The notes beneath the pieces were generated by a model. It ran no database searches and was not told the origin of the DNA. It worked only from the letters and a program-made list of their open reading frames with translations. 64,000 bases of DNA, from NCBI GenBank assembly GCA_027487845.1, contig JAIYCV010000026.1, forward strand, positions 248,001 through 312,000, written 5' to 3'. Shown here piece by piece: positions 1 to 64,000 of this stretch; position 1 is the stretch's first letter; each line of letters starts with the position of its first letter. The position numbers were made by a program, and so were the translations under genes. This stretch comes from Flammeovirgaceae bacterium (GTDB taxonomy: Bacteria; Bacteroidota; Bacteroidia; Cytophagales; Cyclobacteriaceae).

Positions 1-384
1 GAAAGAAGCGATGGCAGCAGCGGTGTACGAGCCAATGCCTTTGAGTTTTAACAGTGCTGAGTAATTACTTGGAAAAAGACCTTTATGAATCTCAACGATT
101 GTTTTTGAACATGAGTGAAGGTTTCGAGCCCGAGAGTAATAGCCGAGTCCTTGCCAAAGGCGAAGCACTTCTTGCTCGGAGGCCGCGGCCAAGTCAAAAA
201 CCGTTGGGTACTTTTCTATAAAGTTCAGGTAATAGGGCAGCCCCTGGTTAACACGCGTCTGTTGAAGGATAATTTCTGAAAGCCATATTTTATAGGGGTC
301 GCTTGTTTTGCGCCAAGGCAATGCCCGTTTATTAACCTGATACCAGTTAATTATTAATTCTGAAAATTTTTTTTCGCCTGCCAT
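1..384 (-). CDS. mutY: A/G-specific adenine glycosylase MutY, N-terminal part, cut by window edge
   Basis: Only the first 128 codons lie in the window. MutY removes adenine mispaired with 8-oxoguanine or G in base excision repair. The N-terminus carries LPWR at residues 21-24 and WLSEIILQQTRV at 33-44, in which Glu36 matches the family catalytic glutamate. WQGLGYYSRARN follows, and the helix-hairpin-helix LKGIGSYTAAAI lies at the window edge. The catalytic Asp, the iron-sulfur cluster cysteines and the MutT-like domain would lie outside the window. The start is ATG at 384, facing away from the HU gene. This divergent mutY/HU arrangement is, from memory, common in Bacteroidota. The identification is firm; completeness cannot be judged. 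Confidence 0.95.
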   Translation of the reverse strand, partial: MAGEKKFSELIINWYQVNKRALPWRKTSDPYKIWLSEIILQQTRVNQGLPYYLNFIEKYPTVFDLAAASEQEVLRLWQGLGYYSRARNLHSCSKTIVEIHKGLFPSNYSALLKLKGIGSYTAAAIASF

Positions 385-483
385 TTCAATCGTTAAAGTC
401 CGAATTTATTGTCATTTCTCGCTACATTAAGGTGATGATCAAAACTAAATTCCTGTTAATTAAGCATTTGAAAATTATTTCTC

Positions 484-514
484 TTTGTGTTTGAACATTC
501 TGCGTTTAAATTTG
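484..514 (+). promoter_or_regulatory. Bacteroidota-type promoter for the HU gene
   Basis: TTTG at 484-487 and TAAATTTG at 507-514 are separated by 19 bases, which fits the -33 TTTG / -7 TAnnTTTG consensus of the Bacteroidota primary sigma factor. Transcription would start near 521, about 28 bases before the HU start codon. This is a sequence match only. Confidence 0.7.
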
Positions 515-548
515 CCGTCCTGAATTTTAAGACTCAACCCTAAGTAAC

Positions 549-857
549 GTGACCAAGGCAGACGTAATCAACCAAATAGCTGACAAAACCGGAATAGACA
601 AAGCCGATGTATCAGCGTCAGTAGAGGCATTTTTTAATATTGTGAAATCAAGCATGACCAGTGGACAAAATATCTATATCCGCGGTTTTGGCAGCTTCAT
701 CAATAAAAAGAGGAAAAAGAAAATAGCCCGCAACATATCTCGTAACACGGCCATTGTTATTGAAGAGCATTACATACCTAGCTTTAAGCCAGCCAAGATT
801 TTTGTAAATAAAATTAAGAACAGCGAAAAGGTAAAACAGTTTGCTGAGAAGATTTAA
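549..857 (+). CDS. HU/IHF-family DNA-binding protein
   Basis: This 102-residue protein has the HU/IHF fold pattern. An N-terminal helical dimerisation part reads MTKADVINQIADKTG, and the flexible DNA-binding arm contains the family signature around IYIRGFGSF (residues 42-50). The tail is long and very basic (KKRKKKIARN). It would bind and bend DNA as a nucleoid protein. The start codon is GTG at 549, chosen because it begins the conserved N-terminal helix and sits just after a good promoter. It is a single gene in front of the TPR gene. Which HU subtype it represents cannot be told by eye. Confidence 0.93.
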   Translation: MTKADVINQIADKTGIDKADVSASVEAFFNIVKSSMTSGQNIYIRGFGSFINKKRKKKIARNISRNTAIVIEEHYIPSFKPAKIFVNKIKNSEKVKQFAEKI

Positions 858-872
858 TTTGAAAATTAGCCG

Positions 873-945
873 ATTTGAAGATTTGAAAATTATGCGCATA
901 ACTTCGACTCAATTTCCAAATCAATTCATTTTCAAATCTTCAAAT
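873..945. repeat. 18-bp perfect inverted repeat with 37-base loop
   Basis: Bases 873-890 and 928-945 are exact reverse complements (arm ATTTGAAGATTTGAAAAT). The element fills the 92-base gap between the HU stop codon and the TPR-protein start. The arms are themselves built of ATTTGAA-like steps, and a partial third copy lies at 857-868. No T-run follows either arm, so a simple terminator is less likely than a dispersed intergenic repeat or a processing hairpin. Confidence 0.8.
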
Positions 946-949
946 TAGT

Positions 950-1768
950 ATGTTAAAAACCCGCATTATTTTAGTCGTTGCAAGTGCTGCCATTATTGGC
1001 ATGATCTTTATGCTGCCTAAAGCGGTTGTGGAAAATGATAGCGAAATGGAGGCGAGTGGGCATGTGGATTCTACTGCCTCGTTGCCATTGGCGAGCCCCC
1101 ATCAAGCACTTAGTAAAGGTTCATCAGAAAAGATCAAAGGTTTGAGAGCCCGTTACTTGTCTGATCCAACAAATGAAAAAAATGCTATCTTTGCCGACTC
1201 TTTAGCAAAATTGTACAAAGAAGCTGGCAAATTTGACAGCGCTGCGTGGTTTGCAAAAGAGGTTTCAACGTTCTTAAAAACAAAAGAGAGTTTCCTGAAG
1301 GCCGGTGATTATTATTATCAGGCTTTCACCTTTGCGGTGGATGCGTTAAAGCAACAACAGCTTGCTGAAGAAGCCAGAGGTTTCTTTGAAAAGGTGCTGG
1401 TCATTGAGCCCGGCAATCTAGAAGCAAAGACCAAAATGGCGATGACTTACGTAAGTTCATCTACCCCGATGAAAGGAATTTTGATGCTTCGGGAAGTGAT
1501 CGCGCAAGATCCAAAAAATGAACTTGCTCTCTTCAACTTAGGAATGCTTTCTGTGCAGTCTGGTCAGTATGACAAAGCCATTGAGAGATTAGAGGAACTA
1601 GAAAAAATAAACCCTGAAAATATACAGGGACAATTGCTGTTAGGTGTTGCTTATATGAACAAAGGCGACAAAGCAAAAGCAAAACAGCAATTTGAAAAAG
1701 TAAAGAAGTTAGATAAAGACCCATCTGTGCAGGCCACAGCCGATTCCTATCTAAATGATTTAAAATAA
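950..1768 (+). CDS. Membrane-anchored tetratricopeptide-repeat protein
   Basis: The 272-residue protein has one N-terminal membrane segment at about residues 5-24, followed by a low-complexity linker. Helical TPR repeats run from about residue 65 to the end, with typical alternation such as ALFNLGMLSVQSGQYDKAIE and LLLGVAYMNKGDKAKAKQQF. TPR domains hold partner proteins, so this is probably a periplasm-facing scaffold. It sits between HU and RNase G genes, an order I recall from other Bacteroidota, but no specific partner can be named. Confidence 0.85.
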   Translation: MLKTRIILVVASAAIIGMIFMLPKAVVENDSEMEASGHVDSTASLPLASPHQALSKGSSEKIKGLRARYLSDPTNEKNAIFADSLAKLYKEAGKFDSAAWFAKEVSTFLKTKESFLKAGDYYYQAFTFAVDALKQQQLAEEARGFFEKVLVIEPGNLEAKTKMAMTYVSSSTPMKGILMLREVIAQDPKNELALFNLGMLSVQSGQYDKAIERLEELEKINPENIQGQLLLGVAYMNKGDKAKAKQQFEKVKKLDKDPSVQATADSYLNDLK

Positions 1769-1805
1769 AATTATTGCCAACATTTTTTAAACAAGTTACA
1801 ACAGT

Positions 1806-1895
1806 ATGCCGAGCGGTAAAAAAAGAAAGAAGCACAAAATGGCCACCCATAAACGCAAAAAGCGTTTGAGAAAGAACCGCCATAAGAAAAAATAA
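1806..1895 (+). CDS. 29-residue mS38/AURKAIP1-COX24-like ribosomal peptide
   Basis: ATG at 1806 opens a 29-codon reading frame ending in TAA at 1895. The product is almost entirely basic: it begins MPSGKKRKKHKMATHKRKK and ends RLRKNRHKKK. The KMxxHKRKKRLRKNRHK pattern matches what I remember of the AURKAIP1/COX24 family (mitochondrial mS38; the bacterial counterpart is a small-subunit ribosomal peptide). It lies directly before the RNase G gene, as in other Bacteroidota from memory. Its length is below usual gene-calling limits, so it is easily missed. The function is inferred from family resemblance. Confidence 0.8.
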   Translation: MPSGKKRKKHKMATHKRKKRLRKNRHKKK

Positions 1896-1965
1896 TCGAA
1901 TTTATTTCGATCATTTCTTTCTTAATTTTTAGTCTTAATTTCATCATTGTACATTCTTATCAATT

Positions 1966-3555
1966 TTGAGTAACGAGCTTATTATCAGTGCTACTCAGGA
2001 AGGATGTCGTATAGCCCTTCTCAAAGACAAAACACTGGCCGAGTTTCATGAAGAAACCGAAGGCAGCAAATTTGTAGTTGGTGATATTTATTTGGGTACC
2101 GTTAAAAAAGTGGTACAAGGGTTAAACGCTGCATTCATAGACATCGGGTATGAGAAAGATGCCTTTCTTCATTATCTAGATCTCGGTCCTCAGTATGCAT
2201 CCCTGCAAAAGTTTACCAAACTTGTCCGTGCGAAAAAAATAACCGGAGGCAAGCTGGATAAATTTCAATTGGAAAAAGACATTGATAAACATGGTAAGAT
2301 AGGGCAACAACTTACCAAGGGTCAGGTTTTTCCAGTTCAGGTCGTAAAAGAGCCGATCTCTACAAAAGGTCCGCGCTTATCGTGCGAGCTTTCTATTCCA
2401 GGCCGGTACTTAGTGTTGGTGCCCTTCTCTTCTGGAGTGAATCTTTCAAAGAAAATTTCTAGCAGCGAAGAGCGCAAGCGCTTACTAAAGCTCATTCAAT
2501 CAATAAAGCCAGAAAATTTTGGGGTTATTATTCGCACTGTAGCCGAAGGCAAAGAAGTGGCTGAACTTGAAAAAGACCTTCGCACCTTGGTGAAAACCTG
2601 GGAAGACGGAATGACGCGCCTAGTCACTGCCAAAGAAAACGAAAAAATTATCGGTGAAATCAGCAAAACATCTTCCATTCTTCGCGATCTGTTGAATGAA
2701 TCGTTCGATAATATTCAAGTAGACGATAAGAAGATTTTTGACGAGGTGAAGGATTACATCCACACCATAGCGCCCGATAAAGAAAAGATTGTAAAGCTGT
2801 ATACCGGTAAAGCAAAAATATTTGAGCACTTCGGCATTGAGCGGCAGATAAAATCTGCTTTTGGGCAAACCGTTAGCCTTAAAGCAGGAGGCTACCTTAT
2901 TATTGAACACACCGAAGCCCTGCATGTAATTGATGTTAACAGTGGCAATAAAAGCAACCGAGAGGAAAGCCAAGAAACAACGGCCCTTTCAGTAAATACA
3001 GAAGCCGCCAAAGAAGTTGCCCGCCAATTGCGCCTGCGCGATATGGGCGGCATTATTGTGGTCGATTTTATTGACATGCGCAGTGCCGACAATAAAAAGC
3101 TGATCTACCAAATCATGAAAGATGAGATGGCGGCCAGCGATAAATCAAAGCATACGGTTCTTCCGCTCTCTAAGTTTGGGTTGATGCAGATCACGCGCGA
3201 GCGTGTGCGCCCTCAGATGAACATTGTTACTAAGGAGGTTTGCCCTACCTGTAACGGTACAGGAAAAATTACTGCTTCTATTTTAGTTACAGACCAAATA
3301 GAGGCAAACGTTGAACATTTGTTTGTAAGGCAAAACGAAAAACAATTAGTGCTTTCGTTACATCCTTTCTTGTACGCTTTCTACACCAAAGGCATTTTTT
3401 CTCAGCGTGTAAAATGGTATTTCAAATACAAGCGCTGGGTTACGCTCATCAAAGATTCTTCTCTGGCCATAACTGAATTTAAGTTCTTAAACCATGATGG
3501 CGAAGAAATTGAGCTCGCCAACCAGGCGAATACCGTTGCTCTTTCGGACGATTAA
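1966..3555 (+). CDS. rng: Ribonuclease G/E family endoribonuclease
   Basis: This 529-residue enzyme cuts single-stranded AU-rich RNA for rRNA maturation and mRNA decay. An S1-type RNA-binding domain spans roughly residues 38-125, interrupted by a Bacteroidota-like insertion. The nuclease core carries the two metal-binding aspartates, Asp323 in IDVNSGN and Asp367 in VVDFIDM. The zinc-link motif CPTC lies at 426-429 and is followed by a small C-terminal domain. No long RNase E-type scaffold tail is present, so it is RNase G-sized. The TTG start at 1966 gives the expected N-terminus (MSNELIISAT). It follows the mS38-like peptide gene, and both are tied to ribosome assembly. Confidence 0.95.
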   Translation: MSNELIISATQEGCRIALLKDKTLAEFHEETEGSKFVVGDIYLGTVKKVVQGLNAAFIDIGYEKDAFLHYLDLGPQYASLQKFTKLVRAKKITGGKLDKFQLEKDIDKHGKIGQQLTKGQVFPVQVVKEPISTKGPRLSCELSIPGRYLVLVPFSSGVNLSKKISSSEERKRLLKLIQSIKPENFGVIIRTVAEGKEVAELEKDLRTLVKTWEDGMTRLVTAKENEKIIGEISKTSSILRDLLNESFDNIQVDDKKIFDEVKDYIHTIAPDKEKIVKLYTGKAKIFEHFGIERQIKSAFGQTVSLKAGGYLIIEHTEALHVIDVNSGNKSNREESQETTALSVNTEAAKEVARQLRLRDMGGIIVVDFIDMRSADNKKLIYQIMKDEMAASDKSKHTVLPLSKFGLMQITRERVRPQMNIVTKEVCPTCNGTGKITASILVTDQIEANVEHLFVRQNEKQLVLSLHPFLYAFYTKGIFSQRVKWYFKYKRWVTLIKDSSLAITEFKFLNHDGEEIELANQANTVALSDD

Positions 3556-3560
3556 TCGTT

Positions 3561-4025
3561 GTGAGGCGTGGTTTGGTTATCGGTAAGTTCATGCCTTTGC
3601 ACAAGGGTCATTTAGGACTAATTCATTTTGCCTTAGAGCAATGCAATGAGTTAGTCGTGTCAATGAGCTATACGTTGGACGATCCAATTCCAGGAGAAAT
3701 TAGATTTAACTGGCTTCATGAAACTTTTGCCAAATACACTAGCATCAAGCTAGCCCAATCAGTCGATGATTTTGATAATGAACAGCTGCCGCTAATAGAA
3801 AGAACTAAAATTTGGGCAACCTTTATTGAATCCAGGTTTCCAAAAATTGATGTAGTCTTTAGTTCTGAAGAATACGGAACACCATTCGCACATCATTTGC
3901 GAGCGCAACACATTCTGTTTGATCAATCAAGAAAAATAGTGCCGATCAGCGCGACTGCGATTCGGAGCAATCCGATAAAATACTTGGCGTTTCTGCCAGA
4001 GGCGGTGAAACCATATTTTACCTAG
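3561..4025 (+). CDS. Nicotinamide-nucleotide adenylyltransferase-like nucleotidyltransferase
   Basis: This 154-residue protein has the HxGH nucleotidyltransferase signature. GKFMPLHKGH at residues 8-17 holds His14 and His17, and ISATAIRSNP near 129-138 is the second nucleotide-binding motif. This pairing resembles the NMN adenylyltransferase domain of NadR, an NAD salvage enzyme. The HTH and kinase domains of full NadR are absent, so it is a stand-alone catalytic domain. It begins with GTG five bases after the RNase G stop codon, which suggests co-transcription. The substrate could be another small nucleotide-linked metabolite. Confidence 0.8.
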   Translation: MRRGLVIGKFMPLHKGHLGLIHFALEQCNELVVSMSYTLDDPIPGEIRFNWLHETFAKYTSIKLAQSVDDFDNEQLPLIERTKIWATFIESRFPKIDVVFSSEEYGTPFAHHLRAQHILFDQSRKIVPISATAIRSNPIKYLAFLPEAVKPYFT

Positions 4026-4103
4026 CAATATCTGCCAACCTGTCACTCCTTTAGGGCTGGAATAATATTTGACCGCCACGCCTGACTTTAAAAATCATTT
4101 ATT

Positions 4104-5993
4104 ATGAAAGAAAAAGGATCTATCTCCATCCATACCGAAAACATTTTCCCCATTATCAAAAAATTCCTTTACTCCGACCACGAAATATTTTTGCGTGAGC
4201 TGGTAAGTAATGCCGTAGATGCCACCCAAAAGCTAAAGAAGCTAGCCTCTATGGGCGAATTTACGGGCGAACTGGGCGATACTAAAATTGAAGTAAGCTT
4301 CGACAAAAAGAAAAAAACCATTACCGTAAGCGACAAAGGCCTTGGTATGACGGGCGAAGAAATGAAAAAGTACATCAATCAGATTGCTTTTTCGGGAGCG
4401 GCCGAATTTGTTGAGAAATTCAAAGACAAAGGCGATGCAAAAGACATCATAGGCAAGTTTGGCCTTGGTTTCTACTCGGCTTTTATGGTGGCTGAAAATG
4501 TAGAGATTGTATCGCTATCCTACCAAGAAGGTGCAGAAGCTGCCAAGTGGGAGTGTGATGGTTCTACCGAGTTTGAATTGTCCTCCGCCAAAAAGGAAAG
4601 CCGCGGAACGGACGTTATCCTCCACATCCACAAAGACTCTGAAGAATTTTTGGATGAATATCGCCTAAAAGGTATTTTAGAAAAATATTGCAAGTTTTTG
4701 CCCGTAGAAATAAAGTTCGGCACCAAAGAAGAAAGCGAGCCTGATGGAGAAGACGCAGAAGGTAAGCCAAAAACAAAGACTGCAACGGTTGATCGCATTA
4801 TCAACAACCCTTCACCGCTTTGGGCAAAAGCTCCGAAAGAGTTAACCGATGAAGACTATATAAAATTCTACAAAGAGTTATATCCGTTCTCAGAAGATCC
4901 ATTGTTCTGGATTCACCTAAACGTAGATTATCCTTTCAACCTTACGGGAATCCTCTATTTCCCCAAAGTTAAGAACGACTTTGAACTTCAAAAGAATAAA
5001 ATACAATTGTACTCGCGCCAGGTATTTATTACCGATGAGGTAAAAGATGTTGTGCCCGATTTCTTGATGATGCTTCATGGAATTTTGGATTCGCCCGATA
5101 TTCCATTGAACGTATCGCGTAGCTACTTGCAAAGCGATAGCAACGTGAAGAAAATCAGCGCACACATCACCAAAAAGGTGGCAGACAAGCTTCAAGAGAT
5201 GTTTAAGAAAGACCGCAAGGAGTTTGAAAAGAAGTGGGACGACATCAGCATCTTCGTGAAATACGGTATGATTAGCGATGAAAAGTTCTATGAAAAAGCA
5301 AAAGAGTTTGGCTTATTAAAAAACACAGAAAACGAATATTACACGTTAGAAGAATACAAGGAAAAAGTAAAACCAAACCAAACCGATAAAGACGGTCAGT
5401 TGGTTTACTTGTACACCAGCGATCGCGGCAAGCAAGATTCGTTCATTCAATCGGCTAAAGACAAAGTATACGATGTGTTGGTATTAGATAGCGTGATTGA
5501 TAGTCACTTCATTTCTAACATTGAACCTAAGTTGGAGAAAACGCAAATAAAACGCGTTGACAGCGACACGGTAGATAAATTGATTGCCAAAGACGAAGCT
5601 GTGCCGAGCGTGTTGAGCAAAGAAGAAGAAGAGCAAGTGAAAGGCATCTTTGAAAAAGCTATCAATAACACCAACATGACCGTGGCCGTTGAGTCGCTTT
5701 CACCAGGTGAGCTCCCGGTAATTGTAACCATGAGCGAGTGGATGCGCAGAATGAAAGATATGGCACGCAGCGGTGGCGGTGGGTATGCTTTTATGGGCAA
5801 CATGCCCGACAGCTACAATGTGGCTGTTAACGCCAACCACGGCATTGTGCAAAAAATAATAAAAGCCGAAGGCGAAGAGCAAAAAACAAAACTTGCCAAA
5901 CAGGCTTATGATTTAGCCCTGCTTTCGCAGAATATGCTGACAGGCGCTGATCTCACCAGCTTTATTAAACGCAGTGTGGAGTTGGTATCGTGA
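4104..5993 (+). CDS. htpG: Molecular chaperone HtpG (Hsp90)
   Basis: The 629-residue length and sequence fit bacterial Hsp90, a cytoplasmic ATP-driven chaperone. The N-terminal GHKL ATPase shows LRELVSNAVDA (catalytic Glu and Mg-binding Asn), the lid-associated motif DKGLGMTGEEM and the glycine-rich GKFGLGFYSAFM. The middle domain includes the conserved segment around PLNVSRSYLQ, and the C-terminal dimerisation domain follows. A charged, low-complexity loop (KEESEPDGEDAEGK) lies in the N-to-M linker. The gene appears intact and monocistronic, with the small aspartic-protease gene just after it. Confidence 0.97.
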   Translation: MKEKGSISIHTENIFPIIKKFLYSDHEIFLRELVSNAVDATQKLKKLASMGEFTGELGDTKIEVSFDKKKKTITVSDKGLGMTGEEMKKYINQIAFSGAAEFVEKFKDKGDAKDIIGKFGLGFYSAFMVAENVEIVSLSYQEGAEAAKWECDGSTEFELSSAKKESRGTDVILHIHKDSEEFLDEYRLKGILEKYCKFLPVEIKFGTKEESEPDGEDAEGKPKTKTATVDRIINNPSPLWAKAPKELTDEDYIKFYKELYPFSEDPLFWIHLNVDYPFNLTGILYFPKVKNDFELQKNKIQLYSRQVFITDEVKDVVPDFLMMLHGILDSPDIPLNVSRSYLQSDSNVKKISAHITKKVADKLQEMFKKDRKEFEKKWDDISIFVKYGMISDEKFYEKAKEFGLLKNTENEYYTLEEYKEKVKPNQTDKDGQLVYLYTSDRGKQDSFIQSAKDKVYDVLVLDSVIDSHFISNIEPKLEKTQIKRVDSDTVDKLIAKDEAVPSVLSKEEEEQVKGIFEKAINNTNMTVAVESLSPGELPVIVTMSEWMRRMKDMARSGGGGYAFMGNMPDSYNVAVNANHGIVQKIIKAEGEEQKTKLAKQAYDLALLSQNMLTGADLTSFIKRSVELVS

Positions 5994-6016
5994 TTTAAGT
6001 GACTCAAAATTTTGCG

Positions 6017-6024
6017 TAGCTTTG
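6017..6024 (+). promoter_or_regulatory. -7 element before the small aspartic protease
   Basis: TAGCTTTG matches the -7 consensus TAnnTTTG. It lies 21 bases before the ATG at 6045, which favours that ATG over the upstream in-frame TTG at 6012. I find no convincing -33 TTTG at the proper distance. Confidence 0.45.
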
Positions 6025-6044
6025 ATGAGTTAAACAGCAATTTT

Positions 6045-6464
6045 ATGGGATTAATAAGAACAGAAATTGAAATTACGAATGGTGATGACCTTGCACTTCT
6101 CCGAAAAAGCATAATTACCAAAGACAAGGTAAAAAGGATGATGGTGAATGTTTTGGTGGATAGTGGTGCCTACATGCTTGCTATTAATGAAAACATTAGA
6201 ACGCAGTTAGACTTGCCAACAGTAGACTCCCGGTTGGCAGAAATGGCCAATGGAGAAACCATTCGTTTAGATGTAGTCGGTCCGGTAGAGTTGCGCTTTG
6301 GAACAAGGCGCAGTAGCGTTGATGCCATGGTGCTCCCAGGAGATTCAGAATGCTTACTGGGGGCTATACCCATGCAAGATATGGACTTGGTTATCTTCGA
6401 GAAAGAAGAAAAGATCATGGTCAATCCAGAACAGCCCTACATTTCTAAAAAGCCGTTGAAGTAA
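6045..6464 (+). CDS. Small retropepsin-like (clan AA) aspartic protease, copy 1
   Basis: This 139-residue protein has a retropepsin-type active site, LVDSGAYMLAI, with Asp39 in DSG instead of the commoner DTG. A hydrophobic second motif, LLGAIPMQDMD, follows near residue 105. Families of this type act as dimers on unknown cytoplasmic substrates. No signal peptide is visible. The ATG at 6045 is chosen because the paralogue at 62099 starts at the same position and aligns without gaps over 139 residues, and because a -7 element lies just upstream. The gene ends 22 bases before a strong terminator, which is followed by the 21-bp array. Confidence 0.75.
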   Translation: MGLIRTEIEITNGDDLALLRKSIITKDKVKRMMVNVLVDSGAYMLAINENIRTQLDLPTVDSRLAEMANGETIRLDVVGPVELRFGTRRSSVDAMVLPGDSECLLGAIPMQDMDLVIFEKEEKIMVNPEQPYISKKPLK

Positions 6465-6486
6465 CGTATAACTGTTATTTGTATTA

Positions 6487-6534
6487 AAAAACCTCCAAAC
6501 CTCCAAGGTCTAAAAGACCTTGGGGGTTTTTTTA
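6487..6534. terminator. Strong intrinsic terminator downstream of aspartic protease
   Basis: CCAAGGTC at 6503-6510 pairs with GACCTTGG at 6516-6523 around a 5-base loop. The stem extends outward through CC/GG and AAA/TTT pairs. A T-run (6527-6533) follows, and an A-run precedes, so it may work in both directions between the convergent genes. Confidence 0.85.
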
Positions 6535-6539
6535 TTTCT

Positions 6540-6740
6540 GGTAGCGATACCAAATCTTCAGGTAACTTTACCAAGTACTGTGGGATGGATGCCGCGACCT
6601 GTGGTATTGATACCAAGCACGTGGGTACGTTTACCAAACCATGGGGTAACAATACCAATACTGGCGGTAACAATACCGAAGCTTCTGGTATTGATACCAA
6701 ACTATGCGGTATCATTACCAAACCTCTTGGTAGGAATACC
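6540..6740. repeat. Ten-unit array of GGTA-N4-TACC with exact 21-bp period
   Basis: Units begin at 6540, 6561, 6582, 6603, 6624, 6645, 6666, 6687, 6708 and 6729. Nine are perfect GGTA-N4-TACC interrupted palindromes; the third is degenerate (GGGA-N4-TGCC). The four central bases and most of the nine-base spacer vary, apart from a tendency to AA just after TACC. Because 21 is divisible by 3, several long open frames cross the array on both strands, but the invariant bases include codon third positions while first and second positions vary. The array therefore looks like DNA- or RNA-level structure rather than a gene. It lies between the terminator of the aspartic protease and the 3' end of the matrixin gene. 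Confidence 0.95.
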
Positions 6741-6809
6741 AAAACACGAAAAACCTTTAATTTTGGGCTAATAAGCGGTTTTTGGATGGAAACGACCCCA
6801 ATTCACTAA

Positions 6810-7490
6810 CTATTTGCTCCCGTAGATACTTTGTATGCCGGCAATGTCTCCAGGTTGGAGGTGGTCAACTGTTGGGGAACCGTTCATTATGTTTTGAGAT
6901 CCAACATGTCCAAGACCCAGAACATGCCCCATTTCATGCACAACTACTCTTGATGTTACGTTGTGTTTTGATTGCAAAATTATTAGGCCTACTACTTGAT
7001 TACAGTATGCATCTAGAAATTGTGGTATTCCATAACCACCAATTTTTTCTAATGGTATAAATGCCTTACCGATTGATACATTAGTAGCGTCATTGCTAGC
7101 TTTTTCGATAAAGTTGATATTTGCAACCGATGACCATTCGGATATATATTGGCGAATAGAGGCTCTTTCCTCTTCGGTAATTTGAACCGTTTCAGCGTAA
7201 TTTTGGTATGGAGTTTTAAGCACAAGCCCCTCGTCCATAAACTTGAAGGAAATCAACTTTGCAGCACTCCCAGGGCCTGCCACATTTGGCCCATTTGGGG
7301 AAAAGGGATTGTTGTCGCCAAATTTAAAACCGTAAGTGCAATAGGGAACATCTGCATCTACGCAGTTCCCGGCACTCTTTTGAGATAAACAGGAGTTCAG
7401 TAAGGGAGCATTTCCTGCCTCTTCCTCATTACATGAAAATGCAAACAAGAAAAGAAAGCTGGCAAACAGTATTTTACTTTTCATTATCAA
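6810..7490 (-). CDS. Secreted matrixin-type zinc metalloprotease lipoprotein
   Basis: The 226-residue product has a lipoprotein signal peptide ending in FAFSC (Cys20). A matrixin/metzincin catalytic motif, HEMGHVLGLGH, places His185, His189 and His195 as zinc ligands and Glu186 as general base. Met202 in NIMNG is the Met-turn. The architecture is a lipid-anchored protease of the peptidase M10 type acting outside the inner membrane. Its ATG overlaps the stop of the upstream beta-barrel gene by four bases (ATGA); a second Met six bases further on is an alternative start. Several Cys pairs between residues 20 and 51 suggest disulfides. Substrates are unknown. Confidence 0.88.
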   Translation of the reverse strand: MIMKSKILFASFLFLFAFSCNEEEAGNAPLLNSCLSQKSAGNCVDADVPYCTYGFKFGDNNPFSPNGPNVAGPGSAAKLISFKFMDEGLVLKTPYQNYAETVQITEEERASIRQYISEWSSVANINFIEKASNDATNVSIGKAFIPLEKIGGYGIPQFLDAYCNQVVGLIILQSKHNVTSRVVVHEMGHVLGLGHVGSQNIMNGSPTVDHLQPGDIAGIQSIYGSK

Positions 7491-8251
7491 TGAAATTTAT
7501 ATGCCAAGGAAAGATTAACTTGATGTGATGTGGAAGTAATTTGGGCCGGGGTATAAATAGAATTCGGAAATGGATAATTTAATCGGTAAAACTGAAATTG
7601 ATAATCAAGCCTGCCTTCCCACCGTTTTGAAAATGATTTGGTATAAGATAACCTAGTGTCAACCTTGGTTAAGTTGCTTAATCCTGTAAAGAGGCCGTCA
7701 CTAAATCTACCTTGGTTGTGAGCTGTAAAACCCATTAACACAATCCACGATTGTAAAGTTAACTTACCATCCTTAACGCTCATTTCTGCCAAAATTGAAG
7801 GTGATAGCGTTGCAAGTGTTTCTCCATCATAAAACGGTTTTGAGTAGGTATAGGAATTTTGTGCCTCGCTATATTTGCGATTTGAACCTCCAAAGTCGAT
7901 AACCGTACCTCCAAAAAGGCTCACGTTTTTTATTTCAGTTATTTTTCGATGATAAGCATATTGAAGGTAGCCTGTTTGTTCTCGCGCCAACAGGTATGAT
8001 GATTGCAGGCTTGGTGCAGCATACACCAATTGCGCGTGATGCCTGTTCTTAAGGCCATTTGCCCTATAAAATAAAAGCAACGACATAGAACCTCCGGTTT
8101 GGCTTGTGGCGGATATAGAAGCATCTTTAAAACTATGGTAATACCAACCCGTGCCGAGTCCAATTTGCTTCTCGCTTCTTTGCGCAAAAGAACTTGCTAC
8201 AACTAGAACGAAGGCAACGCTTGTAAAAAATTTAACTCGCTTGGGTTGCAT
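7487..8251 (-). CDS. Predicted outer-membrane beta-barrel protein, unknown function
   Basis: This 254-residue protein has a clear signal peptide (VAFVLVVASSFAQ). It is then rich in alternating aromatic and hydrophobic strands, such as RWEGRLDYQFQFYRLNYPF, and ends in AYKFH, consistent with an outer-membrane barrel. I do not recognise the family. It is co-transcribed with the matrixin lipoprotein downstream through an ATGA overlap, so the two may form a surface protease and its exporter or anchor. That functional link is inference from operon layout only. Confidence 0.65.
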   Translation of the reverse strand: MQPKRVKFFTSVAFVLVVASSFAQRSEKQIGLGTGWYYHSFKDASISATSQTGGSMSLLLFYRANGLKNRHHAQLVYAAPSLQSSYLLAREQTGYLQYAYHRKITEIKNVSLFGGTVIDFGGSNRKYSEAQNSYTYSKPFYDGETLATLSPSILAEMSVKDGKLTLQSWIVLMGFTAHNQGRFSDGLFTGLSNLTKVDTRLSYTKSFSKRWEGRLDYQFQFYRLNYPFPNSIYTPAQITSTSHQVNLSLAYKFH

Positions 8252-8356
8252 GATAGCACTCAGTTTTAAATAAAACTATAAAAAGTTTGTGATATAGGTT
8301 CATCCATCCCATAAAGAAAAAAAGAAATAAATTTTAGTTACTTTCGTTGATCTGTT

Positions 8357-9178
8357 ATGGCAAAGAATCTTTTGTTATCCATTTTCCTCATCCCTGCATT
8401 CTTATCTGCTCAAGATAAACCTGAGCCGCGCATACAAGAAGGCCAGTTTACCTTTGATACCGACAAACCTTTTTCGGTATTAGAACTTGATCAAAAGCTT
8501 GACGAACCCATTGTAACCAAAAAGAAAAAACCAAAGAGAAAGGTTTTTTATGGTGTAAAAACAAAAAAAGCATTTACACGCAAGGGCTTTAAAAACAAAA
8601 CCACACTTGAATTTTTCTATGTACTAAAGAAACCTGAAAAACCAACTGGGTTTGCCCGCGATATTTATTGGTACGATTACAAAAGTGCCGTCGTAAAAAA
8701 AACCTCCACGTTCGATCCTAAAAAAGGAGTGCTTTTACATGGCCCCTATAAAAAAATGCAGGGCGAATTAGTGGTAGAAGAGGGCATTTTCTATAAAGGG
8801 TTAAAACATGGCCGATGGATGGTTCACAATCGCGAAGACCTATTAGAAGATAAACAAAAGTATTACAAGGGCTGGCCGAAGGAATCGATCGTAACTTACT
8901 ACGACCCTGCCGAGCGCACCAAAATAAAAGAGATTATACCCATCGAATACGGTGAGCGCGAAGGATATTACTACATGCTATTTGAAACCGGCAAAGTAGC
9001 GGTGCAGGGCGAATACCAATGGAACCAAAAAGTGAACGACTGGGTGGAGTTCTACCCCAACGGCAAACGGAAGCGCGTGATAGAGTACCCCAAAGAAGCG
9101 TTTGAAAAAGAGTTGAAGCCCTTTATCAAGCGTGAATGGGATACAAAGGGTACGGAGATTTATTCGGCGAGCAGGTAA
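8357..9178 (+). CDS. Secreted MORN/YwqK-like repeat protein
   Basis: The 273-residue protein has a signal peptide (LLLSIFLIPAFLSAQ) followed by a basic, Lys-rich stretch at about residues 53-80. The C-terminal half has MORN-variant repeats of the G-x-x-x-G-x-W type, for example YKGLKHGRWM and YQWNQKVNDWVEFYPNG, as in the YwqK group of proteins. Despite the database nickname of YwqK antitoxin, nothing here supports an antitoxin role for a secreted protein. It is transcribed divergently from the barrel/matrixin operon and reads toward yraN. Confidence 0.7.
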   Translation: MAKNLLLSIFLIPAFLSAQDKPEPRIQEGQFTFDTDKPFSVLELDQKLDEPIVTKKKKPKRKVFYGVKTKKAFTRKGFKNKTTLEFFYVLKKPEKPTGFARDIYWYDYKSAVVKKTSTFDPKKGVLLHGPYKKMQGELVVEEGIFYKGLKHGRWMVHNREDLLEDKQKYYKGWPKESIVTYYDPAERTKIKEIIPIEYGEREGYYYMLFETGKVAVQGEYQWNQKVNDWVEFYPNGKRKRVIEYPKEAFEKELKPFIKREWDTKGTEIYSASR

Positions 9179-9199
9179 TACGCTAGGCTTGTTTGTGAA

Positions 9200-9553
9200 T
9201 CAATAAAAAGCATCTTCAATATGGTAAATCTCCGTGTTGTTGTATTTAAACAAAACCGACACAATATCATAGCGCACATTGCCTTGCCAATCGGTTTCAA
9301 AAATATAATGATCGGCACCTTCTAAAATTTTTTTTACCTTTTCTCTATCTACAAAAGTCTCAGGATGGCCAAAGGCGGTAGAGCTTCTCGCCTTCACTTC
9401 TACAAAAATCAACCAGTTTCCTTTCTTCACAATCAAATCTATCTCAGCATGTTTATAGCGATAGTTTCGCTCCACCACTTCGAAGCCTTTCTTGATCAAA
9501 AAGTCGGCAGCCAAGGCCTCACCTCTGTTTCCCTTTTCTGTTTTGTCGGTCAT
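9200..9553 (-). CDS. YraN/UPF0102 family nuclease-like protein
   Basis: About 117 residues with the whole UPF0102 pattern: GNRGEALAADFL, then the restriction-endonuclease-like core AEIDLIVKKGNWLIFVEVKAR and a following FGHPETFV. The D-x(n)-E-x-K arrangement is seen in AEIDL and VEVKAR. The biochemical role of the family is not settled; a link to DNA repair or uptake has been suggested. The Met at 9553 is preferred because the family usually begins about ten residues before GxxGE; an in-frame ATG at 9574 would add seven residues. It is convergent with the MORN-type gene. Confidence 0.9.
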   Translation of the reverse strand: MTDKTEKGNRGEALAADFLIKKGFEVVERNYRYKHAEIDLIVKKGNWLIFVEVKARSSTAFGHPETFVDREKVKKILEGADHYIFETDWQGNVRYDIVSVLFKYNNTEIYHIEDAFY

Positions 9554-9708
9554 CACTGCAACGTTATCCGGCAATCAATTTAACAACGATGGTATGGATA
9601 TGCAATAGACCTAGAATTTTCGTGAGATTTGATCGCACGGTTGAGGTGCAAGACGCTTTTATGTTTCACCGATTTTGAAAACGCGCTATCAATTCTTTAT
9701 TTGCGTGA

Positions 9709-10470
9709 ATGTCAAGTACAATCATTGTTTGCGTTGCCGCTCTTTGCGCAGGTTTTATTGACGCCATTGTTGGTGGCGGGGGGCTTGTTCAAACGCCCGT
9801 ATTGTTTATGGCCTTTCCTAATTTGTCCGTTGCCAATTTATTGGGCACAACTAAAATACCTTCGTTTTCTGGTACAGCCGTGTCGCTCTATCAATACGCC
9901 AAAAGCGTTTCCATTGAATGGAAAATGATACTCTGGGTAGCGCTAGCTGCATTCTGTTCTTCTATGGCTGGTTCCCGTTTAGTGAGCATGGTGAGTAATC
10001 AAACCTTTAAACCCATAATACTAGGCGCTTTAATTCTTGTTGCTATTTATACATACAGTAAAAAGAATTTCGGCCAACAAAAGGAGTTATTATTAACATT
10101 CAACCAAACGCTGCTGAGAGGTATTTCCGCGGGATTATTAATTGGTTTTTATGATGGCTTCATTGGGCCTGGCACCGGAAGTTTTCTGGTATTGATTTTC
10201 ATAAGTGTATTGGGTCAAGATTTTTTGCACGCCAGTGCGCATGCAAAAATCGTAAACTTGGCTACCAACCTTGCTTCCATAATTTATTTTGCCATTAATG
10301 GAAACATTCTTTTTGAACTCGCAATACCTATGGCAGCTTGTAACATGCTTGGCGGTTTTATTGGCAGTAAGTTCGCTTTATTAAAAGGCAATAAGTTTAT
10401 TCGCCTATTTTTTCTTTGCGTGGTATGTGCCACAATTGTTAGATTTGGATATGATGTGCTTGTTGAATAA
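9709..10470 (+). CDS. TauE/SafE (TSUP) family sulfite/anion exporter
   Basis: A 253-residue integral membrane protein with about eight hydrophobic segments. It carries the TSUP hallmark near the N-terminus (GFIDAIVGGGGLVQTPVL) and its internal repeat (GFYDGFIGPGTGSFLVLIF). Members export sulfite, sulfoacetate or related organosulfur anions, or are of unknown substrate. No sulfur-metabolism genes are visible next to it, so the substrate cannot be inferred. It precedes the toxin-antitoxin locus by about 100 bases of AT-rich DNA. Confidence 0.9.
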   Translation: MSSTIIVCVAALCAGFIDAIVGGGGLVQTPVLFMAFPNLSVANLLGTTKIPSFSGTAVSLYQYAKSVSIEWKMILWVALAAFCSSMAGSRLVSMVSNQTFKPIILGALILVAIYTYSKKNFGQQKELLLTFNQTLLRGISAGLLIGFYDGFIGPGTGSFLVLIFISVLGQDFLHASAHAKIVNLATNLASIIYFAINGNILFELAIPMAACNMLGGFIGSKFALLKGNKFIRLFFLCVVCATIVRFGYDVLVE

Positions 10471-10566
10471 TAAAATAACCTCCAATAATTTTATATTTAG
10501 AATAATTTTGGAATAAGGAAGACAAAAAAACATTCTACCAAAAGGTTCAAACTAAATTGATGATAG

Positions 10567-10725
10567 ATGAAATCAGTCGAAATAACATTTAGAAATAAAA
10601 AAGATCAAACGCTCTTATTAGCCTTGGTGGATAGACTAAAGGCAGAAGTGATAAAAAAACAAAAAGTAAAAAGCAACGCGATAAGCTACCTCAAGGAGAT
10701 TGCCAAGAGGGAGGACTATCGATGA
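10567..10725 (+). CDS. Candidate antitoxin of PIN-toxin module, C-terminally truncated by frame change
   Basis: ATG at 10567 opens a 52-codon frame ending in TGA at 10725. The protein begins MKSVEITFRNKKDQ and continues with a helical, basic region ending LKEIAKREDYR. Its position just upstream of a VapC-like toxin makes it the expected antitoxin. The last few residues look out of phase: the -1 frame from about 10707 reads EGGLSMKNPVEWQ and continues to a stop at 10778, just before the toxin start. That resembles the toxin-binding tail of small antitoxins. The gene is probably frameshifted, or its product is made in two parts. Confidence 0.6.
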   Translation: MKSVEITFRNKKDQTLLLALVDRLKAEVIKKQKVKSNAISYLKEIAKREDYR

Positions 10726-10778
10726 AAAACCCTGTTGAGTGGCAACAAAAAAATAAAAAAGAAAGAGTAATTCGGTAA
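10707..10778 (+). pseudogene. Out-of-frame antitoxin tail, or 18-residue peptide starting at 10722
   Basis: In the -1 frame relative to the antitoxin, codons from 10707 read EGGLSMKNPVEWQ followed by a basic tail, KKERVIR, ending in TAA at 10778. The ATG at 10722 overlaps the antitoxin stop as ATGA, so it could also be translated separately as an 18-residue peptide. The stop lies only three bases before the toxin ATG, the spacing expected for the end of an intact antitoxin. This supports the view that both pieces once formed one reading frame. Confidence 0.5.
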
Positions 10779-10781
10779 TCT

Positions 10782-11144
10782 ATGTTGATCGACAGCAATG
10801 TAATAATTTATGCTAGTCAACCTGAATACAGTAAGCTGAGAAGTTTCCTGGGTAAGCAAAAATTGCATGCCTCTGTCATTTCGAAAATTGAAACCCTTAG
10901 TTACAACCGATTGACTTCCACTCAAAAAACCTTATTGGAAAATTTCTTTGACTCAATTGTATTAGTCGAACTAGAAGAAGAAATCGTTGACAAGGCTATT
11001 CAGCTAAGACAAACAAAGAACATTGCTCTTGCTGACGCAATCATCACTGCAACCGCAGTTATCTATAAAATTCCATTGGCAACAAAAAATACTCAAGATT
11101 TTAAGGGCATCCAAAGTCTTCGACTGATCGATCCATTAAAATAA
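10782..11144 (+). CDS. PIN-domain toxin, VapC-like
   Basis: This 120-residue protein is the length of a stand-alone PIN ribonuclease. The acidic metal-binding residues are present: Asp4 in MLIDSN, Glu37 in SKIETLS, Asp85 in LADAIITATA and Asp106 in TKNTQDF. PIN toxins of type II modules cleave tRNA or rRNA when freed from their antitoxin. The active site looks complete although the upstream antitoxin is split, so the state of the module is uncertain. The stop is three bases before the WYL-regulator start, suggesting a shared transcript. Confidence 0.88.
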   Translation: MLIDSNVIIYASQPEYSKLRSFLGKQKLHASVISKIETLSYNRLTSTQKTLLENFFDSIVLVELEEEIVDKAIQLRQTKNIALADAIITATAVIYKIPLATKNTQDFKGIQSLRLIDPLK

Positions 11145-11146
11145 AG

Positions 11147-12109
11147 ATGAATCGCCTCGACCGACTTACCGCCATTCTAATCCAATTACAATCGAAAAAG
11201 ATTGTTAAGGCTGCAGAGATTGCTGATCGGTTTGAAATCAGCTTGCGCACCGTTTACCGCGATGTAAAGTCGTTAATGGAAGCGGGCGTACCCATTGGTT
11301 CGGAAGCGGGCACTGGATATTTTATTGCGGACGGGTTTCACCTGCCACCCGTTATGTTTACGGAAGAGGAGGCCAGTGCCATGATGATGGCGGGCAAACT
11401 GGTTGAACGAATGACCGATCAGTCGGTACAAAGTTCATTTGTGGGTGCCCTTTACAAAATCAAATCCGTGCTCAACGAAGCGCAGAAAGATCACCTAGAA
11501 AGTTTACAAGGTCACATTGAAGTGCTTAAGCCTCAAATGGCAATTCCGGCTCAATCGGGGAATTTTCTAACGGACTTACAAAAGGCGGTGGCTTCCAAAC
11601 AGGTTCTCAAACTCAATTACGTTAGCAACAACCAAAACGAACTCACCGAGCGTCACGTTGAACCCATCGGTTTATTTTACTACAGTGCCGCCTGGCATTT
11701 AATTGCGTGGTGTAGGTTGCGAAATGGGTTTCGTGATTTTCGGTGCGACCGGATCAAGCAACTCAAACAAACAGGAGAAGTATTTCAACCGCGAAGTATT
11801 TCAACGATGCAAGAGTATTTCAATAGCTTGCAACAAGCCAACGTTGAAATGAAGTCAGCGGTCATTTTATTCGATAGAAAAGAAGCACACTACGTTCAAA
11901 ATTCACGACACTATTTTGGATTTGTTTCAGAAGAAAATGTCGATGGTCAAGTGCGCATGAGTTTTCTCACGGCCGATTTAAACATAATGGCGCGATGGCT
12001 TGTCTCATACGGCCGAGGTGTAGAAATTGAAAGCCCGCAAGAACTAAAAGAGATTATTCAATTATTAGTGGAAGAATTGCAAGAGCACTATCTGAAAATA
12101 GCACAGTAG
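11147..12109 (+). CDS. YafY-type HTH and WYL-domain transcriptional regulator
   Basis: The 320-residue protein starts with a winged helix-turn-helix of the HTH_11/DeoR type (LTAILIQLQSKKIVKAAEIA, recognition helix in SLRTVYRDVKSL). A WYL ligand-sensing domain follows at about residues 140-230 (HVEPIGLFYYSAAWHLIAW), and then a WCX-type C-terminal extension. WYL regulators sense nucleic acids or small ligands. Two TGACA-N6-TGTCA palindromes lie between this gene and the DoxX gene downstream, making it the likely regulator of the DoxX-to-MGMT cluster. The start codon sits three bases after the PIN toxin stop. Confidence 0.9.
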   Translation: MNRLDRLTAILIQLQSKKIVKAAEIADRFEISLRTVYRDVKSLMEAGVPIGSEAGTGYFIADGFHLPPVMFTEEEASAMMMAGKLVERMTDQSVQSSFVGALYKIKSVLNEAQKDHLESLQGHIEVLKPQMAIPAQSGNFLTDLQKAVASKQVLKLNYVSNNQNELTERHVEPIGLFYYSAAWHLIAWCRLRNGFRDFRCDRIKQLKQTGEVFQPRSISTMQEYFNSLQQANVEMKSAVILFDRKEAHYVQNSRHYFGFVSEENVDGQVRMSFLTADLNIMARWLVSYGRGVEIESPQELKEIIQLLVEELQEHYLKIAQ

Positions 12110-12159
12110 AATTTACAAATCACGGAAAACCCGCGCCTTTTTTTCTGAAAGCTTATTGC

Positions 12160-12175
12160 TGACATAGGGTTGTCA
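12160..12175. promoter_or_regulatory. Operator-like palindrome 1, TGACA-N6-TGTCA
   Basis: TGACA at 12160-12164 and TGTCA at 12171-12175 form a perfect 5-bp inverted repeat with a six-base spacer. It lies in the gap between the WYL regulator and the DoxX gene. The same arrangement recurs 53 bp downstream, close to five helical turns, so bound dimers would face the same side. Confidence 0.7.
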
Positions 12176-12212
12176 CTCACTTGAAAAATATTTTTGCTTT
12201 GTTTTTTGCTAC

Positions 12213-12228
12213 TGACAAAAGGCTGTCA
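12213..12228. promoter_or_regulatory. Operator-like palindrome 2, TGACA-N6-TGTCA
   Basis: TGACA at 12213-12217 and TGTCA at 12224-12228, extended by C and G to a six-base arm on each side. It lies 37 bases before the DoxX ATG, a position suited to repression of that promoter. Assignment to the adjacent WYL regulator is inference. Confidence 0.72.
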
Positions 12229-12264
12229 GTCTGCATCTGTTGCTTTGGTAAAAAATCATAATCT

Positions 12265-12609
12265 ATGGAAATTAAAGTAATCGTCTTTTGGGTGCTGCTC
12301 ATCGCTATGGCTGGGCCTTTCTTCTTTTTTGGCTTCGCAAAAGTCGTTGGCAAACCCGACAAAGTGGAGCTATTCAATCGACTCGGCTACCCAATTTGGT
12401 TTATGAAGTTAATTGGGTTTGGCGAACTAGCGGCAGCAGTTTGCTTATTGTTTCCACCCACTCAACCGTTTTCAATTGGCCTTTCTGCCATCATTCTGGT
12501 AGGGGCAATCGTCTCGCACATACGCGCCAAGGAACCAAAGGAAGCCATGGCGCCAACTTTTGTTTTCTTGCACTTAGTTGCCATTTACATATTCACCTTC
12601 TTTTTATAA
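12265..12609 (+). CDS. DoxX-like small membrane protein
   Basis: A 114-residue protein with four hydrophobic segments: about residues 5-25, 44-63, 68-83 and 95-114. It carries the DoxX-family pattern FFFFGFAKVVG in the first segment and KLIGFGELAAAVCLL in the second. DoxX-like proteins are membrane components linked to thiol or quinone-related redox balance, but this branch has no firm function. It is the first gene after the paired TGACA-N6-TGTCA operators and is probably the first gene of the regulated cluster. Confidence 0.85.
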   Translation: MEIKVIVFWVLLIAMAGPFFFFGFAKVVGKPDKVELFNRLGYPIWFMKLIGFGELAAAVCLLFPPTQPFSIGLSAIILVGAIVSHIRAKEPKEAMAPTFVFLHLVAIYIFTFFL

Positions 12610-12654
12610 TCGTTTTCCGAAAATCAATAGTCAAACTACTTAATTCAAAATTTT

Positions 12655-13116
12655 ATGAATCAACCCATCATCAAACAAATCAAACCTATCAATTTTCTAT
12701 TTCATCAAGCTGAAGTGAAGATAAGCGACCTCACTAATCAGATCCCAATCGCAAAAGAACTATTCAAAGAATCTGTTCGATTAGATCTCCATCCGAGTGG
12801 CCCCATACACTGGCATTATTTCGGCTTTATGGGCGATGAATCAAAATCGTTTATGTTGGAAGTGTGCTTGCCAGTTGCATCCATCCCCGCAGACTATGAT
12901 GGCAAATTTCATTTCAAGCGTAGCGAAAATTTCAGGTGTGTTTCCTTTCTTCACGAAGGTGGTTGGCAAGAAATTCCAACAAGCTATGGCATATTAATGG
13001 AATACATGAAGCAACATCAATTGCCAGCGACTGGTGTTACTCGCGAGCTGTACATTAATGCTGATTTTGCGCATCCTGAGGCAAATATTACGGAAATACA
13101 AATGGGAATAAACTAA
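12655..13116 (+). CDS. GyrI-like / effector-binding-domain protein
   Basis: This 153-residue cytoplasmic protein resembles the GyrI-like small-molecule-binding domain found in AraC-type and MerR-type regulators. The pattern GPIHWHYFGF, then FMLEVCLPV, FRCVSFLHEGGW and a final aspartate/glutamate-rich strand fits this fold. Stand-alone versions bind hydrophobic or cationic compounds, and some hydrolyse them. There is no DNA-binding domain. It sits in the second position of the putative WYL-controlled cluster, which points to a role in handling a small toxic molecule. Confidence 0.75.
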   Translation: MNQPIIKQIKPINFLFHQAEVKISDLTNQIPIAKELFKESVRLDLHPSGPIHWHYFGFMGDESKSFMLEVCLPVASIPADYDGKFHFKRSENFRCVSFLHEGGWQEIPTSYGILMEYMKQHQLPATGVTRELYINADFAHPEANITEIQMGIN

Positions 13117-13126
13117 CTCTTGTGCG

Positions 13127-13582
13127 TTGGAAAGAAAATTAACATTACCAATTCTTCTTCTGTTGGTCACCCTTGGAACATCGATTTCACAAACTCATGG
13201 TCAAAAAATGAAACTGAATGCAGGCATTGTTACATCGAAAATTAAGGAGACGAAAGACTTTTATGTCAATACTTTTGGCTTTGGTGTAACCTTCGAAAAT
13301 GAATTCTACCTTTTGTTGCACACACCAAACAAAGAGGCAGAGATTAGTTTTCTTCTACCCAATCATAAAAGCCAGCATCCTCTTTTCCGACCAGCTTTTG
13401 GTGGCAAAGGTGTTTACTTAACTATTGAAGTAGAGAACGTAGACAAAGAGTATCAACGCCTGGCGGAAAAGAAGATACCGATTCAACTTGAGCTTAAAGA
13501 TGAACCATGGGGCGATCGGCACTTTGTTGTTGTTGACCCCAACGGCATCGGAATTGATATTGTAACACATATTGCAAACTAG
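13127..13582 (+). CDS. VOC-superfamily (glyoxalase/bleomycin-resistance) protein with N-terminal signal-like segment
   Basis: The core from about residue 28 (KMKLNAGIVTSKIKETKDFY) to the end has the beta-alpha-beta-beta-beta VOC pattern, ending with DPNGIGIDIV. VOC proteins are metal-dependent lyases, dioxygenases or resistance proteins. With the TTG start at 13127 there is an extra N-terminus (LTLPILLLLVTLGTSISQ) that reads as a signal peptide, which is unusual for VOC proteins. The ATG at 13208 would give a cytoplasmic protein instead. The stop abuts the next ATG with no gap, so the small gene after it is in the same operon. Confidence 0.8.
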   Translation: MERKLTLPILLLLVTLGTSISQTHGQKMKLNAGIVTSKIKETKDFYVNTFGFGVTFENEFYLLLHTPNKEAEISFLLPNHKSQHPLFRPAFGGKGVYLTIEVENVDKEYQRLAEKKIPIQLELKDEPWGDRHFVVVDPNGIGIDIVTHIAN

Positions 13583-13795
13583 ATGCAAGTATTGGTATTT
13601 TCAACTTCTGTTAAATCAATTGAAGAAGTCAACTTACTAAAACCGTTGATCGATTCGCTAGTTGGCAAAAATAACTGGAACTTTGCGCTTGACGATTGTG
13701 ACCACGTTTTGCGCATCGTAAATAATAATGTCTCGGCAAAACACGCAATGGCGTTGTTGCATAGCAAAGGCTATCAATGCCATGAATTAGAATAA
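13583..13795 (+). CDS. Small conserved-looking protein, ferredoxin-like fold suspected
   Basis: The 70-residue product starts immediately after the VOC stop (TAGATG). It shows a beta-alpha-beta-beta-alpha-beta rhythm: MQVLVFSTSV, a helix, DHVLRIVNNN, a helix, YQCHELE. This resembles HMA-type small ferredoxin-like domains, but no CxxC metal site is present. I do not recognise a named family. The tight spacing to the VOC gene and the 17-base gap to AHSA1 place it inside the operon. Its role is unknown. Confidence 0.6.
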   Translation: MQVLVFSTSVKSIEEVNLLKPLIDSLVGKNNWNFALDDCDHVLRIVNNNVSAKHAMALLHSKGYQCHELE

Positions 13796-13812
13796 AACTT
13801 AAACAAAAAATT

Positions 13813-14238
13813 ATGGAAACATTGACATTAGAAGTATCAACACCAATCAAGGTAACAAAAGCAGTTCTGTGGGAAGCACTTACTAATCCTGAACAAATTA
13901 AAAAGTATTTGTTCGGTACTGAAACCAAAACAGATTGGAAAGTAGGAAGCCCAATCACGTTTAGTGGTATGTGGGACGAAAAACCCTATATCGACAAAGG
14001 CACCATTCTTGAAATTGAAAAAGAAAAATTAATAAAGTATAGTTATTGGAGTTCCTTTTCGGGAACCGAAGATGTACCAGAGAATTACGCCAACGTATGC
14101 TACTCTATTTCTGACTGTGAGGGTGAAACATTGTTCACAGTAACGCAAGATGGACATAAAACAGAAGAAGCCCGTGAGCATAGTAAACAAAATTGGCAAT
14201 CAATTCTCAACTCGTTGAAAGAACTTTTAGAGCATTAA
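13813..14238 (+). CDS. SRPBCC / AHSA1-family protein
   Basis: A 141-residue protein with the START-like SRPBCC fold of the AHSA1 group. It opens with a strand and the conserved VTKAVLWEALTNPEQIKKYLF, then WKVGSPITF, and ends with a long C-terminal helix (HSKQNWQSILNSLKELLE). The fold makes a deep hydrophobic pocket. In bacteria these proteins are often found with small stress regulators. Here it sits with VOC, GyrI-like and DoxX genes, a mix typical of cytoplasmic xenobiotic or stress-response operons. The ligand is unknown. Confidence 0.88.
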   Translation: METLTLEVSTPIKVTKAVLWEALTNPEQIKKYLFGTETKTDWKVGSPITFSGMWDEKPYIDKGTILEIEKEKLIKYSYWSSFSGTEDVPENYANVCYSISDCEGETLFTVTQDGHKTEEAREHSKQNWQSILNSLKELLEH

Positions 14239-14250
14239 TTATCTTTGTAT

Positions 14251-14715
14251 ATGCCAACATCAAGACCTGCCTCTAAGAATAACGCAAGCAACACGATGCA
14301 ACCTGGCAAAGGAAAATCGTGGAGCGATAAGCTGAATGATCCTTCCAAAGTACATCAGCTCAAAAGGCTCGATAAAGATTTTGCCGACATGCCAGCAAAT
14401 AGCAAAATGTTAATTGCTACTCCGAAAATTATTGATGAGTATGTCCGGCAGATTCCGAAGGGGAGCAGCAGCAACTTAGCAACCATGCGGAGAGATTTGG
14501 CTAATGAATTTGGAGCAGACTATACTTGTCCGGTTACAAGTGGCATATTTTTGCGTATTGTTTCAGAGGCAGCACATGAACAACTCCAGACTGGCATTTC
14601 TATAAATAAAATTACTCCGTTCTGGCGAGTTGTGGATGAAAAATCACCGCTAAATAAGAAGCTTACGTTCGGAGAGAGTTTTGTGAAGGAACAGAGAAAG
14701 AAAGAAGGGATTTAG
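14251..14715 (+). CDS. MGMT-like (alkyltransferase-like) DNA-binding protein lacking the acceptor cysteine
   Basis: About 154 residues. The C-terminal two thirds resemble the DNA-binding domain of methylated-DNA cysteine methyltransferases in the variant seen in Bacteroidota: a helix around IIDEYVRQIPKG, then ATMRRDLANEFGADYTCPVT, then ITPFWRVVDEKSPLN. In true methyltransferases the last motif is PCHRV; here it reads PFWRV, so the reactive Cys is replaced. This suggests an ATL-type lesion-binding protein rather than an enzyme. The ATG at 14251 is preferred to an in-frame TTG two codons earlier. It lies at the end of the cluster. Confidence 0.6.
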   Translation: MPTSRPASKNNASNTMQPGKGKSWSDKLNDPSKVHQLKRLDKDFADMPANSKMLIATPKIIDEYVRQIPKGSSSNLATMRRDLANEFGADYTCPVTSGIFLRIVSEAAHEQLQTGISINKITPFWRVVDEKSPLNKKLTFGESFVKEQRKKEGI

Positions 14716-14803
14716 ATCTAAAGCAAATTGATTTCGCGGCACAATAAAAATAGGAGATATAAGGTTTGTTCTTGAACTTTGAATTTTTAATTCATCGCTG
14801 AAA

Positions 14804-15520
14804 TTGAATTCCATTCCAAACAAACTGACCAAATTTATCGACCTCGGCCTCATTGAATATCAACAGGCTTGGGATTTCCAAACTAATTTGTTCAATCAAC
14901 TACTGGAAACAAAAAAACAGAACCGCGAGCTATCGAGCAACGAACAACGAACAACGAATAACTACTTACTCTTTTGCGAACACCCGCATGTTTACACGTT
15001 AGGAAAAAGCGGTAATGAAAACAATCTGTTGATTAAAAAAGAAGAGTTACACACCATCAACGCAAGTTATTTCCCTATCAACCGCGGGGGCGACATTACC
15101 TACCACGGCCCAGGCCAACTAGTTGCCTATCCTGTTCTAGACTTGGAAAATTTTTTTACCGATATTCATAAATACATGCGGTTGTTAGAAGAATCGGTTA
15201 TACAAACCTTGCATGAATTTAACATTGAAAGCGGGCGCATTTCACGTTTAACAGGTGTTTGGATAGACCACGAGGACAAAACAAATCCAAGAAAAATCTG
15301 CGCCTTGGGTGTTAAAACGAGCCGTTGGGTTACGCTTCATGGTTTGGCCCTTAACGTGAGCACCGATCTCAAGTACTTCAACAACATTGTACCTTGCGGG
15401 ATCAACGATAAGGCCGTAACGTCAATGGAGGCTGAACTTGGACGCAAAGTTGACGTTGTGCCGGTAAAGGAAATCCTAAAAGCAAAGATCAGCCAACTCT
15501 TCCAGATGGATTTTAGATAG
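14804..15520 (+). CDS. lipB: Octanoyltransferase LipB
   Basis: LipB moves octanoyl from acyl-carrier protein to lipoyl domains, the first step of lipoate synthesis. The 238-residue protein carries NRGGDITYHGPGQLVAYP at about 93-110. The catalytic lysine is Lys164 in RKICALGVK and the catalytic cysteine is Cys198 in IVPCGI. A stretch SSNEQRTTNN at 44-53 is encoded by four 7-bp tandem repeats and probably enlarges a surface loop. The TTG start at 14804 is the only good initiation site near the conserved N-terminus. No lipA is adjacent. Confidence 0.95.
   Translation: MNSIPNKLTKFIDLGLIEYQQAWDFQTNLFNQLLETKKQNRELSSNEQRTTNNYLLFCEHPHVYTLGKSGNENNLLIKKEELHTINASYFPINRGGDITYHGPGQLVAYPVLDLENFFTDIHKYMRLLEESVIQTLHEFNIESGRISRLTGVWIDHEDKTNPRKICALGVKTSRWVTLHGLALNVSTDLKYFNNIVPCGINDKAVTSMEAELGRKVDVVPVKEILKAKISQLFQMDFR
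14934..14961. repeat. Four 7-bp tandem repeats (CGAACAA-like) inside lipB
   Basis: Units CGAGCAA, CGAACAA, CGAACAA and CGAATAA run in tandem from 14934 to 14961, within the lipB reading frame. The total of 28 bases is not a multiple of three, so gain or loss of a unit would shift the frame. Confidence 0.85.
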
Positions 15521-15539
15521 AAAAATCAGTTGTTCCCTT

Positions 15540-15653
15540 TTACACTCCCTTCAAGTTATCTACTGGGTTAACAAACACCGCTCTCCACGTTTGAGAACCA
15601 ATCGTTAAACCACTGAAAATAATCAACGCCACTATTATCCCTTGCCGAAGGGC
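15540..15653 (-). pseudogene. Remnant C-terminus of an FtsX/MacB-type ABC transporter permease
   Basis: Read on the minus strand, the 37 codons from 15653 to the stop at 15540 give a hydrophobic segment, IIVALIIFSGLTIG, followed by SQTWRAVFVNPVDNLKGV. That is the usual last membrane helix plus conserved C-terminal tail (NPV-x-x-L) of Bacteroidota FtsX-like permeases. A stop codon lies directly upstream and there is no room for the rest of the protein before the next gene, so this is a decayed end piece. The membrane gene at 15679-16026 lies just upstream in the same orientation. Confidence 0.7.
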
Positions 15654-15678
15654 TCACTTTGCAAGAAAAATTTGTGTA

Positions 15679-16026
15679 CTATTTCGTTTCTCTCTTTACC
15701 AAAAAATAATAAATCAAAAACCCGAATGATATAGCTACAGCAAACAATCCGTAAGGCATTGGCGACTCAGGACTGACGGGCACGTACTCCATAATGATAA
15801 GTGATAGTCCTGCGAAAAAAGAGATTAAGCCCCATTTCAACGAAGAATATTTGTTGTCTGAATTTTGATAGTTTTTGAAGATGGCCTGCGTGTCCTCATT
15901 CACAAAGCCTTTGTCAATCATTTTCTTTTTCAGCATATAATCGGTCATTACTTTGGTAAAGAAATAAATAGAGAGGCCAAGGCTGCCTAAGATCGAAACG
16001 GGCATTAATAATTCGTTGGTATTCAT
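15679..16026 (-). CDS. DUF6249-like membrane protein
   Basis: A 115-residue protein with three membrane segments, about residues 7-27, 67-83 and 89-108. The middle part is charged, with KKKMIDKGFVNEDTQAIF resembling the short cytosolic helix of DUF6249-type proteins. These small proteins often sit next to ECF sigma factors in Bacteroidota. Here the sigma gene starts 164 bases away on the other strand. Function unknown; family assignment from memory of the pattern. Confidence 0.65.
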   Translation of the reverse strand: MNTNELLMPVSILGSLGLSIYFFTKVMTDYMLKKKMIDKGFVNEDTQAIFKNYQNSDNKYSSLKWGLISFFAGLSLIIMEYVPVSPESPMPYGLFAVAISFGFLIYYFLVKRETK

Positions 16027-16190
16027 AAGGTAGTATTTTAAATTTTTCTTGTTGGGGTGTGAGACATCAATGGTAGATTAAATGTTGCAGGCTGGTGATA
16101 AAATAATCTGCAACCATCCGCGGTTATGCCATCTATTTGATCCGCTTTATCATAATTATATAACTTGCTGCAACATCGGCACCTGTAGCT

Positions 16191-16769
16191 GTGTCTAACC
16201 GCAAAATGATGGATGATAGGGCTTTGGTATCGCAAGTATTAAGTGGCGACAGAAAGGCCTTTAAGCAACTCATTAAGCAGCACGAACGGTTAGTGTGGCA
16301 CATGGTTGGCCGGCTTATTAATCATCAAGAAGACAGAGAGGAGCTTTGTCAGGATGTGTTCCTGAGAGTCTATGAGAAGTTAGGGGAGTTCAATTTTCAA
16401 TCTAAGCTCAGTACTTGGGTGGCCACAATTGCTTACCGACAGGGGGTGAACCATTTGAGAAAAAAGAAAATAGAAATAAGTGACATCCCCGAAGAGGAAA
16501 GTTTCACAATTCACTTTGTTTCGAATGAAAACCTCGAAGAAAAACTAGAAGATAAAGAAATGAATGCGCTCGTACTGAAATTAGTGGATCAACTTCCTGC
16601 GCAATACAAAATGGTGCTTACCTTGTATCATGTAGACCAAATGAACTACCAAGAAATTGAAACCGTGACGGGCATGCCCGAAGGCACAGTAAAAAGTTAT
16701 CTTTTTCGTGCAAGGCATCTGTTAAAAGAGAAAGTAAAGAAGTACCTTGGTAAAGAGGAATGGATATGA
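16191..16769 (+). CDS. ECF-type RNA polymerase sigma factor
   Basis: The 192-residue protein has sigma region 2 (HERLVWHMVGRLINHQED, then ELCQDVFLRVYEKL and WVATIAYRQGVNHLRKKK) and region 4 with a helix-turn-helix (MNYQEIETVTGMPEGTVKSY). It would direct RNA polymerase to a small regulon. The GTG at 16191 gives the best N-terminus. Its last codons overlap the start of the next gene, so the two are translated together. The signal is unknown. Confidence 0.93.
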   Translation: MSNRKMMDDRALVSQVLSGDRKAFKQLIKQHERLVWHMVGRLINHQEDREELCQDVFLRVYEKLGEFNFQSKLSTWVATIAYRQGVNHLRKKKIEISDIPEEESFTIHFVSNENLEEKLEDKEMNALVLKLVDQLPAQYKMVLTLYHVDQMNYQEIETVTGMPEGTVKSYLFRARHLLKEKVKKYLGKEEWI

Positions 16770-17158
16770 GCACACAAGACGAGGAATTGCAAAACAAATT
16801 TTTGGCAGGGGTTACTGATGACAGTTTGGACGGTATTGCTTATAAAAAAGTATTTGACGCAATCTCCACCGAACCTCATTTTAATTTGCCAATCAATTTT
16901 GCAGATAAAGTAGTACAACAACTTGAAACGAACGAAGCTAACTCTACTGCAAGCGAAATGCGCTGGCTGGCTGCTGGGATATTTTTACTTGTTATAGGAG
17001 CCGTAGTTGGGGCCATCCTTAGCGGCTTTAGGCCTAGCTTTGGTGCCTTTAAGTTTTGGGCGAGTTATCCGGGATTATTTGTGTTTGGCCTAATCTTCCT
17101 GTTTTTTATCCAATGGCTCGACAAAACGATCATCGGCAAGGGTCTAAAAATAGGGTAA
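16760..17158 (+). CDS. Putative membrane partner of the ECF sigma factor
   Basis: A 132-residue protein with a soluble N-terminal half of about 70 residues. Two membrane segments follow (MRWLAAGIFLLVIGAVVGAI and YPGLFVFGLIFLFFIQWL). It begins inside the last codons of the sigma gene: ATG at 16760, or ATG at 16766, which overlaps the stop as ATGA. The overlap and membrane anchoring suit an anti-sigma factor. No clear anti-sigma motif such as a zinc-binding HxxxCxxC is present, so the role is inferred from position only. Confidence 0.65.
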   Translation: MDMSTQDEELQNKFLAGVTDDSLDGIAYKKVFDAISTEPHFNLPINFADKVVQQLETNEANSTASEMRWLAAGIFLLVIGAVVGAILSGFRPSFGAFKFWASYPGLFVFGLIFLFFIQWLDKTIIGKGLKIG

Positions 17159-17245
17159 CCATGTCATATTTACTGCTGAAAATTGAGCTTTTGGTGAAAA
17201 ATGACTTACTTAGGATTCCAATACCAAACAAAAACTCATATTCAA

Positions 17246-17542
17246 ATGAAAAAACTGTTGACTTTAATGTTAGCCGCCACGCTTGTCTTTGCGGCTTCCG
17301 AATCATCTTTCGCCCAAAAGAAAAAAAAGAAAGACAAAAAGGGCAAAGTAACTGCCCATGGTGAAAAAGATAATGATGGAAAGTTTAATGAGCGGAAAAA
17401 CAAGGGCGTAGGCGATGGGCCAGCGGGTAGTACAAAAAAGAGGAAAGGAAAAAAATCTAAGAAAACTAGTTTTGCCCCTTTAAAGGATGAATTTGATTTA
17501 TTCTACTCCTATATCAAGAAGGAGGATGAAAGATTAGCGTAG
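17246..17542 (+). CDS. Small secreted Lys/Gly-rich protein
   Basis: From the ATG at 17246 the 98-residue product has a clean signal peptide (MKKLLTLMLAATLVFAAS, cleaved near FAQ). A very basic, low-complexity region follows (KKKKKDKKGK and KKRKGKKSKK), with a short acidic C-terminus. An upstream in-frame ATG at 17201 would put 15 residues before the signal peptide and is less likely. I do not recognise the family. It follows the sigma/anti-sigma pair and may be a target of it. Confidence 0.65.
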   Translation: MKKLLTLMLAATLVFAASESSFAQKKKKKDKKGKVTAHGEKDNDGKFNERKNKGVGDGPAGSTKKRKGKKSKKTSFAPLKDEFDLFYSYIKKEDERLA

Positions 17543-17550
17543 ACGTATCC

Positions 17551-17591
17551 AAAAAATAAGCCTGATCAAAAAACCGATCAGGCTTATTTTA
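17551..17591. terminator. Bidirectional hairpin terminator
   Basis: AAAATAAGCCTGATC at 17553-17567 pairs with GATCAGGCTTATTTT at 17576-17590, giving a 15-bp stem with an 8-base loop. A-rich and T-rich ends allow termination from both the sigma cassette and the convergent lemA gene. Confidence 0.88.
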
Positions 17592-17612
17592 TGCTATGAG
17601 ACTCTGAGGTGA

Positions 17613-18191
17613 CTAGAATTTAACCTCTGGTGCTTTATCAGAACCTTCTGCTGCTTCAAAACCTTTCTTCACCGAGAAATCTTCTCCACCACCAAACCAA
17701 TTCAAAGCCATCTTTTTAAAGTATCCTCTGACGTAAGTATTATAGTTTTTTATGGATTCATTATATCTCTCACGAGCCACTCCAATTCGGTTCTCACTGC
17801 CAGTAAGTTCCTTTTGTAAGTCAATAAAATTCTCAGTGGACCTTATTTGAGGATAAGCTTCAAACGCCAAATTAATTGCAGAGTTAATCTGTTTTCCAGC
17901 TCTATCAAGATCAGAAGGAGATTTAGCTCCAACTATCCCTGCTCTTGCTTGGGTAACTTGTGTTAGGATACTTTTTTCATTTTCAGCTGCTCCTTTAACT
18001 GTTGCAACAAGTTGAGGAACTAAATCAGCTCTCCTTTGGTACATTGTTTGAACATCAGCCCATTTCCCGTTCACTTCTTCTTGCAGCCTTACAGAGCTAT
18101 CATAAACCCCACTACCCCAAGAAATAAATCCAAAAACAAAAACAACAACAACTCCAATAATTATCAATGTTACTAATAGTCCCTTTTTCAT
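17613..18191 (-). CDS. lemA: LemA family protein
   Basis: The 192-residue protein has an N-terminal membrane helix (LLVTLIIIGVVVVFVFGFI). The LemA pattern follows: VRLQEEVNGKWADVQTMYQRRADLVPQLVATVKG, interrupted here only for length, then a long helical core and LTGSENRIGVARERYNES. LemA proteins are membrane-anchored helical bundles of unknown function, often beside a secreted TPM-domain protein. No such neighbour is seen here, so this copy stands alone between asd and the sigma cassette. Confidence 0.94.
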   Translation of the reverse strand: MKKGLLVTLIIIGVVVVFVFGFISWGSGVYDSSVRLQEEVNGKWADVQTMYQRRADLVPQLVATVKGAAENEKSILTQVTQARAGIVGAKSPSDLDRAGKQINSAINLAFEAYPQIRSTENFIDLQKELTGSENRIGVARERYNESIKNYNTYVRGYFKKMALNWFGGGEDFSVKKGFEAAEGSDKAPEVKF

Positions 18192-18241
18192 TTGATTTAA
18201 ATTTTTTACAAAAATACTAATATTAATCCTAAGGAAAATCT

Positions 18242-19234
18242 TTAAGATATAAGTGTGGTTTCCATCATAAATTCGGCAATTTGCACCGCGTTGGTGGCCG
18301 CGCCCTTCCTTAGGTTATCGGCCACAATCCACAAATTCAATGTTTTAGGCTGCGACTCGTCTCTACGAATTCTTCCCACAAACACCTCGTCTCGGCCATG
18401 TGAATTTATTGGCATGGGGTAAACATTGTTTTTAACATCGTCTTGAACGATCACACCCTCGGTACGTTCCAATATTTCCCTTACCTCTTTCAAATCATAT
18501 TCTTTGAAAAACTCCACATTTACTGCCTCCGAATGACCACCTACTGTAGGAACGCGAACGGTAGTTGAAGTGACCATTATGGATTGATCGCCCAAAATTT
18601 TACGGGTTTCGTTCACCATCTTCATTTCTTCCTTGGTATACCCATTGTCCAGAAACGAATCGATGTGTGGCAACACGTTTTTATCGATTTTGTGAGGATA
18701 AACTTTTATTCCTTCTATTCCCTCTCGCTCGTCCATCATTTGCTGCACTGCATCTTTTCCTGTTCCCGTCACTGACTGGTAAGTCGAAACAACGATCCTT
18801 TTTATTTTATACTTAGCGTGAAGTGGTGCCAAGGCCAACACCATTTGAATAGTTGAGCAATTTGGATTTGCGATGATTTTATCCTCGGTAGTAATCTCCT
18901 TTCCGTTAATTTCTGGCACTACTAACTTTTTAGTAGGATCCATCCTCCAAGCCGATGAGTTATCGATGACAATTGTGCCTGCCTGAGCATACTTTGGAGC
19001 CCAATCAAGTGAAGTGCCACCGCCCGCGGAAAAAATCGCTACATCGGCTCCAAGTGTGCAACCTTCTTCAATGCTCTTTATCGTGTATTCCTTTTGCTTA
19101 AACTTCATTGTTTGCCCTACCGATTTGGCAGAGGCGATTAAAAACAATTCATCAAATTGAACATGGCGCTCTTCGAGCACTTTTAAAACCTCTTGGCCAA
19201 CCAAACCAGTAGCCCCAACGATAGCTAATTTCAT
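18242..19234 (-). CDS. asd: Aspartate-semialdehyde dehydrogenase
   Basis: This enzyme makes aspartate semialdehyde from aspartyl phosphate for the lysine, threonine and methionine pathways and for the diaminopimelate of the cell wall. The 330-residue protein begins with the nucleotide-binding GATGLVGQ. The catalytic Cys126 lies in NPNCST, and a later GGHSEAVNVEF contains the substrate-binding histidine. No other amino-acid genes are next to it. It is transcribed divergently from the large lamin-tail protein gene. Confidence 0.97.
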   Translation of the reverse strand: MKLAIVGATGLVGQEVLKVLEERHVQFDELFLIASAKSVGQTMKFKQKEYTIKSIEEGCTLGADVAIFSAGGGTSLDWAPKYAQAGTIVIDNSSAWRMDPTKKLVVPEINGKEITTEDKIIANPNCSTIQMVLALAPLHAKYKIKRIVVSTYQSVTGTGKDAVQQMMDEREGIEGIKVYPHKIDKNVLPHIDSFLDNGYTKEEMKMVNETRKILGDQSIMVTSTTVRVPTVGGHSEAVNVEFFKEYDLKEVREILERTEGVIVQDDVKNNVYPMPINSHGRDEVFVGRIRRDESQPKTLNLWIVADNLRKGAATNAVQIAEFMMETTLIS

Positions 19235-19284
19235 TTTTTTGTTTAATTTAGAGTTGCAAAAATAATACTTTAAACAATACCGCT

Positions 19285-22200
19285 ATGAAAATATCTGGAT
19301 TCATAGTCCCTCTGCTTTTTTTCTTTTTACAAACGAATGCGCAAGTCACAGATAATTTTACGGACAGTGATTTTACCAATAATCCTATTTGGACACCCGA
19401 TATTGCGGCAAATTGGACCGTTGCAAATAACCAGCTTCGATCTAATTCTTCGGTAGCCAACTCTACTTTCTATATCAGCACACCGTCCACGCAAGCATTG
19501 AACACTCAATGGGAGTTTTATACCAATCTGCAATTGAATACGTCAAGCGCAAATTTTGTAGACGTTTACTTAACTTCCTCCAACGCCACTATGTCTGGTA
19601 CAAATGGTTATTTCGTTCGTATTGGCGGTACGCCCGATGAAATTAGTCTATACAAAACAACGGCAGGAATAAACACGATCTTAATCAACGGAGCAGATGG
19701 CGTTACAAATAGCTCCAACACAGTTTTGAAAATCAAAGTAATCCGTGACGCGGCAAATAGTTGGTCGCTTTTGCGCGATGTAAGCGGAACGGGAAATAGT
19801 TACGTTTCGGAGGGGACAGCTATTGATGCAACATTTACCACCAGTTCATTTTTTGGTATCCGTATAACCCAATCTACTTCCAGTTTTTTCTTAAAGCATT
19901 TCTTTGACGACTTCTACGTTGGTCCAGTTATTTTAGATACTACCCCGCCAACGTTAACTTCAGTATCTGTTTTAACCTCCACCGAACTGAGTCTTTCTTT
20001 CAATGAAGACTTAGCTATTTTGTCTGCCCAATCGACCGCGAGTTATACAGTTAACAACGAGATAGGCTCGCCATCAACGGCAGTTTTGCAACCTGACAAA
20101 AGAACAGTCAAGCTCACGTTTTTAACTGCGTTTGGAAATGGGATCGAGAACCAATTAACGCTCACCGCAATTACAGATGTAGCTGGTAATACCATTGTTC
20201 AAACCAGTATGTCTTTTTTGTTTTTCATTCCTGTATCCGAAAAGAGATCGGATATAATCGTTTCTGAAATGTTTGCCGACCCTGACCCAACTATCGGTTT
20301 GCCAGCAGCAGAGTTTATTGAAATCTATAATCGCAGTTCAAATCCGTTTGACTTAAACGGTTGGAAGCTTACAGATGGAAGTTCAACGGCCACCTTTCCG
20401 GCCCAACTAATTTTACCTAACCAATATTGGATTATAACTTCCTCATCTAATGCCGGTTTGTTTTCTTCCTACCAAAATGTAATTGGCGTATCCAACTTTC
20501 CTAGTCTCAATAATTCAGGAGATTTGGTTTTGTTGAAAGGCAGCTCAGGGTTAACGGTAGACTCGTTGAACTACTCGTTGAGTTGGTACCGCGATGCTGA
20601 CAAGCAGCAAGGTGGCTGGTCGCTGGAAAGAATTGATTTGGGTAAATCTTCTACCGATCCGTTAAACTGGGTTGCATCGCAAGATGTAACCGGAGGGACG
20701 CCCGGAAAACAAAATTCATGGTTTGGTAAAAATCCGGACGTAAGCCCGCCCAAATTAGTTTCCCTCATCGTAAAAAGTGATTCTCAACTTGAATTGATGT
20801 TCGATGAGCCCTTACAGCAGTCTTCTTTGGATGTCACCAATTTCAGTGTAAACAATTCCATCGGAGCTCCAACCATTGCGCAGTTACTGTCCGATCAAAA
20901 GTCTGTATCTCTTTCGTTTTATTCTAAGTTCCAAAACGGAGTTGAGAATGCAATTTCAATAACTACAGTAAGTGATGTAGCTGGAAATGGCATCGGTACA
21001 ATTACAGAAACATTCACATTTATAAGCTATTCCCCGTCTTTAACCAAAGACGTTATATTCAGCGAAATCTTGGCCGATCCCACTCCTTCTTTAGGTTTAC
21101 CTGATGCCGAGTTTATAGAGCTTTATAATCGCAGCACGACTCCGTTCAATTTGGTCGACTGGAGTTTTCAGGCTGGTGCTTCTAGCACAACATTTATCAA
21201 TCAAGTAATCTTGCCGAAACAGTACCTAATTGTGACAAACGCAAAGAATATAAATAAATTATCACCCTTTGGTAGGGTACTTGGCCTCTCCAGCTTTCCT
21301 GTTTTACCTAATGACGGGACTTCATTAATTCTTAGGAATGATAAAGGAGTGTTGATTGATTCCCTAAAATATTCTACCGCATGGTATCGGAACAGCGATA
21401 AATCGGAAGGCGGGTATTCGCTTGAATTGATTGACCCAGCTAGCCCTTGCGGAGAAGAAGATAATTGGATTGCCTCTGAAAGTACAACAGGCGGTACACC
21501 GGGAAAACAAAATGCTGCGTTTGCCAACAAGCCCGATTTAACAGGGCCAAAATTGACAGCAGTTCAAGTAGTTGGTAATAACGAATTGATTTTAATTTTT
21601 GATGAAAAGTTAGATGGTATTTCATTGCTGAAAGATAATATTGAAACGAATCCACAATTAGAAATTGCTAGCCTGCGCTTTTTAGATAATTCTAAACGAC
21701 AGATAGTTGTTGTCTTTGTAAATGAATTTGAGAAAAGAACGTTGTACTCACTTACGTTAAAAAAAGTATATGACTGCCCAGGTAATATTATTCAAGATGC
21801 TTTCAGAAAGTTATCGTTTGCTATCCCTGAAGAAGTTGGCGCAAAAGATCTTCTCATAAATGAGCTACTATTTAACCCCAAGCCAAATGGCGTAGACTTT
21901 GTTGAAGTGTATAACAATTCTTCGAAGTTTATTTCCTTAAACGAATTAAAACTAGCGAACCTTGACGATGGTAGTGTAAAAAACATTGAGGCTCTTTCAT
22001 CGAGTGCACCTGTTATAGAGCCTAATCAATTCAAAATATTTACTGTTGACCCAACTGTTTTAAAAAACAATTATCCTCTTGGCGATGAAAAAAACTTCGT
22101 CAAAACAAATTTACCAAGCTTGCCAGATGACGAAGGAACCATTGCTTTAATTAGTGCTTCAGGGATAGTAATTGATTCCTTTCTTTATTCGAAGAAGTTG

Positions 22201-22674
22201 CACTCCACACTGATAAAAGACGAGGAAGGCGTGTCCCTTGAGAGGATTTCGCTCGCGCAAAACACAAATCTTTCAAGCAATTGGAAATCTGCAAGTTCGC
22301 AAAGTGGTTTTGCAACGCCCGGCTTTACCAACTCTAACGCCAGGCCAGAATTGAACCTACTGGATGAGAATGTGACAATAGAACCCGAAGTCTTTGCGCC
22401 TAACTCGGGTAGTGAGGATTTCGCCAAGATCAATTACGCTTTCGATAAAAATAATTTTATTGCCAACATCAAAATTTTAGACCAGCAAGGAAGGCTTGTA
22501 AAAACCATCGCCAATAATGAAACGCTCGGTTATTCAGGCTTTTTTAGGTGGGATGGCAACCTAGAAGATGGCACGAAAGCTCGAATAGGTTATTACATTG
22601 TTTGGATCGACCTATTTGACGATACGGGCTCTGTTAATACGCTTCGCAAAAGAGTGGTTGTAGCCGGGCTTTAG
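19285..22674 (+). CDS. Large secreted protein with three lamin-tail domains and a C-terminal FlgD-like/Ig domain
   Basis: A 1129-residue protein with a signal peptide (IVPLLFFFLQTNAQ). It alternates Ig-like domains starting DxTPPTLTSVSV or its variants (about residues 219-318, 484-585 and 748-845) with lamin-tail domains at about 322-440, 589-700 and 855-970. Each lamin-tail domain is marked by SE-x-x-x-DP and EFIE-x-YNRS. The C-terminal 100 residues (YAFDKNNFIANIKILDQQGR to the end) resemble a FlgD-type Ig fold. It is a cell-surface or secreted protein, plausibly exported with other large envelope proteins. The exact role is unknown. Confidence 0.85.
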   Translation: MKISGFIVPLLFFFLQTNAQVTDNFTDSDFTNNPIWTPDIAANWTVANNQLRSNSSVANSTFYISTPSTQALNTQWEFYTNLQLNTSSANFVDVYLTSSNATMSGTNGYFVRIGGTPDEISLYKTTAGINTILINGADGVTNSSNTVLKIKVIRDAANSWSLLRDVSGTGNSYVSEGTAIDATFTTSSFFGIRITQSTSSFFLKHFFDDFYVGPVILDTTPPTLTSVSVLTSTELSLSFNEDLAILSAQSTASYTVNNEIGSPSTAVLQPDKRTVKLTFLTAFGNGIENQLTLTAITDVAGNTIVQTSMSFLFFIPVSEKRSDIIVSEMFADPDPTIGLPAAEFIEIYNRSSNPFDLNGWKLTDGSSTATFPAQLILPNQYWIITSSSNAGLFSSYQNVIGVSNFPSLNNSGDLVLLKGSSGLTVDSLNYSLSWYRDADKQQGGWSLERIDLGKSSTDPLNWVASQDVTGGTPGKQNSWFGKNPDVSPPKLVSLIVKSDSQLELMFDEPLQQSSLDVTNFSVNNSIGAPTIAQLLSDQKSVSLSFYSKFQNGVENAISITTVSDVAGNGIGTITETFTFISYSPSLTKDVIFSEILADPTPSLGLPDAEFIELYNRSTTPFNLVDWSFQAGASSTTFINQVILPKQYLIVTNAKNINKLSPFGRVLGLSSFPVLPNDGTSLILRNDKGVLIDSLKYSTAWYRNSDKSEGGYSLELIDPASPCGEEDNWIASESTTGGTPGKQNAAFANKPDLTGPKLTAVQVVGNNELILIFDEKLDGISLLKDNIETNPQLEIASLRFLDNSKRQIVVVFVNEFEKRTLYSLTLKKVYDCPGNIIQDAFRKLSFAIPEEVGAKDLLINELLFNPKPNGVDFVEVYNNSSKFISLNELKLANLDDGSVKNIEALSSSAPVIEPNQFKIFTVDPTVLKNNYPLGDEKNFVKTNLPSLPDDEGTIALISASGIVIDSFLYSKKLHSTLIKDEEGVSLERISLAQNTNLSSNWKSASSQSGFATPGFTNSNARPELNLLDENVTIEPEVFAPNSGSEDFAKINYAFDKNNFIANIKILDQQGRLVKTIANNETLGYSGFFRWDGNLEDGTKARIGYYIVWIDLFDDTGSVNTLRKRVVVAGL

Positions 22675-22752
22675 CTAGTTGCTTTCAAATAGCGCCCTTG
22701 GCGTCTTAAAAGGCCGTATTTAAGTGTCAAATGGAGCCCTCAAGAAAGATTT

Positions 22753-22781
22753 TTTGTTTTAGCACATACCCCGTATTTTTG
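22753..22781 (+). promoter_or_regulatory. Bacteroidota-type promoter for the DksA-like gene
   Basis: TTTG at 22753-22756 and TATTTTTG at 22774-22781 are separated by 17 bases, a good match to the -33/-7 consensus. The start codon follows 35 bases later at 22816. Confidence 0.7.
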
Positions 22782-22815
22782 CACATCTTTTTTAAACCAG
22801 AAACATTCAGAAGTT

Positions 22816-23652
22816 ATGGCAAAGTCAGCAAAAAAGTCAACCACAAAAGCAGCAAAGAAACCAGTAGCGGCAAAACCCGCGAAAAAACTAATAAAAAAGT
22901 CCTCGGCTGAGACTAAGCCAAAGAAGGTGGTAAAGGCAGTTGTTAAAAAAGCAGCGAAAAAGGTTATCGAAAAGAAAGTGCCCGTTGCAAAAAAACCTAC
23001 ACTTGCGAAGAAACCTGCTAAAAATATAGTTACGAAAAAGCCAGAAGAAAAAAAGGAAGAGTTAAAAAAAGTGCAAGTGGAAAAGAAAGCAGTCGAGCCA
23101 AAAGTCAAGAAAATAGCAAAAGAACAAGATGAATCATTTGGCTTATCGACTCCTGCTTCTCGCAAGCAAGAAGCGATGGCAATCCCAAAAGTATCACCCC
23201 AATTAACTATGTTTCAGATCCCAACAGTGCGCCCAATTGCACATAAATCAACAGTAGCACCATCAAATTCGCAAGATAAAACTCGGTATTCGGACGAAGA
23301 ATTGAAAGAGTTTGAAATTCTCATTAAGTCTAAACTGGAAAAAGCAAATGAAGAGTTTAAAATCTTGAAGGGAACGCTTAATCGCACAGACGATGCCGGC
23401 ACAGACGCCACATCTGGCGGAAACACTAAAGTGTTAGAGGATGGCGCTGAAACTGCAGAAAAAGAAAATCTTAGCCAATTGGCAGCTCGCCAGCTAAAGT
23501 ACATGACCAATTTGGAAAATGCGTTGATCAGAATAAAAAACGGAACTTATGGCATTTGTAGTGTAACTGGGAAATTGATTTCAAAAGAGCGATTGATTGC
23601 TGTGCCTCATACTACCCAGTCCATTGAAGCTAAAATGATGAATAGAGACTAA
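22816..23652 (+). CDS. Lysine-rich histone-H1-like tail fused to a DksA/TraR-type domain
   Basis: The first roughly 115 residues are Lys/Ala/Val-rich (AKKSTTKAAKKPVAAKPAKK and similar), like histone H1 tails. The C-terminal part from about residue 160 has the coiled-coil and zinc-finger layout of DksA/TraR (LKYMTNLENALIRI, then GTYGICSVTGKLISKERLIA). Only one of the four zinc cysteines remains: the second, third and fourth are replaced by Thr, Ser and Ala. DksA modulates RNA polymerase with ppGpp; here the tail adds nonspecific DNA binding. It lies directly before scpB (13-base gap). Confidence 0.85.
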   Translation: MAKSAKKSTTKAAKKPVAAKPAKKLIKKSSAETKPKKVVKAVVKKAAKKVIEKKVPVAKKPTLAKKPAKNIVTKKPEEKKEELKKVQVEKKAVEPKVKKIAKEQDESFGLSTPASRKQEAMAIPKVSPQLTMFQIPTVRPIAHKSTVAPSNSQDKTRYSDEELKEFEILIKSKLEKANEEFKILKGTLNRTDDAGTDATSGGNTKVLEDGAETAEKENLSQLAARQLKYMTNLENALIRIKNGTYGICSVTGKLISKERLIAVPHTTQSIEAKMMNRD

Positions 23653-23665
23653 ACTTAACGGCACC

Positions 23666-24232
23666 TTGGACTTTCTAGTAAACCATATTGAAGCGCTAAT
23701 TTTCTGCTCGCCCTCACCCGCAAAAGTGGCAGATCTAAAAGCGTGCTTGTCTGAAATGTTCAATGCCGAAGTACCGGATGAGGATATTCTTGGAGCAATC
23801 CAAAAGCTGGAAGAAAAATTTACTTCTGATGATTACTCTTTCCAGCTTTACAAAGCCGCTGGGGGTTATCAATTTTTAACTAAACCGGCATATCAGGCGA
23901 GTATTGCCATCATGCTAAAGCAGCAATCGAAAAAAAGGTTGTCTACCTCGGCAATGGAAACACTGTCTATTATCGCTTACAAGCAACCCATCTCCAAAAC
24001 AGAAGTGGAGAATATCAGGGGTGTCAACTGTGATTATGCCATTCAAAAATTACTTGATAAGGCGTTAATAGAAATTCAAGGAAAAGCGGATACCATAGGT
24101 AGACCCATACTTTACGGCACAAGCCCAAAGTTTATGGAGTATTTTGGGATCAGTGAGTTAACGGAATTGCCAACACCCAAAGACTTTACCGAAGAGGTAA
24201 ACACTATTGGCGAAACACCTGAAAATCAATAA
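23666..24232 (+). CDS. scpB: Segregation and condensation protein B
   Basis: ScpB joins SMC and ScpA in the bacterial condensin complex. The 188-residue protein has the two winged-helix domains of the family; key segments include IEALIFCSPSP at the start and KRLSTSAMETLSIIAYKQPI in the middle. RGVNCDYAIQKLLDKALI and GRPILYGTSPKFMEYFGI close the second domain. It begins at TTG 23666, 13 bases after the DksA-like stop, so the two are likely co-transcribed. Confidence 0.94.
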   Translation: MDFLVNHIEALIFCSPSPAKVADLKACLSEMFNAEVPDEDILGAIQKLEEKFTSDDYSFQLYKAAGGYQFLTKPAYQASIAIMLKQQSKKRLSTSAMETLSIIAYKQPISKTEVENIRGVNCDYAIQKLLDKALIEIQGKADTIGRPILYGTSPKFMEYFGISELTELPTPKDFTEEVNTIGETPENQ

Positions 24233-24684
24233 GTTTTTAATTTTAGCATAAAGCAGTTCTCATTTATCGAGAAGCCTGCCTTCTCATAGAGTTTGATCAC
24301 GCCTTTATTTGTTGGGTGAACTTCCAATTCATACCCCGCCACCGATTCTCCAAAAAGTTTATCGAGATCGGCTAGAAAACGAAGGGCAATGCCTTTGCCC
24401 CGATATTCCTTTTTTATGAAAAGCTCATCTAGGTTAACAATCTCACCCCCATATTCATTGCTCCAATAAAAAATAAAGTTCGCATACCCTACCACGCAGT
24501 TGTCCAAATGGAAGGTATAGATACAACAGGCATTCGGGAAATCATTCCAATGGCGGATTGTTCTTTTCATGTTTTGTGCTGTCACAGCTACACGGCTCTT
24601 ATCTTCCGCGTAAAAATCAAAAAACATGGAGACTACCTCTTCGTGGTCTTCTTCTTTTAGTTTTCTGAAGTAGAGATTTTTCAT
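24226..24684 (-). CDS. GNAT-family N-acetyltransferase
   Basis: About 152 residues from the Met at 24684 (MKNLYFRKLKEED); an upstream in-frame Met at 24738 would overlap the divergent RluB-type gene. The acetyl-CoA-binding motif A reads LFIKKEYRGKGIALRFL, and the terminal YEKAGF motif follows. GNAT enzymes acetylate amines or protein lysines; the substrate is not predictable. Its 3' end overlaps scpB by seven bases tail to tail. Confidence 0.88.
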   Translation of the reverse strand: MKNLYFRKLKEEDHEEVVSMFFDFYAEDKSRVAVTAQNMKRTIRHWNDFPNACCIYTFHLDNCVVGYANFIFYWSNEYGGEIVNLDELFIKKEYRGKGIALRFLADLDKLFGESVAGYELEVHPTNKGVIKLYEKAGFSINENCFMLKLKTY

Positions 24685-24762
24685 ATCGCCTATCTTATCT
24701 TCAAAACTAATCATTTGATCCCGCGATTTTAATTGCACTGCTATTGTTCCTACCTTTACGGG

Positions 24763-26226
24763 ATGGCACGACCGCGAATAAACAAAACATCCAATACCAA
24801 AGGCAAGGGTACTTCCTTCGGCAAAAAATCAGAAGCAGAACAGTCTTTCCTGAAAAAGAAAAAATCATCTGGCAGAGGGGATGAATTTGAAGAAAAACGC
24901 TCTTATGGCAGTAATCCGCGCTCATCGGGTGCAAGGTTTTCAAAACCAGGCGGCTTTCGCAACGATAGTAAAGATGAAAGAAAGAGCAGCAGGCCATTTT
25001 CGGATAAACCCGCTTTTCGAAAAAGTAATAAGCCTTTTGGCATAAGGCCCGAGGGCGATCGGTACCCAAAACCAGAAGGTTTCACGTTTTCCAAAGGCAA
25101 CAACCCACGAGACGATAGTAAAGATTCTCCTCGTTTCTCTAAACGACCGGAAGGTGAGCGTCCGTTTAGAAAAAGCTATAATTCTTTCGGAGATCAAAGA
25201 AAATTTGATAACCCAAGAAATCAGGAGGGCGATAAAAGACCTTATGGGAAAACTAACTCCCCTCCGTCATTTGGTGCTCGCCCCGACAAGTTTAAAAGTA
25301 GGCCGTTTGAAAGCGATGGTAACGCGCCAAAGCCACGTATCACTAAAGACGATTTTAAAAGGCCAGCAAAACAAACTTCTGATGAAGATGAAAATGTACC
25401 TCGTAAAAAAGATAACCCCTCTTTTGAAAGACCCTTTAAAAAATCTTTTGTTCAATCGCGGGTAGGTGCAAACTCAAATTATGTAAAGAAACGCTCAGCT
25501 GAACCTAAACTTGATGATGGACTTACCCGCCTCAATAAATTCATCGCCAACAGTGGCGTTGGCTCGCGCAGAGAGGCCGATGAACTTATTAAAATGGGTT
25601 TGATAAGTGTGAATGGAACAGTAATAACCGAACTGGGCACAAAAGTAAAGCAAGGCGATGTAGTGCGCTACGAAGATAAAGTATTGAAAGCCGAAAAACC
25701 GGTTTACATCTTACTCAACAAGCCGAAAGGATTTATTACTACCACGGATGACCCACAAGACCGCAACACAGTAATGAGCCTGGTGGCAGGTGCTTGCAAA
25801 GAACGCATCTACCCTGTGGGTCGACTTGATAGAAATACAACAGGATTATTGCTATTGACCAACGATGGAGAACTGGCCGACAAGCTTACGCACCCTTCTT
25901 ATAAGGCCAAGAAGGTTTATAAGGTGGAGCTCGATAAGCCACTTACCAAAAATGATTTTATTAAAATTCAAGAAGGAGTGCATTTGCAAGAAGGCAGAGC
26001 AATGGTAGATGACCTTGCTATGCTTAGCGATGACAGCAAAAGTGTTGGCCTTGAAATCCATATTGGATGGAACCGAGTTGTTCGAAGAATTTTTGAAACA
26101 CTCGGCTACGAAGTAGTAAAACTCGACCGCTCCGTATATGCTGGCCTTGATAAGAAAGATATAGGTCGCGGCCAATGGCGTTTCTTAAAGCCAGAAGAAG
26201 TGGTAAGGATGAAACATTTTAAATAG
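24763..26226 (+). CDS. RluB/RsuA-type pseudouridine synthase with long basic N-terminal tail
   Basis: About 487 residues. The C-terminal 235 residues are a complete enzyme: an S4 RNA-binding domain near 254-300 (LTRLNKFIANSGVGSRREAD), then the catalytic domain with Asp356 in VGRLDRNTTG. It makes pseudouridine in 23S rRNA (RluB-type) or a related position. Residues 1-250 are low-complexity and rich in Lys, Arg, Phe, Pro, Ser, Gly and Asp (FRKSNKPFG and similar pieces recur). The ATG at 24763 is preferred over 24733 because the MARPRINKT start leaves room for the divergent promoter. Confidence 0.93.
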   Translation: MARPRINKTSNTKGKGTSFGKKSEAEQSFLKKKKSSGRGDEFEEKRSYGSNPRSSGARFSKPGGFRNDSKDERKSSRPFSDKPAFRKSNKPFGIRPEGDRYPKPEGFTFSKGNNPRDDSKDSPRFSKRPEGERPFRKSYNSFGDQRKFDNPRNQEGDKRPYGKTNSPPSFGARPDKFKSRPFESDGNAPKPRITKDDFKRPAKQTSDEDENVPRKKDNPSFERPFKKSFVQSRVGANSNYVKKRSAEPKLDDGLTRLNKFIANSGVGSRREADELIKMGLISVNGTVITELGTKVKQGDVVRYEDKVLKAEKPVYILLNKPKGFITTTDDPQDRNTVMSLVAGACKERIYPVGRLDRNTTGLLLLTNDGELADKLTHPSYKAKKVYKVELDKPLTKNDFIKIQEGVHLQEGRAMVDDLAMLSDDSKSVGLEIHIGWNRVVRRIFETLGYEVVKLDRSVYAGLDKKDIGRGQWRFLKPEEVVRMKHFK

Positions 26227-26262
26227 ATCAGCATCACTTTGCCAAGCCACCGACTTTAATCT

Positions 26263-26664
26263 ATGATCAAGGATATAAAAATCCCGCTCGTTCAAAACGT
26301 AACGCTTGCAGTTGCAAAAGAAGGACTAAAAGGATTAGAAGAATGGAGGGTTTACTTGATAAACAACAATGACGTAGAAATTGAAAATACACTAGTTGCA
26401 AGCCAAGGGTATGGCGAGAGCGAGGGGGAACGGCAACGTACTTCCACACTCAGGCATTTCTTACAAACAGTGCCTGCTCACAGTGTAGCTTTGGTTGAGC
26501 CCATTTTACCAAACGTGTTTCATCTTAACAACGAATATTGGGTGAGCTACTATATTGGACTTACCATCTACGATAAGCGATTTATCTTCGTGCCGGAATC
26601 CATCTGCGAGGAAAACCTACTCTTCATTAAAGAATTGGGTATGTATGGCGTATTGCACTCATAG
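26263..26664 (+). CDS. Conserved-looking hypothetical protein
   Basis: The 133-residue product shows alternating strands (VTLAVAKEG, WRVYLINNN, NTLVASQGYGE). A later region ALVEPILPNVFHLNNEYWVSYYIGL looks strongly constrained. I recall similar proteins in other Bacteroidota, sometimes given unsupported names, but no function. There is no signal peptide or membrane segment, so it is probably cytoplasmic. It follows the RluB-type gene by 36 bases and overlaps the 3' end of the ABC ATPase gene by six bases tail to tail. Confidence 0.65.
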   Translation: MIKDIKIPLVQNVTLAVAKEGLKGLEEWRVYLINNNDVEIENTLVASQGYGESEGERQRTSTLRHFLQTVPAHSVALVEPILPNVFHLNNEYWVSYYIGLTIYDKRFIFVPESICEENLLFIKELGMYGVLHS

Positions 26665-27315
26665 TTCATTTAAGTAGCCCAACTCTAAGAGTTGTTCTTC
26701 ATCCGTTATCTTGTATGTTTTCCCATGGGCTAAAACGTAAAGATCATCCGAAATTGAACGAATTGAGCGGTGAAGGTGATCGGTTATTATGAAACCCTTT
26801 TTACTTTTTTCTTCTTGAAGAATGACCATTAGTTTTTCAACATTTACTGGCGTAAGTCCAGAAAAGGGTTCATCCATTATGCAAAATGGATGATTTGAAT
26901 AGATAAGCAAGAGTGCTTCAAAAAAACGCCTTTGGCCACCCGAAACTTCTGATGATTTTCGATCTATGAAATTTTTTATATCGGGAAGCTGCTTTTCTAT
27001 TTTACGGTAGTCAGCACTATACAAGTCAATGGCTTGCGAAAACGTGATAAAAGCTGGCAATAGATTGTCTTGAGGAAGGTAACCAATAATCTGTTCTTTA
27101 ATGTAATTGCCTTGCAATGTTTTGCCGTTGAATCGTATTGAACTACTTTCAGCTTTCATGCTGCCTTGCACAATACGCATCAGACAGGATTTGCCAGAGC
27201 CGTTTCTTCCTAGTAAACCTGTTAATTTACCGGTTGTGCATTTCATGTGAATACTCGACAACACTCGATTGAAACCAAATTCCAAATAAAGACTATCGAA
27301 CTCTAGCGTATTCAT
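26659..27315 (-). CDS. ABC transporter ATP-binding protein
   Basis: The 218-residue ATPase has Walker A (GLLGRNGSGKSCLM), the Q-loop (GYLPQDN), the signature EVSGGQRRFFEAL and Walker B (PFCIMDEPFSGL). The H-loop histidine is in ITDHLH. It resembles ATPases of small two-gene exporters in Bacteroidota. Its start overlaps the stop of a small membrane gene upstream by ATGA, so the pair probably forms one transporter. Its substrate is unknown. Confidence 0.93.
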   Translation of the reverse strand: MNTLEFDSLYLEFGFNRVLSSIHMKCTTGKLTGLLGRNGSGKSCLMRIVQGSMKAESSSIRFNGKTLQGNYIKEQIIGYLPQDNLLPAFITFSQAIDLYSADYRKIEKQLPDIKNFIDRKSSEVSGGQRRFFEALLLIYSNHPFCIMDEPFSGLTPVNVEKLMVILQEEKSKKGFIITDHLHRSIRSISDDLYVLAHGKTYKITDEEQLLELGYLNEL

Positions 27316-27614
27316 AGGGTGAGTAACACAAATATGAACGAGGCGAGGGCTAACCCCACATCCACCAAAATCATATTTCGGTAGACGGCTGCATTAGAAT
27401 ATCCTAAATTGTTAAAGAAAAAAAATTGCTTACTTCTAAATGCATATACGTATGCTACAAGTAGAGACGTGGTGATAATCTTTGCCCAAAACACTACGAT
27501 TATGAAAAAAACATTTCCTGAATTCAAGAAAGTAATAACAGATAGTAGAGTAATAATGGTGGATGGGATTGCTATAAATTTGAAACAGGAAATTACAATG
27601 GCTATTCTTCGCAT
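27312..27614 (-). CDS. Small membrane partner of the ABC ATPase
   Basis: About 100 residues from the ATG at 27614 (longer in-frame starts exist up to 27683). It has three hydrophobic stretches, around IAIVISCFKFIAIPSTI, VFFIIVVFWAKIITTSLLVAYVYAF and MILVDVGLALASFIFVLLTL. The size is far below a normal ABC permease, so it may be a minimal or half permease. It is coupled to the ATPase by a four-base overlap. It faces the exonuclease gene divergently. Confidence 0.6.
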   Translation of the reverse strand: MRRIAIVISCFKFIAIPSTIITLLSVITFLNSGNVFFIIVVFWAKIITTSLLVAYVYAFRSKQFFFFNNLGYSNAAVYRNMILVDVGLALASFIFVLLTL

Positions 27615-27691
27615 CGGCCGACACCAAACAATTACCATACCATTTTTGGGGTAGTTAATACTTATGTCTATTTTTATAAACAAAAACAGAA

Positions 27692-28405
27692 ATGAATCAA
27701 GAACTACGCGACATTCTCTTTCTTGATATAGAAACCGTTGGCTGCTCTGACGACTACAATTCGTTGGACGATAGACTTAAAGTACAATGGGCTCGCAAAG
27801 CTAATTTTTTCAAACAGCGCGATGATCAACATACGGATGAAATTTTGTTCTACGAGCGTGCCGGTATCTATGCGGAGTTTGGAAAAGTAATTGTAATTGG
27901 AATCGGTCGTTACACTGAAAATGAAAAAAGGGAGCTTGGCTTTAAAGTTAAATCGCTCTATGGTGAAGATGAGAGGAAGTTACTTCAAGAGTTCAAAGCC
28001 ATAGTTGATAAAATGGACGCCTCCACCAAGCTGTGTGCTCACAATGGAAAAGAGTTTGATTTTCCTTACCTAAGTAGAAGAATGTTAGTAAATGACATCT
28101 CGCTGCCGAGTGTGCTTAATTTGGCTGGGAAAAAGTCGTGGGAAGTTCCTCACCTCGACACGATGGAGCTATGGAAGTTTGGTGATTACAAACATTATAC
28201 ATCTCTTGATCTGCTTGCCGCTATATTCAACATCCCCAGCAGCAAAGGAGAGATAGATGGCAGTCAGGTAAATGAAGTTTACTACAAAGAAAAAAACATT
28301 AAAAAGATTGCCGACTATTGCCAGCGCGATGTTATTGTGGTGGCCCAACTATACCTCAAGATGAAAGGGTTGGGCATTATACCCACTCAACATATTATTT
28401 CTTAG
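27692..28405 (+). CDS. PolB-type 3'-5' exonuclease (DEDDy)
   Basis: The 237-residue protein is a stand-alone proofreading-like exonuclease. The acidic residues are in place: Asp12 and Glu14 in FLDIETVG (Exo I), Asp123 in HNGKEFDFPY (Exo II), and Tyr209 with Asp213 in DYCQRDV (Exo III, DEDDy form). Such predicted exonucleases resemble the exonuclease domain of family B polymerases but have no polymerase domain. The RNase R gene follows after 39 bases, suggesting a nucleic-acid-degradation pair. Confidence 0.88.
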   Translation: MNQELRDILFLDIETVGCSDDYNSLDDRLKVQWARKANFFKQRDDQHTDEILFYERAGIYAEFGKVIVIGIGRYTENEKRELGFKVKSLYGEDERKLLQEFKAIVDKMDASTKLCAHNGKEFDFPYLSRRMLVNDISLPSVLNLAGKKSWEVPHLDTMELWKFGDYKHYTSLDLLAAIFNIPSSKGEIDGSQVNEVYYKEKNIKKIADYCQRDVIVVAQLYLKMKGLGIIPTQHIIS

Positions 28406-28444
28406 CCGCCTCTTTCGTCAGAAAAAATTATTCAAAACAGTGCC

Positions 28445-30607
28445 ATGAGCAAAAAGAAATTCAAACAAGAAAAAGAGAAGAAAGTAAAAAAAGAAAAAGC
28501 AGGCATTAGAACAGTCTTGTTATCGTTTCTAGAAGAAATGAAGGGCAACGCCTATGCGCCAGATCAATTGATAAAAAAATTAGGCCTTAAAAAAAAGGAA
28601 CTTATTAAAGATTTTTATCGATTGCTGGACTTGCTAGAAGAAGAAGGTGCCATTGAGCAACTAAGTAATGGAAGTTACAAAAGCAAGAAAAGGACAATGC
28701 CTGCCATTGCCCCCATCACTGGTATTGTCGATCATGTGAATCCCCGTTTTGGTTACGTGGTTACTGGGGAAGAAGGGAAAGATGTTTATGTTACTACTGA
28801 TGATCTAAATACGGCCCTTCACGGTGATACAGTTGCGGTCGCGCTGTTTTCAAAAAAATCGGGCAAGAGTAAAGAAGGAAAAGTGGTGGAGATTATAAAA
28901 AGAAACCGAACCCGGTTTGTGGGCAAACTTGAACTTTCAAGCAAGTATGCATTTGTAGTTCCCGACTTCAAAAAAATATATCAAGATTTTTTTATCTATC
29001 CGGAAAATTTAAACAATGCGAAGACGGACGATAAAGTCGTTTTTGAAGTAACAAAATGGGGTAATGGCGACAAAGCACCCGAAGCTAAAGTAGTTGAGAT
29101 ACTGGGTAAGACTGGCGAGAACGAAGCAGAGATACATTCCATAATGGCTGAGTTCGATTTGCCCTTTCGGTTTGATTCAAATGTATTGAGCGAGTCGAAG
29201 CAAATTGACCATGGCATTACCAAAGAGGAAATAAAAAAACGCAGAGACTTTCGGAATGTGTTAACATTTACAATTGACCCCGAAGATGCCAAAGATTTCG
29301 ATGACGCGTTATCATTTAAAATTTTAGACAATGGAAATTTTGAAATTGGGGTTCACATTGCAGACGTAACGCACTATGTAAAGCCCGAAACGTTGTTAGA
29401 CAAAGATGCTTTTGATAGGGCCACCTCAGTTTACTTAGTGGATAGAACAGTGCCGATGTTGCCAGAGCGTCTTTCAAACGAACTTTGCTCGTTGAGACCC
29501 AATGAAGACAAACTCACATTCGCAGCCGTTTTTGAAATGAACTCAAAAGCACAAGTGGTGAACGAATGGTTCGGCCGCACAGTGATCCATTCCGACTTTC
29601 GGTTTTCCTACGAGGCTGCGCAAGAAGTAATTGAAAATGGCAAAGGTCAATTTGCCGAAGAATTAAAAATTTTAAATGAATTGCATCATAAATTGCGGAA
29701 GGAGCGATTTGCAAAAGGAGCCGTTAACTTTGAAACAACAGAAGTAAAATTCAAGCTCGATGAAAAAGGAAAACCTTTAACGGTAATCCCCAAAGTGAGA
29801 AAAGACGCGCATAAATTGATTGAAGAATTTATGCTGTTGGCAAATCGTGCCGTAGCCACCTATGTTTACAAGCTAAAAAAAGGCGCAGAAAAAAACACCT
29901 TTGTTTATAGAACGCACGACTTGCCAGATGAACAAAAAGTGCTCGACTTTGCCACCTTTGCCAAACAATTTGGCCATAAAGTCAACGTAGAGGGAAGTTC
30001 GGTTTCCAGGTCATTAAATACCCTCATGGCCGAGATTGAAGGTACGCCTGAACAAAGTGTGTTGCAGTCATTGGCCGTTCGCACCATGGCAAAAGCCAAA
30101 TATACAACCGAAGCAAAAGGTCATTTTGGGTTAGCTTTCGATCATTATACCCATTTTACTTCGCCTATTCGCAGATATCCGGATATGATGGTGCATCGGC
30201 TGCTCCAACATTACCTCGATAATGGAAAGTCTGTAAACAAGAAAGAGTACGAGGAGAAATGCATCCATTCATCGGAACGTGAAAAACGAGCTGCTGATGC
30301 AGAACGAGCATCTATTAAATACAAACAAGTGGAGTTTATGAGCCTTACTACCACCAAAGTGTTTAAAGGAATTATCTCTGGTGTGATGGAGTTCGGCATT
30401 TTTGTGGAGATAATAGAAACCAAGTGCGAAGGCATGGTGCGCATGAGTGATCTGAAGGACGATTTTTATGAATTTGATGAGAAGAATTACCGCGTTATTG
30501 GCAGAAGAAGGAAAAAAATTTACCGCTTGGGCGATGAGGTAACCGCGCGTGTGAAGAAGACAGATGTAGATAGGCGTCAAATTGATTTAACCATTGAAGA
30601 AGATTAG
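28445..30607 (+). CDS. rnr: Ribonuclease R
   Basis: The 720-residue protein is a processive 3'-5' exoribonuclease that can digest structured RNA. An N-terminal Lys-rich stretch and winged-helix (IRTVLLSFLEEM) come first, then cold-shock domains (ITGIVDHVNPRFGYVVTG). The RNB catalytic core has TIDPEDAKDFDDALSF near 276-291, with its Asp cluster, and HYTHFTSPIRRYPDMM. A C-terminal S1 domain (FKGIISGVMEFGIFVEI) completes it. It appears intact. Confidence 0.96.
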   Translation: MSKKKFKQEKEKKVKKEKAGIRTVLLSFLEEMKGNAYAPDQLIKKLGLKKKELIKDFYRLLDLLEEEGAIEQLSNGSYKSKKRTMPAIAPITGIVDHVNPRFGYVVTGEEGKDVYVTTDDLNTALHGDTVAVALFSKKSGKSKEGKVVEIIKRNRTRFVGKLELSSKYAFVVPDFKKIYQDFFIYPENLNNAKTDDKVVFEVTKWGNGDKAPEAKVVEILGKTGENEAEIHSIMAEFDLPFRFDSNVLSESKQIDHGITKEEIKKRRDFRNVLTFTIDPEDAKDFDDALSFKILDNGNFEIGVHIADVTHYVKPETLLDKDAFDRATSVYLVDRTVPMLPERLSNELCSLRPNEDKLTFAAVFEMNSKAQVVNEWFGRTVIHSDFRFSYEAAQEVIENGKGQFAEELKILNELHHKLRKERFAKGAVNFETTEVKFKLDEKGKPLTVIPKVRKDAHKLIEEFMLLANRAVATYVYKLKKGAEKNTFVYRTHDLPDEQKVLDFATFAKQFGHKVNVEGSSVSRSLNTLMAEIEGTPEQSVLQSLAVRTMAKAKYTTEAKGHFGLAFDHYTHFTSPIRRYPDMMVHRLLQHYLDNGKSVNKKEYEEKCIHSSEREKRAADAERASIKYKQVEFMSLTTTKVFKGIISGVMEFGIFVEIIETKCEGMVRMSDLKDDFYEFDEKNYRVIGRRRKKIYRLGDEVTARVKKTDVDRRQIDLTIEED

Positions 30608-30711
30608 TGCCACGCTAGTTTTGAGTTGCGCCACTACCACATTATTTTGCATCAAATTATCCTAAAATTAGTAATCGGAAACCTTTAGCTACACGCATAA
30701 ATTTTTAACTC

Positions 30712-31689
30712 TTGAATTTTAAATCTGAACTTTATCTCTCTTGGATCGAATCCGAAATCAAAAAGCAAAAATTCGGAAAACAGCCAAAATCACTCTACGA
30801 TCCACTTCATTATATTATGAGCCTCGGGGGCAAACGGTTAAGACCTATGCTTACGCTGATCTCATATTCTTTATTTAAGGAGGACGTAAAGAAAATAGTG
30901 CCGCAAGCACTTGCGGTTGAAGTATTTCACAACTTCACGCTGATGCATGACGACATCATGGATCGCGCACCACTTCGCAGAGGCATGCCGACTGTCCATA
31001 AAAAATGGAATGTTAGTACTGCAATACTTAGTGGCGATGTTATGCAGGTAAAAGTATATGAAATAATTTCAAAACTAGATGCCCCATTGTTTAAGGAGGT
31101 AGCACTTGCCTTTAATCAATGTGCGATAGAAGTTTGCGAAGGTCAGCAATGGGATATGGAGTTTGAATCGCTCACAAAAGTAAGCGAGGCCCAATACATA
31201 GAAATGATTCGCTTAAAGACTGCTGTGCTCCTTGGTTTTAGCTTAGAACTAGGTGCCATCTTAGCTGGAGCTTCAAAAGAAAATCGAAAAGCGTTGAGAG
31301 ATTTTGGTGTCAACATTGGCATTGGGTTTCAATTGAAAGACGACTTGCTGGACGTTTATGCGGATCAGAAGAAATTTGGTAAACAAGTTGGTGGAGATAT
31401 TATTGCAAATAAAAAAACATTCTTGTTGATAAAGGCACTGGAAAAAGCCAGAGGCAAAGAAAAAAAAGAACTCGATGGGTGGCTGAGCGCCAAGAAATTT
31501 AACAACAAAAAGAAAGTAAAAGCGGTAACCGCGCTGTACGATTCATTGATAATAAACACGATTACTGAAAAGAAAATCAACTCGTACTTTGAAGCTGGGT
31601 TTAAGTCGTTGAAAAAAATTGATGTCCCCGATAACAAACTGGATGCAGTTCGTTCTTTTACAGTTAACCTTATGAATAGGCAAATCTAG
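30712..31689 (+). CDS. Polyprenyl (trans-isoprenyl) diphosphate synthase
   Basis: The 325-residue enzyme extends allylic diphosphates with isopentenyl diphosphate for quinone side chains or carrier lipids. The first aspartate-rich motif, DDIMD, is at 80-84 after FTLMH, and the second, DDLLD, is at 210-214 after GFQLK. GGKRLRPML at 39-47 is the conserved IPP-binding Lys/Arg region. Product length cannot be told by eye. The start is TTG at 30712, the only codon matching the family N-terminus. Confidence 0.92.
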   Translation: MNFKSELYLSWIESEIKKQKFGKQPKSLYDPLHYIMSLGGKRLRPMLTLISYSLFKEDVKKIVPQALAVEVFHNFTLMHDDIMDRAPLRRGMPTVHKKWNVSTAILSGDVMQVKVYEIISKLDAPLFKEVALAFNQCAIEVCEGQQWDMEFESLTKVSEAQYIEMIRLKTAVLLGFSLELGAILAGASKENRKALRDFGVNIGIGFQLKDDLLDVYADQKKFGKQVGGDIIANKKTFLLIKALEKARGKEKKELDGWLSAKKFNNKKKVKAVTALYDSLIINTITEKKINSYFEAGFKSLKKIDVPDNKLDAVRSFTVNLMNRQI

Positions 31690-31748
31690 TAGCGGTTGTT
31701 TTTCATAAAAGTTAATATCTTTGAGTAGCCACGACTGCTGAGTTAAAT

Positions 31749-32216
31749 ATGAAAGCAAAAATTTTTTATTCTGTTTTTTTTGTTTTACTGTTTTTGCAAG
31801 GGCATGCACAGTCTAAAGTCGATTCAACAAAAACAAAAACGCTGCTTTTTGTTAATGGTGTACCTTCTCACGATTCTGTTAAGCACACCCATTTCGATAG
31901 GATCGATTTTATTAAAGGCAAGCAAGCAATTGAGCTTTTTGGCGCAAGGGCAAAAGAGGGCGTTTATCTTTTAAGTAGTGATGGAAAAATACCTGTGTAT
32001 GGCGTTGTTACCAATTCAAAAGGTAAAATAATAGCCCACGCTGAAGTTACCAATAAAATGGGTGTTCTCATCGCGAAGACAAACAAATGCGGCAGCTTCT
32101 TTATTTCTTCACATCGACTTTATGAACATCTTTTTGTTCATAAAAAGGGATACATAGATTCTGATATTGAAGTAACCCAAACAGAAACAAAAATCACGTT
32201 AATTAAGAAAAAATAA
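31749..32216 (+). CDS. Secreted protein resembling a TonB-receptor plug fragment
   Basis: The 155-residue product has a signal peptide (FFVLLFLQGHAQ). The segment DFIKGKQAIELFGARAKEGVYLL is reminiscent of the plug of TonB-dependent receptors (typically x-G-x-x-A-x-x-x-x-G-x-x-x-x-x-G-V). The C-terminal part (VYGVVTNSKGKIIAHAEVTN) looks like a carboxypeptidase-regulatory-like strand set. It is too small for a receptor. The S41 peptidase gene follows after eight bases. Role unknown. Confidence 0.6.
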   Translation: MKAKIFYSVFFVLLFLQGHAQSKVDSTKTKTLLFVNGVPSHDSVKHTHFDRIDFIKGKQAIELFGARAKEGVYLLSSDGKIPVYGVVTNSKGKIIAHAEVTNKMGVLIAKTNKCGSFFISSHRLYEHLFVHKKGYIDSDIEVTQTETKITLIKKK

Positions 32217-32224
32217 ATTCTGTT

Positions 32225-33622
32225 ATGAAAAAGCCATTGTTTTTTAAAAGCTTCCTTATTGCCGCTTCTATTTTTCTTCTGACCTCTTGCAAAAAAGAGG
32301 AAGTTAAACCAAATGAATTTGAAGCAATAAATTCATGGATATTGGAGAATATGAAAGAGGCCTACTATTGGACTGATCGCATACCTACCTCCCCCAACAA
32401 AGAACAAAAACCAGATCTATTTTTTAATTCGCTGCTCGCTAAGCCAGACGACCGCTTTTCTTGGATACAAGAAAACTATCAAGATCTTCTCAATTCATTA
32501 CAAGGAGTAAGCAAAGAGGCTGGTTATGAATTTGCATTGTATCGCGAGAGTTCTAACAACAACAATGTAATTGCGCTAGTACTGTATATTAAAAAGGGTT
32601 CACCGGCCGAATCAGCAGGGCTTTTAAGGGGTGACATAATCAACCAGATTAATAACCAACAAATAACAGTTGACAATTATTCAACCTTACTGCAAGGAAT
32701 AAGTGAAAACCATACCATCTCTTATAGGCCTTATAGTGTTTTAACTAATTCGTACGGCAACTCAAAAAATCTATCACTTACGGTTGTTGAATATGCAGAA
32801 AATCCGAATTATTTGGATAAAGTAATTATTCAAAACAATAGAAAAATTGGCTACTTCGTTTACAACCTTTTTTCAACTGGCCCAACTAGTGAGAGTAACC
32901 AATACAATGAAGAGATGGATGCCGTTTTTGCTCGGTTTCAGGCAGCAGGTATTACCGATCTCGTGCTGGATCTACGGTTTAATAGTGGCGGTGCCGAAAC
33001 AGCTACCATAAATTTGGCGAGTTTGATTGGTAAAAATATAGATGCTACTAAAGTTTTCGCCAAACGTCAATATAATAAAAACCTTACTAGTCAAATTCTA
33101 AATGACCCTGCCTATGGCGCTGATTTTCTTGTGAGCCGATTTAAAAATAAATCCCAAAATGTTGGGTCTATGCTTAGAAATAATCGCGTATATATACTGA
33201 CGAGCGCGCGAAGTGCCTCTGCCAGCGAACTTTTGATTAATGGCCTAAGACCTTATATGGATGTATTTCTCATTGGATCAAAAACCTATGGGAAAGACGT
33301 GGGATCAATAAGTATATATGATTCCAAAGACCCAAAAAATACATGGGGTATGCAGCCCATAGTCGTAAAATCATTTAACGGCTTAGACGAATCTAACTAC
33401 AGCAATGGCTTTACTCCAAACATTGAAGATGCCGATAGTGGATCTCAATTGCCCTTGGGTGATGTCAATGAAAGGTTACTTAGCCTGGCTCTTCAGCATA
33501 TTCAAGGAAGTGGTGGAAGGACTTCGAAAACAGAAAATTTGAATAGAGAATTGATAGGTTCTTCATATGAGTTTAAACACAGAAACAAGGAACTCGTGAT
33601 TGAAAGAATCGAGCTAAAGTGA
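32225..33622 (+). CDS. S41-family C-terminal processing protease, lipoprotein
   Basis: The 465-residue protein has a lipobox (LLTSC, Cys22) and a PDZ-like region at about 105-190 (AESAGLLRGDIINQI). The S41 catalytic region places Ser330 in TSARSASASELL and Lys357 in TYGKDVG. Such Ser-Lys proteases trim or degrade envelope proteins. The lipid anchor puts it on the outer side of the inner or outer membrane. It likely forms an operon with the plug-like secreted protein just upstream. Confidence 0.93.
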   Translation: MKKPLFFKSFLIAASIFLLTSCKKEEVKPNEFEAINSWILENMKEAYYWTDRIPTSPNKEQKPDLFFNSLLAKPDDRFSWIQENYQDLLNSLQGVSKEAGYEFALYRESSNNNNVIALVLYIKKGSPAESAGLLRGDIINQINNQQITVDNYSTLLQGISENHTISYRPYSVLTNSYGNSKNLSLTVVEYAENPNYLDKVIIQNNRKIGYFVYNLFSTGPTSESNQYNEEMDAVFARFQAAGITDLVLDLRFNSGGAETATINLASLIGKNIDATKVFAKRQYNKNLTSQILNDPAYGADFLVSRFKNKSQNVGSMLRNNRVYILTSARSASASELLINGLRPYMDVFLIGSKTYGKDVGSISIYDSKDPKNTWGMQPIVVKSFNGLDESNYSNGFTPNIEDADSGSQLPLGDVNERLLSLALQHIQGSGGRTSKTENLNRELIGSSYEFKHRNKELVIERIELK

Positions 33623-33800
33623 TCTAAAATAAGAGATAGTAAATTTTTTTAGGGACCCGTGGCGTTCGCTTCTTGAAATTTTTTTAGCTCCGTTTAGCCA
33701 CAATAGCTGTGGAGAAATAAAATCATCTTCACCAGCTTGCAAAATCTTTTTATCTCTATGTCAATGGGCTTTTGATTAAATTGCTGGTTGACAAAAAAAC

Positions 33801-34829
33801 ATGTACGAGGAAGAGATAGAAGATCAACAAGATGACGAGCTCTTTGAACATCACCGGATCGTAGCCGACCCCAAGCAAAGTGCTGTGCGAATCGATAAGT
33901 TTCTATTAGCTAGATTACCAAATGTGACGCGTACAAAAATCCAAGGCGGCATCCACGAAGGATTTGTAAAAGTTAATGATAAGGCGGTAATCCCCAACTA
34001 TAAAATTAGGCCGCACGATGTAATAACGGTTTCATTGCCGGAGCCTCCTCGTGATACCGATGTAAAGCCTGAAAATATTCCGCTCAATATCGTTTTTGAA
34101 GATGACCATTTATTGATAGTAAACAAGGCAGCTGGCATGGTTGTACACCCAGCGTTTCAAAACTGGAGTGGCACCTTAGTGAATGCGCTCACCTACCATT
34201 TTCAACAACTTCCGCAGATGCCGGGCAACGATGGCCGGCCCGGGTTGGTGCATAGAATTGACAAAGATACTTCGGGACTGTTGGTAATAGCAAAAACCGA
34301 GCTGGCCATGACGGGCATGGCTAAACAGTTTTACGATCATAGCATTGAACGAACCTACTGGGCATTGGTATGGGGCGAGTTTGATCCCGATCACGGCACG
34401 ATAAACGTGAACCTTGGCCGAAGCCCAAAAGACAGGCGAGTGACCATTGCCTTTCCTGATGGCGATTTTGGAAGACGAGCCATTACCCATTATAAAGTGC
34501 TTAAGTCGTTTAGGTATGTTTCGTTAATAGAATGCAAGCTGGAAACCGGCCGCACGCATCAGATTAGGGCTCATATGAAGTTTAAAGGGCATCCTATTTT
34601 TAACGATGCCTTATATGGCGGCAATGAACCCTTGAAAGGCACGGTATTTAGCAAATACAAGCAGTTCGTTGAAAATTGCTTCAAGGTCATTCCTAGACAA
34701 GCATTGCACGCTAAAACCCTTGGATTTATCCATCCTATCACAAAAGATTTTTTGCAATTTGATTCAGATTTACCGGCCGACTTTGTAGAGGTGATAGAAA
34801 AATGGGAAAATTATGTGAAATACACCTAA
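33801..34829 (+). CDS. RluA/RluD-family pseudouridine synthase
   Basis: The 342-residue enzyme has an S4 domain at about 28-80 (VRIDKFLLARLPNVTRTK) followed by the RluA-type catalytic domain. The catalytic Asp154 is in HRIDKDTSGL, and the later conserved segment TGRTHQIRAHM carries the arginine of motif III. RluD makes three pseudouridines in helix 69 of 23S rRNA; whether this is RluD or another RluA member needs alignment. It begins after 178 bases that hold only short AT-rich repeats. Confidence 0.92.
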   Translation: MYEEEIEDQQDDELFEHHRIVADPKQSAVRIDKFLLARLPNVTRTKIQGGIHEGFVKVNDKAVIPNYKIRPHDVITVSLPEPPRDTDVKPENIPLNIVFEDDHLLIVNKAAGMVVHPAFQNWSGTLVNALTYHFQQLPQMPGNDGRPGLVHRIDKDTSGLLVIAKTELAMTGMAKQFYDHSIERTYWALVWGEFDPDHGTINVNLGRSPKDRRVTIAFPDGDFGRRAITHYKVLKSFRYVSLIECKLETGRTHQIRAHMKFKGHPIFNDALYGGNEPLKGTVFSKYKQFVENCFKVIPRQALHAKTLGFIHPITKDFLQFDSDLPADFVEVIEKWENYVKYT

Positions 34830-34915
34830 CAGAACAAAACGTTGGGCAAGTTTAAGGGTGGAAGATACGTTCAAGTACCCATAGGATACTCACATTAATT
34901 GTTACAAATCAGCTT

Positions 34916-35122
34916 TTAGAGAGCTAGGCTAACGCCTTTCTTCTTCCCTATTCGAAGTGCTTGCCGTATCTCTTTTAAGGCTTCACGCTTAAACTCTTTT
35001 GAGTTTATCGCACGAGTGGGCTGCTTTAGCACGTCCTTAATGTAAACAAGTACTTCGTCCATTTGTTGCTGATCCAAAGCATCCAAGCTTTGAAGAATAG
35101 CGAGTTTTGGTGAATGTAACAT
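34916..35122 (-). CDS. Small antitoxin-like protein, no visible toxin partner
   Basis: A 68-residue protein, mostly helical (LAILQSLDALDQQQMDEVLVYI, then KEFKREALKEIRQAL). The pattern is reminiscent of helical antitoxins in Bacteroidota, but no toxin gene is adjacent on either side. It could be an orphan. The ORF is short and the assignment is weak. Confidence 0.4.
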   Translation of the reverse strand: MLHSPKLAILQSLDALDQQQMDEVLVYIKDVLKQPTRAINSKEFKREALKEIRQALRIGKKKGVSLAL

Positions 35123-35440
35123 AGTCGTAGTGGTGGTTGACTAAATCAAAGAACGGAAAAATAGTACATTGGGTTCAAGCCCAGATTCGCTTATTCACGC
35201 AAATAAAACATTGAAGTAATGTTTTGATGAAAAATCAATAAGTTTTGAAATGCACCGTAATGGTTAATTAATATTGGGAAAAGACACACTGTTAAAATTG
35301 TTCAAGCTTTAAAAACTTAGCCCAGCCTAACATGCGATGGAACTCGTGTTATATAAAAAAATAGAAGAGTCATGTTTGGCTCCAAAAAATACTGACATTT
35401 TTTTGTTTTAGCGGAAAAACGAGGCCGATCAAGGTGTAAG
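35123..35440. other. Gene-free intergenic stretch
   Basis: No reading frame with an identifiable protein and no convincing promoter or terminator is seen. A short hairpin-like T-arm look-alike (TGGG-TTCAAG-CCCA) lies near 35170, but no tRNA body surrounds it. Confidence 0.5.
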
Positions 35441-35824
35441 CTAAATAATTTCTAGCGATGCCTTGGCATTTTGCCATTCAAACGAAAAGCGGTTGTCAAC
35501 TAACTCGTGCCTTAAAAAGTAGCCCCCGCCCAGTCGGCTAATCAACCTCTGGCAAGCTTCCGATTCGCTTCCATTGCCAATAAAGATGACAGAGGTTTTA
35601 CTATTTTGAGACATATTACGCAAAGCGCGAATCATCTCTAGGCCAGTGATAAGAGGTAACTCAAGTGCTGTTACGATCAAATCATATTCTTCCATACGCC
35701 CGGCAAATAATCCATCGGCTCCGTCAGAAGCATAATGCAGCACCGTGTGACCCAAAAAGGTTTTCACTTCTCCAATCAACTCTTGGTTAGGGTGTACCAA
35801 AAGAACTTTCAAATAATCGTACAT
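35441..35824 (-). CDS. Degenerate response-regulator receiver domain (pseudo-receiver)
   Basis: The 127-residue protein has the receiver alternation but lacks the phosphorylation chemistry. The acidic pair is replaced by His11-Pro12-Asn13 in LLVHPNQ. The phospho-acceptor position is Ala53 in DLIVTALELP, where most receivers have Asp. The conserved lysine position holds Arg in FLRHEL. It would therefore not be phosphorylated in the usual way and may signal by protein contact. It lies beside a complete LuxR-type regulator on the same strand. Confidence 0.75.
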   Translation of the reverse strand: MYDYLKVLLVHPNQELIGEVKTFLGHTVLHYASDGADGLFAGRMEEYDLIVTALELPLITGLEMIRALRNMSQNSKTSVIFIGNGSESEACQRLISRLGGGYFLRHELVDNRFSFEWQNAKASLEII

Positions 35825-35944
35825 AGAATTCTCTTTTTTATACCTCCAATATGGGCAAAAGAGAATTTATCGATTTTTAAAAACGAGGGCAAAAAATCAA
35901 TATTTTTTATTAAAACCTTGTTTTTGACCTAAATTAGAAGATTT

Positions 35945-35986
35945 CATCTAGTGATATCACTATAAAAATCAGGAAATCACTAGATG
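35945..35986. repeat. Inverted repeat with nested palindrome upstream of the pseudo-receiver
   Basis: CATCTAGTGAT at 35945-35955 is the exact reverse complement of ATCACTAGATG at 35976-35986. A second ATCACT follows the left arm, so AGTGATATCACT at 35950-35961 is itself a palindrome. It lies between the LuxR-type regulator stop (35991) and the pseudo-receiver start (35824). A terminator is possible, but the flanks lack a T-run, so an operator is also likely. Confidence 0.7.
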
Positions 35987-35990
35987 GAAG

Positions 35991-36644
35991 CTACGACATA
36001 AAACCACTGTCGAAGGCAAATTTTATCATACTAACAGTATTTTTTAAACCTAACTTGCTTTGAATATTCGCCTTGTGGGCATGAACGGTTCTTTCAGATA
36101 CAGACAGCTTTATGCTAATATCTTTCAAGCTTAATTCAGAACAGATCAGCATAAAGATTTCACGCTCGCGGTCGGTAAGCTCTGTCAATTTATTGAATGA
36201 AGGTCGCTCACTCTTTACTTTTACACTCCTCCTCATGGCGCTCACCATCATATCGTTATGATAGTATTCTCTATCAACTACTGCTGAGATGGCTTTCTCT
36301 AACTCATCGGGGTCGCAATCTTTAAGCAGAAAAGAATGAACTCCAATCTCAATCATATGCATCATATATTTTTGGTTATCGTGCATTGTTAAGATAATGA
36401 TTTTCATCTCCGGATATTTTAACCTGATTGCCTCTGCGGTATCTACCCCGTTCATCACAGGCATATCAAGATCGAGCAGGACAACATCTGGCAGCCGCTG
36501 TGCTTTTCTGAGCAGGTCCAAACAAACCTTGCCGTTTTCTGCCTCGCTTATTTGTCCTATTCTTGTAAAAGAAGAAACCAACCTAATTATGGCCTTCCTA
36601 AAAAGGGTATGATCGTCTACAATACAAATGTCTATCGCCTCCAT
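35991..36644 (-). CDS. LuxR/NarL-type response regulator
   Basis: The 217-residue protein has a normal receiver (Asp9-Asp10 in CIVDDH, phospho-acceptor Asp58 in VVLLDLDMP, and Lys in SFLLKD). A C-terminal HTH of the LuxR type follows (TDREREIFMLICSELSLKDI and SVSERTVHAHKANI). No histidine kinase gene is adjacent, so the partner is elsewhere. It is followed on the same strand by the pseudo-receiver gene. It is divergent from the GNAT gene at 36789. Confidence 0.95.
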   Translation of the reverse strand: MEAIDICIVDDHTLFRKAIIRLVSSFTRIGQISEAENGKVCLDLLRKAQRLPDVVLLDLDMPVMNGVDTAEAIRLKYPEMKIIILTMHDNQKYMMHMIEIGVHSFLLKDCDPDELEKAISAVVDREYYHNDMMVSAMRRSVKVKSERPSFNKLTELTDREREIFMLICSELSLKDISIKLSVSERTVHAHKANIQSKLGLKNTVSMIKFAFDSGFMS

Positions 36645-36788
36645 CTATTTGTTTGTCAGAAATTTACAATAGTAATCTCTGCATCGTTATTTTCAAAGAA
36701 AAAGTAGCGGTTAGGCGGTAAATCTTGCCTACCGTGCTTGATTTTTTAAGTGATTTAAATGATTACTTTTATCCATTAAAAAAATAGC

Positions 36789-37238
36789 ATGGTTGTACGC
36801 TTGGCTACAAAAATGGATACTGCTACCCTTGCCGAATTTCAGTTGGCCATGGCGCGCGAAACAGAAAATCTTGTTCTTGACAAATCGCTTCTAGTAAAGG
36901 GAATTGAAAATCTAGTTGGTGATACAGCAAAAGGAAGTTACTATGTAGCAGAGGAAAACGAAGAAGTTATAGGTTGCCTAATGACTACCTATGAGTGGAG
37001 CGACTGGCGCAACGGCAATGTGATATGGATTCAATCTGTTTATATCGCTAAAGAACACCGCGGAAAAGGGGTGTACAAAAAAATGTATCAACACATTCAA
37101 CAGTTGGTTACCCATTCTACCGACTTCAAGGGCATTCGTCTGTACGTTGATAAGACGAACGCAAATGCTCAAAAGGTGTATCAGCAACTAGGCATGAACG
37201 GAGAACACTACCAGGTGTTTGAATGGATGAAGAATTAG
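36789..37238 (+). CDS. GNAT-family N-acetyltransferase
   Basis: The 149-residue protein begins MVVRLATKMDTATLAEFQ and has acetyl-CoA-binding motif A in VYIAKEHRGKGVYKKMY. The C-terminal motif reads VDKTNANAQKVYQQLGMN. The type resembles single-domain acetyltransferases of unknown substrate. It is divergent from the LuxR-type regulator with 144 bases between, so the two may share a regulatory region. Confidence 0.9.
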   Translation: MVVRLATKMDTATLAEFQLAMARETENLVLDKSLLVKGIENLVGDTAKGSYYVAEENEEVIGCLMTTYEWSDWRNGNVIWIQSVYIAKEHRGKGVYKKMYQHIQQLVTHSTDFKGIRLYVDKTNANAQKVYQQLGMNGEHYQVFEWMKN

Positions 37239-37269
37239 TGCTGGTTACCTGCGAGGCCTAAAAGGGAGA

Positions 37270-37782
37270 CTATTCCACCTCCACAATCATTTCGACCTCT
37301 ACAGAAAAATTAAACGGCAGCGCATAAACGCCTACTGCCGACCGCGCATGCTTGCCTTTTTCGCCAAACACCGCTACCATTAAATCAGAATAGCCATTGA
37401 TTACTTTAGGCTGATCGGTAAATGTTTCCGTACAATTTACCATGCCAAGTACTTTTACAACGCGCTTTACTTTGTTTAGATCTCCCAGTTCTGCCTTAAG
37501 GGTTGATAACATCGAAATGCCAGTCGACTTGGCGGCCTCATATCCTTGCTCTATCGTTAACTCTCTGCCTACTTTCCCAGTATAACCAGAAACCGGGCCA
37601 TGCCCCGATAGATATAGTAAATTTCCGGTTCTTACTGCTTTAACATAACTGGCAACAGGCTTGCTAGGGGCGGTTAGCTCAATTCCTAAGTCCTTTAACT
37701 TCTTGTCAAAGTCTATTGTTTGCGCATTCAATGTGGCGGTTGACAAAGCAAAAAGTATCAAAACAAAATAATTCATTTTCAT
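37270..37782 (-). CDS. RidA/YjgF-family protein with signal peptide
   Basis: The 170-residue protein has a clear N-terminal signal peptide (NYFVLILFALSTATLNAQ). A YjgF/RidA-like core follows (VRTGNLLYLSGHGPVSG, ARSAVGVYALPFNFSVEVEM). Cytoplasmic RidA hydrolyses reactive enamines; this exported version belongs to a Rid subgroup seen in secretomes. The canonical catalytic arginine near the end (R-S-A-V-G) is present. The gene ends convergently with the GNAT gene. Confidence 0.88.
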   Translation of the reverse strand: MKMNYFVLILFALSTATLNAQTIDFDKKLKDLGIELTAPSKPVASYVKAVRTGNLLYLSGHGPVSGYTGKVGRELTIEQGYEAAKSTGISMLSTLKAELGDLNKVKRVVKVLGMVNCTETFTDQPKVINGYSDLMVAVFGEKGKHARSAVGVYALPFNFSVEVEMIVEVE

Positions 37783-37857
37783 GGATGTTGAATTTATGAA
37801 TCAAGATAAACGAATTTTTGTCAACAATCCTTACTTTTAAAAGATCAATTTATTTAC

Positions 37858-38433
37858 ATGGAAAAGTCGCGTTGCCCTTGGTGTCTTTCTTTTGAAGAGT
37901 ATGTGAAATACCACGACAGCGAATGGGGAGTGCCTGTTCACGATGATAAGATCCACTTTGAGTTTTTGATTTTAGAAGGGGCTCAAGCCGGCCTGAGTTG
38001 GTCAACCATACTTAAAAAGCGTGAAGGTTATAGAAACGCTTTCGCGGATTTTGATCCCACAAAAGTTGCCAAATTTACCGAAAACAAGTTGGAGAAATTG
38101 TTATTGGACACAGGCATTGTTAGGAACCGCCTGAAAGTGTACGCGGCAGTAAACAATGCTAAACACTTTTTAAAAATTCAGAAAGAATTTGGAAGCTTCG
38201 ATAAATACATCTGGAGTTTTGTTGGCAATAAGCCTATTGTGAGTATCAGAAAAACCATGAAAGATGTGCCCGCTACCACAAAAGAATCGGATGCGCTAAG
38301 CAAAGATTTGATTCAGCGCGGGTTTAAGTTTGTTGGCAGCACGGTTATCTACGCACACATGCAGGCGTGTGGGCTAGTGAATGATCATTTAGAAACTTGT
38401 TTCCGATTTAAAGAAACACGGAAATTAACTTAG
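37858..38433 (+). CDS. tag: DNA-3-methyladenine glycosylase I
   Basis: The 191-residue protein removes 3-methyladenine from DNA. It begins MEKSRCPWCLS, with CPW the first zinc ligand region. YHDSEWGVPVHDD carries conserved His and Glu, and the zinc-binding tail lies near AHMQACGLVNDHLETCF. HhH-like elements (LILEGAQAGLSWSTILKKRE) and the catalytic pocket fit the Tag family. The gene overlaps the LysE gene by nine bases, tail to tail. Confidence 0.95.
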   Translation: MEKSRCPWCLSFEEYVKYHDSEWGVPVHDDKIHFEFLILEGAQAGLSWSTILKKREGYRNAFADFDPTKVAKFTENKLEKLLLDTGIVRNRLKVYAAVNNAKHFLKIQKEFGSFDKYIWSFVGNKPIVSIRKTMKDVPATTKESDALSKDLIQRGFKFVGSTVIYAHMQACGLVNDHLETCFRFKETRKLT

Positions 38434-39039
38434 CAAATACCTGCCCATGGCATACACGCCAAGCGCTAGCAATGTTATCCCAGGTATCAGTTTCACTAAT
38501 TTATTGTTTGTAACATAACCCGCAAATCGATTGGCGAGATAGGCAAACAAAATAAGCAACAGCAGTACACCAAAGGCGGTGCCAAGAACATACATATGCA
38601 AATGCACTTTCGTGGGAAATGATAACCAACGCTGGGCTTTAAGGTAGGCTGTAATTCCTATCCAAAAGGGAATTGCCATGGGGTTGAGAATACTTAACAC
38701 GAGCCCCTTTCTAAACCCGCTGTCATTAAATTTTTCTATTGCAGGAACCGGTGAATTGCTCGTCCAAACGGTGAGGCCGCCCAACACCAGCATTACAATG
38801 GCGGTAATAAGTTGAAAGTTGTTGATAATGTTGGGGAAGGCGGTAATCCAATGTTCAAACTCAACACCAATCCAAGCATATGGATATTCAATGAGCGCCA
38901 CCGCCAGCGTAAAGCGCAGCGCAATTTTTGTTTTTCGTTCCAACCCCAATTGAAGCACGCATAAATTCATCGTGCCCGGTGGTATTGAGCCTAAGAAACT
39001 AATGACAAACCCGATGGTAAATACGTAGACATATTCCAT
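38425..39039 (-). CDS. LysE-family amino acid exporter
   Basis: The 204-residue integral membrane protein has about six hydrophobic segments. It carries the LysE-type first-helix pattern FVISFLGSIPPGTMNLCVLQ and the later GLVLSILNPMAIPFWIG. LysE/RhtB proteins export amino acids or derivatives. It is the last gene of a minus-strand operon (DinB, ATP-grasp, LysE), two bases after the ATP-grasp stop. The link could mean export of an ATP-grasp product, but that is inference. Confidence 0.88.
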   Translation of the reverse strand: MEYVYVFTIGFVISFLGSIPPGTMNLCVLQLGLERKTKIALRFTLAVALIEYPYAWIGVEFEHWITAFPNIINNFQLITAIVMLVLGGLTVWTSNSPVPAIEKFNDSGFRKGLVLSILNPMAIPFWIGITAYLKAQRWLSFPTKVHLHMYVLGTAFGVLLLLILFAYLANRFAGYVTNNKLVKLIPGITLLALGVYAMGRYLLS

Positions 39040-39041
39040 TA

Positions 39042-40085
39042 TTAAGGAGACGTAAGCGCTTTAAATTTTTTGTAATGCGCCTTACCTTCCCGGAAGGAAA
39101 TATACGGAATACCCCTTTTATAATTCTCTAAACTAATTCTATAAATAGTGTTCCAGTGAGTGAACAAAACGTTGACTGCTTCCACGAACGAAAAGGTTGG
39201 ATCGTAAATATGAGCAGGTTCTGCCCCACAGCCGTTCAACTCCACAATCTTTACATCTCCATTTTCAAGAGCCTCCAAAGAAGAAGTTCGTAAATCAAAC
39301 CTACCAAAATAAAAACCCTCTATTTGCTTGCTAATTCGATCAAAGGAAGCAGAAAGTCGCGGGGTTATGAGGTGATTAAAGTTGAGAAATTTGGTGCCTA
39401 AACAATGGTTGCCAATAGAAACAAGCTCTACCCGATCACCTTTTTTAACAACATTGTCTAACTGATTTTTATATGTCTCCCTTAGAATCGGCCACTGAAG
39501 TAGTGCTCTTTCGTTGCCCTCAATGAGTTGCGTGAGTGTCTGATTTCCATCGCCAATTACGTGAAGCATTTCTTTGCCTACAATGGAAACCACTCTCCCA
39601 GAAGATTCGCTAGGATACCTGACATAAAAAACACCAAACTCAAGAGGCAAATCGACAAACTCTTGAATTAAGAAATCAATCTTTATGGTTTTTAAATAGT
39701 TATCAGCGTCCGTATCATTTCTAACAATCTTTACCATCCAGCCGCGCTCGCCTAAATCAGGTTTGAAAACGAGGGGATATGAAAGCTGGTGCTGATTTAA
39801 CAGCTGTTTGATCGAACAAAGCGTGGCTGGAATTTGAGCGATGATGGTTTTTGGCTTTACGTGGTTTGGTACGTTCTTCAGTACCTCGAACTTCGATTCG
39901 CCAAACATGCCGCCCATCAATATTCCTGGGTTTGAGGCTGTAAAAAAAAATAATGATCTCGATTTAATTGAAAGCCAAAGCCAGTATGGAAAAAGCGGAG
40001 CTTGTAGAATCCCGAAAGGCCAGTACTCCCAACTTTTTAATTTTATAAAAAAGCTAGACTTTTGGATTCTCCGCAAGTGTATCAT
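39042..40085 (-). CDS. ATP-grasp superfamily ligase
   Basis: The 347-residue protein shows an ATP-grasp-like lysine region (YPLVFKPDLGERGWMV) and hinge (FLIQEFVDLPLEFGVFYVR). The metal-binding segment reads YFGRFDLRTSS with VKIVELNGCG. These enzymes join a carboxylate to an amine or thiol with ATP. The substrate cannot be predicted. It sits five bases after the DinB gene and two bases before the LysE exporter, so an operon that makes and exports a peptide-like or amino-acid-like compound is conceivable. Confidence 0.82.
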   Translation of the reverse strand: MIHLRRIQKSSFFIKLKSWEYWPFGILQAPLFPYWLWLSIKSRSLFFFTASNPGILMGGMFGESKFEVLKNVPNHVKPKTIIAQIPATLCSIKQLLNQHQLSYPLVFKPDLGERGWMVKIVRNDTDADNYLKTIKIDFLIQEFVDLPLEFGVFYVRYPSESSGRVVSIVGKEMLHVIGDGNQTLTQLIEGNERALLQWPILRETYKNQLDNVVKKGDRVELVSIGNHCLGTKFLNFNHLITPRLSASFDRISKQIEGFYFGRFDLRTSSLEALENGDVKIVELNGCGAEPAHIYDPTFSFVEAVNVLFTHWNTIYRISLENYKRGIPYISFREGKAHYKKFKALTSP

Positions 40086-40090
40086 TAAAA

Positions 40091-40609
40091 TTACTTGCCA
40101 ACGAAAGAAGTTGACTCTTTGTAACGAATAGTTGATGCCGCTACTCCAAAATCAGATGGCAAAACAATATAATTTGCTACCTGCTTTATACCTATTTTCA
40201 TAATCGCCATGTGGTGAACAGCATGTTCAATATTGTACGATAGCTCACGCCAGAAATTAGTCTCGATTAGTATGCAATCTTCGCTATTTGAGCTATAGCC
40301 GACTTCAAGCTTCAATGACTTATCTATCTGCTGATTAGACACAAAATCGCTAATCTTCTGAATGGTGTCGAGCGCAATGTATTTGTCAGTTTCAATCAAC
40401 TTATCGTGAATGCGTTGATCGTAATTTATAACACCTTTAGCTGTTCCGTTTTCCAAACAAATGAAAAATTCCAGCGTGTGCCGGAGGTGTTGCCCCAACG
40501 AAGCCCCACTTAATATTTCAGAAGGTGCGACAAAATCGTCATCCTTAACGCTGAGAACGAAATCCTGTAACTGACCAAGTATTTTAATGGCTGTTTCAGC
40601 TAATTGCAT
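40091..40609 (-). CDS. DinB-fold metal-binding protein
   Basis: A 172-residue four-helix protein with the DinB histidine triad layout: His44 in LGQHLRHTLEFF, and His129 and His133 in NIEHAVHHMAIMKIG. DinB-like proteins bind a metal and include thiol transferases and stress proteins. It heads the minus-strand operon with the ATP-grasp and LysE genes. The substrate is unknown. Confidence 0.86.
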   Translation of the reverse strand: MQLAETAIKILGQLQDFVLSVKDDDFVAPSEILSGASLGQHLRHTLEFFICLENGTAKGVINYDQRIHDKLIETDKYIALDTIQKISDFVSNQQIDKSLKLEVGYSSNSEDCILIETNFWRELSYNIEHAVHHMAIMKIGIKQVANYIVLPSDFGVAASTIRYKESTSFVGK

Positions 40610-40646
40610 GCGATAAACTTAATTGGATAATTCGAAAACTCAAAAT

Positions 40647-41111
40647 TTACTGTTGCTCTACTATTTTGCTCCATTGCTTGTCGGCCTTTTCCCTCAATCC
40701 TTTTTCATCTTTGTTCCAATCTTTTAAAGTATTGTTAGTCCAAAAATTATAAAAAAGGAAAAGCCTTCCGTCATTGATTTTGTACGTTTCTGGGTCAATT
40801 TTAACTTTTTCACCCGTTGCACCCATCGCATATGCACACCAACCACCATAGGCTGGTTCATACTTTTCAGGCGATGCCTTAAACTTATTCAGATTGGCTT
40901 CCGTAGCAAATTGGTAAATCACTCCTTTGTAAGTGAAACTTAAAGACTCTTTGCCTTCTTTGGACTTAGAATCGAAATAGCTAACAGGGTCATACCCTTG
41001 TATAGCAATGTTTTGTTTCGTGTTAAAATTTTTCTTCCTACTTGCATCTGTTTGGGAAAAAGAAAAAGAAGAGAAAAAGGTAAGAGCAATAACTAAAACG
41101 AGATTTTTCAT
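40647..41111 (-). CDS. Secreted YHS-domain protein
   Basis: From the Met at 41111 the 154-residue protein has a signal peptide (MKNLVLVIALTFFSSFSFSQ). An upstream in-frame Met ten codons earlier is less likely. The YHS domain segments are AIQGYDPVSYF, FTYKGVIYQFATEANLNKF and YEPAYGGWCAYAMG. The latter, with its Cys, matches the copper/heavy-metal-related YHS fold. It is probably a periplasmic metal-handling protein of unknown substrate. Confidence 0.85.
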   Translation of the reverse strand: MKNLVLVIALTFFSSFSFSQTDASRKKNFNTKQNIAIQGYDPVSYFDSKSKEGKESLSFTYKGVIYQFATEANLNKFKASPEKYEPAYGGWCAYAMGATGEKVKIDPETYKINDGRLFLFYNFWTNNTLKDWNKDEKGLREKADKQWSKIVEQQ

Positions 41112-41257
41112 AATTGTGCAATTTGCAACTATATACGGCAAGTTTTAGCTGCTGGATTTTTGAAAGTCTTCCGTTTGTCACTTTGGTTACATTTTCCAAA
41201 GCAAATTATTCGAAAAACGTCCTTTTCCTAAACAAATTAAGCTATCGAGCGGGTTAG

Positions 41258-41863
41258 CTATTGTGCAACATTAGCCAGTTTTAATAGTGGAATAGCATTA
41301 GCAAACTGTGTTATTTCATTTTCTGTGGTGTCGTTCACCTTCAGAGTAAGCAATGTGTTGTTAAAAGGAATCTGTAACTCAAAGTTGAGTTTGTTATCAT
41401 CTGTTCCAACCTGTTTCCTTAGGATGCCTTTGTAGCCTTGTACTTTTACGCTTTTTTGATCACTATCACCCATACCAATCATGGGCATGTTTAAAAATGC
41501 ATTAATAGAAGTGATAAATGGAGAGTTATTGACGATTTCGATAGACGCTGTTTTTGGATCATTCCCGAAAAATCTATTTACAAACAACCCGCCTGCGTAG
41601 CCAGTCGAACCGCCTGTTAACTGGTCCTCTTTCGGTTTGTAATCCATCGCACCTAACTTCGTGGGCAGCAATTTTAAAATTTCTTTAGCAATAGCTTCGT
41701 CCAAAATACCAAGCATTTGAGTCATGGCAAATCGGGCGTTGCTAAAGTCTTTGGATGCATAGGCAGTGCGTGCGCTGGTTAGCCTTTTGTCAAACTCTTG
41801 TGAAAAACCTGTGGCAACTGCGAAAAATAGTCCTATAGTTACAAATGCCTTTTTCATTTCCAT
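41258..41863 (-). CDS. Secreted protein, tandem paralogue A
   Basis: A 201-residue protein with a signal peptide (FVTIGLFFAVATGFSQ). Its core reads SARTAYASKDFSNARFAMTQML, then EILKLLPTKLGAM, followed by a strand-rich C-terminal part (SIEIVNNSPFITSINAFLN). The adjacent gene at 41873 encodes a longer protein with the same layout. The stop-to-start gap is nine bases, so both form one operon. I do not recognise the family or function. Confidence 0.7.
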   Translation of the reverse strand: MEMKKAFVTIGLFFAVATGFSQEFDKRLTSARTAYASKDFSNARFAMTQMLGILDEAIAKEILKLLPTKLGAMDYKPKEDQLTGGSTGYAGGLFVNRFFGNDPKTASIEIVNNSPFITSINAFLNMPMIGMGDSDQKSVKVQGYKGILRKQVGTDDNKLNFELQIPFNNTLLTLKVNDTTENEITQFANAIPLLKLANVAQ

Positions 41864-41872
41864 TTTCAGTTA

Positions 41873-42688
41873 TTATTGTTCTCCCAATTGCTTTTTGATC
41901 GAATCTGGATCGATCTCATTTGCTGCTTTCATAAAATCTGGTTCATTTTTAAAGTTTACCCCTTCAAAAACCAGCAAGGAAGATTGCCCAATTGGTACGC
42001 TCAATTTATATCCGCTGCTTTCCGAATATTCAATTATCGCTTTGTTTCCTTTATACTTGATTTGCTTCCAATTTTGTTGACCATTGGTTTGCTGCGCCAT
42101 TCCTCCCATGCTCATATAGGCATTTATGGAGGCCATCCAAACTGCATTGTTGGCGATGGTAAACGTAAGTTGTTTGTCTTTATCGTCTCTATACTTTCTC
42201 ATTATCGTTAATCCAGCCCAACCGTATCCGTTACTTGACACTTCATCCTGTGTTTCGTCTTTTTTCAATCCAGCGATCACATCCGGGAGCGATTTCAATA
42301 GTTGATTTCCGATCTCGAGTTCGACACCCAAAATAGCTTGTTGAACAGAATATCTTGCATCTCCGAAAGTCCCCTTTTTGTAAGCAGCTTCTGCATCCAA
42401 AAGATTTTGACCAACATCCGGTGGCGAAGAAACAAGCCCCCCACCTACATTATTGGAAGGATTGCTTTTGCCATACCGCGTAGAGCTACCTCCAGTCGCT
42501 CCCGAATTTCCTCCAGTATTTTGATTGTTACCTGTACTATTATTTTGTTCTTGGCCTAGGCCTAACTTCTCATCGAGTGCCCTTTCGGCTTTTTGTTCAG
42601 CTTTTTGCTTAAGCTTATTGAGGAACTGCGCAAAAGTATGCCCGCTTGACAATAGCATAGCTGAAACAAGAATAGAAAATATTCTCAT
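41873..42688 (-). CDS. Secreted protein, tandem paralogue B with low-complexity N-terminal linker
   Basis: The 271-residue protein has a signal peptide (ILVSAMLLSSGHTFAQ). A charged helix follows (KLKQKAEQKAERALDEKLG), then an Asn/Gly/Ser-rich linker at about 52-80. The core, AEAAYKKGTFGDARYSVQQAI, EIGNQLLKSLPDVIAG, LTFTIANNAVWMASINAYMS, corresponds position by position to paralogue A downstream. They probably arose by duplication. Function unknown. Confidence 0.7.
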   Translation of the reverse strand: MRIFSILVSAMLLSSGHTFAQFLNKLKQKAEQKAERALDEKLGLGQEQNNSTGNNQNTGGNSGATGGSSTRYGKSNPSNNVGGGLVSSPPDVGQNLLDAEAAYKKGTFGDARYSVQQAILGVELEIGNQLLKSLPDVIAGLKKDETQDEVSSNGYGWAGLTIMRKYRDDKDKQLTFTIANNAVWMASINAYMSMGGMAQQTNGQQNWKQIKYKGNKAIIEYSESSGYKLSVPIGQSSLLVFEGVNFKNEPDFMKAANEIDPDSIKKQLGEQ

Positions 42689-42836
42689 GGTTGTATGATT
42701 AAGGAAAATAAAGTTAATTGATCCAAGTTTAACTTACTACCATTTTCCTAAGAAACCCGACTAACAGTCGTTTTTTACGTTTTTATAAGTTTTTGAAACT
42801 CCCATTTCTTATTCTCTTTCCAAAAAATAAATCTGT

Positions 42837-43391
42837 ATGGAAAAAATCAAAATTTTACTACCCGTGTTCTTCTGGTCGATGATACTCTTTTCCTGCAACG
42901 AAGTCTCGTTTAAAGAGCCGCAACCAGCAGGTGTAAAATCCTTACGGGAGATTCCGCAAGAGCTTATTGGCAAGTATCAAGTGGTTGACAAAAAAAAAAA
43001 AAAAAAAAATGATTCTCTGATTATTGAATCTTGGGGTTATCATTTGAAAGATAAAGCCGAAAAAGATTGGCTGGGCAAAGGTACGTTAAGCGACTCTCTA
43101 GTCATTAAGTTTTATAAAAATTACTACTTCGTAAACTTTAGAAGTGGCGATCAATGGACGCTTCGATTAGTAAAAAGGAAACCCTCTGGTAATCTTGATT
43201 TTCTTTCAATTGATATTGAAGATGAGTCCAAGAGGGCGAACGTCATCAAAAAGCTTTCAAGCCAGTTTGAATTGAAAGAGATCAAGAAAGGAGACGATCG
43301 TTTTTATCAGATTAATCCCACTCGATCGCAGCTTTTGCAATTGATTAAAGACGGTTACTTTACCGGTAACGAACTTAAAAGAATAAAGTAG
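42837..43391 (+). CDS. Lipoprotein of unknown function containing a 20-base A-run
   Basis: The 184-residue product has a lipobox (ILFSC, Cys20). Its middle contains VVDKKKKKKND, encoded by a run of 20 adenines at 42990-43009. The remainder is a strand-rich domain with no recognised family (GDQWTLRLVKRK, LSIDIEDESKR). The run is long enough for polymerase or replication slippage to change the frame. It stands alone between divergent paralogue B and convergent AsmA-like genes. Confidence 0.6.
   Translation: MEKIKILLPVFFWSMILFSCNEVSFKEPQPAGVKSLREIPQELIGKYQVVDKKKKKKNDSLIIESWGYHLKDKAEKDWLGKGTLSDSLVIKFYKNYYFVNFRSGDQWTLRLVKRKPSGNLDFLSIDIEDESKRANVIKKLSSQFELKEIKKGDDRFYQINPTRSQLLQLIKDGYFTGNELKRIK
42990..43009 (+). 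repeat. Homopolymeric tract of 20 A within a lipoprotein gene
   Basis: Counted directly: the last base of GACA plus 19 further A before TGATTC. The tract codes for six Lys and part of an Asn. Such a tract in a reading frame is prone to frame switching. Confidence 0.9.
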
Positions 43392-43447
43392 ACCATTATA
43401 GAACGACCAAAGCAGGAAGGTGTTAACTAACGATTGGACTCAACAAA

Positions 43448-46399
43448 TTAGTTCTTTTTCCGCTTAAGTAAGTTCTGCAACTTGTTTTGCAACTGATTGA
43501 TTGGAGGTTCAGTTTTTGTTGTGTCTTTCGCCTTAGTGGTATCAGGTTTTGTTACACTATTTAAAATATTCTTGACGACATCCTGTGGTTTCTCTCCACT
43601 CAATACCTCCTTCACTGCTTCTTGAGCTTTTGTCTCAATCGCCTGGGTAACCGCCTCTTTTACTTGTTGCTTTTGCTCAGTAGTAACTAAAGACGTTTTC
43701 GGATTTTTAAATGTACCACCAACACCTATTGTCAAAGGTATCATTCCAGATGAGTTAGCAAATAAGCCTTGAAATTGCCCGCCAAGGCTAGCAGCCGGAA
43801 CGTTCAACTTCAGCGTATAGTCAATCGACTGATCCAATCCAGAGCTACCTGAAATAGTAGTTACATAACTACCAAACTTAACGTCAAAAGGTTTTACACT
43901 CAACCTTCCATTCGAGATTGCGGCCGACATCAGTACATCTTTAAGCGAGACATTATCGGTGTCATTTAACTTTGTGAGCGCTGTGATACCAGACACCAAC
44001 TTTGAATTTTTAACCGCGGCCTCTGCAATTTTTATCAACCCACCACCATTCACCGAATTTAAATTAGGCATCATATTCTGCAACAACTCTCCACTGATCT
44101 TAAAGTCGGTATTGAAATTTCCAGTTACCAACCCTGCTACGGGCGCATACGTTTTTACGACCGAAAAGGACGAAGCTGCTTGTTGAACAGAGAGATTATC
44201 AATCTTCAATGCAAAATCATATTTTGGATGTTTCAAATCTTTAGGGTTATACGAACCAGTAACGCCAAAGGCTCCGCCAAGCAGATTGAACTTTAGTCCG
44301 CTCATATTCACCACCCCATCCTTTACCAATATGTCGCCAACACCGTTTGTCATGGTGTATTCCATCATTTTCACTGTTTTGATATCTGAACTAAATAGGA
44401 AATCAATATTTTCAGGAATCTGAGTTACTTTCAGTGACGTAGTGTCTTTGCCTGCCGTGGTAGTAGTAGCGGTGGTTGGCATAAACTCATTTAGATCGAG
44501 AAGAGTAGAATTAAAGTTCACTTTTCCTTTAATTGTTTCCTTGTTTAAAACGAAACCAATATAATTGCTCACCAATCCAGTAACTGCAAAATCACTCCTA
44601 CCCAAAGTACCGATCATCTGCTTTAAAGCTATCTTTTGAGGATCTAATGTTAGATCGGCCTGACTGATTGTAACGGCATAGGGCAGATCTTTGGAAGTAA
44701 ATTTAAAATCTTTCAAAATAGCTGTTCCGCTTGTAGGGAGTTTGTCAAACCTTTTGGCCGTTACGTCTGACATTTTACCCTTGGTTTCTAAATTTGCTTT
44801 TACTTTTCCCGCCAGGGTCATACCTGCTAATGGAAATATCTTCGTCATTTTTTCTAAATCGACCCCGCCATTAGCTCTCAAATCCCAAGTGTAGTCTGCT
44901 AGGTTTTGCAGCGTAAGGCTAGCCTCTAACTTTTCACCATCAAGAAGCATTGAAAAATCACTGACATTAACAAGCGTTTCGGCCATTTTGCCGGAGGTGT
45001 TTAAAACGCTTGCACTCATTTTTACCTGCTCTAACGGCAACGGAAATTGCGCGGTTTTAGCATAACCATCAACTAACTTCATAGAGGCATTTACAGTAGG
45101 AATCGTCTTTTTAAGACTGTCATAAATCCCGTTGGCAGTGGCATTCACAGAGTAAATCCCACGTAGCTCCATCCCTTCCATCGGAAACATTTTAGTAAGT
45201 TCACCCAAGTTCAAAGCTGCTTTAAGGCTACCATTCATCTTATAGTTGGTTAGGTTTGCTATCTGCAAAGATGCATCTACCGGATTGGATCCAAAATCAA
45301 GATGTAGTTTTCTTAAATCAACCATTGTGTTGGCAATTACTCCATCTTTATTGTCGATGAGTAGATCCATATTGATATTATTAATCGCGGTTGGCAATTG
45401 AGGATATTTAAACATCGCATCTTTTACTTTTAACTCGACATTAAATGCTGGCATCTGTTTTTCGTTATAAGTACCTTTCACGAAACCAGTAAACATCAAA
45501 TCGCCTTTTGTTTCAATTTTTCCAAAATCTTTGGTGTATACACCGGGCACGAGTGATAAGATACTCTTGAAAGAATTATCAGGGCTTTTGAAAGAGATAT
45601 CCATACCAAAGTTATCCGGATTCATCTTAAACCAGCCATCCGCACTTAACGCGAAGTCATTTACTTTTGCTTTATTTTCTTTAAAGGTGAATTTCGTAAT
45701 GTTTTCACTTACCGAAATCGTGCCGTCAATCTCTGCGCGTTTATTCGTTAGCAGTTGGTACGCTCCGAAAGAGGTAGTTACAGTATCCGCAACGGTATGG
45801 GTTGTCAGGTCAAAAACATCTTGCGTAAAGTCTCCATTGCCTGTATGATTTAAACCCTTTATTTCTAGAAAATAAGTTAGGGATTGGTCGTCATAAATAA
45901 CCGAACCGTCAATGATTTCCCAATGGTCGATTCCGAAAGAAAATTTACTTGGTTCTTCAGCGGAAGAGGTAGCCACTTTTGAAGAATCGGGAAAGGTGAT
46001 TAAGTAATTGGCTTGACCATCTTTTAATACTTTGATGTTGATTTGAGGCCGTTCCAGCGTGATTCCTTTGATTCTAAGTTCGTTTCCAAATAAAACATCC
46101 TTCAAATTAAGGTCTACTCCGAATCGATCAATCACAAAAAGGGGCATCCCCTCAAAGGGAGCGCGATTAAAAACACCGAGCTCTTTTACTTCAACTGTAA
46201 CGTTAGGAAAGTTTCTGAATACCGTTAGACTGAAATTATTAACATCAAAAACTACATCAGCGTTTATGCTTTTGGCTATTTCCTTATCGATCGCAGCTTT
46301 AATATCATCCTTAAAAACGATCGGAATGATAATGGCAGCAGAAATCAACAATACAAAAAAAACACCCAATCCGATCAATATTCGCTTCAAGATTTTCAT
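43448..46399 (-). CDS. AsmA-like family envelope protein
   Basis: The 983-residue protein has one N-terminal membrane helix (LIGLGVFFVLLISAAIIIPIV) and a long periplasmic part of repeated beta segments. The start of the core resembles AsmA (KDDIKAAIDKEIAKSINADV, FSLTVFRNFPNVTVEVKEL). C-terminal regions (GLVTGNFNTDFKISGELLQ and SLKDVLMSAAISNGRLSV) fit the AsmA-like C-terminal domain. Such proteins are thought to form hydrophobic grooves for lipid transport between membranes. The C-terminal tail is low-complexity, rich in Lys, Gln and Thr. Confidence 0.85.
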   Translation of the reverse strand: MKILKRILIGLGVFFVLLISAAIIIPIVFKDDIKAAIDKEIAKSINADVVFDVNNFSLTVFRNFPNVTVEVKELGVFNRAPFEGMPLFVIDRFGVDLNLKDVLFGNELRIKGITLERPQINIKVLKDGQANYLITFPDSSKVATSSAEEPSKFSFGIDHWEIIDGSVIYDDQSLTYFLEIKGLNHTGNGDFTQDVFDLTTHTVADTVTTSFGAYQLLTNKRAEIDGTISVSENITKFTFKENKAKVNDFALSADGWFKMNPDNFGMDISFKSPDNSFKSILSLVPGVYTKDFGKIETKGDLMFTGFVKGTYNEKQMPAFNVELKVKDAMFKYPQLPTAINNINMDLLIDNKDGVIANTMVDLRKLHLDFGSNPVDASLQIANLTNYKMNGSLKAALNLGELTKMFPMEGMELRGIYSVNATANGIYDSLKKTIPTVNASMKLVDGYAKTAQFPLPLEQVKMSASVLNTSGKMAETLVNVSDFSMLLDGEKLEASLTLQNLADYTWDLRANGGVDLEKMTKIFPLAGMTLAGKVKANLETKGKMSDVTAKRFDKLPTSGTAILKDFKFTSKDLPYAVTISQADLTLDPQKIALKQMIGTLGRSDFAVTGLVSNYIGFVLNKETIKGKVNFNSTLLDLNEFMPTTATTTTAGKDTTSLKVTQIPENIDFLFSSDIKTVKMMEYTMTNGVGDILVKDGVVNMSGLKFNLLGGAFGVTGSYNPKDLKHPKYDFALKIDNLSVQQAASSFSVVKTYAPVAGLVTGNFNTDFKISGELLQNMMPNLNSVNGGGLIKIAEAAVKNSKLVSGITALTKLNDTDNVSLKDVLMSAAISNGRLSVKPFDVKFGSYVTTISGSSGLDQSIDYTLKLNVPAASLGGQFQGLFANSSGMIPLTIGVGGTFKNPKTSLVTTEQKQQVKEAVTQAIETKAQEAVKEVLSGEKPQDVVKNILNSVTKPDTTKAKDTTKTEPPINQLQNKLQNLLKRKKN

Positions 46400-46761
46400 A
46401 CTCTCTTTTTTTCAAAACAAAATTACTCAAATCAACAAGGTAAAAGACAAGCCTGAACAAAATACTTCTGCTAGAAATCCACCTTGTTAACAAAGAGCCC
46501 GATTTGAAATGTCTTTTTCCAATTTCCTGAAGAAGTAAGGCATTAACCGGCAATTCAAGGTTAAACGCTTGAAACCTTCAAAAAGTGTTGCTGACGGCTG
46601 GCCGTGTAAGTCAAGTTAACAACTCTTCAGATTTCAGCTTTCTCATTTTCATGAAATTTCGAAGCAATGGAAAAGCCTCCTTTCAAAAATTTATTGAAAA
46701 AAGAGAGACAATGTTACTAAAATGTTATTTTTGTTAACAAACAAATAACATAAATTTAATA
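46400..46761. other. Intergenic stretch between two divergent genes
   Basis: This 362-base gap lies between the starts of the AsmA-like and transglutaminase-like genes. I see no protein-coding frame worth calling. A TATTTTTG -7-like element at 46726-46733 falls inside the palindromic element at 46724-46749. Confidence 0.5.
46724..46749. promoter_or_regulatory. Imperfect palindrome around TTGTTAACAA near the transglutaminase-like gene
   Basis: The arms GTTATTT (46724-46730) and AAATAAC (46743-46749) are reverse complements. Between them lies TTGTTAACAA, a perfect ten-base palindrome with a slightly shifted centre. A TAnnTTTG -7 element overlaps it, and the start codon follows at 46762. It could be an operator or part of the promoter. 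Confidence 0.5.
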
Positions 46762-47550
46762 TTGAACCGATTTTTGATTTTAATAGTGCTTTTCGCGTCT
46801 GTTACCGGGCTTTGCCAACAGCAGCAGATAATTACTAACATAGCTTCGACCACTAGTTATGAGGCTGGCAAAACTCTTATTGAAAAAATTAATCAATTCA
46901 CCAAGTCACTTGAAAGTAAACGGTTGAATTCAGACGTAAGATTTCTGCGCAAGGTTTTTTATGAAACACATCACACGTTTCTAAAAAAGTACGAAGCGTA
47001 CAGTTCGTTAGATCAACTCGTATATAACGGGCAATATGACTGTTTGACAGCAACCACTGTATATTCCAGTGTTTTAGAAATGCTTGGTTTCGACTTTAAA
47101 ATAGTTGAAACCAATTATCATATCTTTATTCTTGTAAAAATCTCTAATAAGGAAATTCTCCTTGAAACCACTGATCGCTTGAATGGTTTTGTGACCGATT
47201 TAGCTTCGATTAATACCCGAATTTCAACTTACAAATCGAATTCCCCTACAGTAAATAATCAAAAAAGAAAAAGCTTCGAGTACTCTTTTCATCTCTTAAA
47301 AGAAGTAAAAAAAGCGGATTTGGCGGGATTACTTTATTTTAATCAAGCAATAAAAGAATTCAACAAACATAACTGGACAGCCTGTTTAGACTTACTCGGA
47401 AAATCGAGAACAATTTACGATTCACCAAGAATAAAAGAAATATCGGACTTAGCAAGGCTAATGATAACCCAAGATGTATCTCATGAAATTATAGCCAACA
47501 AAGGCGAGCCTAAAACTGGGAACGGCACAAAACTGAACCCAAGTTACTAG
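46762..47550 (+). CDS. Secreted transglutaminase-like protein
   Basis: The 262-residue protein has a signal peptide (FLILIVLFASVTGLCQ). A transglutaminase-like catalytic layout follows: Cys94 in GQYDCLTATTVYSSVLEMLG, His120 in TNYHIFILVK and Asp138 in LLETTDRL. Members of this fold are cysteine proteases, peptide cross-linkers or SirB1-like proteins. After about residue 190 the protein becomes helical. The TTG start at 46762 gives the signal peptide directly. Its 3' end overlaps the OmpA gene by four bases. Confidence 0.7.
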   Translation: MNRFLILIVLFASVTGLCQQQQIITNIASTTSYEAGKTLIEKINQFTKSLESKRLNSDVRFLRKVFYETHHTFLKKYEAYSSLDQLVYNGQYDCLTATTVYSSVLEMLGFDFKIVETNYHIFILVKISNKEILLETTDRLNGFVTDLASINTRISTYKSNSPTVNNQKRKSFEYSFHLLKEVKKADLAGLLYFNQAIKEFNKHNWTACLDLLGKSRTIYDSPRIKEISDLARLMITQDVSHEIIANKGEPKTGNGTKLNPSY

Positions 47551-48260
47551 TTTTTTAAAATCCTTATTTCCACACGCCTGTTTAGAGCGCGTTGTTTGGG
47601 GTCATTTCCTAAATAAATCGGTTTAGTACCTCCAAACGCCTTAGTGTCAACTCTATTTGATGCGATTCCTTTGGAAATCAAGTATTTTTTAACTGCAGAT
47701 ACTCGTTTTTTACTCAACACCATATTCTCACGGCCAACAGCACTGTTTGCGTCTTTCTCTGTATGCCCTTCTATTTGAATTTTCATGCTAGGCTTTTCGA
47801 TAAGCGTCTTGGCAATTTCATCTAGTTCATTATGCGCGGCAGGCAAAATATCCCAGCGTTCTCTTTCAAATTTCAAGCTGTTTAACGCAATCACCTTGCT
47901 CAATTCGGGTTCTGGGGCTGCCTTAGGTGCCGCATACATTAATTCGACATCCTTAACCACCTTTCTCGATGAATTTGCCGTGGCCGGATCGAGTGTTGTT
48001 ATGTATGTTTCGAATCCGTCAGCCTCAACAGTTATCGTATACTTATCATTATCAAAAAGTGGAAAGGCATATTCGCTCCCCATCCGCGAGCCGACCTTAT
48101 TTCCATAAGGTAAACTTTGGAATGAAACCTTAGCAATCACAGCCTGCTTATTGGAAGCATTCATGATCTTGCCTTGAGCGAAAATGGTAGTATCTGACGA
48201 TTGAGCCTGAATAAATCTGATCGACAGTAAAAACAACCCAAAAACCGTCCACTTTCTCAT
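47547..48260 (-). CDS. OmpA-family protein with short carboxypeptidase-regulatory-like domain
   Basis: The 237-residue protein has a signal peptide (FGLFLLSIRFIQAQ). A small beta domain comes next (AQGKIMNASNKQAVIAKVSF), then a peptidoglycan-binding OmpA domain (MKIQIEGHTEKDAN, SKKRVSAVKKYLI, QRALNRRVEIRIL). It anchors the outer membrane to peptidoglycan. It is preceded by a longer OmpA protein with the same final layout, 17 bases upstream; the two appear co-transcribed and related. Confidence 0.9.
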   Translation of the reverse strand: MRKWTVFGLFLLSIRFIQAQSSDTTIFAQGKIMNASNKQAVIAKVSFQSLPYGNKVGSRMGSEYAFPLFDNDKYTITVEADGFETYITTLDPATANSSRKVVKDVELMYAAPKAAPEPELSKVIALNSLKFERERWDILPAAHNELDEIAKTLIEKPSMKIQIEGHTEKDANSAVGRENMVLSKKRVSAVKKYLISKGIASNRVDTKAFGGTKPIYLGNDPKQRALNRRVEIRILKN

Positions 48261-48277
48261 AGGCCAAATGTCATTAA

Positions 48278-50332
48278 TTAAAGCTTAATAATCTTAAATT
48301 CGACCCTTCTGTTTTGCTGTCTTCCTTCAGGTGTCACATTTGTAGCCTTCGGTTTGCGCTCTCCAAAGGCCTTAACTGCTACTTTGCCCTTAGATGCACC
48401 TTTTTCGATCAGATATTGAGCAACTGAATTCGCGCGCGCTTCTGACAATTTCATATTATACAAGTCCGACCCGATATCATCTGTGTGACCTTCTATCTCA
48501 ACCTCCATCGAAGGCTTCGATATCAACAGTTCAGCTATCCGATTCAATTCAGGGAACGACTCTTCACTTAGAGTAGTTTTCTTATACTCAAAAAATAAAT
48601 TATTCAACGTTATTCGAACATTTTCCTCTGGTTTTGCAATTACGATGGACTTGAGAGCAACATCATTATTTGCTAGTGTCTTATCCACTTTTAAGTCGGA
48701 TAAATCCAAATTTTGGTTCTCGCTCAAGAAGCCTTCCGCTTCTGCACGTACTCCATATTTTTTCCCTCCAGGCAAATGGATTTCATACTCCCCAGTGCTA
48801 GGGTCAGACTGCGTAACACCTACTTCTTTTCCGCTTGGTAACTCCTCGTAAATTATTTTTGCCGAAATAGGTTTTTGTGTTTTGGAATCCAACAGTTTTC
48901 CTTTAACAATTATGACGGGATCTGGAATAATGAGTACCGGCATCTTGATTCTAAAAATATCAGTATTTTCGGCTGTTACCCCTCTTGAATAATAAGCATA
49001 CTCACTGGTAGATGGGATGTTGAAGAACAAATCATCAAGAGCAGAATTAATATCTGGACCGAGGTTTTGAGGAGAAGACCATTTAGTCCAAGTTTCATCT
49101 AACCTCTTTGTTAAATAAATATCTGCTCCGCCAAATCCACTAAACCCAGTAGACGAAAAGTAGAGTGATTTATCATCTGATGCTAAGAATGGACTGGTCT
49201 CATCGGCTAGCGTATTAACTACATCGCCCAGATTTAAAGGTTTTGTCCAAGTGCTATCTTTTTTAATAAAACTAACATAAAGATCTCGCTCGCCTTTAGA
49301 ATCCTCTCTTTCAGCAGCCATCAAAAGAACTTTTCTCGTGTTTGCCAGAAAATAATTAGCTTTTTCGCTGTAATTGTATTCATCTTCTATCACAATGGGC
49401 TTCGGCTTCGTCCAGGTGTTTCCTACTTTCGTGCTTATGGAAACCCCCGCCTCCATTTTCCCCTTATCTAAATATCTGTTCCCCAATAACATAATAACTG
49501 CTTGCCCATCGGGAGTTGGCGAGGATATAGAATTTATGAAATTTGGTTTGTTGTTATTGAATTGTGGGCCAATATTTTTAGCCAACTGCCATTTACCATC
49601 ACTACCAAGTTCAGAATACCAAATGTCTTCTGTATCTTTCACTCCACCTACGTTGTCAGGGTGGTTCTTCCTGCTAAAATAGAGTGTCTTACCATCGGGT
49701 GAGAGTAACGGATTTAATTCGCTTGCCTCGCTATTTACGTTTTTGTCTAATTGTTCCACTAAAATTCCTTTAGCCAACAATGCTGGAATATCAAGATTCG
49801 TGCTAATTGGAATATCCGAATCCGCTATACCAACCGCATCGATCGAAAAATAATCTGTAAGTGATTTGCCATCAAATTCTAATTTTATGGCTGCCACCTT
49901 GTAAGGTGTCATTTCCATTGAAACATATTGTATTTGTGACTTCAATGGTACCGCTTTAGGGTTAAAGGTTTTCACTAGATACTCTTTCCCAGACTCATCG
50001 TAGGTGTAAACCTTAAAGAGTGCGCCAGGGTTATAAGTCTCAGCGATTGCTATCTGTTGTATTTTCATCGGATTAGCAAAACCGAGCTTTATCCATTCAC
50101 TTCTTCTTGGCTTTTCGGGAGTCCAAGCATTTGGATTTTGACCTCCCGCAGGCAAAACATTTGGCTTGCCAAGCGCCTGCTGTGCAGAATACTGGGTGGG
50201 TGTAAGTTCACTTGAAAAGCCAATCACTTTAGAAGCCCATTGCACTGTTTGACTAGCGGCATTAAAACTCAAAAGGGAAGCAATAATGGAAAAACCTATA
50301 AATCGTTGCATAAAACCTATTTTAAAATCCAA
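48278..50332 (-). CDS. OmpA-family protein with discoidin-like, PD40 and CNA-like domains
   Basis: The 684-residue protein has a signal peptide. A galactose-binding/discoidin-like domain at about 40-170 comes first (EWIKLGFANPMKIQQIAIAE). WD40-like PD40 beta repeats follow (KTLYFSRKN, SPTPDGQAVIM, KSLYFSSTGFSGFGGADIY). A carboxypeptidase-regulatory-like domain near 470-540 precedes the C-terminal OmpA domain (MEVEIEGHTDDIG, QQNRRVEFKII). The architecture recalls Bacteroidota proteins linked to the outer-membrane secretion or gliding apparatus, but the match is general. Confidence 0.9.
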   Translation of the reverse strand: MDFKIGFMQRFIGFSIIASLLSFNAASQTVQWASKVIGFSSELTPTQYSAQQALGKPNVLPAGGQNPNAWTPEKPRRSEWIKLGFANPMKIQQIAIAETYNPGALFKVYTYDESGKEYLVKTFNPKAVPLKSQIQYVSMEMTPYKVAAIKLEFDGKSLTDYFSIDAVGIADSDIPISTNLDIPALLAKGILVEQLDKNVNSEASELNPLLSPDGKTLYFSRKNHPDNVGGVKDTEDIWYSELGSDGKWQLAKNIGPQFNNNKPNFINSISSPTPDGQAVIMLLGNRYLDKGKMEAGVSISTKVGNTWTKPKPIVIEDEYNYSEKANYFLANTRKVLLMAAEREDSKGERDLYVSFIKKDSTWTKPLNLGDVVNTLADETSPFLASDDKSLYFSSTGFSGFGGADIYLTKRLDETWTKWSSPQNLGPDINSALDDLFFNIPSTSEYAYYSRGVTAENTDIFRIKMPVLIIPDPVIIVKGKLLDSKTQKPISAKIIYEELPSGKEVGVTQSDPSTGEYEIHLPGGKKYGVRAEAEGFLSENQNLDLSDLKVDKTLANNDVALKSIVIAKPEENVRITLNNLFFEYKKTTLSEESFPELNRIAELLISKPSMEVEIEGHTDDIGSDLYNMKLSEARANSVAQYLIEKGASKGKVAVKAFGERKPKATNVTPEGRQQNRRVEFKIIKL

Positions 50333-50406
50333 TTTTGACCTAAAAATAAATAAAAAATACTATTATTTTAAAAAAATGTTCCGATAATAAAATAAACTTA
50401 CTCAAG

Positions 50407-52710
50407 TTAGTCCATTGACCCTTTATTATAAAGTAAAAACCCCACATGAAGGAGCAACCCAAGTTGGTTTTTTGGTTGATCGTAATAATTTAAGCTTAAC
50501 GAAACTGGCCCGATGGTGGAATGTAAAACCAACGCAGAGGTGCCTGCAAAATAAAACTGGGTAATGTCTTCTTCTAAAAATGGCTTTTGAGAGGAAGAGC
50601 GTATTGATTTTATGGGTTTAAAAAGATACCCCTCCAACCGGAAATCGAGATTACTTCTGAGTCGAAATATATTTCTCCAGCCACCGGCTAAATAATTGAA
50701 AGCCCTAAAATTCTCCAATATTAGTGTTGGGCTATCTTGGAGCGGAGAAAACGCTGGCGCATTTATTATTGTGCCATAAAAATTGTTAAACAGTGGCTGA
50801 TTTGATAGAACGCCTTCAAAAAGATATCCGGAAGTGTAATTTCCAAGCTGGAAGTACTGCTGGATAGAACCTTTTAGCTGAATCCAGTCCCTTTTAGTAT
50901 TCTCGATAAGCCCCTTTCTCAGCGTGCTTCCAGGTAAATAATCCTCACGTCCATTAAACCAATTGACTGAAAGTTCATAGGCTTCTCCTGAGCTAGCATA
51001 TTGCTTTCTATTGAGTGTATTACTATTAAATGAAAAGCCAACTCTAGAGCCGCGCAAGGTCAATTGGTCCAATGTATCGGAGGAAACCAGAACTTTAGAG
51101 TCGATAAAATTGTCGGCATTGTTTATAAGATTAGTGTAAAAAACTATTTTCGATTGTCTTCCTACGGGTAAGCCAATATTAATTCCTACTTTCCGATCAA
51201 TCCTCTCCAAAGTAGTTGGTGTTCTATTAAACAACAGATCTTTGCTATCGAGAAAACTTCGGCTGTTAAAAATAGCCTCTGGTTCCACATAAAACCGTCC
51301 GAGCAAAGGGACGTCAATTCTTGCCTTTAACTGGACTGATTTGTAAAAACTGCCCGTATAAAAATTTGCGGTTCCCTTAATTACGGCCTTATTGAAATAA
51401 TAATAATTGAGACCCAGGTAAATGTTACTGATGTTTCGAGTTGCAATAACACCTCCAAAATCAACCTGAAAATTGTTTTGCGGCCTTTTTGACAGGAGAA
51501 ATTTGAATTTTTTTGATTCTTGATCAAAAACAAAAGATGGATATATCGTTTTGAAATAATCATCTGAAACCAGCTTATAATACCCTGATTTAACATTACT
51601 GAAAAAAAGCTGCCTCTGCGCGTTCCTGAAAAAGAGATTCATATAGCTTTGTTGAGACTTGGTAAAGCCTGCGTAATTGATCTTCTCAATATCCATTGGC
51701 AAAGCCTTATCATTAAAGGTGTTTCTTGCCCTTGCCACTTCTTCGCAATTTCTTCGAAACGCCACCTTTGCTTTTATTTCATCCATTTGGCGGATGGTCT
51801 GGTTATATCCGCTGTCGATCATCGCCTTGGCATCACTGAAATCAAAGGCTGTATAGTTTCTTAAATTGGGCTGAATATAAACTCCGGTAGAGGGTATTTG
51901 AGAAGGATCAGATTTATCTAATAGCATGTAAAGCAACGAATATTTGATGAGTTTGTCGTCCTCACCAAAAGGATACGTCTCGTAGATTTTACTCGAAACA
52001 TTTATGCCGATGATTACCGAGGGATTGAATTCTTTTTGCGCAACATCGACGGGAAAATTATTGTAGACCCCACCATCGTATAGGTATTTACCTTCAAGTC
52101 GTATAGGATTATAAAAAAAAGGAACTGTTTGCGTAGCGCGCAATGCGTCTGCTAGTGAGCCGTTCCGAATAATAATCTCGTTTTGTGTAAAGATATCGGA
52201 GGCCATAATCCGCAGAGGTACGAAAAGACTATCAAAATTATTTTTGGCAATGGCGGAGGGTTGAGCCATTCTCTCTGCCAACGCAAAATTTAGCGATAAA
52301 TCACTTGCTATGCTGTTATTAAAGGAGAGGTTAAGTGTGGAATCTAGTGAGAGATTCAATTTGATGAACGAAGGGTGTATCTCGCTTTTATGATAATAAT
52401 AGTTAAATCCCTTTTCCAACTTGCCATTTACCCAAGCGGAAAAATCTTCTGATAAGATCATCGCTTCAATTTGGTCGGGACTCATTCCGGCAGCATAACA
52501 GCCACCGATTAACCCACCCATGGAGGTGCCAACGATGTAGTCGATAGGAATTTCATTTTCTTCCAGTGCCTTCAAAACGCCCACATGTGCTAACCCCTTG
52601 GCGCCACCGCCACTAAACACAAGCGCCACTTTTTGTGAGACTGCGCTGTAGGAAACTATAGATAATACTACTACAAGAATTACCCCACGCATAAGCTGGA
52701 AATCAATCAA
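50407..52710 (-). CDS. Patatin-like phospholipase with C-terminal outer-membrane barrel
   Basis: The 767-residue protein has a signal peptide and a patatin domain. The oxyanion motif GGGAKG is at 34-39, the nucleophile Ser63 is in GTSMGG, and Asp212 is in YDGGVYNNFP. A linker leads to a long C-terminal region rich in strands, consistent with a BamA-like barrel as in PlpD-type autotransporters. It would hydrolyse phospholipids at or beyond the outer membrane. It precedes the OmpA pair on the same strand. Confidence 0.9.
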   Translation of the reverse strand: MIDFQLMRGVILVVVLSIVSYSAVSQKVALVFSGGGAKGLAHVGVLKALEENEIPIDYIVGTSMGGLIGGCYAAGMSPDQIEAMILSEDFSAWVNGKLEKGFNYYYHKSEIHPSFIKLNLSLDSTLNLSFNNSIASDLSLNFALAERMAQPSAIAKNNFDSLFVPLRIMASDIFTQNEIIIRNGSLADALRATQTVPFFYNPIRLEGKYLYDGGVYNNFPVDVAQKEFNPSVIIGINVSSKIYETYPFGEDDKLIKYSLLYMLLDKSDPSQIPSTGVYIQPNLRNYTAFDFSDAKAMIDSGYNQTIRQMDEIKAKVAFRRNCEEVARARNTFNDKALPMDIEKINYAGFTKSQQSYMNLFFRNAQRQLFFSNVKSGYYKLVSDDYFKTIYPSFVFDQESKKFKFLLSKRPQNNFQVDFGGVIATRNISNIYLGLNYYYFNKAVIKGTANFYTGSFYKSVQLKARIDVPLLGRFYVEPEAIFNSRSFLDSKDLLFNRTPTTLERIDRKVGINIGLPVGRQSKIVFYTNLINNADNFIDSKVLVSSDTLDQLTLRGSRVGFSFNSNTLNRKQYASSGEAYELSVNWFNGREDYLPGSTLRKGLIENTKRDWIQLKGSIQQYFQLGNYTSGYLFEGVLSNQPLFNNFYGTIINAPAFSPLQDSPTLILENFRAFNYLAGGWRNIFRLRSNLDFRLEGYLFKPIKSIRSSSQKPFLEEDITQFYFAGTSALVLHSTIGPVSLSLNYYDQPKNQLGLLLHVGFLLYNKGSMD

Positions 52711-52760
52711 AACCGATTAATCATACTCCAAGTAATAGAAAATTGTTGTAAGCAAAAAAC

Positions 52761-54080
52761 TTAGATCGGGTTCGCGCGCGCGCGTTCAGCCATTATTGGC
52801 CTTTCTTCTTCGAATTGGATTGAATTCAATCGTTTTATAAGTTCGACCTTTACTTTTGAAAACAATTCTATCTTGTTCGGGTCTACTGGCATAGAGGGAG
52901 GTAATTCTACGCGCAGGGCGTCTACTTGAACTCCATTTCGCCAAAATCGATAACAAACATGGGGGCCAGAAGCAAGGCCAGTGCTTCCCACATAGCCAAT
53001 TGTTTCACCCTGCCGCACCCTCACGCCAGGCGTCATGCCGGTGGCAATTCGCGACATGTGCAAGTAGGCGGTTGTATAGGTTGCATTATGCCTAACCTTA
53101 ACATAATTACCGTTCCCGCCTTTGTATTGGGCTTCTAAAACAATACCATCTCCTACGCTCCGAATGGGTGTTCCTGTGGGTGCGGCAAAATCTGTTCCTA
53201 GGTGAGCACGAAATACTTTTGCCACAGGATGAAATCGGTTTAAGTTGTAACGAGAACTAATTCTTGTGAATTCGATCGGATACTTAAGTAGGGCTTTTCG
53301 CAAGCTTTTCCCGTCTTCATCAAAATAATCAATACCATCTCCTTGATCAAACGGTATGGCGTAATAAGGGCTACCAAAGTGCTCGAAGTAAATTCCTAAA
53401 ATATTTCCTATTGCATAAGCTTTTCCCTCCACCTGCTTTTCTTGGTAAATCAATTTAAATTTATCGCCTTTTTGTAATCGTTGAAAATCGACTTGCCAAC
53501 CAAAAACATCGACAAACTTGTTTGTCAATTCGGGGGAGATCCCCAGTTCGTCAATTGTTTCATAGAGTGACGTTTCGATTTGACCGGCAACCGTCTTTTC
53601 AGCGATGGTTACTTCCTTTTCGCAGCTTTCAATAATTAGTGTGTCTTTCAAATGAAAGACGTAGTAATTGATGGGGCTGGCCTCGTAAATAATGGCTTTA
53701 GCTGATTTAAGCGAATCCATTTCCGAAACAATTGTGTATTTACTGCCCGCGGTAACTTTTCTGAAATCAAAAAACTTTCGCGGCAAGGTATTGAGCTGTT
53801 GAATAACTTCAGTAGGCACAAAATAGCCTTCTAACAGATCAACAAAATTTTGATCGCGTTTTATCTTTTTTTCAGAAACATCCTTGTCGTTGATCATCAT
53901 CCCATAAAGGAATTTAGGTTCTTCAACCGCTTGAGTTATTGAATCAGGTAACTCATAATCTCCTTGCCGGGTAAAAAAAGTAGTGTTGTTGTCAACGAAA
54001 ATGAAAGAAAGGTAGATACCTACGCCAACAACCGTTGCTAGAATAATTTTTTTGACTGCCTGTAGGTTCGCTTTTAACAC
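52761..54080 (-). CDS. M23-family (LytM) metallopeptidase
   Basis: The 439-residue protein has an N-terminal membrane segment (IILATVVGVGIYLSFIF) and a large N-terminal region. The C-terminal LytM domain has the zinc ligands His293 and Asp297 in HLGTD, with His341 (AYLHMS) and His374 (GPHVCYRFW) completing the active site. Such enzymes cut peptidoglycan cross-bridges. All the catalytic residues appear to be present. The C-terminus is encoded across an alternating CG tract. Confidence 0.92.
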   Translation of the reverse strand: MLKANLQAVKKIILATVVGVGIYLSFIFVDNNTTFFTRQGDYELPDSITQAVEEPKFLYGMMINDKDVSEKKIKRDQNFVDLLEGYFVPTEVIQQLNTLPRKFFDFRKVTAGSKYTIVSEMDSLKSAKAIIYEASPINYYVFHLKDTLIIESCEKEVTIAEKTVAGQIETSLYETIDELGISPELTNKFVDVFGWQVDFQRLQKGDKFKLIYQEKQVEGKAYAIGNILGIYFEHFGSPYYAIPFDQGDGIDYFDEDGKSLRKALLKYPIEFTRISSRYNLNRFHPVAKVFRAHLGTDFAAPTGTPIRSVGDGIVLEAQYKGGNGNYVKVRHNATYTTAYLHMSRIATGMTPGVRVRQGETIGYVGSTGLASGPHVCYRFWRNGVQVDALRVELPPSMPVDPNKIELFSKVKVELIKRLNSIQFEEERPIMAERARANPI

Positions 54081-54400
54081 TGGTTATTTTCAATAATAAC
54101 TACAAGTTTAGTGGATAAAGTGTAATCAAAAAAATCCGCGGTTTTATAGACTTTAGAATTCTCCGTCAAAAAGCAACATGTAAGAAGGACAAGTAACCGT
54201 TGAAAAATTAGTTTTGCGCCTTTTGGAATGCTGTTATCCCTTACATTTGTACATATAAAAGCCCGATCGAAGCTTACCCGAAGGTTATATAGAGGATACC
54301 CGAAGACTACCCCGAGGACTAAAAATTACTGAACACAAGAAAATGATGACAAAAAGAAACATTTTGAGACTCAGCTTCCACGGTCAGACGCCTAAATTCT
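54081..54400. other. Intergenic stretch with short repeats and candidate plus-strand promoter
   Basis: The 320 bases between the M23 gene start and the dsbD stop carry TACCCGAAG at 54275-54283 and 54297-54305, plus a variant TACCCCGAGG at 54308-54317. Upstream on the plus strand, TTTG at 54222-54225 and TACATTTG at 54242-54249 form a candidate promoter with 16-base spacing. No protein-sized ORF lies here apart from the 27-codon frame at 54343. Confidence 0.5.
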
Positions 54401-54426
54401 CTACTTGTACAGGTCTTTGTATTTAG
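54343..54426 (+). CDS. Candidate 27-residue peptide ORF
   Basis: ATG at 54343 opens a 27-codon frame ending in TAG at 54426. The product begins MMTKRNILRLSF and ends KFSTCTGLCI, with a C-x3-C pair at the end. It lies downstream of a candidate plus-strand promoter and a short repeat cluster, and overlaps the end of dsbD in antisense. There is no known family. It may be chance. Confidence 0.25.
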   Translation: MMTKRNILRLSFHGQTPKFSTCTGLCI

Positions 54427-56476
54427 ACTTTCCTTTTTCCAAGAATTTAACAAATTTCTCGGGGCTGCGATCGAAACTGTAAGGCGAAACCAGCACTCGT
54501 TCATCTTCGCCAACTAACACATAAAAAGGCTGCGCATTATTTTTTAGTTTGTCTATTTGCAGATCGGCATTTTGTTTACCAATGGTTTTCTTTACTTTGT
54601 TATCATAGCTAGACGTATACCAATCTGCTTCGGGCAACTCAGTCTTATCATCTACGTAAAGTGCAACCACAACAAAATCATTTTTAAGTCTTTGTAAAAC
54701 CTGCGGGTCGCTCCAAACCACTGCTTCCATTTCACGACAATTCGTACATCCGTGACCAGTGAAGTCGATGAACAACGGTTTATGTTGCTCGCGTGCGCAC
54801 GCCAAGGCTTGCTTGTAATCGAAGTATCCGTTCAAGCCGTGAGGCAAATGCAAAAAGTCTGCATACTTGGGTGGTTCACAAATTTCGTTGGGCGTATCTT
54901 TTCTATTTACCGAAATCAAATCAAAATCATGTGTTGAGAGTGGTGGCAAATAACCCGCAAGTGCTTTTAGTGGCGCGCCCCACATGCCAGGAATGAGATA
55001 GACAACAAATGTAAAGTTGATGATTGCTAACATTAATCGAGGAATACCCACACGTTTATCTTCCGCATCTTTGCCTGTATCACCTGGAAGACGCAGACCT
55101 TTTAATAAGTAGATTCCGATCAAAGAACCAATCACAATCCAAATGGCGATATTGATTTCACGGTCGAGTATATGCCAGTGAAATGCTTGATCGGCAATAC
55201 TTAGAAATTTAAACGCGAGGGCTATTTCTAAAAAGCCCAAAACAACTTTTACCGAATTAAGCCATCCGCCCGACTTGGGCAACGACTTCATAATACCTGG
55301 GAAAATGGCAAACAATGTAAAGGGAATGGCAAACGCCAATGAGAACCCAAACATGCCAACAATAGGTTTCAAAAATTCTCCACCTGCTGACGAAACTAAA
55401 ATGCTGCCAACCAATGGCCCGGTGCATGAAAATGAAACCAACACCAACGTAAACGCCATAAAAAAAACACCCACAAAACCGCCCTTCTCTGCTTGTTGAT
55501 CGACTTTGTTTATGAACGTACCGGGAAGTGTGATCTCAAACAATCCTAAAAACGAGAGACCGAATATTATAAAAACAGTAAAGAAGATTAAGTTGGGAAT
55601 CCATTCTGTCGATAAATGGTTCGCTGTTTCAGGCCCCATCAATGGAGCTAGCAATGCTCCGATCAATGTATAAATTAAAACAATCGAAGCTCCGTAAAAT
55701 AGAGCAAGCGCTTTCGATTTACCTGTCGTGAAGAAGCTCACCGTCATTGGTATCATGGGGAACACACACGGGGTAAGAAGCGCAGCTAGACCCGCCAGAA
55801 AAGCAAGGATGAAAAAGCCAAAAAATGATTCCTGTTTTCTTTCGTTTTTCACGAGAGCCTCTTCTAGAATGGGTCCAACAGCATCTTTTGTTAACTCAAT
55901 AGGCTTGTTAACATCCGTTGTCGGGATTGGTGTCTCTTTTGTAGATTGCGGCAACGAAGGTTCGTCCGCAGCGGATTGCTGTACTGGCGCACCCGTTACT
56001 TTTAAATTGGTAAACGCGAAGTCTTCGTTTGATGGAATACAACTGCCATCTATATCCGTGCATACTTGGTATTCAATATCGCCTTCTATTTTTAAGTTGG
56101 TGGAAAGTATTTTTATTTTTTGCCTGAACTCACCCTGCTTTTTGAAAATTTTTACATCGCAGCCAAATACTTCATCGTGTTTTAAAATTGGATTGATTGG
56201 TTTTATTCCACCTACTAGCGCATAACTCTTATCTGCTTTAAAGTTATAAGCAGTAACCATGGGGCCGCAAGAGGCATCAAAATCGCTCGAATAGAGATAC
56301 CAATTTTTATCAATATCCGCTTTAAAAATAAGGTCAATTTCATCGCCTACCTTTATGTTTTGGGAAGAAACAGCGGTTGACCATTTGGCGGGGTGAAGTA
56401 TTTGACCTGAGGCCAAAAACGGAAATAGAGCAAATAACATCGAGTAGATAACCCAAACAACCTTAATTTTCCTCAT
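54401..56476 (-). CDS. DsbD-like thiol:disulfide interchange protein
   Basis: About 691 residues from the Met at 56476, which starts the signal peptide (VVWVIYSMLFALFPFLASG); an upstream start at 56593 is unlikely. The N-terminal periplasmic domain is followed by a DsbD/CcdA-type membrane core (FAFLAGLAALLTPCVFPMIP-like, slightly shifted here to LAGLAALLTPCVFPMIPMTV) with eight or so segments. A C-terminal thioredoxin domain carries GHGCTNCREME. It passes electrons from cytoplasmic thioredoxin to the periplasm. The stop overlaps a candidate peptide ORF on the other strand. Confidence 0.9.
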   Translation of the reverse strand: MRKIKVVWVIYSMLFALFPFLASGQILHPAKWSTAVSSQNIKVGDEIDLIFKADIDKNWYLYSSDFDASCGPMVTAYNFKADKSYALVGGIKPINPILKHDEVFGCDVKIFKKQGEFRQKIKILSTNLKIEGDIEYQVCTDIDGSCIPSNEDFAFTNLKVTGAPVQQSAADEPSLPQSTKETPIPTTDVNKPIELTKDAVGPILEEALVKNERKQESFFGFFILAFLAGLAALLTPCVFPMIPMTVSFFTTGKSKALALFYGASIVLIYTLIGALLAPLMGPETANHLSTEWIPNLIFFTVFIIFGLSFLGLFEITLPGTFINKVDQQAEKGGFVGVFFMAFTLVLVSFSCTGPLVGSILVSSAGGEFLKPIVGMFGFSLAFAIPFTLFAIFPGIMKSLPKSGGWLNSVKVVLGFLEIALAFKFLSIADQAFHWHILDREINIAIWIVIGSLIGIYLLKGLRLPGDTGKDAEDKRVGIPRLMLAIINFTFVVYLIPGMWGAPLKALAGYLPPLSTHDFDLISVNRKDTPNEICEPPKYADFLHLPHGLNGYFDYKQALACAREQHKPLFIDFTGHGCTNCREMEAVVWSDPQVLQRLKNDFVVVALYVDDKTELPEADWYTSSYDNKVKKTIGKQNADLQIDKLKNNAQPFYVLVGEDERVLVSPYSFDRSPEKFVKFLEKGKSKYKDLYK

Positions 56477-56651
56477 AAGTGAAATAACGAAAAACAAAAG
56501 TAACGAACCTGGAGTTTGTTTAGTTGAACTAATTTTTAGATAATGTATTATTTCCGACAAAAATAGTCTGTAATTTTCCAGCAAAAACTGCAACTAACAT
56601 CAGCAGTTAACGTCTCAACAAAACAAAATTAAAAAACTTAACCCCAATTCA

Positions 56652-57407
56652 ATGAAAATGAAATCGATCCTAACTGTAATGGCCATTGTTTTTGCCCTTG
56701 CAGCCCAAGCTCAATCCGCAGATGAGATTATTGAAAAGTACTTTGAAAACACCGGAGGCAAGGCCAAATGGGAAGCGGTGCAAGGTTTGAAGTACACTGC
56801 CAAAGTAAAAATTCAAACTATGGAATTGCCAATGACCATGATTCAGTTAAAAGATGGTCGCCAAACCAGCAGTGTTTCTGTTCAAGGAATGGAGTTCCGT
56901 CAGGAGGTATTCGATGGAAATACCTTGTGGGGAACTAATCAAATGACAATGAAACCGGAAAAAAGTGACGCGGAAGCCACAGCCAATTATAAGGTTAACT
57001 TAGGAGGCGATTTTCCAAGCCCTTTTTTAGACTATAAAAAGAAGGGTTTTAAGGTGGAATTGCTTGGAAAAGAAACGGTAGATGGCTCTGAAACATTCAA
57101 AATTAAGCTAACCAAAAAGCCAATTAAAGTAGATGGAAAAGAAACAGAAAATGTTGAGTTTCACTATTTCGATACTGAAAATTTTGTTCCGCTGATTGTT
57201 GAAAATGAATTGAAATCCGGGCCGGGAAAAGGAACTGTTATGCAAAATAAGCTCAGCGACTATCAGGATGTGAATGGCCTACTTTTTCCTTTCAGTCTTA
57301 CTGTCGGAGCTAAGGGTCAGCCAGGAGGTCAAAATTTAGTGTTCTCGGCCGTTGAACTAAATCCAAAAGTAGAAGCTTCTGCTTTTGCATTTCCAGAAGG
57401 TAAATAA
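56652..57407 (+). CDS. LolA-like outer-membrane lipoprotein-sorting protein
   Basis: The 251-residue protein has a signal peptide (ILTVMAIVFALAAQAQ). A LolA/LolB-type beta fold follows, with the pattern SADEIIEKYFENTGGKAKWE near the start, then VELLGKETVDGSETFKIKLT and FHYFDTENFVPLIVENELK. LolA carries lipoproteins across the periplasm; these divergent Bacteroidota versions may have other roles. It is divergent from dsbD and followed by a strong terminator. Confidence 0.75.
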   Translation: MKMKSILTVMAIVFALAAQAQSADEIIEKYFENTGGKAKWEAVQGLKYTAKVKIQTMELPMTMIQLKDGRQTSSVSVQGMEFRQEVFDGNTLWGTNQMTMKPEKSDAEATANYKVNLGGDFPSPFLDYKKKGFKVELLGKETVDGSETFKIKLTKKPIKVDGKETENVEFHYFDTENFVPLIVENELKSGPGKGTVMQNKLSDYQDVNGLLFPFSLTVGAKGQPGGQNLVFSAVELNPKVEASAFAFPEGK

Positions 57408-57420
57408 TCGAGTGTTTTGT

Positions 57421-57460
57421 AAAGCTTCAACCGAATAACAAGTTTGGTTGAAGCTTTTTT
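57421..57460 (+). terminator. Intrinsic terminator after the LolA-like gene
   Basis: AAAGCTTCAACC at 57421-57432 pairs with GGTTGAAGCTTT at 57446-57457 around a 13-base loop, and a T-run follows. The start of the VPS10/BNR gene is 23 bases further on. Confidence 0.88.
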
Positions 57461-57482
57461 ATTTTAAATCAAACCCCTTTTT

Positions 57483-60400
57483 ATGAAAAAATCAATCGTT
57501 TTACTATTCATTTTACCCTCCTTAGCATCATTTGCACAAGATGCAGTCACAAAAGGAAAGGAATTGTTCGGAGACCTGCACGCGCGACATATCGGCCCGG
57601 CTTTAATGAGTGGACGCATTACCGATCTGGAGCTTCATCCAACCAATGACCGAGTTGTATATGCTGCTACCGCTGGTGGCGGTGTGTGGAAAAGTAACAA
57701 CGGTGGAGCTACATTCAATGCTATTTTTGATGAGTATTGCCAATCCATCGGCTCCATTGCACTTGATCCAACCAATCCAGATAATGTTGCCTGGGTAGGA
57801 ACCGGAGAAACATGGACGCGTAATAGTGTTTCCGTGGGAGACGGTTTATACAAAACGATAGATGGAGGCACCAACTGGAAAAAAATGGGCTTCGAAAAAT
57901 CGGAGCGCATCGCTGGCATACAAGTAAACCCTAAAAACGGTAACGAAGTTTACGTAGCAGTGTTAGGTGCGCTCTGGAGCGATAGCGATGAACGCGGGGT
58001 GTTTAAAACCACAGATGGTGGGGCAACGTGGAATAAGATATTATTTGTAAACAATACCACTGGCTGTAGCGACATATTCGTTGATCCTAATGATCCTAAT
58101 CTGGTTTATGCTGCCTTTTGGGAAGTACGTAGATCAGCCTGGAATTTCAACTCTGGCGGTGTAAACAGTGCCTTATATAAATCAACTGATGCCGGCAAAA
58201 CGTGGAATAAGATTCACAAAGGTTTTCCTGGCGGCAAACTAGGAAGACTTGCAATTGCGGCAGCTCCATCAAATACAAACATCCTATATGCTGTCATAGA
58301 ATCTGAACAGGATAAAGACAAAGGTCTATATCGCAGCGATGATGGTGGTGCAAATTGGAAACAATTGAACAATGATTTTGGAATTGTGGTGCGCCCATTC
58401 TATTTCTCCCGAATCACTATCGATCCAAGAAACCCAGATGTGATTGTAAAAGCCGGCTTGTCAGGTTCCATTTCCCGCGATGGCGGAAAAACCTTTAAAG
58501 ATCTTGGGCCGATGCACTCCGATATTCATGATATCGTTTTTGACATCAAAAACTCTGATCGAATGTACTCTGGCACTGATGGTGGAGTCTATCGGTCGTG
58601 GGATGGTGGCACCACCTTTGAAATGGCGGAGAATATTCCGGTATCACAATTCTATCATGTAAGTGTAGATAACGAAGAACCCTACAATGTTTACGGTGGA
58701 CTTCAGGACAATAACTCGTGGTATGGTCCATCCAGTTCACCCGGTGGTGTGGAAGCTCGTGACTGGAAAAAAGTAGGCGTGGGAGACGGCTACAGGGTAT
58801 TGCCCCATCCTACAAAAAAACTAATCTACTCAGAAATGCAAGGCGCTGAAAATGTTTGGCGCTTTGATCCTGAAAAAGATCAGGCGAAAGCCATTCAACC
58901 TTTAGCGGCTAAGGGAGATCCTAAATTGCGTTTCAATTGGAATGCCCCAATGGCAACAAGTGCTATAAAGCCAGACCGTTTTTACATGGGTAGTCAATTC
59001 GTTCATCGGTCAGAAGATATGGGCGAAACGTGGGTAAAAATTTCTCCAGACTTAACCACCAACGACAAACTAAAAACCGAACAAGGAAACTCTGGAGGCC
59101 TATCGCGCGATAACTCTGGCGCAGAAAATTATTGCACTATATTCACTATTGCTGAGTCACCTCTTGATGAAAACATAGTTTGGGCCGGCACCGATGATGG
59201 GAATTTACAATTGACTAAAGATGGCGGGAAAACATGGGTGAACACAACACCAAATATTATTGGTTTGCCTAAGAACACAGCTTGCTGGCATATTGAGGCA
59301 AGTACGTTTGGAAAAGGCACCGCGTATGCTGTTTTCACGGGCTACCAAAAAGGCGACATGAACGCTTACACTTACAAGACTACTGATTTTGGCGCAACTT
59401 GGAAATCGATTATAAGCAATGATATTGTTGGTTTTGTGCGCAACATCCAAGAAGACTACGAGAATGAAAACCTTCTTTTCTTAGGAACGGAATTCGGGCT
59501 ATACATTACCATTGATGGCGGAAAAAGTTGGCTTAAATTTACCAACAACATGCCTTCTGTTTCGGTGCACTTTATTGACTTGCATAAAAAGACGAACGAC
59601 CTTGTGTTGGGTACGCATGGTAGGGGAATTATCATCATTGACGACATTAGTCCGATACGCCAATTGAACGAGCAAACGTTAAATAAAGACCTTCACTTCT
59701 TTACCTCGCGGCCAGCTACAATTCCGGAATCAAACGGATTTGGGAGTACAGCCACCGAAACGCAGTTTGTTGGAGAAAACGCAAGTCGTGCTGCTAAGAT
59801 TGTTTACTACCTAAAAAAACGCCACACAATTGGTAAAATGACAGTTGAAATTCAAGATCAGGCTGGAAATAAAATCATTGATTTAGATGCGAAAAAATCA
59901 AAAGGCGTTAATGTGCTAGAGTGGAATTATAGAACAAAACCTCCAAAAATTGCAGCCGCTAAAACAATGTCGTTTGGTGGATTTACTTCTCCGCGTGTTC
60001 CAGCTGGAACTTACAAAGTTGTGATCCAAAAAGGTAAGGAAACCTACACCAATGATTTGGTTATTCAGTATGATCCTAAATCGACCATTCCTCTAGCCGA
60101 TCGCAAGCAAAATGAAGAAGTAACCAAGAAGTTGTTTAACATGACTCAAGAATTGGCCTACATGGTTTATGAAGTAGATGAAACGTTGAAAGCTGCGGAA
60201 GATTTGAAAGCGAAGAATCCTGGTGCAGCTAAAACAGTAACTCCACTTATCAATGATCTTACAAAACTGAAAGAGACATTGGTTATTACGAAAGGAGATA
60301 ACTATGTGGGAATGGGAGAGCCTCAATTACGAGAAGACCTTGCTGAATTGTATGCAAAAGTAGCTGGCACGGTTTTCAAAGCTTCGAAGGCGGAGACAGA

Positions 60401-60557
60401 TAATCTAGAGGGAATCGATTCTCGTTTTGTTACAGCAAAAGCAGATTTCAAAAAAATCAAAGAGAAGCATTTGGCAAAATTTAGCGAAGTAAGAAGCAAG
60501 AATAAACTAGAGCCAATCATCATTAAATCGTTTGACGAATTCTTGCAGACTCCATAA
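57483..60557 (+). CDS. Secreted VPS10/sortilin-like protein with BNR repeats
   Basis: The 1024-residue protein has a signal peptide (VLLFILPSLASFAQ). Many BNR/Asp-box motifs of the S-x-D-x-G-x-x-W type run through the first 700 residues (YKTIDGGTNWKKM, FKTTDGGATWNKI, YRSDDGGANWKQL, SRDGGKTF, TKDGGKTW). This is the beta-propeller of the VPS10/sortilin and BNR glycosidase-like families. The C-terminal 300 residues form Ig-like and helical parts. In Bacteroidota these are often labelled glycosyl hydrolases; no catalytic residues can be assigned by eye. It may bind peptides or glycans at the cell surface. Confidence 0.85.
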   Translation: MKKSIVLLFILPSLASFAQDAVTKGKELFGDLHARHIGPALMSGRITDLELHPTNDRVVYAATAGGGVWKSNNGGATFNAIFDEYCQSIGSIALDPTNPDNVAWVGTGETWTRNSVSVGDGLYKTIDGGTNWKKMGFEKSERIAGIQVNPKNGNEVYVAVLGALWSDSDERGVFKTTDGGATWNKILFVNNTTGCSDIFVDPNDPNLVYAAFWEVRRSAWNFNSGGVNSALYKSTDAGKTWNKIHKGFPGGKLGRLAIAAAPSNTNILYAVIESEQDKDKGLYRSDDGGANWKQLNNDFGIVVRPFYFSRITIDPRNPDVIVKAGLSGSISRDGGKTFKDLGPMHSDIHDIVFDIKNSDRMYSGTDGGVYRSWDGGTTFEMAENIPVSQFYHVSVDNEEPYNVYGGLQDNNSWYGPSSSPGGVEARDWKKVGVGDGYRVLPHPTKKLIYSEMQGAENVWRFDPEKDQAKAIQPLAAKGDPKLRFNWNAPMATSAIKPDRFYMGSQFVHRSEDMGETWVKISPDLTTNDKLKTEQGNSGGLSRDNSGAENYCTIFTIAESPLDENIVWAGTDDGNLQLTKDGGKTWVNTTPNIIGLPKNTACWHIEASTFGKGTAYAVFTGYQKGDMNAYTYKTTDFGATWKSIISNDIVGFVRNIQEDYENENLLFLGTEFGLYITIDGGKSWLKFTNNMPSVSVHFIDLHKKTNDLVLGTHGRGIIIIDDISPIRQLNEQTLNKDLHFFTSRPATIPESNGFGSTATETQFVGENASRAAKIVYYLKKRHTIGKMTVEIQDQAGNKIIDLDAKKSKGVNVLEWNYRTKPPKIAAAKTMSFGGFTSPRVPAGTYKVVIQKGKETYTNDLVIQYDPKSTIPLADRKQNEEVTKKLFNMTQELAYMVYEVDETLKAAEDLKAKNPGAAKTVTPLINDLTKLKETLVITKGDNYVGMGEPQLREDLAELYAKVAGTVFKASKAETDNLEGIDSRFVTAKADFKKIKEKHLAKFSEVRSKNKLEPIIIKSFDEFLQTP

Positions 60558-60577
60558 AAAAAGAGTCAACCTCGAGT

Positions 60578-60610
60578 AAAAAACCCGAATTCATCATTCG
60601 GGTTTTTTAT
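60578..60610. terminator. Bidirectional terminator between VPS10/BNR and dipeptidase genes
   Basis: AAAAAACCCGAAT (60578-60590) pairs with ATTCGGGTTTTTT (60596-60608) around a five-base loop. It lies between convergent genes and can serve both. Confidence 0.9.
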
Positions 60611-60621
60611 TTTCAAAGAAG

Positions 60622-61977
60622 TTAATGCGAATAGTGTTTATAAAACGCCACAATAGTTTCAATACCAATCAAAAAATTCTTAATGCCATAGTGTTCATTG
60701 GGTGAATGGAGCGCATCGGTATCCAATCCAAAGCCCATTAAAACGGTATCTAAACCAAGCTCCTTTTTAAATAAAGCTACGATAGGAATACTGCCACCAT
60801 CGCGAGTGGGTATCGGTGTTTTGCCCCACACTTCTTCAAAGGCTTCCGCTGCTGCTTTAAATGCTTTTGAATCAGTTGGCGTAACGGCAGGTTCGCCTCC
60901 ATGATGCGCAGTAACTTTTACTTTTACTGTTTTGGGTGCGATAGAGATAAAGTGCTTTGTAAATAGTTCTGTAATTTCATCAGGGCGTTGGTTAGGCACT
61001 AACCGCATAGAAATTTTTGCTGAAGCTTTGGATGGTAGCACTGTTTTTGCTCCCTCACCTGTATAGCCTCCCCAAATTCCATTTACATCTAATGTAGGCC
61101 TGGTACCTGTTCTCTCCAATGTTGTGTAACCCGTTTCGCCTGCTATTGCATCAATGCCCAACTCCTTCTTGTATTCCTCTAAATCAAAAGGAGCTTTATT
61201 AAGAGCATCGCGATCAGCTTGCGATAGCTCGGCCACGTTGTCGTAAAAATGGGGAATGGTTACTCTTCCGTTTTCATCGTGAAGCGAAGCAATCATTTTA
61301 CTTAATACGTTGGCCGGATTGGCTACCGCTCCTCCATAAACACCCGAATGCAAATCGCGATTTGGCCCGGTAACCTCCACTTCCATGTAACTCAACCCGC
61401 GCAAGCCTGCGGTAATAGAAGGTTGATCCAATGAAATAATTGACGTGTCTGAAATCAATATCACATCGGCTTTCAATTTTCCTTTGTTTTCTTTTACGAA
61501 CGTTCCCAAATTATCAGAGCCAACTTCTTCTTCGCCCTCAATCATAAACTTGATGTTGCAGGAAAGAAGATTGTGCTTCATCAGAATCTCAAATGCTTTA
61601 ATGTGCATGTACATTTGGCCTTTGTCATCGCAAGCCCCACGTGCATAAATTTTTCCATCCCTAACGGTTGGTTCGAAGGGGGGCGTGTTCCAAAGTTCTA
61701 ATGGATCGGGGGGTTGCACATCATAATGCCCATAGACAAGAACCGTTGGTAGTTTCGGGTCAACCATTTTTTCGCCATACACAATAGGATGGCCTTTAGT
61801 TTCACAGAGTTCTACTTTGTCTGCACCTGCGTCTTTAAGTTTTTGTACAATGTAGTCCGCAGCCTCTCTTACGTCTGCTTTGTGCCTGCTATCGGCACTG
61901 ACGGATGGGATGCGAAGCAGTTCAAAAAGTTCGGCTAAAAATCGGTCTTGATTGGTTTGGATGTATTGGTGGATCAT
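60622..61977 (-). CDS. M20-family dipeptidase/carboxypeptidase
   Basis: The 451-residue zinc enzyme has the family metal and catalytic residues: His84 and Asp86 in VYGHYDVQPP, Asp117 in YARGACDDKG, and Glu149-Glu150 in MIEGEEEVGS. The lid/dimerisation domain follows. It resembles the cytosolic non-specific dipeptidase group, which hydrolyses dipeptides such as carnosine-like or Cys-Gly substrates. It appears complete and stands alone. Confidence 0.95.
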   Translation of the reverse strand: MIHQYIQTNQDRFLAELFELLRIPSVSADSRHKADVREAADYIVQKLKDAGADKVELCETKGHPIVYGEKMVDPKLPTVLVYGHYDVQPPDPLELWNTPPFEPTVRDGKIYARGACDDKGQMYMHIKAFEILMKHNLLSCNIKFMIEGEEEVGSDNLGTFVKENKGKLKADVILISDTSIISLDQPSITAGLRGLSYMEVEVTGPNRDLHSGVYGGAVANPANVLSKMIASLHDENGRVTIPHFYDNVAELSQADRDALNKAPFDLEEYKKELGIDAIAGETGYTTLERTGTRPTLDVNGIWGGYTGEGAKTVLPSKASAKISMRLVPNQRPDEITELFTKHFISIAPKTVKVKVTAHHGGEPAVTPTDSKAFKAAAEAFEEVWGKTPIPTRDGGSIPIVALFKKELGLDTVLMGFGLDTDALHSPNEHYGIKNFLIGIETIVAFYKHYSH

Positions 61978-62072
61978 TAATTTGAATTTACTTTTCTAAT
62001 AAAGAGCAGTTCTAAGATAGATCGGCAAGCAAATATAAAGGTTGTTTCATTCTGCATTAGGGATGATTTCAG

Positions 62073-62080
62073 TAAATTTG
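62073..62080 (+). promoter_or_regulatory. -7 element before the second aspartic protease
   Basis: TAAATTTG matches TAnnTTTG and ends 18 bases before the ATG at 62099. This places transcription start close to that codon and excludes the upstream ATG at 62042. Confidence 0.6.
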
Positions 62081-62098
62081 AACTTAACACTTTTAATT

Positions 62099-62518
62099 AT
62101 GGGATTGGTATATGCTGATATTGAATTGATAAATGCCGATGATATCGCTCTTGCAAAAAAGTATATCATCGGTGAGGACGAGGTAAAAAGAATGCACGTG
62201 AACATGCTGGTGGATTCAGGTGCTTTTATGATGGCCATCAATGAAAGCATACAAGCGCAATTGCAATTGCCTTTCAAACAAAAACGCAAAGCGCAATTGG
62301 CGGATGGTTCGGTGATGGAATACGATGTAGTTGGCCCAATAGAAGTGCGTTTTAAAAACCGACAAGCTACCTGTAACGCATTTGTACTGAAAGGCGATGC
62401 TGAACCATTACTTGGAGCCATACCCATGGAAGAAATGGATGTGCTGATACACCCGAACCGACAAGAATTGGTGGTGAACCCCGAACACCCTTACTATGCA
62501 GTTTTAAAAATGAAGTAG
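62099..62518 (+). CDS. Small retropepsin-like (clan AA) aspartic protease, copy 2
   Basis: This 139-residue protein is a paralogue of the one at 6045 and aligns with it along its whole length without gaps. The active-site motif is LVDSGAFMMAI (Asp39), and the second motif is LLGAIPMEEMD. The start at ATG 62099 is supported by the -7 element just upstream and by alignment with copy 1. Copies about 56 kb apart imply two retained members rather than a recent tandem duplication. Substrate unknown. gltB follows after 146 bases. Confidence 0.75.
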   Translation: MGLVYADIELINADDIALAKKYIIGEDEVKRMHVNMLVDSGAFMMAINESIQAQLQLPFKQKRKAQLADGSVMEYDVVGPIEVRFKNRQATCNAFVLKGDAEPLLGAIPMEEMDVLIHPNRQELVVNPEHPYYAVLKMK

Positions 62519-62664
62519 CCTTTTCACCTCTATCGTTTCTTTTCAACCGATTTCGCTACTACTCGTTAGTGAGATTTTAAAATATTTTATTTCAAAATTC
62601 ATTGATTTTACAAAATCAAATTTTTGATTTGCTAAATTTAACAGATTAAAAAGTAAGAAAAGCA

Positions 62665-64000
62665 GTGAAGGAAGAAATTACACAAGGTTTATATCGGCCA
62701 GAATTTGAGCATGATTCATGCGGAGTTGGGTTCATCGCCAACATAAAAGGAAACAAATCGCATCAAGTAATAGCTGATGCCATCACCATGCTTGAGCGCA
62801 TGAACCACCGTGGCGCGTGTGGCTGCGAACCAAATACCGGAGATGGTGCTGGTATTTTAATTCAAGTACCTCATGAGTTCTTTACCGATGAATGCAGGAG
62901 GCTTGGCTTTAAGCTTCCTGCCTATTCGCACTATGGCGTAGGGTTAGTATTCTTTCCGCGCGATCCGAAAGTAAGAGAAGAGTGTAGAACTGTTCTCAAT
63001 CGTAAGATTAAAAACATGAAGATGACCCTACTAGGTTATCGCGTGTTGCCAACTGGTACTGCAGATATCGGTGAATCTGCGCTGAAATCAGAGCCTGTAA
63101 TGGAGCAGGTGTTCATCAAACGTCCCGACATGGTAACAGACCCCGAGGAGTTTGAACGAAAACTTTTCGTGCTAAGAAAATACGCAACACATATTATTAC
63201 TGAGTCGGTGAAGGGGGTTGACAACCAATTTTATTTTTCATCGCTTTCTTACAAGACAATTGCTTATAAAGGAATGCTTACTTCCTTGCAATTGAAGTAT
63301 TATTTTCCTGATCTTGAAAATGAAGAGATTGTTTCTGCGTTGGCTGTTATCCACTCACGGTTCTCCACCAACACCTCTCCTTCTTGGCGATTGGCGCAGC
63401 CGTTCCGATACATAGCACACAATGGTGAAATCAATACGGTGCAGGGAAACATCAATTGGTTGAAATCAAAAGAAGCGTTTTTCTCATCGGAATATTTCAC
63501 AACCGAAGAGTTGAATATGATTTTGCCGATCTGCAATCCAACCCAATCAGACTCTTCTAATCTCGACAACACAATTGAATTATTAGTCCACGCTGGACGA
63601 TCGCTGCCACATGTTATGATGATGCTCATACCCGAAGCGTGGGACGGCAACGAGCACATGAGTCAGGAGAAAAAAGACTTTTATGAATACCATGCCAACT
63701 TGATGGAACCTTGGGACGGGCCAGCATCCATTACGTTCACGGATGGAAAAATTGTAGGCGCTACACTCGATAGAAATGGGCTGCGCCCTTCGCGCTTTAT
63801 TGTGACGAACGATGACATGGTGGTGATGGCATCGGAAGTGGGCGTATTAGACATCGATCAATCCAAAGTGATTACCAAAGGTAGATTGCAGCCAGGTAAA
63901 ATGTTTGTGGTTGATTTAGAACAAGGGCGTATTATCAGCGATGAAGAGCTAAAAAAAGACATCTGCAATAGGCAACCCTACGGCAAGTGGATAAAGGAAA
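62665..64000 (+). CDS. gltB: Glutamate synthase large subunit, cut by window edge
   Basis: The first 445 codons are present. GltB converts glutamine and 2-oxoglutarate to two glutamates. The amidotransferase nucleophile is Cys19 in HDSCGVGFIA; in the family this Cys becomes the N-terminus after a short propeptide is removed. Further features are NHRGACGCEPNTGDGAGI and the conserved SRFSTNTSPSWRLAQPFRYIAHNGEINT block (given here in two halves: SRFSTNTSPSW and RLAQPFRYIAHNGEI). The start is GTG at 62665. The FMN/iron-sulfur parts lie beyond the window. Confidence 0.95.
   Translation, partial: MKEEITQGLYRPEFEHDSCGVGFIANIKGNKSHQVIADAITMLERMNHRGACGCEPNTGDGAGILIQVPHEFFTDECRRLGFKLPAYSHYGVGLVFFPRDPKVREECRTVLNRKIKNMKMTLLGYRVLPTGTADIGESALKSEPVMEQVFIKRPDMVTDPEEFERKLFVLRKYATHIITESVKGVDNQFYFSSLSYKTIAYKGMLTSLQLKYYFPDLENEEIVSALAVIHSRFSTNTSPSWRLAQPFRYIAHNGEINTVQGNINWLKSKEAFFSSEYFTTEELNMILPICNPTQSDSSNLDNTIELLVHAGRSLPHVMMMLIPEAWDGNEHMSQEKKDFYEYHANLMEPWDGPASITFTDGKIVGATLDRNGLRPSRFIVTNDDMVVMASEVGVLDIDQSKVITKGRLQPGKMFVVDLEQGRIISDEELKKDICNRQPYGKWIKE

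Follow-up and report, generated by a model that had tools for sequence, protein, structure and literature searches.

Arrays of short DNA words repeated at a fixed step of 21 bp mark nearly all examined genes of an uncharacterised protein family, which we call X: the word is free to differ, the step is not. The ten mirror-image repeats at positions 6540..6740 of the window (the whole 64-kb stretch of DNA analysed here, from the 4.5-Mb draft genome G000) are real and selectively preserved, and they form a solo copy, that is, a member of this X-linked class without a directly downstream X gene. We consider that there is an even chance that such arrays are inverted-repeat sites for protein dimers, perhaps of X itself, and that the solo copies are further chromosomal sites. 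The 21-bp array is a rare hint, open to direct testing, as to what a patchily distributed gene family does.

The window array comprises ten units whose starts are spaced by exactly 21 bp, each unit consisting of the palindrome GGTA-N4-TACC and a 9-bp spacer. The array and its surroundings present the following features:

6540, 6561, 6582, 6603, 6624, 6645, 6666, 6687, 6708, 6729: starts of the ten units
6582..6593, no strand: degenerate third unit, GGGATGGATGCC, with 6/8 arm bases, in register
4104..5993, + strand: gene for what we take to be an HtpG-like chaperone, upstream of the protease gene
6012..6464, + strand: gag-like aspartyl protease gene (PF13650/PF13975), left neighbour
6497..6529, + strand: intrinsic-terminator-like hairpin of 15 pairs (7 G-C) and then a T run, directly preceding the array
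6810..7490, - strand: matrixin-like metallopeptidase gene (PF00413), right neighbour

The array had been picked out by a sequence-only reading, whose description of its layout was confirmed: all ten starts from 6540 to 6729 were verified, GGTA-N4-TACC is perfect in 9/10 units, and the single degenerate unit is the third (6582). The palindrome matches nine times in the 64-kb window relative to 0.35 expected, and 0/100 shuffles reached nine. Tandem Repeats Finder picked up only 6632-6743 of the array and an Rfam search of the window returned no match. The core and spacer, also described as variable, do vary: differences among the first nine units amount to 0.66 in the core and 0.59 in the spacer, which is near the 0.74 of unrelated bases, versus 0.056 in the arms. 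The units look like old relatives whose divergence is near random outside the eight arm bases. Since only these eight bases were kept while the rest diverged, the arms are hard to explain without selection. The window array thus shares with the class an exact 21-bp period, a dyad-symmetric word, conserved arms and free spacers.

The position of the array, just past a strong terminator and between convergent genes, also stood as first described, with the terminator located at 6497-6529 and the flanking ORFs (6012-6464, + strand; 6810-7490, - strand) pointing toward each other. The fold of the terminator region (6470-6545) presents a z-score of -4.5, and the hairpin presumably belongs to the upstream genes. 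The protease gene is multicopy, with four matches in G000, and was found in 13/62 genomes of the genus. In the relative G041, htpG and the protease gene have stayed together (73.5% identity over 1470 bp), and the DNA downstream of them is different and contains no GGTA units; hence it offers no clean empty site.

Two more arrays were found in G000:

C32:100368-100568, no strand: second array, ten units
C33:181782-181941, no strand: third array, decayed

The C32 array precedes the start of X by 75 bp; X is here an uncharacterised 218-aa gene and the single X of the genome, so that one of the three GGTA arrays of G000 adjoins X. The strict three-unit GGTA pattern was found in 1/96 searched genomes, G000 itself, and a wider scan of genome contigs with the three-unit pattern yielded 49 stretches, mostly labelled as Bacteroidota and Verrucomicrobiota, and a few belonging to other groups. 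With three mismatches allowed, the pattern matched 4/62 genomes of the genus (G000, G036, G045 and G056), the last three with one or two matches each and 2-3 mismatches; in G045, matches to the control pattern outnumber those to the GGTA pattern. A GGTA profile (R2), sensitive in this genus search only to words like GGTA, matched 9/62 genomes at E<=0.01. Four of these were inspected: G000 and G004 hold clear 21-bp arrays, the match in G001 reads as an 18-bp repeat and that in G034 as about two units. The five others (G018, G020, G030, G032, G046) matched at E 0.003-0.008. X matches were likewise restricted to G000 and G004 among the 62 genomes, the same two that hold the clear GGTA-type arrays. 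The G004 array (word GGAATCGATACT) sits at the end of a contig and does not adjoin the X match of that genome, which is a 119-aa protein aligned to X residues 3-105 with 33% identity. This lone N-terminal part of X (L071, 278-1854, G004:C515) directly follows a response regulator and a receiver-like protein, and the N-terminal part of X may be a separate domain tied to two-component proteins. A possible different 21-bp array, GGTAGTCGTACATAA..., was noticed at G045:C8:201918-201992 (L067), in a genus relative with neither a detected X nor an R2 match.

Together with the window and C32 arrays, the scan provided 61 arrays and 459 units (script count). In eight loci, clustering of the flanking ORFs placed the array upstream of X at a distance of 52-154 bp; one more piece of X lay at 577 bp. 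Five genomes contain two to five GGTA arrays, one of them beside X and the rest not, and in other two-array genomes (e.g., L034/L051, L023/L053 and L049/L065) neither array was beside X in the ORF clustering.

Because these first X loci had been chosen through the GGTA pattern, we ran an arm-neutral search by the X protein alone. Matches were found in 19/395 genomes of the class, with 70 matches listed, that of G000 included. We computed the upstream autocorrelation of the 69 other loci (periods of 8-63 bp, up to 900 bp upstream), and the strongest period was 21, 42 or 63 bp in 65/69. The remaining four loci are L087, a fragment of 139 aa, L105 (41 bp), L107 (25 bp, with 42 bp third) and L141 (11 bp). 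We then enlarged the set with loci from array-bearing genomes, leaving out proteins <180 aa and flanks <400 bp. Using 600-bp flanks, periods of 21, 42 or 63 bp were found in 86/88 upstream flanks, 9/91 downstream flanks and 52/390 control pieces. Imposing a match of at least 0.55, these numbers became 77 upstream, 2 downstream and 8 control; several of the eight control pieces come from loci that carry additional arrays, and periods divisible by three are favoured in coding DNA. In one batch of 30 loci, three had too little upstream DNA and one (L170) is a 40-residue fragment.

This association bears on the possibility that the arrays are functionless VNTRs spread neutrally by slippage. Many X arrays indeed present nearly identical units and higher-order periods of 42 and 63 bp. 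However, neutral decay would strike all 21 columns, when the window array keeps its arms only, and a fixed 21-bp step upstream of X in nearly all loci would be left unexplained. We therefore regard neutral repeats as very improbable.

The unit-count, stem, terminator and promoter-word analyses used arrays preselected for a match of at least 0.55 at 21, 42 or 63 bp, so that the period count within this set is no independent test. The 81 X arrays contain 5 to 20 units (median 9), and for 64 of them the distance from array end to ATG is at most 160 bp (gene calls being simple ORF choices by script). Besides X, the neighbour clusters cover the 81 loci only partially: 14 and 8 loci share ORFs that look like frames through the arrays, five share a response-regulator-like ORF, and some clusters represent orthologous neighbourhoods. 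PKD-like ORFs of long surface proteins lie near X in 15/81 loci (e.g., L075, L097 and L142), in a cluster perhaps chained by low complexity. Conversely, the X profile matched 17 of 32 array-bearing genomes, drawn from 33 of the 49 scan stretches (L023 was left out). Eight of the 15 genomes without X are labelled Verrucomicrobiota (including Akkermansia) and each showed another gene, Y, in the ORF clustering; the other seven, which carry the labels Erysipelotrichaceae, Prevotellaceae, Flavobacterium, Anaerolineae (two), Nostoc and Alcaligenaceae, showed none. Single genomes contain up to 18 X matches, fragments included (18 in G507; 17 in G511, labelled as a spirochaete).

The words of the X arrays are diverse between loci (e.g., GCTGCGCAGC, TCCTTAAGGA and TTTCTA/TAGAAA) and also within one genome. 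In the arrays of X proteins closely related to that of G000, the arms read GGTA, GGGA, GGG.. or GGGG and the partner arms match, which corresponds to changes on both sides. In addition, 21-bp arrays with other arms lie beside GGTA arrays in three loci (GGGA/TCCC in L020 and L039, GGGT/ACCC in L035). Relative to column shuffles, 29/57 strong X arrays present dyad symmetry at p<0.05, including 17 at p<0.01; the other 28 do not, many of them consisting of nearly identical units in which all columns look conserved. A stricter rule, which asks for four or more conserved pairs in a stem, selected 29/82 arrays and left out 53/82.

The more alike two X proteins are, the more similar their motifs (Mantel r=0.33, p<=0.001), although the rank correlation over all pairs is only 0.04 and sharing of a linked motif is expected from inheritance alone too. 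The likeness also fades fast: the X proteins of L076 and L077 are 84% identical and their arrays are unlike (similarity 0.39 versus a null 95% value of 0.43). A specificity patch in X was sought by eye in six close pairs with unlike arrays and rejected, the differences looking scattered. Finally, in the drafts G502, G509 and G517 the fetched X genes have arrays with GGGG, GGGA or GGG.. arms when the solo arrays found there read GGTA, which argues against a simple model with one reader, unless the drafts lack a second X.

This diversity also weighs on the idea that some unlinked protein, such as a nucleoid or partition factor, binds the arrays, and that X is merely regulated through them. Solo arrays do persist away from X, and an exact two-turn period would suit any cooperative DNA binder. 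We nevertheless consider an unlinked binder unlikely, because one shared reader could not recognise words so different, even within one genome. Many words would need as many readers, which makes X the best linked candidate.

We then considered whether the arrays encode peptides. The sequence-only reading was right to reject coding, but its argument, that third codon positions are fixed and the others vary, did not hold: column differences by position modulo 3 are nearly equal in the window array (0.38, 0.39 and 0.43), and they are 0.29, 0.28 and 0.28 in 53/61 GGTA arrays. This absence of a codon-position pattern still argues against coding. A peptide of heptad repeats could be imagined, as a 21-bp unit spans seven codons and the window array is traversed by open frames on both strands. 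However, 11 of the 57 strong X arrays have no open frame in any of the six and the X frame is open in 18, so that frames are not kept open, and we find a coding array hardly credible.

The suggestion that each unit folds into an RNA mini-hairpin was not supported. Single hairpins reach 0 to -2.4 kcal/mol, and the window and C32 arrays, on either strand, fold no better than shuffles that preserve the arms. The whole window array does fold better than dinucleotide shuffles (z-score -4.8), as palindromes must. A stem in the sense-strand RNA is expected to favour G-U pairs and compensation, whereas a site in duplex DNA predicts equality. In the 29 arrays with stems, 1049/1188 cells present the consensus pair (for which the rule selects), 4 are compensatory, 29 are G-U and 39 are A-C, so that the mismatches show neither wobble bias nor compensation. 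The interval between array and ATG is A-rich, and the known Bacteroidota promoter word is not enriched there (0.39/kb, relative to 0.92 upstream of the array and 1.04 after X), which suggests that the array may be transcribed.

The array could then be an RNA element, forming the 5' leader of the X transcript and acting as RNA in the manner of the tandem-repeat antitoxins known from type III toxin-antitoxin systems. In these systems (ToxIN, CptIN and TenpIN), a tandem array likewise lies directly upstream of a single gene (PMC5086642). However, a terminator-like site, although a defining mark of type III systems, was found in 0/81 intervals between array and X, versus 10/81 stretches of equal length after X. 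The X words also differ from these systems in being often dyad-symmetric with a 21-bp step. Membership in type III was rejected on the absence of this terminator and of a recognisable ToxN/CptN/TenpN-type toxin in X, for which Pfam returned no family. Together with the pairing statistics, these results make an RNA element quite unlikely.

Pfam at a 0.01 threshold matched 0/68 X members, NCBIfam matched a single one of the 68 (conjugal TraP, weakly, E 0.0035), and PADLOC gave one weak match among the 68. We identified no convincing relative in PDB (best E 0.35), and PHROGs gave weak tail-fibre matches for 2/7 proteins (E 0.017 and 0.022). The columns kept in at least 60% of members are mostly structural residues (W, P, G, F, L, Y, plus a few polar ones) and present no recognised catalytic pattern. 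X is probably cytoplasmic. On a crude scale, the N-terminus is not strongly hydrophobic in 88/94 members; the median pI is 8.6. The descriptions of X as FN3-like and helical are readings of its sequence, and Pfam fn3 matches family Z, described below, rather than X. Viral and plasmid origins of X were rejected: six candidates in viral contigs were not confirmed, and one X used as query matched neither phage nor plasmid records.

No description of 21-bp arrays of this kind was found in the literature, with subscription journals mostly outside the coverage, and the claim that no described element has this layout agrees with this within the same coverage. One paper, PMC4524435, reportedly deals with algal mitochondrial palindromes. 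ParR/parC, the heptads of the omega repressor and plasmid iterons are partition or operator arrays with an autoregulated linked gene. The X arrays resemble them in that regularly spaced sites precede a linked gene, with helical phasing and, presumably, cooperative binding. They differ in that X matches no RHH or Rep family, that its words vary widely between genes, that solo arrays exist and that X was not found in plasmid records. In CRISPR arrays, almost identical repeats of ~21-48 bp alternate with spacers about as long. These arrays share with the window array its regularity and the variable stretches between repeats; in contrast, the window array keeps 8/21 columns, in the form of a 12-bp palindrome, and has no Rfam match.

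REP palindromes carry a GTAG or CGTC tag at one end (PMC3733652). As in REP/BIME elements with their RAYT partner in the same source, the X-linked arrays are short intergenic palindromes with a partner gene and several copies per genome; unlike them, they follow a strict 21-bp tandem, and the window units have no GTAG/CGTC tag and variable spacers. The arrays could be selfish, mobile palindromes mobilised by X, and their patchy occurrence, the genomes with several arrays of which one adjoins X, and the spacers that arrays within one genome can share would fit. However, RAYT is a tyrosine transposase and no X member matches a Pfam transposase or shows a catalytic pattern, and the arms were kept long after duplication. 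We judge mobile palindromes improbable. For Planctomycetota, passages of one paper mention intergenic tandem repeats and nothing of the 21-bp-array kind (PMC9426551).

The protein-binding scaffold proposed by the sequence-only reading fits best with the conserved arms, the dyad units, the exact period and the lack of selected RNA pairing, the binding itself being what we infer. Each unit would be the inverted-repeat site of one protein dimer. The exact 21-bp step and the free sequence between dyad words suggest dimers stacked on one DNA face: with a spacing of two helical turns, about ten of them might bind together. Beside X, the array could serve autoregulation or assembly, whereas solo arrays, including that of the window, could be regulatory, organising or titrating sites. 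The location of the window copy after a terminator and between convergent genes suggests an organising or titrating site more than the operator of a neighbour. Several observations count against dimer sites as the explanation: the position between convergent genes gives a solo operator no obvious target, the words change very fast and hardly correlate with X identity in rank (0.04), the G004 array is not beside its X, the lack of promoter-word enrichment before the ATG leaves room for a transcribed array, and many arrays lack a significant dyad (28/57) or a four-pair stem (53/82).

Dimer sites could be part of a private system of DNA addresses, which we regard as possible rather than probable. 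Every small paralogue would recognise an array of its own, in which about ten palindromic words follow one another at two helical turns, and protein and word would change together very fast. Many insulated pairs would then coexist on one chromosome, with solo arrays marking further loci for the same reader, across Bacteroidota, Verrucomicrobiota and a spirochaete. Should X be the reader, these pairs would represent a natural set of orthogonal DNA-binding pairs.

The array class extends beyond X and is typically found just upstream of proteins of ~200-260 aa: X, Y in Verrucomicrobiota and Z, which has a true FN3 domain. In Verrucomicrobiota, the array lies upstream of Y, a longer protein whose C-terminus is similar to X, at 63-79 bp in 7/8 loci; in the eighth (L037), the called ORF overlaps the array. 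Nine Verrucomicrobiota loci (L018, L024, L025, L033, L038, L052, L055, L056 and L063) present a small HTH-like gene, presumably XRE, about 140-240 bp beyond the array and with its stop toward it. In five loci (L024, L052, L055, L056 and L063), the gene after Y starts with MPFDP(T/S)KPA.NSP.SSAEMR.QL, which resembles phage structural proteins.

Family Z was reached through model R1, built from the L142 array, which matched 1/10 genomes, its own, at L142 itself and at one more place (C45), where a related but different 21-bp word lies upstream of an FN3-domain protein (PF00041). Relatives of Z were found in 23/395 genomes, with two copies in G000. Leaving out three loci with too little upstream DNA, periods of 21, 42 or 63 bp were found upstream in 17/27 Z loci and downstream in 0/27. 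Four further Z loci presented 44 bp as the top period and 22 bp next. Z proteins starting with MKA (L234, L235, L245 and L251) have 22/44-bp arrays instead of 21-bp ones. The Z genes of G000, at G000:C4:40905-41504 (L228) and G000:C43:7652-8224 (L255), are preceded by a 42-bp and a 21-bp array, respectively, made of other words.
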